Positions 1 to 28,186 of a stretch of 28,186 nt of DNA are shown one piece after another; position 1 is the first letter of the stretch; each line of letters opens with the position of its first letter. The DNA comes from a virus: positions 1-28,186 of IMG/VR virus record IMGVR_UViG_3300037961_002583; one strand, 5' to 3'. A model generated the notes under the pieces. The model had not been told where the DNA came from and did not search any database. It was given only the letters and a program-made list of their open reading frames with translations. Both the position numbers and the translations under genes were made by a program.

Positions 1-191
1 TGAGCGGAATGCACATAACTTCCCGCTGGATCTTGCATCAGCTGACACAACTCCTGTTGCACTGAAAGCACCAGCAATCGGATAAGAAACGTACGTTCAT
101 CGAAATCCGTCTATCAGGACAAGTTACCAATAACGGATGGAGACGCATGTCGCTTGACCATGGAACGGGGGTCAAGTACTTCAAGATTTAA
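1..191 (+). CDS. 3' end of an unidentified gene, apparently frameshifted near 83
   Basis: The window opens inside a gene read in the frame starting at base 2, which stops at TAA 83-85 after ending ALKAPAIG. Dropping one T at 83 continues the protein without interruption as GKKRTFIEIRLSGQV and on to NNGWRRMSLDHGTGVKYFKI, stopping at 189-191, three bases before the next ATG. I infer one coding region with a single-base insertion; the alternative is two separate short genes, the second with no ATG until its last 14 codons. T7-like phages usually carry the single-strand-binding protein just before endonuclease I, but this C-terminus is not acidic as gp2.5 tails are, so I do not name it. The 5' end lies outside the window. 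Confidence 0.45.
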
Positions 192-193
192 TC

Positions 194-340
194 ATGCCTA
201 CAGTCGAACTTCGTCAACGGGTCCGTGAGCAAAACTCTGCTCGTCGTGAGCAGCAATTGAAGTATCGCGGCGTTTCTTACATCAAAAAATCAATCAATGT
301 AGATGGCATTCAGATCTGGGCTAGAGGAGAAGGTTGCTGA
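194..340 (+). CDS. Small DUF4278-like protein (48 aa)
   Basis: A 48-residue ORF begins with ATG at 194, two bases after the upstream stop, and overlaps the start of endonuclease I by 38 bases. It is strongly basic, and contains the string LKYRGVSYIKKS. YRGVSY is the hallmark I associate with DUF4278, a family of tiny proteins frequent in cyanobacteria and their phages; no function is known. The N-terminal half is a charged helix (RQRVREQNSARREQQ). The family match rests on a short motif from memory, so treat it as probable. Its location between the early genes and endonuclease I suggests expression with the replication module. Confidence 0.55.
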   Translation: MPTVELRQRVREQNSARREQQLKYRGVSYIKKSINVDGIQIWARGEGC

Positions 341-656
341 CCTTCTCGTCGAGCTAGGTGTCAAGTATGAATACGAAAGCACCAAGATCCCATATGTAAT
401 CCAACATTCCTATACGCCAGACTTCGTTCTTCCAAACGGGGTCTGGTTGGAAACCAAAGGTTATTGGGATAGTGCTGACCGTAGGAAGATCAAAGCTGTT
501 AAACAACAACATCCTGATATTGATCTTCGTATGGTGTTTCAGGCACCGTTTAACAAAATTAGTAAAAAATCAAAGACAACATATGCCAAGTACTGTGAAA
601 AGCTTGGTATTCCTTGGACATCTTGGGCAAACATCCCGCTTGATTGGCTGATATGA
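303..656 (+). CDS. Endonuclease I, Holliday junction resolvase (T7 gp3-like)
   Basis: This 117-residue protein matches T7 endonuclease I in order and spacing. T7 gp3 is a dimeric PD-(D/E)XK nuclease that cleaves branched DNA: it resolves replication and packaging intermediates and helps break down host DNA. All four catalytic positions can be seen: Glu8 in FRSGLEEK (T7 E20), Asp40 in SYTPDF (T7 D55), and Glu50 and Lys52 in VWLETKGYW (T7 E65 and K67). It starts at MAFRSGLE, which corresponds to T7 residue 14, so the short T7 N-terminal extension is missing, and the C-terminus is also shorter than T7's 149 residues. It overlaps the primase-helicase start by ATGA (653-656), implying translational coupling. 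No clear Shine-Dalgarno sequence precedes its ATG. Confidence 0.93.
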   Translation: MAFRSGLEEKVADLLVELGVKYEYESTKIPYVIQHSYTPDFVLPNGVWLETKGYWDSADRRKIKAVKQQHPDIDLRMVFQAPFNKISKKSKTTYAKYCEKLGIPWTSWANIPLDWLI

Positions 657-1561
657 CAAGCGAGTTTGAACGACACATACCTTGTGGAGAGTGTGGTTCA
701 TCGGATGGCAACAGCCTCTATACAGATGGACACACCTTCTGTTTTGTTTGTCACACCTGGAAAGGCGGAGACGGCAATGTTCACAATCACAAAACCACCT
801 ATGTACAACGAATGGAACAAAGAGGATTCCCACGCCGACTTTCAAAGCGAGGAATCTCTGAACGAGTTTGTGAGGAATATGGAATCACAGCAGATGGGGA
901 CATCTTATGCTTCCATTATCGAGACAGCTCTGGACGAATTGTTGGGATAAAGACCAAGACAAAAGACAAAGAATTTAGATACGAAGGAGAATCAGATGGG
1001 AGGTTCTTCGGCCAACATCTCTTCCGACACAAAGGAAAGAGAATGGTTATATGCGAAGGTGAGATTGATGCTGCTACGTGCAGAGAAGCGTTCCCTACAT
1101 GGGAAGCTGTGTCACTCCCGTATGGCGCAGCGGCTGCAAAGAAATCAATCAAACACAACTACGAGTGGCTTGAGAACTGGGATGAGGTCGTCCTGTTCTT
1201 CGATAACGATGATGCAGGCCGTAAGGCGACGCAGGAAGCGGCAAGCGTATTGCCACCTGGCAAGGTCAAGATCGCTGATCTCAAAAGCTATAAGGACGCC
1301 TCAGATGCCGCACAAGACAATAATCTTGAGGCGGTACGTCAAGCTATTTGGAATGCTCAACCATATAAGCCTGACGGGATTGTCGATGGAAAGTCTTTAC
1401 TTTCACTTGTAATCGAACCCCAACAGGATTGCATTCATGAGTATCCGTACCCAGGACTACAAGAAAAACTACAAGGTGTACGTGCAGGTGAGTTAGTAAC
1501 TATCACCAGCGGTACAGGCCAAGGCAACTGCACTGGGACTTATGTCTGCAGCTTGCGGTAA
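653..1561 (+). CDS. DNA primase-helicase, N-terminal part (T7 gp4-like), broken by internal deletion
   Basis: T7 gp4 makes RNA primers and unwinds DNA as a hexamer at the fork. This part has the primase zinc finger (Cys11, Cys14, Cys30, Cys33 in CGEC and CFVC), the TOPRIM glutamate (Glu135 in VICEGEIDA) and TOPRIM acidic motif (FFDNDDAGRKA, Asp184-Asp187), a linker, then the start of the helicase domain at GELVTITSGTGQG. The next residue should be the Walker A lysine, but the frame reads NCTGTYVCSLR and stops. Comparison with T7 gp4 indicates about 90-95 bases are missing at 1523-1527, removing Walker A K-S/T and the H1a LEES region and shifting the frame. Helicase motifs continue in the next entry. 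I take ATG 653, which overlaps the endonuclease stop as ATGA, over the in-frame TTG at 644. Confidence 0.9.
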   Translation: MTSEFERHIPCGECGSSDGNSLYTDGHTFCFVCHTWKGGDGNVHNHKTTYVQRMEQRGFPRRLSKRGISERVCEEYGITADGDILCFHYRDSSGRIVGIKTKTKDKEFRYEGESDGRFFGQHLFRHKGKRMVICEGEIDAATCREAFPTWEAVSLPYGAAAAKKSIKHNYEWLENWDEVVLFFDNDDAGRKATQEAASVLPPGKVKIADLKSYKDASDAAQDNNLEAVRQAIWNAQPYKPDGIVDGKSLLSLVIEPQQDCIHEYPYPGLQEKLQGVRAGELVTITSGTGQGNCTGTYVCSLR

Positions 1562-2129
1562 ACAATTTCACATAGGAACACATGAACGATCTGATCTCAC
1601 CGAGGCTTATCAAAGCACTCTTGCTCAGTGGAACCTCTATCTTTTTGATGGGTTTGGTTCTTTTGATCCTGATAACATCATCTCCCGAATTCGCTACCTC
1701 GCTGCGGGACTCGACTGCAGGATTGTATTTCTAGATCACCTCAGCATCTTGCTGTCAGGTCTAGACGGTGATGAACGGAAGATGATCGACACCACAATGA
1801 CCAAGCTTCGGTCGTTGTGTGAAGAGACAGGTATCTCGATGTTCCTTGTGTCTCACCTACGAAGAGCACAAGGCGACAAAGGACATGAAGATGGAGCAAA
1901 AGTTTCACTTGGACAGCTGCGTGGAAGTCACAGCATTAGCCAAATCTCTGACGCAGTTATTGGACTTGAACGAGATCAACAGAGTTCAGATGAACACGCT
2001 GATACAACAGTGCGAGTCCTCAAGAATCGCTTTACTGGGGAAACTGGCATCGCGTGTCAGCTGAAATACGACAAAGAAAAGTGCAAATTCTATGAATCAA
2101 AACAATTCAACCCGTCAACAGATTTTTGA
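1542..2129 (+). CDS. DNA primase-helicase, C-terminal helicase part (T7 gp4-like)
   Basis: This is the rest of the gp4-like protein in another frame. Codons in this frame are coherent from 1524 (GCA ACT GCA CTG, reading ATALGLMSAACGK); the ATG at 1542 is only the first in-frame start, not the native one. Visible helicase motifs are RIVFLDHLSILLSG (Walker B-type DH, T7 VIILDHISIVVS), DERKMIDTTMTKLR, FLVSHLRR (H3), LRGSHSISQISDAVIGLERDQ (LRGS switch and DNA-binding region) and RFTGETGIACQLKYD (arginine finger region). It ends in TDF like T7 gp4, whose acidic phenylalanine-terminated tail contacts the polymerase. Together with the previous entry and roughly 31 missing residues it would be about 525 residues, close to T7 gp4A (566). 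Confidence 0.88.
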   Translation: MSAACGKQFHIGTHERSDLTEAYQSTLAQWNLYLFDGFGSFDPDNIISRIRYLAAGLDCRIVFLDHLSILLSGLDGDERKMIDTTMTKLRSLCEETGISMFLVSHLRRAQGDKGHEDGAKVSLGQLRGSHSISQISDAVIGLERDQQSSDEHADTTVRVLKNRFTGETGIACQLKYDKEKCKFYESKQFNPSTDF

Positions 2130-2268
2130 ATCTCCTCATCAGCAGGCGATTTTGACGCCACCTAATCCTCCTACTGAGGAGATGATCAAGAAAGCACAAT
2201 TTATCGACAAAACTTACGTTTGGAAACATGCTGGTATTCGATCTGGAGACGGACGGTCTTCTAAATGA
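2092..2268 (+). CDS. Small hypothetical protein between helicase and polymerase (58 aa)
   Basis: An ATG ORF at 2092 overlaps the end of the helicase by 38 bases and the start of the polymerase by 41 bases, filling the 98-base gap between them. It encodes a Pro- and Gln-rich N-terminus (RQQIFESPHQQAILTPPNPP) followed by a helix-like stretch EEMIKKAQFIDKTYVWK. I recognise no family. Support is positional: it fits the tight packing of this genome, and its middle third is the only open reading of otherwise non-coding bases. Its last 13 codons overlap strongly constrained polymerase exonuclease codons, so the true end could be debated. It could be a chance ORF. Confidence 0.4.
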   Translation: MNQNNSTRQQIFESPHQQAILTPPNPPTEEMIKKAQFIDKTYVWKHAGIRSGDGRSSK

Positions 2269-2743
2269 TGTTACCCGTATTCACTGTTTGGTCATTTATG
2301 ACTCGGAGGTTAATGAGACGTATGTATTTAACGACGAGGGTTCTGAAGAGCCGATCGTTCGCGGAATACAACTGCTTGAAGAAGCAGACATTATCTGCGG
2401 TCACAATGTTATTTCGTATGACATTCCAGTTATTGAAAAAATTTACCCGTGGTTTAAATGCAAAGCATTGGTCGTTGACACCTTACTTTTGTCGCGGCTA
2501 TATCACACGGACCTTCTTAAAGTAGATTCAAAAAAGAACGATCCACGTCACTCATTGCAATTACGTGGAAGGCATTCTCTTGAAGCCTGGGGATACCGCT
2601 TAGGTGAATACAAAGGATGTTTCAGTAAGACCACTGATTGGAAAGAGTGGTCACAAGAAATGCAGGAATACTGCATACAAGACGTAAACGTTACACGCAA
2701 ACTATGCGAACACTTCCACCCCTACCTGAGTGGGTCGCGTTAG
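2228..2743 (+). CDS. DNA polymerase, 3'-5' exonuclease domain (T7 gp5-like), frameshifted near 2726
   Basis: This is the proofreading half of a family A, T7-type replicative polymerase. Exo I is at the start (FDLETDG, Asp5 and Glu7), Exo II is CGHNVISYDIPV, and Exo III is EYCIQDVNVT; SLEAWGYRLGEYKG matches T7 SHALEAWGYRLGEMKG. Reading is collinear with T7 gp5 up to CEHFHPYL, then the frame gives SGSR and a stop. One frame away the same bases read EWVALEHKVAQILA, the correct continuation (T7 VDIEHRAAWLLAKQ). This implies a one-base loss, or a two-base gain, around 2720-2731. There is no recognisable -1 slippery heptamer (codons CAC CCC TAC CTG), so a programmed shift is unlikely. Confidence 0.92.
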   Translation: MLVFDLETDGLLNDVTRIHCLVIYDSEVNETYVFNDEGSEEPIVRGIQLLEEADIICGHNVISYDIPVIEKIYPWFKCKALVVDTLLLSRLYHTDLLKVDSKKNDPRHSLQLRGRHSLEAWGYRLGEYKGCFSKTTDWKEWSQEMQEYCIQDVNVTRKLCEHFHPYLSGSR

Positions 2744-3972
2744 AGCACAAGGTTGCACAAATACTAGCTACGCAAGAACAACATGGATGGTATTTCGATG
2801 AGCGGTCTGCATGGCAACTTGCATCGTCTCTCCAACAAGAACTTCAAGATCTTGAAGAAGTACTTCGCACGCGACACCCTTACGTCGCAGGAAGTGAATT
2901 CACTCCAAAACGAAATAACAAAACTAGCGGCTACATCGAAGGTGCACCCTTCACCCGACTCAAAGAACTAAACCCTACCTCTCGCGATCACATCTCATGG
3001 ATATTGCAAACGTACTATGGTTGGAAGCCAACCCAGATGACAGCTACTGGGAAGCCCATCGTGGACGAAGTTATTCTGACCGAGATTGGGTCAGAGATTT
3101 CTACGATGTTTGCGAGATGTTTGACGGTAACGAAAATGCTTGGGATGCTGTCGAACGGCATGAACGCATGGCTGAAACTATCCACGAAACATAATCGTAT
3201 TCACCACCATTGTTCGGTTGCTACAGCGACACATCGTTGTGCACATCGTAAGCCAAACTTAGCGCAAGTCCCTAGTGATCTTGAGTTCAGAGCTTTATTT
3301 ACCGCTACACCTGGACAGGTGATGGTTGGTGCTGACCTTAGTGGTATTGAGTTAAGAATGCTTGGGCATTACTTATCTAAATGGGACACACATTTTGCAG
3401 ATGTTCTCTTGAATGGTGACATCCATCAAGTTAATGCTGACAAAGTAGGTGTCTCTCGTAGGCAGATCAAAACCATCACCTATGCCTGGTGCTATGGAGC
3501 TGGTAACGAAAAGATCGGGCACAGCTATGACCCACAACTTTCATCAGCTAAGGCAAAGAAGAAAGGAGCAGAGATTAGAGAAGCCTTTGTTGCTGCTATT
3601 CCTGGCATGGCTGAACTATTGGAAGCCATTGACATTGCTTCTAAACGTGGCTTTGTAAAATCTATTGATGGTCGGAAGATCAATCTAGATAGTCCTCACA
3701 AAGCCCTTAACTACCTGCTCCAGTCAGGAGCCGGTGTAATTGCAAAGCGTTGGCTTGTTATCAACGACGAAACTATCCACCAAACGAAGTTGTGTGCATC
3801 ACAACTAGCATTTATACATGACGAATTACAATTCGAGTGTGCAAGAGAGCACGCCGAAGACTTATCAACATCCTTGGTATACTCAGCAATCGCTGCTGGA
3901 GAATACTACAACCTCAGAGTCCCAATCGAAGCTGAAACCAGCGAAGGAGAGTCTTGGGCGGCTACGCACTGA
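2704..3972 (+). CDS. DNA polymerase, polymerase domain (T7 gp5-like)
   Basis: This is the continuation of the polymerase in the -1 frame. Reliable homology begins at GAG 2728 (EWVALEHK); the ATG at 2704 is only the first convenient in-frame start. The template-binding and palm elements of family A are present in order: NPTSRDHI, RIHHHCSVAT.THRCAHR.PNLAQVPS, motif A GADLSGIELRML near 3331, the NGDIHQVNADK stretch, motif B region RRQIKTITYAWCYGAG, SIDGRKI and LNYLLQSGAG, and motif C FIHDELQ with catalytic His-Asp-Glu at 3817-3825. It ends EGESWAATH, like T7 GPNWAICH. With the exonuclease half the protein would be about 585 residues, shorter than T7's 704 mainly in the thumb and insertion regions, as is usual for cyanopodoviruses. 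The T7 enzyme uses host thioredoxin as processivity factor; I see no clear thioredoxin-binding loop here. Confidence 0.93.
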   Translation: MRTLPPLPEWVALEHKVAQILATQEQHGWYFDERSAWQLASSLQQELQDLEEVLRTRHPYVAGSEFTPKRNNKTSGYIEGAPFTRLKELNPTSRDHISWILQTYYGWKPTQMTATGKPIVDEVILTEIGSEISTMFARCLTVTKMLGMLSNGMNAWLKLSTKHNRIHHHCSVATATHRCAHRKPNLAQVPSDLEFRALFTATPGQVMVGADLSGIELRMLGHYLSKWDTHFADVLLNGDIHQVNADKVGVSRRQIKTITYAWCYGAGNEKIGHSYDPQLSSAKAKKKGAEIREAFVAAIPGMAELLEAIDIASKRGFVKSIDGRKINLDSPHKALNYLLQSGAGVIAKRWLVINDETIHQTKLCASQLAFIHDELQFECAREHAEDLSTSLVYSAIAAGEYYNLRVPIEAETSEGESWAATH

Positions 3973-4357
3973 GCTAAGTACTAACCGTAGGGGTGATATT
4001 GCTGAACTTTATGTTTGTCTTATCGCAGAATGGAAGGGAGCTGATGTTTTCCGAAACGCTGGATGCGATGGCAAGACTGACATTGTTTTAAAAATTGAAG
4101 ATCAACTCGTAGAGATTGACGTTAAACTCGCCCAATATCATCAATGTAGAAAAGGTGTTTATTCTTGGAAGACTCCTACCGCTTCCAATGTAGAACTTCC
4201 TATCTACCCTGTTCTTGTCATTCCTTACGGCGACATCATGGACTGGAGAATTAGATGGAAACAACTCACGACAGCACCCAACTCTCCACCACATTGTCCA
4301 CCAGGGCTCGAAAATTTTTGGTCTAAACAACTCACTCACGTGGGTCAGGGTAAATGA
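3818..4357 (+). CDS. Hjc-like PD-(D/E)XK nuclease, predicted; start uncertain
   Basis: I recognise this as a conserved cyanopodovirus-type hypothetical. The core, about residue 57 onward from ATG 3818, reads NRRGDIAELY, then KGADVFRNAGC, KTDIVL and VEIDVKLA. That is the order of an archaeal Hjc-type resolvase: basic RG, helix Glu (E63), Asp (D88) and (D/E)xK (D101 and K103). The C-terminus has PIYPVLVIP, WRIRWKQ and CPPGLENFW. Function as a DNA nuclease is inference from the motif. The only in-frame ATG or GTG codons before the core are 3818 and 3839, both deep inside polymerase codons; the expected start, next to the polymerase stop, reads CTA AGT ACT AAC CGT at 3974. So either a non-standard start, a lost ATG or a long overlap. 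Its stop overlaps the exonuclease ATG (ATGA, 4354). Confidence 0.68.
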   Translation: MTNYNSSVQESTPKTYQHPWYTQQSLLENTTTSESQSKLKPAKESLGRLRTELSTNRRGDIAELYVCLIAEWKGADVFRNAGCDGKTDIVLKIEDQLVEIDVKLAQYHQCRKGVYSWKTPTASNVELPIYPVLVIPYGDIMDWRIRWKQLTTAPNSPPHCPPGLENFWSKQLTHVGQGK

Positions 4358-5136
4358 AACTGCTGGTAGATGCAGACTTTATTGTCTATAAATCCTGCGC
4401 TGCCGCTGAAACGGAGATCGACTGGGGTGATGATGTCATCCTTGTCACCAGTAAATTTAGCGATGCGTACAACAATGTTCTAAAAGAACTAAATAAAATC
4501 AAGAATGAGTTCTTGTGGGATACGCCTGAACTTATCTTGTTTTTCAGTGACTCTAAGAATTTTAGGAAGAAAATTTTTCCCGATTACAAGGGTCATCGGA
4601 ATCGTAAAAAGCCCTGTGGATACAGGCGCGTAATTACAGAACTTGCAAATGACTATGAAGTTATCAGGATGCCTGAGCTTGAAGCTGATGATGCCATGGG
4701 TATCTACGCTACTGCAAATCCTGGCAACATCATTGTCAGTCCAGACAAAGACATGCGTCAGATCCCAGGCCGTGTCTACAACCTAGACGAGACACTCCAC
4801 ATCACACCTGAGGAGGGTGCTAAGTGGCACTTGATTCAGACACTGGCTGGTGATCAAACAGATGGTTACAGCGGTGTCCCTGGTATCGGTGTCAAACGTG
4901 CAGTCGCTTTGTTTGACGAAGATGGTTACAGCTGGGAGACAGTTGTGAAAGCCTTTGCAAATAAGGAGCTTGATGAAGACGCTGCATTGATGAACGCACG
5001 TCTAGCAAGAATCCTTACCTGTGAAGACTATGACCCAATCAACAGACAAGTCATTCCTTGGACCCCCACCCCCGGTTACAGAGTTGACGATGGAGCAACA
5101 GTTCAAGATGAGAAGGATAGAGGATCTACTTCCTGA
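4354..5136 (+). CDS. 5'-3' exonuclease, flap/RNase H-like (T7 gp6-like)
   Basis: This 260-residue protein resembles T7 gp6, the exonuclease that removes RNA primers and degrades host DNA for nucleotide recycling. Metal-binding acidic residues of the FEN superfamily are visible: LLVDADFIVYKS (Asp6, Asp8), PELEADDAMG, VSPDKDMRQIPG, and the helix-hairpin-helix region AGDQTDGYSGVPGIGVKRA, which aligns with T7 KGDITDGYSGIAGWG. DSKNFRKKIFPDYKGHR.R.KKPCGY matches T7 DSVNWRKELVDPNYKANR. It is slightly shorter than T7 gp6 (300 residues). The weak upstream CAGGG and ATGA overlap suggest coupling to the nuclease gene before it. Its last 47 bases overlap the next small gene. Confidence 0.93.
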   Translation: MKLLVDADFIVYKSCAAAETEIDWGDDVILVTSKFSDAYNNVLKELNKIKNEFLWDTPELILFFSDSKNFRKKIFPDYKGHRNRKKPCGYRRVITELANDYEVIRMPELEADDAMGIYATANPGNIIVSPDKDMRQIPGRVYNLDETLHITPEEGAKWHLIQTLAGDQTDGYSGVPGIGVKRAVALFDEDGYSWETVVKAFANKELDEDAALMNARLARILTCEDYDPINRQVIPWTPTPGYRVDDGATVQDEKDRGSTS

Positions 5137-5266
5137 AGCAGATAAGAAAGATCTAATCACGGTCTTTCTTGCTCTTCAAAAGCAGAACTTCGTTCTATCT
5201 AATACTGTTACTAATCTGATCAAACAATGGCCGAATCACCCACCCACTACACCCGAGGTCAAATAG
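5090..5266 (+). CDS. Conserved small hypothetical protein (58 aa)
   Basis: ATG 5090 opens a 58-residue ORF that overlaps the exonuclease end by 47 bases and the DUF3310 gene by 40 bases. It reads MEQQFKMRRIEDLLPEADKK, then a hydrophobic helix FLALQKQNFVLSNTVTNLIKQWP. The overall look, an amphipathic helix pair with no cysteine or catalytic motif, matches the kind of small protein found next to the exonuclease in cyanopodoviruses, but I can assign no function. The ORF is open further upstream to 5021, but those codons overlap the exonuclease entirely, so the 5090 ATG is the likely start. Possible binding partner of a replication enzyme, purely from context. Confidence 0.6.
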   Translation: MEQQFKMRRIEDLLPEADKKDLITVFLALQKQNFVLSNTVTNLIKQWPNHPPTTPEVK

Positions 5267-5526
5267 AAGTATGGGATTTCATTAGAGACCAAGACCTCAA
5301 CTATCACCTAGGCAATGCTATTAAATATATTTGCAGAGCCGGTTTCAAAAGTAATAACACAAAGACTCAAGACCTTAAGAAGGCTATCCACTATCTTGAA
5401 AATGAACTCCACCACTGCACATTGCAGATCGAAAAGTCTGAGCGATCAAGCAATCGAATTCCGGTCGGCGTATGGAATCCAGAACGCGATGGAGAACCGG
5501 ACTATGCAACGGGATTTGATCGCTGA
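5227..5526 (+). CDS. DUF3310 protein
   Basis: The N-terminal 65 residues carry the DUF3310 pattern: SPTHYTRGQIEVWDFIRDQ, then LNYHLGNAIKYICRAGFK and DLKKAIHYLENEL. These proteins are small, helical and widespread in tailed phages; they are often labelled nucleotide kinase-like, without good biochemical proof. The last third, after LHHCTLQIEK, does not look like the family and overlaps the conserved N-terminus of the MazG-like gene by 125 bases. In one of the other frames a TGA lies at about 5440 within CTGAGCG, so the native gene may end there, with a one-base change having extended it; this is inference. Its ATG overlaps the previous gene by 40 bases. Confidence 0.75.
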   Translation: MAESPTHYTRGQIEVWDFIRDQDLNYHLGNAIKYICRAGFKSNNTKTQDLKKAIHYLENELHHCTLQIEKSERSSNRIPVGVWNPERDGEPDYATGFDR

Positions 5527-5785
5527 AGAGGCTAAAGAGTTTGCTTCAGCGGTTGAGAATGAACCGTACGAAAATGAACTAAAGGAGCTAGCAGATCTTG
5601 TTTATGTCTGCTTCCAATACGCTGAAAATATGGAATGGGATCTAGAGGAAGCACTTGATCGTGTCCATAAATCAAACATGTCCAAGCTTGGTTTGGACGG
5701 TAAACCAATCCGCCGTGCTGACGGCAAGGTCTTGAAAGGACCGAACTACCAACCACCTATTTTGAACGATCTCGTAAATGCCTGA
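5402..5785 (+). CDS. MazG-like nucleotide pyrophosphohydrolase
   Basis: From ATG 5402 this is 127 residues. The MazG/HisE-type all-alpha fold is indicated by SDQAIEFRSAYGIQN, then LIAEEAKEFASA (the ExxE motif, metal ligands), ELADLVYVCFQYAEN (the ExxD-type second motif ELADLVY) and the C-terminal VHKSNMSKLGLDGKPI tail that is typical of phage members. Such enzymes hydrolyse NTPs or dNTPs, or possibly ppGpp, and in cyanophages have been linked to managing host nucleotide pools; the substrate here cannot be read from sequence. The start is unclear because the first 125 bases overlap DUF3310; ATG 5489 (MENRTMQRDL) would avoid this but cut a conserved helix. It overlaps the RNR ATG at 5778, giving a nucleotide metabolism cassette. 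Confidence 0.78.
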   Translation: MNSTTAHCRSKSLSDQAIEFRSAYGIQNAMENRTMQRDLIAEEAKEFASAVENEPYENELKELADLVYVCFQYAENMEWDLEEALDRVHKSNMSKLGLDGKPIRRADGKVLKGPNYQPPILNDLVNA

Positions 5786-6836
5786 ACTTATCTCTAGAAC
5801 TGGACGTGTCCAATCGTGGATTGATGATCCCGATGGCCGTCTCCCTGTGTCGTGCACAGTATTTGTAGTTGAAGATTCCATGGAAGGTCCAGAAGGCATT
5901 GAAGCCAGCTGGCGATTCGCATCACACGCCTTGCGAAATGGAGCAGGGGTTGCCATCCACCTCAGCAAACTCCGAGCCAAAGGAGACGATAATGGCAAAG
6001 GGCTTGTTGCCTCTGGTCCTGTCTCGTTCGGGAAGATCTATTCTACTTTGAATGAGGTCTTGCGTCGTGGTGGTAAATACAAGAATGGTGCAATTGTCCT
6101 TCACCTTGATGCCAATCATCCTGACATTGAGGAGTTCATCAATACACCACGTGAACAACTTCCTTGGGTCAAGCGTTGCGTTGACATCAACGAAGAGTGG
6201 TGGGAACAGATGGATGTTGTCACTCGCGTCAAGCTACTGAACAGCATGAAGCGTGGTGATGTATGGCTCAACAAAGTTAAGTATGACAATGAAGGACAAC
6301 GAATCTATGGAAATGTCTGCCTTGAAGTTTACTTGCGATCACGCGGAACGTGCTTGCTTGAACATATCAATCTCGCTGCCTGTGAGTTCGACAACATCCC
6401 GCAAGCTTTCGTTCAGGGTATGTCGGAGCTGTGCAAGCTCCACTCTCGAACTGGTGTCGGTGATACAGGAGAGTATCTCCCAGCTGAAACCGACCGTCAA
6501 GTCGGACTCGGGATGCTTGGACTCGCTAACCTTCTTAGGCGATATGGAATCACCTACAACCAATTCGGAGACGCCCTGGAATCTCTCAATTCAGGACTGG
6601 TAAAAGCATCTCCAGCATTCGAGCTTGCTAAACAACTGCGTGATGGCATTGAAGCAGCTGCTCAAATTGCCAGGCAGAACAACATGGTCCGTGCCTTTGC
6701 AATCGCCCCCACAGCGTCTTGTAGCTACCGCTCACAGGATGTTGATGGGTTTACTTCTACCCCTGAAATTGCACCGCCTATTGCCACCACTGTTGATAGG
6801 GACAGTGGCACCTTTGGTGTCCAAACATACATATAA
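5778..6836 (+). CDS. nrdA: Class I ribonucleotide reductase alpha subunit, N-terminal and catalytic part (frameshifted at 6825-6832)
   Basis: This enzyme reduces ribonucleoside diphosphates (or triphosphates) to deoxynucleotides for phage DNA synthesis. Catalytic residues can be placed: Cys26 in LPVSCTVF (E. coli C225), the radical site N-x-C-x-E as Asn179, Cys181, Glu183 in GNVCLEV, and Cys192 in GTCLLEHINL (E. coli C462). GAGVAIHLSKLRAKG and IAPTASCSYRSQDVDGF are family core motifs. No ATP-cone is present, so activity regulation through that domain is not expected. The frame stops at 6836 after GTFGVQTYI because ACAT is duplicated in tandem (6825-6832); removing one copy restores VQTYNYGDVEIA, the correct sequence. 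The ATG overlaps the MazG-like stop. Confidence 0.92.
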   Translation: MPELISRTGRVQSWIDDPDGRLPVSCTVFVVEDSMEGPEGIEASWRFASHALRNGAGVAIHLSKLRAKGDDNGKGLVASGPVSFGKIYSTLNEVLRRGGKYKNGAIVLHLDANHPDIEEFINTPREQLPWVKRCVDINEEWWEQMDVVTRVKLLNSMKRGDVWLNKVKYDNEGQRIYGNVCLEVYLRSRGTCLLEHINLAACEFDNIPQAFVQGMSELCKLHSRTGVGDTGEYLPAETDRQVGLGMLGLANLLRRYGITYNQFGDALESLNSGLVKASPAFELAKQLRDGIEAAAQIARQNNMVRAFAIAPTASCSYRSQDVDGFTSTPEIAPPIATTVDRDSGTFGVQTYI

Positions 6837-7164
6837 CTACGGTGACGTAGAAATTGCCTCTGCTGTCGGATGGGAGGCATTCAAGAAAGTATCCGACAAC
6901 ATTATGCTTTTGTTGGATAGGACTGGACTTCTTCACGGGTACTCACAAAATTGGTGGTCAGACATGGTCACTATGGATGAGTCTTTTATTGAAGAGTGGC
7001 TGGAATCGCCCCAGACTTCCCTCTACTACTCGCTCCAAGTAATGGGTGATGTGCAGGATAAGTCAAGTGCGTACGCCGCTTTGGGTGATGACGACATTGA
7101 TGACTATCTTGCCAACCTGTTTGAGGAGTCTTCTCTAGAACCTCAATGTGATTGTCAAGAATGA
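6829..7164 (+). CDS. nrdA: Class I ribonucleotide reductase alpha subunit, C-terminal part
   Basis: This continues RNR alpha in the shifted frame; the frame is open from 6625, but meaningful sequence begins at the ACAT duplication with TYNYGDVEIASAVGWEAF. Two class I hallmarks are here: a Tyr-Tyr dyad in TSLYYSLQVM near 7024, which matches E. coli LKTLYYQNT (Y730-Y731, radical transfer to the beta subunit), and a C-terminal cysteine pair in QCDCQE, the expected shuttle that re-reduces the active site. The presence of the Tyr dyad argues against a class II (B12) enzyme. The stop TGA overlaps the beta-subunit ATG at 7161 as ATGA. Joined, the alpha chain would be about 460 residues, much shorter than E. 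coli NrdA, as in cyanopodovirus relatives. Confidence 0.9.
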   Translation, partial: TYNYGDVEIASAVGWEAFKKVSDNIMLLLDRTGLLHGYSQNWWSDMVTMDESFIEEWLESPQTSLYYSLQVMGDVQDKSSAYAALGDDDIDDYLANLFEESSLEPQCDCQE

Positions 7165-7874
7165 ATCCGTATCAAAAACTACTTGCTCGAAAAAGAAAAT
7201 GGACACCAGTACAAGTGAGTGCTGGTACATGCAAACAAGGTGCGGAGGAAGCGATCCTCCGTGCTCTTGCATTGCGACATATGGAACTACCTGTGGGAGA
7301 TTTTATTACTGATGCTTTATCCACTGACGTACCGAAAGCATCGCGTGATCTCCTGCGATCTAATGTCACCGACGAAGAGAACCACGACGTGGCACTTGGT
7401 TACATTGCCTCTGCTTACGGCGTTGATGAGAAAGCGGAAGCTGAAGCCCTCAAACTCAAAGCTGCTTGGGAAGCGCATCCTGATCACACGATCACCAAAG
7501 CGATGGTTGCCGAGCGTGCAATTTTCTTCGTTCTTCTACCATTCTTTCGCTTTAATGGTGACGCTGGTATGCGAACAGTAAGTGCTGACATCAGTCGAGA
7601 TGAACAAATTCATGTGGCTGCCAATAGTCTGGTTCATACTGAGCTGGGGTATAACATCAGTCCTTCTCTTGATAAACTCCGGAAGGCAACTATCAATTGG
7701 GTGATGCAACCTTTGGGTAAATCATCTGACAAACATTTGGACAAACAATTCTGGCTTGCTTCTAGTGATCGCCTTATGTATGAAGGCAAAGCACCTGAAC
7801 TAGCCGACACCAAAGCAGGACGTATGCCTGCCTTCTTTGAACACAGTAATGTCAATCTCCCCCAATATGCTTGA
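7161..7874 (+). CDS. nrdB: Ribonucleotide reductase beta subunit (R2-like, ferritin fold), divergent
   Basis: From ATG 7161 this is 237 residues (a TTG at 7152 is a less likely start). It has the helical diiron pattern of R2 and ferritin-like proteins: ExxH in DEENHDVAL (Glu72, His75), Glu118 in VAERAIFF, and a second ExxH in RDEQIHV (Glu148, His151), with the first ligand probably Glu29, Glu30 or Glu42. Four residues after His75, where E. coli R2 has radical Tyr122, this protein has Leu79. It therefore cannot use a tyrosyl radical at that site; a metal-based radical such as Mn/Fe is the usual alternative. Direct coupling to nrdA by ATGA strongly supports the beta role; such divergent beta subunits have been reported for cyanopodovirus RNRs. 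Confidence 0.8.
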   Translation: MNPYQKLLARKRKWTPVQVSAGTCKQGAEEAILRALALRHMELPVGDFITDALSTDVPKASRDLLRSNVTDEENHDVALGYIASAYGVDEKAEAEALKLKAAWEAHPDHTITKAMVAERAIFFVLLPFFRFNGDAGMRTVSADISRDEQIHVAANSLVHTELGYNISPSLDKLRKATINWVMQPLGKSSDKHLDKQFWLASSDRLMYEGKAPELADTKAGRMPAFFEHSNVNLPQYA

Positions 7875-8031
7875 AGTCTTCGGGATGGAGGCTAGAGCTG
7901 TCATGACAGAAATGGAGTCAACTTTCCCACCCGTGACTCCTTGTCCTGACGACACAATTGAAAAAATTATGTACCGCTCTGGTCAACGTTCTGTTGTTGA
8001 GTGGCTGAAAACCAAACTCGATGAAGACTAA
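7867..8031 (+). CDS. Small hypothetical protein (54 aa)
   Basis: ATG 7867 sits inside the last codons of the beta subunit (ATGCTTGA), and gives MLEVFGMEARAVMTEMESTF, then PPVTPCPDDTIEKIMYRSGQ and RSVVEWLKTKLDED. An upstream in-frame ATG at 7849 would add six residues (MSISPN). The protein looks well formed, with an N-terminal amphipathic helix, a Pro-rich hinge, and a C-terminal helix with a charged end. I recognise the general type as a conserved cyanopodovirus small protein but know no function. The DDTIEKIMYRSGQRSVVEW stretch recalls the phage proteins that bind nucleotide enzymes only by position. Its TAA overlaps the next ATG by one base. Confidence 0.6.
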   Translation: MLEVFGMEARAVMTEMESTFPPVTPCPDDTIEKIMYRSGQRSVVEWLKTKLDED

Positions 8032-8423
8032 TGGGATTAGAAAGGAATCCATTGGTGCCTACTCAAGAGCACCTTGAATATTTTTATCAAACAGTTCTGC
8101 TTCCAAAGTATGCGGATGAGCTTGAAGAAGTTGACGTAGGTGGAGGGGAAACCTCTAAGATTCCTAAGCTTACTTTTAAGCAAAGAATACTTCGGCCAGA
8201 TGTCACTTTTGAGCGTGGCGGCAATAAATACAAGCCACAAAGAATGTTCTTTAAGCAGAACAAAGGTCGTGCTTTTAAACCTCTTCCTAAACGCTTTCAA
8301 CAAAAGCAAGTTGACAAGCGTGTTGCTAAGGCAAAAAAAATGCCTAAGCTTCAATTTTCTTTAGCACCCGTCAAGCTTATCAAACCTAACTACGGTAACC
8401 CTCCTCAATCGGTATTTAAATAA
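8031..8423 (+). CDS. Hypothetical basic protein before the structural module (130 aa)
   Basis: The start ATG shares its A with the previous stop codon (TAATG), and the stop shares a base with the next ATG, so it is in a coupled chain. The first 45 residues are mixed helical sequence (TQEHLEYFYQTVLLPKYADE), followed by a long, low-complexity basic region rich in Lys, Arg, Phe and Pro: FKQRILRPD, PQRMFFKQNKGRAFKPLPKR, VDKRVAKAKKMPK. No catalytic motif, signal peptide or membrane segment. A nucleic acid-binding or assembly role would fit the basic tail but is not shown. Bases here are noticeably A-rich relative to the RNR genes. I cannot name it. Confidence 0.7.
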   Translation: MGLERNPLVPTQEHLEYFYQTVLLPKYADELEEVDVGGGETSKIPKLTFKQRILRPDVTFERGGNKYKPQRMFFKQNKGRAFKPLPKRFQQKQVDKRVAKAKKMPKLQFSLAPVKLIKPNYGNPPQSVFK

Positions 8424-9283
8424 TGGCTAAACTAAGTAAGCAGGAAAGGCTTCTTAAAAGATATTCTAAGAATGGCTTTACTAAAGCTGAAAGAAAACTT
8501 ATTGCAAAAAAGCTCGGCATTAAACTTGGTCAAGCACGTAAGCTAACGCGTGCGTACGCCAAGCAATTCAAAATTGATGGCGGTCAAACTTCTGCTGGTA
8601 ATAACAAATCAACTACAAAGAACCCCTTTGGAACTAAGACTACTAGCTATGCTCCTGGGCTAAGTCTTCCTGGTACTAAGAAGCCTAAGACATCTAAGAA
8701 AAACCCCTTTGGCATTGAGACTACTAGCTATGCTCCTGGGGTAAGTCTTCCTGGTACTAAGGAGCCTAAGACACCTTCTTCTGGTGATGGGACTACTGGT
8801 GGTGGAACTACTGGTGGTGGAACTACTGGTGATGTAACTCCTGATCTCCAATCTATAATTGACGAAATTTTAAAAAATCAATCTCCGACTCCTGAGTTGA
8901 CAATTGATCCTAATATTGGCAATCTTCAAAGTGAAGTACAAACTGCCAATACCAATCTTCAAAACCTCCAAAATACTTTTAACGAATCTAACCAAAGGTA
9001 TCAAACTCAAATCGAAGGTCTTCGCGGAGACATCACTGGTTATGAGCAGCAGATTGGTGACTACCGTGGTCAGATTGATGACATGTCTAATAGGCTCTTG
9101 GAGCAAGCACAGAATGCTAGGCAATTCAAACGGATGGATACTGAGTATCTAAGTAACAACACGGCATCTGGTATTAGACTTCGGCGTTCTAAAAAGTTTA
9201 GGTCCGGTGACTTTGCTTTAGGTACAGCAGGGCTTAATCGTAAGAATCGTTCTCCACTTCAAATCTCTAATGTGAATCTATGA
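8423..9283 (+). CDS. Repeat-containing protein before portal; possible tail or head assembly protein (286 aa)
   Basis: Residues 1-50 are a basic helical domain (LSKQERLLKRYSKNGFTKAE). Residues 66-92 and 93-119 are a near-perfect 27-residue tandem repeat with core TTSYAPG.SLPGTK. A GTTGG spacer follows (residues 123-137), then a coiled-coil-like section about 160-240 (LQSEVQTANTNLQNLQNTF; GYEQQIGDYRGQIDDM) and a basic C-terminus ASGIRLRRSKKFRSG. By synteny it sits where T7 has gp7.3, the tail assembly/virion protein that also has an Arg/Lys- and Gly/Ser-rich end and lies next to the portal gene. That relation is positional inference; I see no certain homology. ATGA overlap with portal (9280). 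Confidence 0.72.
   Translation: MAKLSKQERLLKRYSKNGFTKAERKLIAKKLGIKLGQARKLTRAYAKQFKIDGGQTSAGNNKSTTKNPFGTKTTSYAPGLSLPGTKKPKTSKKNPFGIETTSYAPGVSLPGTKEPKTPSSGDGTTGGGTTGGGTTGDVTPDLQSIIDEILKNQSPTPELTIDPNIGNLQSEVQTANTNLQNLQNTFNESNQRYQTQIEGLRGDITGYEQQIGDYRGQIDDMSNRLLEQAQNARQFKRMDTEYLSNNTASGIRLRRSKKFRSGDFALGTAGLNRKNRSPLQISNVNL
8618..8779 (+). repeat. 81-bp tandem direct repeat inside the pre-portal gene
   Basis: Two units, 8618-8698 and 8699-8779, each 27 codons, with almost all differences single bases. Both encode NPFG, then TTSYAPG, SLPGTK and PKT. Three 15-base units (8789-8803, 8804-8818, 8819-8833; GGA ACT ACT GGT GGT) follow and encode GTTGG repeats. High nucleotide identity indicates recent duplication or active homogenisation. 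Confidence 0.95.
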
Positions 9284-10818
9284 CAATCGCAAAGGAAAGG
9301 TATGACGCGCTTTCCTCTACTCGTTCTCAATATCTAAAGATTGCCGAGCAAGCATCTACTCTTACACTTCCTTACTTGGTTCGTGAAGACGAAACCTATA
9401 ACAGGAGTGCACGTAATCTCATCACTCCGTATCAATCCGTTGGTGCTAAGGGTGTGGTCACTCTCGCATCTAAATTGATGCTTGCTCTTCTGCCACCTCA
9501 AACCAGCTTCTTTAAGTTGCAAGTAGATGAGGCGATGCTTGGCAGAATTGCTGATCCCCGCATCAAGTCTGAACTTGACCTTTCCTTTTCTAAGATTGAA
9601 CGTACCATCCTTGAAGCCATTGCTGCTTCTGATGATCGTGTTGTTGTACACCAAGCTTTAAAGCATTTGGTAGTAGCAGGCAACGTCTTGATCTTTATGT
9701 CAAAAGATGGTCTAAAGCTATTCCCACTTAACCGTTATGTGGTCGAGAGGGATGGTGACGGCAACGTATTGGAGATTGTTACTAAAGAACGAATCAGTAG
9801 AAAGCTACTTGAAACTGAATACGGCATTGATCCTCTTCCCCCTGTTGATGTAAACACTGACTACAGTAACTCTGAGGACGTTGACATCTACACATATGTC
9901 AAACGTGAAAAGACTTCATTTGTTTGGCACCAAGAAGCTTTTGGTGAGATCATCAAAGGCACCAAAGGTAAGGCACCTATAGCTACCAATCCTTGGATCC
10001 CTCTCCGGTTCCAAACCGTCGACGGTGAACCGTATGGTCGTGGAAGGGTCGAAGAATTTATGGGTGATCTCCAATCTCTGGAAGGTCTATCCCAAGCCAT
10101 TGTTGAAGGTTCTGCAGCAGCCGCTAAGGTTGTATTTACTGTGTCTCCCTCTAGCACTACCAAGCCATCTACTTTGGCTAAGGCAGGTAATGGTGCAATC
10201 ATCCAAGGTAGGCCTGATGACATTGGTGTTGTTCAAGTCGGTAAGACAGCAGACTTTGCTACGGCTTACCAAATGATTCAACAACTTGAACGTCGGTTGA
10301 GTGAAGCCTTCCTTGTTCTTACTGTTCGTCAGTCCGAACGTACCACTGCTGAAGAGGTGCGTATGACACAGATGGAACTAGAGCAACAGCTTGGTGGACT
10401 CTTTTCTCTTCTTACTGTTGAGTTCCTTAAACCATACTTAGCGCGTAAGCTGAGTGTGTTTGAGAAGACTGGTGAAATACCCAAGCTTCCCAAAGGCATC
10501 GTTAATCCTGTTATCGTAGCTGGATTGAATGCTTTGGGTCGTGGTCAAGACCGTGAAAGTCTTGCTCAATTCCTACAGACCATTGCACAGACAATGGGTC
10601 CAGAAGCTATTGGTCAGTACATCAACCCTGACGAAGTAGTTAAACGTCTAGCTGCTGCACAAGGTATTGACACACTTAACCTTGTCAAATCTCAGCAAGA
10701 GATACAGCAGGAGCAGCAACAGGCAATGGAACAACAACAACAGATGGAACTTACTAAGCAACAAAGTAAGTTTGCTCAGGTTGAACAACAGGCTGCAGAA
10801 GCCGCACAACAACAATAA
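9280..10818 (+). CDS. Head-tail connector (portal) protein, T7 gp8-like
   Basis: At 512 residues it is close to T7 gp8 (536). The dodecameric portal is the packaging and ejection channel at one capsid vertex. Alignable blocks include PYQSVGAKGVVTLASKLMLAL (T7 PWQAVGARGLNNLASKLMLALF), HQALKHLVVAGNVLIF (T7 FEALKQLVVAGNVLLY), the RYVVERDGDGNVLEIVTKE strand pair, DGEPYGRGRVEEFMGDL (T7 DGESYGRSYIEEYLGDL), RTTAEEVRMTQMELEQQLGG and GLNALGRGQD. The C-terminus is a Gln-rich coiled segment (QQEIQQEQQQAMEQQQQM), encoded by CAA and CAG repeats. The start codon overlaps the previous stop as ATGA; no Shine-Dalgarno sequence is needed to explain expression. Confidence 0.97.
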   Translation: MTIAKERYDALSSTRSQYLKIAEQASTLTLPYLVREDETYNRSARNLITPYQSVGAKGVVTLASKLMLALLPPQTSFFKLQVDEAMLGRIADPRIKSELDLSFSKIERTILEAIAASDDRVVVHQALKHLVVAGNVLIFMSKDGLKLFPLNRYVVERDGDGNVLEIVTKERISRKLLETEYGIDPLPPVDVNTDYSNSEDVDIYTYVKREKTSFVWHQEAFGEIIKGTKGKAPIATNPWIPLRFQTVDGEPYGRGRVEEFMGDLQSLEGLSQAIVEGSAAAAKVVFTVSPSSTTKPSTLAKAGNGAIIQGRPDDIGVVQVGKTADFATAYQMIQQLERRLSEAFLVLTVRQSERTTAEEVRMTQMELEQQLGGLFSLLTVEFLKPYLARKLSVFEKTGEIPKLPKGIVNPVIVAGLNALGRGQDRESLAQFLQTIAQTMGPEAIGQYINPDEVVKRLAAAQGIDTLNLVKSQQEIQQEQQQAMEQQQQMELTKQQSKFAQVEQQAAEAAQQQ

Positions 10819-10831
10819 CTACTAACCACCC

Positions 10832-11626
10832 ATGGCAGAAACCCTTACTTATCAAGAATCAGAACCTAACACCGAGTCGGTAGTCCTCAACGAAGCTGAG
10901 CAAGAGGCGCTTGAAGTTGGTGAGCAAATGGAAAAAGATGCCGGTAATGCAAAGCTTGCTGGCAAATTTGACAGCCCAGAACAGCTTGAAAAAGCTTATA
11001 TGGAACTGCAATCTAAGCTTGGTTCTAATGAATCTTCATCTCAGCAATCTCCCGTTGATGAACCTCAGGAAGAAACTGAAGCAGAAGAAGAGCCTGAACA
11101 AGAGTTTGATTCTAGTTTCCTTGATGAACTCTACGAGCAAGCTCAAGGTGAGCCTTCTCAAGAAACAATCGAAAAGCTGGAGAAGATGGATGCCAGTCAG
11201 CTTGCTGACATGTATGTCCAGTATCGACAGCAAGTTGAATCAAATCAAACCACCTCACGTGACTTTACTGAAGAGCAAACCAATGCTCTGTATGGAATCG
11301 TTGGTGGTCAAGAACAGTACGGTCAGCTGACTAGCTGGGCATCGCAAAACCTCAGTCAGCAAGAGGTTGCCATGTTTGACGCCGTGATGGAAACCGGAGA
11401 TCCTAATGCTGCCTTCTGGGCTATCCGCAGTCTTGCTATGCAATATGCAGATGCTAATGGTTACGAAGGTAAACGAATCTCAGGCAAGGCACCTACCTCT
11501 GGCGGAAATCAGTTCCGCAGTCAAGCTGAATTGGTTCAAGCGATGTCTGACCCTCGCTACGAAAATGATGATGCCTACCGTGCTGATGTCATGGCAAAGC
11601 TTGAGCGATCTGAACTTAATTTCTAA
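10832..11626 (+). CDS. Capsid assembly (scaffolding) protein, T7 gp9-like
   Basis: At 264 residues it is acidic, as T7 gp9 is: there is a long Glu/Gln/Ser-rich middle region (EPQEETEAEEEPEQEF). Its C-terminal helix hairpin has the recognisable ending AELVQAMSDPRYENDDAYRA and final SELNF, matching T7 SEMIKAMSDPRYRTDANYRR and DSNF. Scaffolding protein guides capsid shell formation and then leaves the prohead. FDSPEQLEKAYMELQSKLG near residue 48 is a further motif shared by many podovirus scaffolds. Position between portal and capsid is diagnostic. A 13-base gap separates it from portal (10819-10831) with no obvious Shine-Dalgarno sequence; its stop TAA shares a base with the ATG of the next tiny ORF. 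Confidence 0.94.
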   Translation: MAETLTYQESEPNTESVVLNEAEQEALEVGEQMEKDAGNAKLAGKFDSPEQLEKAYMELQSKLGSNESSSQQSPVDEPQEETEAEEEPEQEFDSSFLDELYEQAQGEPSQETIEKLEKMDASQLADMYVQYRQQVESNQTTSRDFTEEQTNALYGIVGGQEQYGQLTSWASQNLSQQEVAMFDAVMETGDPNAAFWAIRSLAMQYADANGYEGKRISGKAPTSGGNQFRSQAELVQAMSDPRYENDDAYRADVMAKLERSELNF

Positions 11627-11730
11627 TGTCACATCAATCAGACAAGATGGTTGCTTACGTCACACGTTTCCAACCTGAAACTGAAGAAAAAAAAGAAGAG
11701 GAAGACACTCCTGAAGAGAAAGAGGAGTGA
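11626..11730 (+). CDS. Tiny acidic ORF after scaffold (34 aa), candidate gene
   Basis: TAATG overlap with the scaffold gene opens a 34-codon ORF: MSHQSDKMVAYVTRFQPE followed by a tail made almost only of Glu, Lys and Asp (EKKEEEDTPEEKEE). It would be translated by reinitiation after scaffold. I know no family. Its last codons (AAAGAGGAG) contain GAGGAG, an excellent Shine-Dalgarno sequence for the GTG at 11733, so this ORF may also serve as a translational relay. Could be chance, since purine-rich runs often stay open. Confidence 0.42.
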   Translation: MSHQSDKMVAYVTRFQPETEEKKEEEDTPEEKEE

Positions 11731-11732
11731 TC

Positions 11733-11858
11733 GTGTGGGAGGCACCTCAGAGTCGGACCTCCCATGCCTATGGCACTGAGCCCGTACGCGGATACCTCAG
11801 CTGCCGTCTAGACGGTGGGATAGACCACACACTTCAAAGCTTTGAAGAGACTGATTAA
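11733..11858 (+). CDS. Candidate GTG-start small ORF upstream of capsid (41 aa)
   Basis: GTG at 11733, five bases after GAGGAG (11722-11727), opens 41 codons: VWEAPQSRTSHAYGTEPVRG, then YLSCRLDGGIDHTLQSFEET and D, stop 11856-11858. Composition is protein-like, with mixed aromatic, charged and polar residues and no low complexity. It fills nearly all of the otherwise empty stretch before the capsid gene. However, the same bases hold two hairpins (see structured leader), so the sequence may be constrained as RNA instead. A competing short ATG ORF (MPMALSPYADTSAAV, starting at 11764) is less convincing. No known family. Confidence 0.38.
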   Translation: MWEAPQSRTSHAYGTEPVRGYLSCRLDGGIDHTLQSFEETD

Positions 11859-11876
11859 TACACTCTCTTTTTAACA
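11733..11876 (+). promoter_or_regulatory. Structured leader upstream of the capsid gene
   Basis: This stretch between tiny acidic ORF and capsid contains two inverted repeats. GTGGGAGG (11735-11742) pairs with CCTCCCAT (11758-11765) around a 15-base loop, extendable by two pairs (11733-11734 with 11766-11767). CCGTCTAGACGG (11804-11815) is a perfect 12-base palindrome. ACCTCAG occurs twice (11744-11750 and 11794-11800). Neither stem is followed by a T-run, so these are not ordinary terminators. From 11850 the sequence turns A/T-rich (TTAATACACTCTCTTTTTAAC) up to the capsid ATG, with no Shine-Dalgarno sequence. A promoter or RNA stability element for the most abundant protein is plausible but not proven. 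Confidence 0.4.
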
Positions 11877-13001
11877 ATGGCACAACAATCTTCTGATATG
11901 GCCGCAAGCCTTACACGGCCTGGTCAATCTAACTCTGCGGGTGACGCCCGCGCCCTTTATCTCAAGCTTTTTAGCGGCGAGATGTTCAAGGGTTTCCAGA
12001 ACAATACGATCGCTCGCGATCTGATCATGAAGCGCACCCTGAAGAACGGCAAGTCTTTGCAGTTCATCTACACGGGTCGCACCAAGTCTGAATTCCACAC
12101 TCCTGGTAACAGCATCCTCGGTAACTCTGATGGTGCACCGCCAGTGGCAGAGAAGACCATCACTGTTGATGATCTGCTCATTAGTTCAGCTTTTGTTTAC
12201 AACCTCGATGAGGTTCTCAGCCACTACGATCTGCGCTCCGAAATCTCTCGGAAGATCGGCTATGCACTGGCTGAAAAGTATGACCGGCTTGCCTTCCGTG
12301 CTGTAGCACGTGGTGCACGTCAGGCATCTCCTATCACCAAGTCCGGCTTCGTAGAGCCTGGTGGTACTCAGATTCGCGTGGGTTCTACCACTAACGATTC
12401 TGATGCTTACAACTCTGCCAACCTGGTGGCTGCTTTCTATGACGCAGCTGCTGCTCTGGATGAGAAGGGTGTTTCTACCGATGGTCGCGTGGCTGTCCTG
12501 AACCCCCGCCAGTACTACGAACTGATCCAAGCTGTTGGTTCTAACGGCCTCGTTAATCGCGATGTCCAAGGCACCGCTCTGCAAAGCGGCAACGGCATCA
12601 TCGAGATCGCTGGTATCAAGGTGTACAAGTCCATGAACATCCCGTTCCTGGGCAACTACGGCACCAAGTACGGCGGCACCACTGGTCAGACCTCTCCTGG
12701 CAATGTTGGTTCCTTCGTTGGTGAGTCCATGGAAGACGCTTCCGGTGCTTCCACTGGTATCAACAACGATTACGGTACTGCTGCTGAAGTTGGCACCAAG
12801 TCCTGCGGTCTGATCTTCCAAAAGGAAGCAGCCGGTATGGTCGAAGCCATCGGTCCTCAGGTGCAAGTCACCAGCGGTGACGTGTCTGTTGTCTACCAAG
12901 GCGACGTGATGCTCGGCCGTCTGGCTTGCGGCGCAGACTATCTGAACCCTGCAGCTTCTGTTGAGCTGTATGTGGGTGGTACTGCTCCTTCTGCATTCTG
13001 A
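11877..13001 (+). CDS. Major capsid protein, T7 gp10-like
   Basis: A 374-residue HK97-fold shell protein, close to T7 gp10A (345). Family-typical stretches are LYLKLFSGEMFKGFQNNTIA, MKRTLKNGKSLQFIYTGRT, ITVDDLLISSAFVYNLDEVL, YDLRSEISRKIGYALAEKYD, RVAVLNPRQYYELIQ and the C-terminal YQGDVMLGRLACGADYLNPA. Codon use differs from neighbours: C-ending codons (AAC, ATC, TAC, GGC) are frequent, and one sampled 60-base line (12601-12660) is 31/60 G+C against 23/60 in a line of the gp16-like gene (23881-23940), consistent with selection for high expression. It is followed by a strong hairpin terminator. No programmed-shift minor capsid form (as T7 gp10B) is evident. No Shine-Dalgarno sequence before ATG. 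Confidence 0.97.
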   Translation: MAQQSSDMAASLTRPGQSNSAGDARALYLKLFSGEMFKGFQNNTIARDLIMKRTLKNGKSLQFIYTGRTKSEFHTPGNSILGNSDGAPPVAEKTITVDDLLISSAFVYNLDEVLSHYDLRSEISRKIGYALAEKYDRLAFRAVARGARQASPITKSGFVEPGGTQIRVGSTTNDSDAYNSANLVAAFYDAAAALDEKGVSTDGRVAVLNPRQYYELIQAVGSNGLVNRDVQGTALQSGNGIIEIAGIKVYKSMNIPFLGNYGTKYGGTTGQTSPGNVGSFVGESMEDASGASTGINNDYGTAAEVGTKSCGLIFQKEAAGMVEAIGPQVQVTSGDVSVVYQGDVMLGRLACGADYLNPAASVELYVGGTAPSAF

Positions 13002-13013
13002 TTTTTTATACAC

Positions 13014-13041
13014 AAGGGATCCTTCGGGGTCCCTTTTTTTT
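13014..13041 (+). terminator. Intrinsic terminator after the capsid gene
   Basis: Nine-pair stem AAGGGATCC (13014-13022) with GGGTCCCTT (13027-13035), one G·U pair, closed by a C(UUCG)G tetraloop, and a run of eight T (13034-13041). It lies 13 bases after the capsid stop and corresponds in position to T7 T-phi after gene 10. It should reduce, but not abolish, transcription into the tail genes. Confidence 0.93.
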
Positions 13042-13052
13042 ATTTATAAGAT

Positions 13053-13676
13053 ATGTCTTCTTCTTCGATTAGCCGACTAACCGAGCTAAATGCAATTAAT
13101 GAAGTCTTGGCAGCTGTTGGTCAAGCACCTGTCACCACACTGGATCAAACAAACCCGGACGTTTCGATTATCCAACAGACTCTCAAAAATGTGTCTCGGG
13201 AAGTTCAGTCTGAGGGTTGGCATTTTAATAAAGAGTATAACTATAAACTTACTCCTCAATCAGATCAAACAATTCCGATCACTGACAACATGCTGCAGGT
13301 TGATCTCAACCAAAGGCATCACCCAGCTAAGGATGTTGTTCGTCGTGATGGCAAGCTCTATGACAAGTGGAAAGAACCACGTGAAGATGCTTATAAGTTT
13401 GAAGATGATGTTTACGCAGACATCGTTTGGTACTTCGATTGGTTAGATCTTCCAGTGCCGATCCAAGATTACATTATTGCTAAAACTTCTACAATCGCTT
13501 CCACTCGTCTTGTAGGAGATCCTGCACAGTTTGAAATCCTTCAACAGCGTGAAGCCGGTAAACGAGCTAACGCACTTGAGTATGACTGTAATCAAGCTGA
13601 TTACACATTCTTTGGTCATCCTGAAGGTGAAAACTACTACATCAGTTATCAACCCTATAAAGCACTGTATCGCTAA
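13053..13676 (+). CDS. Tail tubular protein A (adaptor), T7 gp11-like
   Basis: At 207 residues it is near T7 gp11 (196). This protein forms the ring that joins portal to the tail nozzle. It has the typical start RLTELNAINEVLAAVGQAPV (T7 gp11 begins similarly with an ELxAINxxLxxIGE-type helix), then VQSEGWHFNKEYNY, a conserved block just after the first long helices, WYFDWLDLPVPIQDYIIAKT and the C-terminal ALEYDCNQADYTFFGH. It is the first gene after the capsid terminator, 11 bases downstream of the T-run; TAAGATATG before the ATG is a weak ribosome-binding site. Its stop TAA shares bases with the ATG of the next gene. Confidence 0.94.
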   Translation: MSSSSISRLTELNAINEVLAAVGQAPVTTLDQTNPDVSIIQQTLKNVSREVQSEGWHFNKEYNYKLTPQSDQTIPITDNMLQVDLNQRHHPAKDVVRRDGKLYDKWKEPREDAYKFEDDVYADIVWYFDWLDLPVPIQDYIIAKTSTIASTRLVGDPAQFEILQQREAGKRANALEYDCNQADYTFFGHPEGENYYISYQPYKALYR

Positions 13677-16333
13677 TGCCTGCTATCACTCAGAGAATCA
13701 ACAACTTTCTGGGTGGTGTATCGACTCAACCTGACACAAAGAAGCTTCCTGGTCAGGTTAAAGAAGCCAAAAATGTTTACCCTGATCCTGCTTTAGGTCT
13801 TACAAAAAGACCTGGATTTAAGTTCCTTGATGCTCTGCATGATGGAAGTGGCACTGATTACACTACCCCCGCCTTTGCTAATGCAAAGTGGTTTTACATC
13901 AATAGAGATGACGATGAAGTCTATCTCGGTTGCATCGTAGGTAACGCAACACCTTCTAATGCCGCTATCCATATCTGGAATGCAACCCCAGATGGCAGTG
14001 GTAACTACATCAAATCAACAGTTACCTATGGAAGCACTGGTAATCCACAAGCGTATCTAGATGCACTTACCTCCAAAGATTATGAGCTGCTTACTGTCCA
14101 AGATACTTCTATCCTTGTCAACAAAACAAAGACAGTCGCAGCACTAGCTGGAACGGCACCTACTACATTCAGTGGTTCTGTTCTTATTCGATCTATTGAG
14201 TATAGTGCTACCTATAGTGTCATCATTAATGGTACTACATACTCGTATCAAACCTACAATGCTGACAACTTTACTAATGCTTCTAATACTGACACCAAAC
14301 TGAATGCAGACACTATCCTTACAGGACTCAAGTCTGCAATTGACGGCGCTAGTATTTCAGGCTTGACTGTTGAGAAGGGTAGTAATTGTCTTGAACTGAC
14401 TAGAACATCTGCTTTTACGCTTGATGCCAAAGGTGGTGTCGGCGGTACTGCACTGCGATCCTTCCAAGATGAGGTAGACGTTGTAACAGATCTGCCTTCT
14501 GTTTCTAAGCATGGCAGGCAAGTTACTGTAGTTAATACATCAGCTTCCGCAGATACTTACTACGCAGAGTTTGTTGCTAACTCGGGTAGTGGTCTTGGCG
14601 ATGGTTATTGGATGGAAACGCTTAAGCCGGGATTGTCTCCTGGTCTAGATGCAGCCACAATGCCTCATGAGCTGATTAATACTTCGCTCAATAACTTCAC
14701 CTTTCAACAGATTTCATATACTGAGAGGCTTGTCGGTGATGACAACACTAATAGTCAGCCTAGTTTTGTTGGCGGAAAAATTAACGGTGCTTTCTTTAAT
14801 AACAACCGTCTTGGATTCTTGACAGGTGAAAATGTGTCGATGAGTCAGTCTGGTGAATTCTTTAATTTTTACCACGTCACATCGTCTGTTTCAACAGCCA
14901 ATGATCCAGTTGACCTTGCTTGCTCAAGTGTTCGTCCTTTGCAGCTTCATGCTGCTCTGCCCTCTTCGCTTGGCATGATGCTGTTTAGTCAAAATCAACA
15001 GTTCATCATGTATTCAGAGTCTGGAAACCTGACTCCTCAAGACTCTTTGATCAATGGTATGTCCAACTATGAGATGGACAAAAACATACCTCCTGTTGAA
15101 GTTGGTACCAACATTTACTTTGTCAGTAAAACACCAGCCTGGTCACGTATTTTCTCTTACACCCTACGTGGTCTACAGAATCCACCACAAGTACTTGACA
15201 TCGGAAAAGTAGTTTCCCAATACATTCCGTCTTCTGTCACTCACATGGTGAGTAGTCCTCAGAATTCATTCGTTTGTCTTTACGGTGAAACTGACAAGAC
15301 ACTCTATTTCTATCGTTTCTATGACACAGGCGAGCGTCAGGAAATGCAAGCTTGGTTTAAGTGGACTCTTCCTGGTTTTCCATTGTCTATCAATGTTGAG
15401 CAGGATGTGATGTATGCAGTTATTCAAGCCGGTAACAAGTACATCATGTGTAGCTTGAATATCTCTAGCACTCCTAGCGAAGCTATCGTTACTAGCTCTA
15501 CTGGTAATGCAGTCAATCCTTATATGGATTTTTATGCTACTGCTGCCAGTGTGACCTCACTTAATGGTGGATCCAGAATTAACCTACCTTTTGATGATAT
15601 TACTGGACTTGATCCTGTTATTCTAGTCAAGGGTTCTGGCATTAATTTTTCGAATATTAGTGAATCTGGTTTCACTGCTCCTGTTACTAAGGTTACGAGT
15701 GGTGGTTCTACATACTTTTATCTCCCTGGTAAAGATCTAAGCAGTCAGGCTAGCGACGTTGTTGTTGGTTATAAGTTCGCGTATGACGTGACTCTACCAA
15801 CTATTTACTATCAACAGACACCTGAAGGTTCACGTGTTGACTATGCAAGCTATCTTACACTTAATCGTCTCAAGTTTAGCTGTGGTGAAACCTCTAACTT
15901 TGGTCTGAAGCTCCGTGTTCAGGGTATTAGGGGTGATCAATTCACTTTCACTGGTGATGGTAGTACCACAACATTTACCTTGCCATTTACTCCGGACGAT
16001 AGGAATGACGTGGTTGTCAAAATCAACGATGTTGCCTCCACTGCATTCACAATCAATGACGCCGGCAGCATTGTCTTTTCATCTGCGCCTTCTAATGGCT
16101 CGTCTATTTTAGCTTATGAAGATTATGTCTTTGCTGAGCAAAATGCTGCTGACGTTGACTACTACTTGGCGGATGACGTAGCTATTGAAGGTGAATCTAT
16201 CTACACATTCCCTATTAATCAAAGAAACAAAAACGTGGAAATTAGAATCTTTAACAATACACCATTCCCCATTTCTTTGAGCTCAATGGTTTGGGAAGGA
16301 CAGTATTCACAACGCTTCATTAGGAGGGCATAA
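13676..16333 (+). CDS. Tail tubular protein B (nozzle), T7 gp12-like
   Basis: This 885-residue protein is a little longer than T7 gp12 (794). It forms the hexameric nozzle of the short tail. The N-terminus ITQRINNFLGGVSTQPD, then LPGQVKEAKNVYPDPALGLTKRP, is the classic gp12 opening (GVSQQP-type). Internal family motifs include GRQVTVVNTS, FNNNRLGFLTGENVSMSQSG (a hallmark FYxNRLGFLSGENVVLSR-type), FNFYHVTSS, DPVDLACSS and FSQNQQFIMYSESG. A region at about residues 750-800 (GDGSTTTFTLPFTPDD, VVKINDV) resembles the beta-rich domain also seen at the start of T7-type fibres, so a fibre-docking or fibre-derived insertion is possible. TAATG overlap with gp11-like gene. Confidence 0.95.
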   Translation: MPAITQRINNFLGGVSTQPDTKKLPGQVKEAKNVYPDPALGLTKRPGFKFLDALHDGSGTDYTTPAFANAKWFYINRDDDEVYLGCIVGNATPSNAAIHIWNATPDGSGNYIKSTVTYGSTGNPQAYLDALTSKDYELLTVQDTSILVNKTKTVAALAGTAPTTFSGSVLIRSIEYSATYSVIINGTTYSYQTYNADNFTNASNTDTKLNADTILTGLKSAIDGASISGLTVEKGSNCLELTRTSAFTLDAKGGVGGTALRSFQDEVDVVTDLPSVSKHGRQVTVVNTSASADTYYAEFVANSGSGLGDGYWMETLKPGLSPGLDAATMPHELINTSLNNFTFQQISYTERLVGDDNTNSQPSFVGGKINGAFFNNNRLGFLTGENVSMSQSGEFFNFYHVTSSVSTANDPVDLACSSVRPLQLHAALPSSLGMMLFSQNQQFIMYSESGNLTPQDSLINGMSNYEMDKNIPPVEVGTNIYFVSKTPAWSRIFSYTLRGLQNPPQVLDIGKVVSQYIPSSVTHMVSSPQNSFVCLYGETDKTLYFYRFYDTGERQEMQAWFKWTLPGFPLSINVEQDVMYAVIQAGNKYIMCSLNISSTPSEAIVTSSTGNAVNPYMDFYATAASVTSLNGGSRINLPFDDITGLDPVILVKGSGINFSNISESGFTAPVTKVTSGGSTYFYLPGKDLSSQASDVVVGYKFAYDVTLPTIYYQQTPEGSRVDYASYLTLNRLKFSCGETSNFGLKLRVQGIRGDQFTFTGDGSTTTFTLPFTPDDRNDVVVKINDVASTAFTINDAGSIVFSSAPSNGSSILAYEDYVFAEQNAADVDYYLADDVAIEGESIYTFPINQRNKNVEIRIFNNTPFPISLSSMVWEGQYSQRFIRRA

Positions 16334-16335
16334 AT

Positions 16336-18420
16336 ATGAATACCGGACTAAAAATTACTAATGTCGCTTCAAGCACTCTCGCCGGTTTTTCTATGGGTGC
16401 TTCTACAGGTATGCCTCATGTAGCTGGTATTGGCGCTGCTGTTGGTTTTGTCAGCGGTCTCTTTGGTGCCTTTGGTGGCAGCGGTGGCGGAGGTACTGGA
16501 AAAGGCATCGGTAAAAAGACAAAAGAGGCTATCCGTCTTGAAAATAAATACACCTTAGAGCAACTTAAAAAGGATGTAGCACTTGCTAAACAGGCAAATG
16601 AACGGGCTGTTGTTCTTTATAACGACCTCCGTGACGCCAAGTACGAACAAGAACTAAAGGATTACGAGCTTGCTATTGAGCAACGCAATACAAACTATAA
16701 GCAAGCCAAACGCCTTTACAAAGATAGTGTCAAGGCATTTGATGAGACTGTAGAACTGAATAATATTTCAGCGTCTATGGCGATGAATGATGCGCGTCGT
16801 GTGTATAACGATCGTCAGCAAGATCTTAATAACCGTGCCCAGGCTTTGCAGCTTGAGCTTTCTGTTGGCAAACAGTCATTCGAAATTAATAATGCTTTGA
16901 TTAACAACCAGATGTCAGCTTCTATAAGAGATGCTGAATTAAACGGTGCTGCTATCAATCGCCGTCTCCGTTCTGCTGTACGTGAAGGCAGGAACGCAAT
17001 TCAAGCGTCTACTCGCGCTTTTGAGTATGCCACGACAGCTGCCGCTAATGAACTTGCTATCAAAGGTATTCAATTAAACATTGATAGTCAGATGCTTCAA
17101 AGTGAGATGGCAACTCTCAAAGGTGAAAAGGACGCCATCATTGCATCTGCTCAACTCAAAGAGCAGGATGTCCTTAATTCTTTGGATAACAGCATCGCAG
17201 AAGCTGACTTTGCACAACAAACCCTCCAGCTTGCACAAGATGCACGCTACGCAGATGCAGCCATCCAAACGGATCAACTACGTCGCCAAGGTCTGCTACA
17301 ACAGGGTGCGCAGATTGCTAAAGGTCAATCTGGTAGATCTGCTGCGAAGTCTGTCCAGGGCATTACTTTTGCAAACCAACAGGCTCAAGCTCTTATTGCT
17401 TCATCTATTGTCCGAGCTGACGCTAAATTTTATATTGACAGAAGTAAGATTGCACAAACACTTGCTTATGCACGTCAACAGGGTCAGTCTGAGCTGAAGT
17501 CAACCGCTATTGGTCTCGACAAAGCAGAGGCTGAATTCCAAGCTGCTGGACTACGTATGGGTGCCAAGAGATCTGAACTTGGAATCCGTTCTCTTGAAGC
17601 CGATATGGTTAAAGATAAATTAAACTTTGAAAAGAATGAAGCTCAAGTCAAGAATCGCCTTATCAAAGCTGAAGTTGGAGATGCAAGGGCTTTGGCTCGT
17701 ATCGACCTAAGTCGCCTTTCTAATCAAATTCTGTCTGCTCAGGCACAATCCCAATCACAGCTGGCTAACAATGCATTGCAGCAGTACAACCTTGAACAGC
17801 AATCTAAGCTCTCCTTTGAGTCGCTTGCTTATGCAGGTCAGTCCCTCAAGGATGAACTGAAGCTCGGTAAAGAACGAATCAAGTTTGATCAATTCTTGGC
17901 TAACCGCGCTGCAGCATCTCAGGTTCTTGATGAACCGAAACTACCTGAACTTATCGGTCCCCCGAGCAAAGCACCTGATCTCGTCCAGCAACCGCTTCCC
18001 GATATTGATTGGAAGCGTATTGAAAAGATGATGAAAAAGCAACGTAAGGCTAAGAGATCTTGGAGTCCCGCAGGCTCTTCTGATTTTAATCAGTTCATGT
18101 CCAATATCAATAACATAGCTGAACAAGCTATAAACGTAGCTAATAGCTATAAGGGTGCTCCAGATGTTATGCAAACCCAAGATTACTTTTCAAGTAATGT
18201 AATGAGGGACGCTATCCAAGGTAATTCTGCTGCAGCTTACCAGCAACCCTCTTTCAATCTCAGTGCTCCTACTTCTTATGAATACCAAGGACCTGATTTC
18301 CAGATGCAATCTAATATTTTTGATGCCGACTATAGTGCTGCTGGATTTACTGATAATGCTTCTGGTTTAGCTAGCACTGATATTAACTATCAAGTACCTA
18401 CACCGACAACCGCACCATAA
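16336..18420 (+). CDS. Internal virion (core) protein, probable T7 gp14 counterpart
   Basis: ATG 16336 has the best ribosome-binding site in the window (GGAGG at 16323-16327, spacing 8). Of 694 residues, 10-50 are a Gly/Ala-rich, membrane-active-looking segment (AGIGAAVGFVSGLFGAFGG), as in T7 gp14, which inserts in the outer membrane during ejection. Residues about 60-540 are long alpha-helical coiled coil, Ala/Gln/Lys-rich, with many Asn. GQSGRSAAKSVQGITFANQQ is the region most like the GxSGxS motif of gp14 proteins. The last 150 residues are Pro/Ser/Tyr-rich. It is much larger than T7 gp14 (196), so assignment rests on order (first of three core genes), membrane segment and helices. Confidence 0.8.
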   Translation: MNTGLKITNVASSTLAGFSMGASTGMPHVAGIGAAVGFVSGLFGAFGGSGGGGTGKGIGKKTKEAIRLENKYTLEQLKKDVALAKQANERAVVLYNDLRDAKYEQELKDYELAIEQRNTNYKQAKRLYKDSVKAFDETVELNNISASMAMNDARRVYNDRQQDLNNRAQALQLELSVGKQSFEINNALINNQMSASIRDAELNGAAINRRLRSAVREGRNAIQASTRAFEYATTAAANELAIKGIQLNIDSQMLQSEMATLKGEKDAIIASAQLKEQDVLNSLDNSIAEADFAQQTLQLAQDARYADAAIQTDQLRRQGLLQQGAQIAKGQSGRSAAKSVQGITFANQQAQALIASSIVRADAKFYIDRSKIAQTLAYARQQGQSELKSTAIGLDKAEAEFQAAGLRMGAKRSELGIRSLEADMVKDKLNFEKNEAQVKNRLIKAEVGDARALARIDLSRLSNQILSAQAQSQSQLANNALQQYNLEQQSKLSFESLAYAGQSLKDELKLGKERIKFDQFLANRAAASQVLDEPKLPELIGPPSKAPDLVQQPLPDIDWKRIEKMMKKQRKAKRSWSPAGSSDFNQFMSNINNIAEQAINVANSYKGAPDVMQTQDYFSSNVMRDAIQGNSAAAYQQPSFNLSAPTSYEYQGPDFQMQSNIFDADYSAAGFTDNASGLASTDINYQVPTPTTAP

Positions 18421-18427
18421 TTAATCT

Positions 18428-21247
18428 ATGGCACAACTATTCTCCGGGTACGCCCAACAAAGGGGATTTAAACCTATCTCTACTGCCGGTCGGAGTAGAG
18501 CAATTGTTAACTCGCCTGATCTAGCTTCTGTACGCAGTATGGAGCAGGCGAGACAACTCGACCGTAACAATGCGGTCAATACACATGAGATGCTCCAAGA
18601 GCAGTTTCGTATTGACCAACAAGCTCGACAAACCTTTCTTGATCTAGAGACCCAGGCAGCAAATCTTGAGCGTAATGCCAAGATGGAAAAGTTCAATAAT
18701 GAAATTGAACGTATGCAGATTGAAGCCAAGGAACGTACCCAGTTGTACGAATCTTTGGCTGACATCTCATCTACTGCTGCTGACATCCTTGTCAAAGAAA
18801 ACGAAAAGCGTAAGAAAGCACAGCTTGAACTTAGCCAAAACCTTGTCCTTCAATATGGTCTGAATGGTGAAGAGGTTCAAGAACTTCAATCTTTAGAAGG
18901 TGGTCTGCTTGACTATGAAGCTCAGCAGACACCCCTTATTCACCGTTTGAGGCAGCAGGGTGCATCTGAAGCTGACATCAATACTTTGATGCAGAGTTCA
19001 GGATGGAATTCCTATGGTGCCGCTCTTGGTGCTGTTCAAAATGCAGGTCGCAATTACGACCTGTATCTCACCTCTAAGCAAGATGAAGATGTCACCATCA
19101 ATGGTGTCCCTATGTCCCTTGCTTCTGCTGAAGCTCAGGGTGATGTAGCTGCAATTGCTGGTATTTTTGACCGCCATCGGATGAACTACCTTCGGGAGTA
19201 TCTTCCTGGCTATGACCCTGCTTTTGTTGCTAAGCACGCACGTGAGCCTATGCAGCAGGCTGAAAGCCGTCGCAAGCGTAGTCTTTCCACACGTATGGAA
19301 ACTACGGCACGTGAAGGCAATCGTGCCAAAGAAAAGCAAAACCTCGCTATTGAACTTGGTCTTGATGGCACTCAGCCTGAACAGTTCATGAAAATTGTCA
19401 GGCGAGAAGCTGGTGGTCTTGATAGTGACACCCTTGGAACAGTCTTTAACCGTAAGACTGAACTCCTTACTGAAATGGTCAAGGATGGTGTCATTGACCC
19501 TCGATTTGCTGAAGGCATTTTGTCTTCTAATGTCTTTGCCAAACAGTTCGGTCGTGAAGCTCGGTTCACTGAAGCTTTTCCAGTTAAAGCCGCAGCACTG
19601 AGGGCTGCTATTCAAGAGCAAGATGATGAACGTCTTCGCATTCAGAATAACGCTGTAGCTGAAGAAAAGCGTCGTGGTGAGCAGATGACGCGAGCAATCA
19701 TTGCTGAGTTCGCAAATGATGAATCTAAGATGACTATAGAGAACATCACTGCCGCTCAGCGTGCTGTTCTTAAGACTGGCAATCTTGATGGTGCTAATAA
19801 ACTTGCAAAGCTCATCCCTCACAGTACTGAAAAAACTAACGATAAAGAGTTTGATAGTTACTGGACTAAGCAAAAGGCACTTGGAAACTTCCCAACAAAC
19901 GAAGACATTGTCTTTGGTGGATTGTCTGATACCAAGATGACTGCTGAGTTACAGCAACGCAAAGCCTTTGAAGAAACAGGTCTCACTACCGATGTTGTCA
20001 AAAACATTGATAAGCGTATTGAGTCATTGCTTCGTACCCAACTGGGTGAAGCCTATGGCAATACCCAACGGGTCCTGCCTGAAAGCTATTACGCAGCATT
20101 TAATGCAGCTAAGCAGCAGGTACTGCAAGACTTCCGTGTTGCCTACAAAGGTCCTCAAACAGGCATGGAAGCTGAGCAGTATGCAATTGGTGAGCTGAAA
20201 AAAGAATTACAAAAAGAGAATGGACAATACAAAGTTAATGTTATTGGTGAAGCGACTAAAGATCGTCGAGGTAAGTCTAAGTACAAGTTTGATCCTGGCT
20301 TTACTAACTTTATGGGGATTGAACCCATTAAAAAAGAAAGCTCCCTGCCTGCAATCGTAGATGCTCATGCAAATGGAACTGAAGCGTTCCGAAACGAGTT
20401 GTTCGTTGATTCTGGTAGGGTCAAAAATATTGTTAGTAATTTGAACAGTGGAGTCGCAAAGCCTTACCCTTCTGAATTTTTTGCTATCAATAAATCCTTA
20501 AAAGGTAAAGTTCCGATGTCTGAGATCATCTTGGCTCAGATTGACCAAGCTCGCAAGGAAGATCCTACAATTCCTGAGTTGAAGCCTGAAGTGAAATCTA
20601 TTTTCCAAAAAGCTGAGAAGGTAGTTTCTCCAGATATTTTGAACATCATTCAACGTTACAACACACCAGCAACGGTTGATCGTGGTCTTGTTTCCTCCGA
20701 CATTCCTGCCATTTATGACCGTAGTAATCCTTTTGTAAGTTTCGGTCGCATGATCGAATCTACTGGAAAAGTTAGGCCTGACATCATCCCTACATTCCTT
20801 GCTGTTCTTGCTGGTGAATCTGGCTTCGACCCAACAATTGATACTGCAAAGTCTGGTCTAGACCCTTATAAGCGTAACGAGTATTCCATTGGACTACTCC
20901 AGGTTAATACCAAAGCTCACATGGATAAGCTTCGTCGTCTTGGTTATACAGTCGATGATCTACGCAATCCTGTCAGAAACCTTGAAGTAGCAATGCTTGT
21001 TTATGAAGAGTGGATTGATGTACGCATGAAGGAATACGGAGACACCCTTGAAGAAGCTCAAGTGAATGCGCTGGATCGATGGGGTGCTTATTCAAACGGT
21101 AGTTACCTCAATTACCTTCCTGATGCTTTGGCTACTTGGACTAAATATAAAGGTCAAGCCTCATTACCTGTTTGGCAGCAAAGCTGCAATATGCACCCTT
21201 TAGCAAAACAATGGTGTGATAACAATCCTGGAGTTTGGAACCGATGA
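18428..21247 (+). CDS. Internal virion (core) protein with C-terminal transglycosylase domain (T7 gp15-like)
   Basis: 939 residues; T7 gp15 has 747. Residues 1-770 are mostly helical, with N-terminal coiled coil (LDLETQAANLERNAKMEKFN) and blocks typical of gp15 such as HRMNYLREYLPGYDPAFVAK. From about residue 780 it changes into a lysozyme-like SLT domain: PTFLAVLAGESGFDPTID with catalytic Glu797, EYSIGLLQVN (Gly822, canonical GLMQ), NPVRNLEVAMLVYEEW and LDRWGAYSNGSYLNYL (canonical AYNAG). It would cut peptidoglycan during DNA ejection. In T7 this domain sits at the N-terminus of gp16, so the domain has changed gene here. The last 25 residues hold cysteines (CNMHPLAKQWCD). ATGA overlap with the gp16-like gene. 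Confidence 0.9.
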   Translation: MAQLFSGYAQQRGFKPISTAGRSRAIVNSPDLASVRSMEQARQLDRNNAVNTHEMLQEQFRIDQQARQTFLDLETQAANLERNAKMEKFNNEIERMQIEAKERTQLYESLADISSTAADILVKENEKRKKAQLELSQNLVLQYGLNGEEVQELQSLEGGLLDYEAQQTPLIHRLRQQGASEADINTLMQSSGWNSYGAALGAVQNAGRNYDLYLTSKQDEDVTINGVPMSLASAEAQGDVAAIAGIFDRHRMNYLREYLPGYDPAFVAKHAREPMQQAESRRKRSLSTRMETTAREGNRAKEKQNLAIELGLDGTQPEQFMKIVRREAGGLDSDTLGTVFNRKTELLTEMVKDGVIDPRFAEGILSSNVFAKQFGREARFTEAFPVKAAALRAAIQEQDDERLRIQNNAVAEEKRRGEQMTRAIIAEFANDESKMTIENITAAQRAVLKTGNLDGANKLAKLIPHSTEKTNDKEFDSYWTKQKALGNFPTNEDIVFGGLSDTKMTAELQQRKAFEETGLTTDVVKNIDKRIESLLRTQLGEAYGNTQRVLPESYYAAFNAAKQQVLQDFRVAYKGPQTGMEAEQYAIGELKKELQKENGQYKVNVIGEATKDRRGKSKYKFDPGFTNFMGIEPIKKESSLPAIVDAHANGTEAFRNELFVDSGRVKNIVSNLNSGVAKPYPSEFFAINKSLKGKVPMSEIILAQIDQARKEDPTIPELKPEVKSIFQKAEKVVSPDILNIIQRYNTPATVDRGLVSSDIPAIYDRSNPFVSFGRMIESTGKVRPDIIPTFLAVLAGESGFDPTIDTAKSGLDPYKRNEYSIGLLQVNTKAHMDKLRRLGYTVDDLRNPVRNLEVAMLVYEEWIDVRMKEYGDTLEEAQVNALDRWGAYSNGSYLNYLPDALATWTKYKGQASLPVWQQSCNMHPLAKQWCDNNPGVWNR

Positions 21248-24200
21248 ATGATTTTGAACGGGAGGTAGAACAAGCCCGACAAAATAACCTTGAACGACAA
21301 GAACAACTAGAACTACAAGAAGCTGCTGAAGCAGAGGTTAGGGCAGCTGAAGAGCAGGAATACATCGACGATGTAAGTTCTGGAGAAAAGCAAGGTCCTA
21401 CTCTCGAACCTACTGCAGGTGAACAGGCTAACCTTTCTGGTGATTATCGTGCTGATAATCCTCTTGATATTATCCTCAATAGTCAGGCTATTGCAGCTGG
21501 CGGTTCTGTCCGTAATGCCGAGCAATACGAGTCCTCTGATGATCTGAACACTCAGAATGTAGAAGACTTCGTTGCTGATCCTGTCAGCACACTTGCCGCC
21601 AAAGGATCGCTCGAAACTCTTGGCAATGCTTTGGGTATTGTTCCTTGGCTTAAACCAGTTGACCAAGCTATTGATAACGCTATTCCGGTAGAGAATGATC
21701 CTACTGAAAAGCTTATTCGTGATGTTGGTGGCCTGGTAGTTCCCTCATTGATGGGTGGTGCAGCCATTTCTGGCCTTGGTAATGCTGTTTCACTGCCTTC
21801 TAAATTGAAGGTTGGTGCCGAGCTTTCTGCACGACTTGGTCTAGAAGCTGGTATTGCCTACTCTGCAGGTTCGTCTCAAACAGACGAGAATATTGCACAG
21901 ACTCTTAACGAAACATTTGGTCTTTCTATTCCCAATGCCACTAACGACGATGATGCACCCAATGTTCGACGTAAAAAACATGTCTTAGAAGCAGCTGGTT
22001 TCTTTGCACTAGCGGAAGCATTGGGTCTTGGTCTTAAGTTCGGTGCATCTAAGCTTCGCAACCTCCGTGGCACTGACGAAGTGTCTGAGGAGATTGTCCA
22101 GAAGGCACCGCAGGTAGATCCAGAATCACCTCTTGAAAGTGCTTACAAGATTGTCACCGATGAACGTGAAAAAGTCTTCAATGAAGAGATGGTCCGTCGT
22201 CTTGAAGCTGGACCTGGTTCTATTGGACCCTTTGGTGATGACATAAGCAGTGCTGCCCGAACAAAGGCAATCACTGATCTTGAAGCACCGCTTGCTGAAG
22301 GCGGAACTGTTCCCAACATGGGTCAAGAATGGCATGATCCCTTTATACATAAATACACGGAACCGCACGAAACTTATGTTCCTAATGCTGGCGCTAATGC
22401 GTTAGAAACTAAGGTTGATATTGCTGAGGAGGTTTACAACCCTAATTATCCAATCAATGGTCGTGCTGTTCCCCTAGCAACTGAATCCTTTGAAAAGAAG
22501 TTCATGGGTATTACAGAGGCTGGTGATCGTAAAGATGCTCTTGATGAGCTGTTCAACACGGTTGCACCTTCTGTAGATGCTATCCGTGAAGGTCAAACTA
22601 AATACACCGCTGAACAGATTAACCAAGCCGTTGACGTGATGGTTGATCGAATCTTTGATGACAGCCTCTCGTTTGCTGAGTTTGAAGATCTTGTCTCCGA
22701 CATGCGTAAAAACGTTTATCAAAGTCAAGAATTTCTTACTGAAGAGGCGTTCTTGGTTTCTGCAAATGCGTTTAAGAAGGCTTTCTTTGAGATGTTCAAC
22801 CCTAACAGTAAGCGTGCTTCTGCCTTACTTGTTAAGGATGCAGCTGGTACTGCTTCTGACTTGGGTCGAGCCATTGATCTTATTCCTAATAAGAACACTG
22901 CAAACCTTCAAGCTAAGATGTTTGAGAAGCTTGAGTTGATTGCTTCTGAGATTCGAGCCAATCAATACATCGCTGGTAAGTCTCTTGAATACAAGAAACT
23001 TGTCAAGAATGCGGATAACCCTAAGCTTAATAAATTGGCTAACAGGCTGCGCGGTAAGCCTGCTGATATTGCTGAATGGATGGCTCAGCAGGCTGATGAG
23101 TTTGCTGCAGGATTCCAAGATGCCAAAGCAAAGGGCTTACAGACAGTGCAAACTTATAAAGAGATTGCAGAAAATAATCCTGAGTATCTAAAGGTGTTTG
23201 CAGAAGCTGTCGATCACACCAACGGTAAGGTCGATACGCTTGCCAAACTAAAGGCATATGCAGATAAGAACATCGGTGCTTTGAAAGCAGCTTTTGTTCA
23301 AGATGATGAAGCACCTAGTTGGTTCATTCGTGGTCTTACTGGTGTGCGTTACAACTCGATGCTTGCTGGTAAATCAGCTATCAATGCCATGGAAGGCAAC
23401 GTCTTAGGTCTTGCTCTAAAGCCTTTGACTGCAACCTTGGGTGCTGCTGGTCAACTTGATGGTGGTCAACTGCAAAAAGCAATGGCTACCTATGGCGGTA
23501 TTTCTGAAAACTTTAAGCGTGCTGCTAGGCACATGGTTGAAGAGTGGAAGTTTGCTGTTTCCAATCCTGAAGCTGCAATGATGAAAGGTCGTCAAGACTT
23601 GATTCAAAAGCAACTTGATAACTTTGAGATCATGGAACAGATGGCTGCGGTCTGGGCTGAAGAAGGTCTGGGCGGAAAGGTCATGATGTGGAACATGAGC
23701 AAAGCACTTAATGGGTTCAACAACAGCAGGTTCACACGGTACGGCTTGAATGCAATGTACGCATTGGATGGTTTTACCAATTCAATGATTACGTCCGCCA
23801 ACGCCCGTGCCAAGGCATATGATGAGCTTATCCTCAACCGTAATAACTACGCATCTAAAGAAGCATTCAATGAAGCCTTCAAAGCCAAGCAAGCTGAAAT
23901 CTATAGTCAGTACTTTGACGATAACGGTGCTTTAAAAGCTGAACTGCCTGGTAACGTTAAGTACCAAGCGGGTGAACTTGAATTCAACCTTGATGATTCG
24001 CTTGCTACCCAAGTAACTAAACTCACTGATAAATCACCTGTGTTGAAAGCATTGTTTGCTTTCCCACGTACAGGCATCAATGCACTGAAATACTCTTGGT
24101 CATTTAATCCTGTTGGTGGTGTTTTTGCTAACGCTTCTGGTGTTGGCAAGATGGGTGCTGTTTTTAATGCCAAGACAGATGAGCAGATTCTTGCTGCACT

Positions 24201-25398
24201 GAAGATGCACGGTATCGATGAACTTGATAAAGCCGCCTTTGCTGCTTTGAAGAGTGAGTATATCGGTCGTCAAATGGTTGGTAGCACTGTTGTCACCTTG
24301 GCAGGTATGTGGGCTATCGAAGGTAATCTCCGTGGTAACGGTCCTTCAAACGCACGTGACCGCAAAGCTATGGAAGCTATCGGCTGGGAGCGGAACACTA
24401 TTCGCAATCCACTGACTGGTAAGTGGGTCAGCTATGCCAACCGTGAACCCTTCACTTCAATGCTCTCCACTGTTGCAGACATTGTTGATATGGGTCGTCG
24501 TGTTGACCAAGCTACTACTGAACAATTCTTCCAAAAGGCTGTAGCTGCTATTGCTGTTGGTCCTACCTCCAACACCTTCCTTAGTGGTCTCCGTCCATTG
24601 GCTGCCATGCTTTCTGGTGATGCCGGTGAATGGAATCGCTTCGGTGCTAACACTGCAACCTCTATGGTTCCTTATAGCGGTGCTATTAGTTCGCTTAACC
24701 GTGTTATCACACCACAGCTCAAAGATGTTCAGAATGACATCCGTGAGTACGTCAAGAACAGGTATAAGTTCCTTTCCCCTGGTCAAGAATACCTAGTAGA
24801 TCTGCTCGATGTTTACACTGGTAAACCCATTGACCACACCGACTTCTTTACTGCTCTTGCAAATGAAGTTGTTCCTTTCTTTAACACTAATACAGGTGAG
24901 GAAGACTTCCGCTTTAAGCTTATTGAGTCTGGTTGGAAGGGTATGCCTTCACACCAAACTAACCCCTTTACTGGCTCTAAGATTCATCCTGAAGAGCGTT
25001 TCTTTATTAATAATTGGGTTGCACAAAACTACCCACTACGTCAGCGCGTAGAAGAACTCTTTGATCCTGACACTGATGTCGGCAAACTCGGCCTCCAGTC
25101 CTTGGAAGAGTATCGACTGACACGTGGTCAAGATACCCAAAAGCAAAACCCAATTAAAGACATCTTCCTTCATAACCGCTTGGATGAGATCCACCGTGAA
25201 GCTTTCAATATGGGCTTTAACGAACTTCGTAAATCCTACGAAGAGTTTGAATCAATTGGTACTTTGAGGAAAGCTGCAAAAGTTGCTAAAGAGCAAGGTG
25301 ATGTCCTAAGAGGCAAATCCTTGTCTGATAAAGCAACTGAGATCGAAGAATCATATCTCACCCGTATGCGTCAAGATTTCAAAAACAACCAACAGTAA
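21244..25398 (+). CDS. Internal virion (core) protein, T7 gp16-like, without transglycosylase domain
   Basis: From ATG 21244 (ATGA overlap; a TTG at 21235 is less likely) this is 1384 residues, similar to T7 gp16 (1318). It opens with a charged coiled coil (NDFEREVEQARQNNLERQEQ), and there is no SLT motif at its N-terminus, unlike T7. Hydrophobic, possibly membrane-inserting segments lie near residues 160-220 (VVPSLMGGAAISGLGNAV), 250 (AAGFFALAEALGLGLKFG), 720 and 1010 (GSTVVTLAGMWAIEGNLRGN). The C-terminal third, with FPRTGINALKYSW, NARDRKAMEAIGWERN and FLSPGQEYLVDLLDVYTGKP, matches the conserved end of podovirus gp16 proteins. T7 gp16 helps form the trans-envelope channel for genome entry. 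Confidence 0.92.
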   Translation: MNDFEREVEQARQNNLERQEQLELQEAAEAEVRAAEEQEYIDDVSSGEKQGPTLEPTAGEQANLSGDYRADNPLDIILNSQAIAAGGSVRNAEQYESSDDLNTQNVEDFVADPVSTLAAKGSLETLGNALGIVPWLKPVDQAIDNAIPVENDPTEKLIRDVGGLVVPSLMGGAAISGLGNAVSLPSKLKVGAELSARLGLEAGIAYSAGSSQTDENIAQTLNETFGLSIPNATNDDDAPNVRRKKHVLEAAGFFALAEALGLGLKFGASKLRNLRGTDEVSEEIVQKAPQVDPESPLESAYKIVTDEREKVFNEEMVRRLEAGPGSIGPFGDDISSAARTKAITDLEAPLAEGGTVPNMGQEWHDPFIHKYTEPHETYVPNAGANALETKVDIAEEVYNPNYPINGRAVPLATESFEKKFMGITEAGDRKDALDELFNTVAPSVDAIREGQTKYTAEQINQAVDVMVDRIFDDSLSFAEFEDLVSDMRKNVYQSQEFLTEEAFLVSANAFKKAFFEMFNPNSKRASALLVKDAAGTASDLGRAIDLIPNKNTANLQAKMFEKLELIASEIRANQYIAGKSLEYKKLVKNADNPKLNKLANRLRGKPADIAEWMAQQADEFAAGFQDAKAKGLQTVQTYKEIAENNPEYLKVFAEAVDHTNGKVDTLAKLKAYADKNIGALKAAFVQDDEAPSWFIRGLTGVRYNSMLAGKSAINAMEGNVLGLALKPLTATLGAAGQLDGGQLQKAMATYGGISENFKRAARHMVEEWKFAVSNPEAAMMKGRQDLIQKQLDNFEIMEQMAAVWAEEGLGGKVMMWNMSKALNGFNNSRFTRYGLNAMYALDGFTNSMITSANARAKAYDELILNRNNYASKEAFNEAFKAKQAEIYSQYFDDNGALKAELPGNVKYQAGELEFNLDDSLATQVTKLTDKSPVLKALFAFPRTGINALKYSWSFNPVGGVFANASGVGKMGAVFNAKTDEQILAALKMHGIDELDKAAFAALKSEYIGRQMVGSTVVTLAGMWAIEGNLRGNGPSNARDRKAMEAIGWERNTIRNPLTGKWVSYANREPFTSMLSTVADIVDMGRRVDQATTEQFFQKAVAAIAVGPTSNTFLSGLRPLAAMLSGDAGEWNRFGANTATSMVPYSGAISSLNRVITPQLKDVQNDIREYVKNRYKFLSPGQEYLVDLLDVYTGKPIDHTDFFTALANEVVPFFNTNTGEEDFRFKLIESGWKGMPSHQTNPFTGSKIHPEERFFINNWVAQNYPLRQRVEELFDPDTDVGKLGLQSLEEYRLTRGQDTQKQNPIKDIFLHNRLDEIHREAFNMGFNELRKSYEEFESIGTLRKAAKVAKEQGDVLRGKSLSDKATEIEESYLTRMRQDFKNNQQ

Positions 25399-25410
25399 TT
25401 TACTTAGCAA

Positions 25411-27327
25411 ATGGCTGTAACTGAAAATCTTTATACAGGGGACGGGTCTACCGTCCTCTATTCCTTCACATTCCCATATCTTGCGACCACTGACGTTAAG
25501 GTTTCTCTTAACGGGTCTGATACAACTGCATATTCTTTAGCCAACGCTACTCAAGTTCAACTTAATACTGCTCCTGCATCTGGTGTTGCTATTAGGGTTT
25601 ACCGTGACACCTCTGATGCTTCACTCACTGCTGAATTCTTTCCGGGTGCTGCCATTAAGTCTACGGACCTCAATAACAACTTTACTCAAAACCTGTACGT
25701 CACGCAGGAGTCTAACGACATTGCAGAGAAAGCTACCACTACTGCTAACACTGCAAAATCTACTGCTGACAGTGCAACCACTACAGCTAATGGTGCTGTT
25801 ACTACGGCCAATGCCGCGTCTGCCAGTGCTGCTTCTGCAGTAACTACTGCTAACACTGCATCTACCAATGCAACTAATGCTGTCAACACTGCAAACACTG
25901 CATCTACTAACGCTACTTCAGCTGTAAATACTGCGAACACAGCTTCTACTAACGCTTCTACAGCACTGTCTACAGCAAACACTGCCAATACCAACGCCAC
26001 TACTGCGCTTAACAACTCTCGCGAAAGTGATGGTGCAGGTGGTTTTACTAGCGCTATCTCAAAAGCCAATACAGCAATTACGACAGCAAACACAGCATCG
26101 TCTACAGCGACTACAGCTTCAACTAATGCTAGTTCTGCTGTAACCACTGCTAATGCTGCTTCCGCGACTGCTACAGCGGCACAAAATGCTGTGAACGCTG
26201 TTGTCTTGTACGACGCCGTTACCAATGTCTCTAGTATTCCTGGCTCACCTAGTGACGGTGATCGGATTGAAGTTGCAAATTCCACGGGTATCGAATCATT
26301 TACGCCACTTGCTGGAATCCCCTCTGGTTTTACTGGTAACTCGCAACTTGCTGTACGTCTCAACTACACAAGCTCTGGTAGTACTTGGAATTGGGTTGAC
26401 TACAGAGCACCCGACCCTGACGCCAGGTATTTCACTAAGTCTGCTGGTGACACCAATACAACTAATATCTCTACTAATACCACCAATATCGCTACCAAGA
26501 TGCCTTTGGCAGGAGGTACATTCACTGGTGCAGTCAACTTTGACGATAATGTCGTCATCAAAGGTGACACAACCAACGGTAGTGGCAAGCTAACGCTTAA
26601 CTGTGAGAACAACTCTCATGGTGTCAACATTAAAGGTCCACCGCACAGTGCTGGTGCTACCTACACGCTTACGTTGCCTGACGACACAGGTACTAATGGT
26701 CAAGCTCTGACTACAAATGGCTCTGGTGTGTTGTCTTGGTCATCACTATCTGCACCTGTTGCGAGTGTAAATGGCAATACAGGTACTGTCGTTTTGACAG
26801 CATCTGATGTTGGTGCTGCTACTACCGCACAAGGCACTCTTGCGGCTAGCGCACTGCAGTCATCTGATATTGGTGTATCTATACAGGCTTATGACGCCAA
26901 TCTTCCTTCTGGTAGCACTATCTTGGTTGATGGTGATGTTGGTGTTGGTGTACAAGCTTATGACGCTGATACTGCAAAGACTGACGTTGCTCAATCCTTT
27001 ACTGCTGCACAGCGTGGTTCTATCACTACGTTGACCTCTGGTGCGACTGTAACGCCTGATTTTGCTGCAGCTAATAACTACACCCTGACCCTTGGTCATA
27101 ACGCCACCGTTGCTAACCCTACAAATCTGACTGCTGGTCAATCTGGGTCCATCTTCCTTGTCCAGGATGGTACTGGATCGCGTACGGCTGCCTGGGGTTC
27201 TTATTGGGACTTTGCTGGGGGTACTGCACCGACGTTGACGACAACGGCTAGTGCTGTTGATCGTATTGATTATGTCGTTCGTAGTTCTACCTCTATTCAC
27301 GCAGTCGCTACCCTTAATTATTCATGA
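25411..27327 (+). CDS. Tail fibre protein with T7 gp17-type N-terminus
   Basis: 638 residues in four parts. Residues 1-105 are the virion-attachment domain of T7 tail fibre: ENLYTGDGSTVLYSFTFPYL, VRVY-type strand GVAIRVYRD, and the signature IKSTDLNNNFTQNLYV. Residues about 107-260 are an Ala/Thr/Asn coiled rod of heptad and 14-residue repeats. Residues 270-340 are a small domain found in many cyanophage fibres (YDAVTNVSSIPGSPSDGDRI). Residues 390-480 contain VNGNTGTVVLTASDVGA, a common trimeric fibre motif. Residues 540-638 are a beta domain with TLTSGATVTPDFA, NPTNLTAGQSGSIFLVQDG and AVDRIDYVVRSS, frequent at cyanophage fibre ends. It should form a trimer that recognises the host surface. 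Stop overlaps the next ATG (ATGA). Confidence 0.92.
   Translation: MAVTENLYTGDGSTVLYSFTFPYLATTDVKVSLNGSDTTAYSLANATQVQLNTAPASGVAIRVYRDTSDASLTAEFFPGAAIKSTDLNNNFTQNLYVTQESNDIAEKATTTANTAKSTADSATTTANGAVTTANAASASAASAVTTANTASTNATNAVNTANTASTNATSAVNTANTASTNASTALSTANTANTNATTALNNSRESDGAGGFTSAISKANTAITTANTASSTATTASTNASSAVTTANAASATATAAQNAVNAVVLYDAVTNVSSIPGSPSDGDRIEVANSTGIESFTPLAGIPSGFTGNSQLAVRLNYTSSGSTWNWVDYRAPDPDARYFTKSAGDTNTTNISTNTTNIATKMPLAGGTFTGAVNFDDNVVIKGDTTNGSGKLTLNCENNSHGVNIKGPPHSAGATYTLTLPDDTGTNGQALTTNGSGVLSWSSLSAPVASVNGNTGTVVLTASDVGAATTAQGTLAASALQSSDIGVSIQAYDANLPSGSTILVDGDVGVGVQAYDADTAKTDVAQSFTAAQRGSITTLTSGATVTPDFAAANNYTLTLGHNATVANPTNLTAGQSGSIFLVQDGTGSRTAAWGSYWDFAGGTAPTLTTTASAVDRIDYVVRSSTSIHAVATLNYS
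25731..26190 (+). repeat. Heptad and 42-bp repeats in the tail fibre rod
   Basis: Degenerate tandem repeats of 21 and 42 bases (for example units beginning at 25879, 25921 and 25963) encode 14-residue units like AVNTANTASTNATS. The seven-residue periodicity of Ala implies a trimeric coiled-coil rod. Such repeats let rod length vary by slippage. Confidence 0.88.
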
Positions 27328-28186
27328 GTGTAATTGCAAATAATATAGTCGCTGGTGCCGCTGGACAAGGCGGTGCCGGTTACAAGATTGAACGTAGCTT
27401 GCGGTTCAACAGTGCTGACAGTGCGTATCTAGGGAAAACATTCAGCAGTGCTGGCAACACAACAACCTGGACGCTTTCTTTTTGGATTAAAAGAGCTAAA
27501 GGTGGCAATTCTAAGTCTGTTTTGATGGCATATAGCGGATCCTCGATTGCAGAAACTAGCTACGCAAACATTTACTTCAATAGTTCTGATCAGCTAATTG
27601 TTGGTTACGCCTATGCCAACTACAAGAGAACGAACCGTGTTTTTAGAGACTTTTCATCGTGGTATCACATAGTAATACGTCTTGAAACTGGTAACTCTAC
27701 AGCCAGCGATAGGGTTCAAATTTATGTAAACGGCGAAAAGGAAACAAGTTTTGCTAGTACGCACGACCCTGATCTAAACCAAAGCCTAGCTTGGAACAAA
27801 GCCTATATTCATCGTTTCGGTTCTGAATACGGTCAATTTTACAACGATTGTTATTTTGCCGATGTTTACTTCATCGACGGTCAAGCCCTGGCACCGACTG
27901 ACTTCGGTGAATATGACAGCAACAATGTTTGGCAGCCAATTGAATACTCTGGAACGTATGGCTCGAACGGTTTCCACCTAGACTTTTCCGACAACAGCAG
28001 CAACGCTGCACTTGGAACGGATAGCAGCGGCAACAGCAATACTTGGACAGTTAATAATCTTTCCGTTGCATCAGGATCTGGCAACGACAGCCTGATCGAC
28101 ACACCGACGAACTACACAGCAGCGTCCGGCAATAACGGCGGCAACTATGCGACGTTGAATCCGCTGCAAAAAGGTTCGAGCATTAC
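27324..28186 (+). CDS. Second adhesin/tail fibre-like protein with LamG-like domain (3' end outside window)
   Basis: ATG 27324 overlaps the fibre stop as ATGA and the frame stays open for 287 codons to the window end. After a short start MSVIANNIVAGAAGQGGAGY, residues about 25-200 look like a concanavalin A/laminin G-type jelly roll: SLRFNSADSAYLGKTF, TWTLSFWIKRAK, a WYHIVIRLE strand, RVQIYVNGEKE and YFADVYFIDGQALAPTDFGE. This domain pattern is common in marine cyanophage structural proteins and usually binds glycans. Downstream, DFSDNSSNAALGTDSSGNSN and NTWTVNNLSV are typical of the same proteins. Location directly after the fibre suggests a receptor-binding or fibre-tip role; this is inference. 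Confidence 0.82.
   Translation, partial: MSVIANNIVAGAAGQGGAGYKIERSLRFNSADSAYLGKTFSSAGNTTTWTLSFWIKRAKGGNSKSVLMAYSGSSIAETSYANIYFNSSDQLIVGYAYANYKRTNRVFRDFSSWYHIVIRLETGNSTASDRVQIYVNGEKETSFASTHDPDLNQSLAWNKAYIHRFGSEYGQFYNDCYFADVYFIDGQALAPTDFGEYDSNNVWQPIEYSGTYGSNGFHLDFSDNSSNAALGTDSSGNSNTWTVNNLSVASGSGNDSLIDTPTNYTAASGNNGGNYATLNPLQKGSSI

Follow-up and report, generated by a model that had tools for sequence, protein, structure and literature searches.

Virion-associated lysins have been described for phiKMV (gp36), SP6 (gp36) and K1-5 (gp38), with the phiKMV domain placed C-terminally (PMC5380687). The C-terminal lysozyme of phiKMV gp36 is active on P. aeruginosa, and SP6 gp36 and K1-5 gp38 provide further precedent (PMC5380687; PMC8954989). 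In T7, the wall-cutting domain is instead an SLT domain at the N-terminus of gp16 (residues 15-127), with E37 named as the catalytic residue (PMC8954989). A wall hydrolase on the gp15-position protein is therefore an arrangement already known from the published phiKMV, SP6 and K1-5 cases.

Here we analyse a 28,186-nucleotide stretch of viral DNA (IMG/VR record IMGVR_UViG_3300037961_002583, hereafter the window), probably a fragment. An earlier note on this DNA had presented the position of its SLT domain as a departure from T7; the novelty of this is overstated, since a hydrolase on a gp15-type protein had been published for phiKMV, SP6, K1E and K1-5. Very probably, the 939-aa protein of the window is a T7 gp15-type ejection protein with a predicted peptidoglycan-cutting domain of its own, and its C-terminus is a port at which hydrolase modules are gained or swapped rather than the result of a gene boundary having shifted once.

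The window and its C-terminal domain

ORF calling and Pfam place a T7-type structural module in the window, running from portal to tail fibre (Table 1). The 939-aa protein is encoded downstream of the nozzle gene, between the gp14-like and gp16-like genes. The gp14-position protein has 642-694 aa in the close clade of the window, whereas most relatives have one of about 280-320 aa and that of T7 has 196 aa. Residues 757-811 of the nozzle protein, close to its C-terminal end, match the N-terminal domain of the T7 tail fibre over a short length, with a score below the cut-off (E 4e-4). Towards the start of the window (644-2129), parts of a primase (Zn ribbon, Toprim) and of a DnaB-type helicase lie in overlapping ORFs (644-1561 and 1542-2129), as opposed to the single gp4 gene of T7-like phages, which would reflect either a split gene or a sequencing error. 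A ribonucleotide reductase large-subunit barrel domain is matched as two pieces at 5778-6836.

Table 1. Coordinates of the structural module and of the motifs of the C-terminal domain in the window
Feature	Position	Strand	Basis
Portal	9280-10818		
Nozzle (gp12-like) gene; anchor of the survey	13676..16333	+	Pfam Phage_nozzle E=9.8e-179
gp14-position internal virion protein, 694 aa (putative function)	16336..18420	+	Synteny, ORF
gp15-like tunnel/core protein with predicted C-terminal wall hydrolase, 939 aa	18428..21247	+	ORF; phrog_24152 E=1.4e-27; T7 gp15 fold matches; hhalign to P-SSP7 gp15
SLT / lysozyme-like domain, residues 772-908	20741..21151	+	HMM built here; Pfam SLT
Putative catalytic Glu797 and Ser798 (ES motif)	20816..20821	+	Invariant in alignment A12; aligns with ES of T7 gp16
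GLLQ motif, residues 822-825	20891..20902	+	G and Q invariant in alignment A12
WGAYSNG motif, residues 885-891	21080..21100	+	W and A invariant in alignment A12; matches WEAYTNG of S-CBP3 and L045
ATGA overlap of gp16-like start and gp15-like stop	21244..21247	+	Sequence; shared by L004/L005
gp16-like internal virion protein without SLT, 1384 aa	21244..25398	+	phrog_6651 E=2.2e-183; no Pfam SLT
gp17-like tail fibre	25411..27327	+	Pfam Phage_T7_tail E=3.3e-15

The earlier note had read 20765-21247, that is residues 780-939 and the stop codon of the 939-aa ORF (18428-21247), as an SLT domain forming the C-terminus of the protein encoded just upstream of the gp16-like one. An SLT/lysozyme-like domain is confirmed at this C-terminus. 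Pfam SLT (PF01464) matches residues 789-858 with E=1.2e-5 and 25.3 bits (curated cut-off 21.3), and the excised domain alone reaches E=1.1e-6 and 28.7 bits. Within the close family of the domain, SLT is matched by each of the six members and SLT_3 by five of them (best 2.8e-14), and the profile of the six-member family matches a solved lytic transglycosylase, EtgA (4xp8), with E=2.1e-5. The extent needs correction, from residues 780-939 to about 772-908, as placed by an HMM built here that had the window protein among its own seeds.

The SLT motif set can be read in the window protein, with ES at E797-S798, the GLMQ-type motif as GLLQ (822-825) and the AYN-type motif as AYSNG (887-891), the last with a one-residue insertion. 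In the alignment of the six-member family (A12), E797-S798, G822 and Q825 do not vary, even in members with as little as 30% identity, and W885-x-A887 is also kept in distant members. When residues 764-939 were modelled by themselves with AlphaFold (pLDDT 77), Foldseek gave no lysozyme-like match, and the model puts a helix where the motif hairpin would be expected; it was built from four sequences, which is too few. The identification of the domain thus rests on profiles and motifs. In the full-length model, a helix-hairpin-helix is predicted for residues 784-838. From the sequence we infer catalytic activity, with putative lysozyme or transglycosylase chemistry.

The gp15-like protein and its gp16-like neighbour

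The 939-aa protein is likely of the T7 gp15 type, and its predicted fold is suggestive of this. In a Foldseek search with the AlphaFold2 full-length model (33 sequences, mean pLDDT 77, pTM 0.36), T7 gp15 took ranks 1, 3, 4 and 5 of 350,542 chains (6yt5_A, 7eyb_A, 9jyy_G and 6ysz_A), at probabilities of 0.66-0.97, E-values of only 0.011-0.29 and low TM-scores. The gp15-like family also aligns with P-SSP7 gp15 (hhalign E=7.9e-7, 577 columns), whose own record reads ‘assigned by synteny and size’; gp15 in general has been assigned in much the same way (PMC8954989). Homology to T7 gp15 was not detected by hhalign of the gp15-like profile (prob 0.1), the gp15-like and gp16-like profiles gave nothing significant against single T7 and phiKMV proteins, and the PDB, searched by sequence with the full gp15 alignment, returned chance-like matches only. 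The names gp15 and gp16 therefore rest on synteny and a weak fold match. The earlier description of the upstream protein as gp15-like holds for gene position and is suggested by the fold, but does not extend to detectable sequence homology with T7.

The 1384-aa protein is called gp16-like by position only. It falls in phrog_6651 with P-SSP7 gp16, while T7 gp16 and phiKMV gp37 are in phrog_342, and its start, read as coiled coil in the earlier note, is an E/Q/A-rich stretch (residues 1-40). As the earlier note had stated, it lacks the SLT domain of its T7 counterpart: Pfam SLT was not found over its whole length, and a Pfam wall hydrolase was found in none of 46 gp16-like proteins within the N-terminal 250 aa. 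When profiles of SLT, glucosaminidase, M23, Hydrolase_2 and GH24 were run against the gp16-type proteins compared, only T7 gp16 matched anything. The candidate of an SLT domain hidden in the gp16-like N-terminus was rejected on these results, the SLT profile having matched T7 gp16 alone.

The hydrolase slot in relatives and its origin

A search of viral contigs with the gp15-like protein returned no relative, whereas the gp16-like protein and the nozzle profile did find them. The nozzle profile retrieved 80 IMG/VR loci, to which cultured cyanophages and SP6, K1-5, phiKMV and T7 were added. Gene order across the survey is regular: a gp14-like gene is followed by a gp15-like one (820-1110 aa in most cases) and then by a gp16-like one (1300-1440 aa in most). 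Over their first 600 residues, 48 gp15-like proteins group into a single BLAST cluster, whereas their C-termini fall into unrelated classes. In the last 320 residues, Pfam identifies M23 (11/47), glucosaminidase (9/47), SLT (8/47), SLT_3 (5/47) and Hydrolase_2 (1/47), some proteins having two domains; the layout has a glycosidase from about residue 730-770 and M23 after it, near 900-930. Cultured phages fill the slot in different ways, with SLT_3/SLT in S-CBP3 (774-856), SLT (744-848) and M23 in S-CBP4, glucosaminidase in S-CBP1 and DSL-LC07, glucosaminidase and M23 in S-SRP01, and Hydrolase_2 in S-RIP2. The gp15-position protein of SP6 matches Pfam Phage_lysozyme.

A recognised hydrolase, defined by an HMM match at E<1e-6 (a cruder regular-expression scan for SLT and M23 was dropped), is present in 26 of the 56 cyanopodovirus-type gp15-like proteins and in none of their gp16-like proteins. 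The survey of cyanopodovirus gp15/gp16 pairs that the earlier note had proposed places the hydrolase on the gp15-like side, but the slot holds several families and not one shifted SLT. No hydrolase was recognised in the other 30 of the 56, a class that may include undetected domains, so not every relative fills the slot. No recognisable wall hydrolase was found in the gp15-like proteins of P-SSP7 (L002), P-SSP3 (L093), S-RIP1 (L094), S-TIP37 (L095) and NATL1A-7 (L096), nor in the gp16-like proteins scanned.

Several C-termini carry partial or unassigned modules. In the glucosaminidase-type gp15-like proteins of S-CBP1 (L003), DSL-LC07 (L089), L083, L084, L087 and L088, the C-terminal end is half of an M23-like domain (profile positions ~13-67 of 117 where matched) that lacks the HxH motif, and the other half is absent from the next gene. 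In S-CBP3 (L001), L045 and L029, a tail made up of the last 100 aa follows SLT or replaces it; its HxxGxAxD and HxH-type motifs resemble a D-Ala-D-Ala peptidase (M15-like), and it has no Pfam match. In the gp15-like protein of L082 (6286-9621), SLT and half an M23 come after a remnant glucosaminidase, whereas the close relatives of L082 have glucosaminidase only; this looks like a recent module insertion.

Did the SLT domain of the window move across a gene boundary, or was it swapped in? According to the earlier note, the T7 gp16 domain had moved: the stop and start codons would have slid across it in a T7-like ancestor, leaving the N-terminal SLT of gp16 on the end of gp15. The order of domains along the DNA is that of T7, the match of phiKMV gp37 to the T7 gp16 family begins only at profile position 168 (that is, gp16 without its SLT), and one SLT in the same slot, that of L072, is close to that of T7 (BLAST 2e-16). 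However, a single ancestral SLT left behind by a sliding boundary should give a window SLT near that of T7 and SLT-bearers related to one another. At E<10, BLAST gives no match between the window SLT and that of T7, unrelated folds occupy the same place in relatives, and in phiKMV and SP6 the slot holds a GH24-type lysozyme instead of an SLT. Moreover, SLT is polyphyletic on a gp16 tree of 49 rows, from which the part near the junction was left out. The hydrolase classes require at least nine changes on this tree and SLT presence at least four, counts that do not separate gain from loss. They were unchanged when long-branch rows were removed, and a single SLT clade was rejected (p-AU 2.5e-5). 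A boundary slide is thus improbable as the origin of the domain, and replacement of modules at a fixed port fits better. With different hydrolases gained or swapped as modules at the C-terminus, the window represents one instance of a modular slot.

Alternatively, the domain could be a catalytically dead lysozyme-like fold, retained to cap the tunnel as a wall-binding or structural element. The insertion in its AYN-type motif is compatible with such a role, and the ends with half an M23 and no second zinc motif, found in some members of the group, imply that non-catalytic remnants may exist. Against this, the ES pair and the G and Q of the GLLQ motif are kept in all six family members, and the repeated switching of relatives to other wall-hydrolase families suggests that hydrolysis is under selection; we regard a dead fold as highly improbable.

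The two genes share four bases at the gp16-like ATG (21244) and are in different frames, as would suit an SLT that in fact belongs to the 5' end of the gp16 gene, cut off by a sequencing error or programmed frameshift, but this reading is hardly credible given that two further contigs (84% and 65% gp16 identity) have the same junction, the isolates S-CBP1, S-CBP3, S-CBP4 and S-SRP01 have a comparable arrangement, and no start lies in the gp16 frame between the preceding stop and 21235. The two contigs, L004 and L005, were assembled independently, and the junction is therefore not an assembly artefact; S-CBP1 also has a four-base overlap between its gp15-like and gp16-like genes.

Returning to module replacement, a broader version of it seems to us evenly balanced between right and wrong. 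The gp15-type C-terminus of cyanopodoviruses would be a dedicated exchange port, in which at least four families (SLT/SLT_3, glucosaminidase, M23, Hydrolase_2 and possibly more among the unassigned members) are mounted singly or in tandem on one conserved tunnel protein and tuned to the wall chemistry of the host, the tunnel protein itself opening the wall before the gp16-type protein leaves the head. We found no description of this diversity of hydrolases in the open-licence literature. Such a fold-diverse slot is of more interest than the arrangement in the window itself.

Ejection and comparison with known systems

The location of the domain may fairly be taken to bear on the order of ejection. 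By analogy with T7, the core proteins would probably leave the head in the order gp14-, gp15- and gp16-type, in which case the hydrolase would arrive ahead of the gp16-type protein. Entering the periplasm on the tunnel protein, earlier than the gp16-type protein and without need of it, the enzyme would open the wall; the tunnel could then extend, and the gp16-type protein and the DNA would follow. Fusion to gp15 would put the enzyme in roughly the same place as in T7 without waiting for gp16, and at the copy number of gp15. According to the T7 record, a virion contains about 12 copies of gp15 and 3 of gp16. Later cryo-EM work reportedly arrives at copy numbers for the two proteins that differ from these. 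As with the catalytic activity, we infer the order and timing of ejection.

Several consequences follow for how these phages are annotated and studied. In many cyanobacterial podoviruses, the wall hydrolase of the virion can be placed on a protein annotated as ‘hypothetical’ or ‘tape measure’, and the T7 arrangement, with SLT on gp16, is not general. In T7 the hydrolase exits with the last protein, whereas here it would be expected to exit with the tunnel protein, in gp15 copy number, which makes its role in core ejection testable. The choice of hydrolase may track the type of host wall.

T7 and the window share the gene order nozzle, gp14, gp15, gp16 and fibre and an SLT at the gp15/gp16 junction, and a weak match suggests a similar gp15 fold; they differ in the gene that carries it and in the SLT branch to which it belongs. 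An experimental parallel is phiKMV gp36, a gp15-position internal virion protein with a C-terminal wall hydrolase that is active, and phiKMV gp37, like the gp16-like protein of the window, has no N-terminal SLT. The hydrolase of phiKMV is, however, a GH24-type lysozyme and not an SLT, and the bodies of gp36 and of the window protein have no detectable sequence similarity. SP6 gp36, K1-5 gp38 and K1E gp35 likewise carry a lysozyme on the gp15-like protein, in a contrast with T7 that the literature notes (PMC5380687; PMC8954989), and differ from the window in having Pfam Phage_lysozyme and enterobacterial hosts. The Synechococcus phages S-CBP3 and S-CBP4 have an SLT at the C-terminus of the gp15-like protein, annotated ‘hypothetical’, and a gp16-like protein without SLT, as in the window, so the SLT version of the arrangement is already present, unannotated, in public genomes. 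S-CBP4 adds an M23 peptidase and S-CBP3 an extra tail after the SLT, whereas the window protein ends shortly past its SLT domain.
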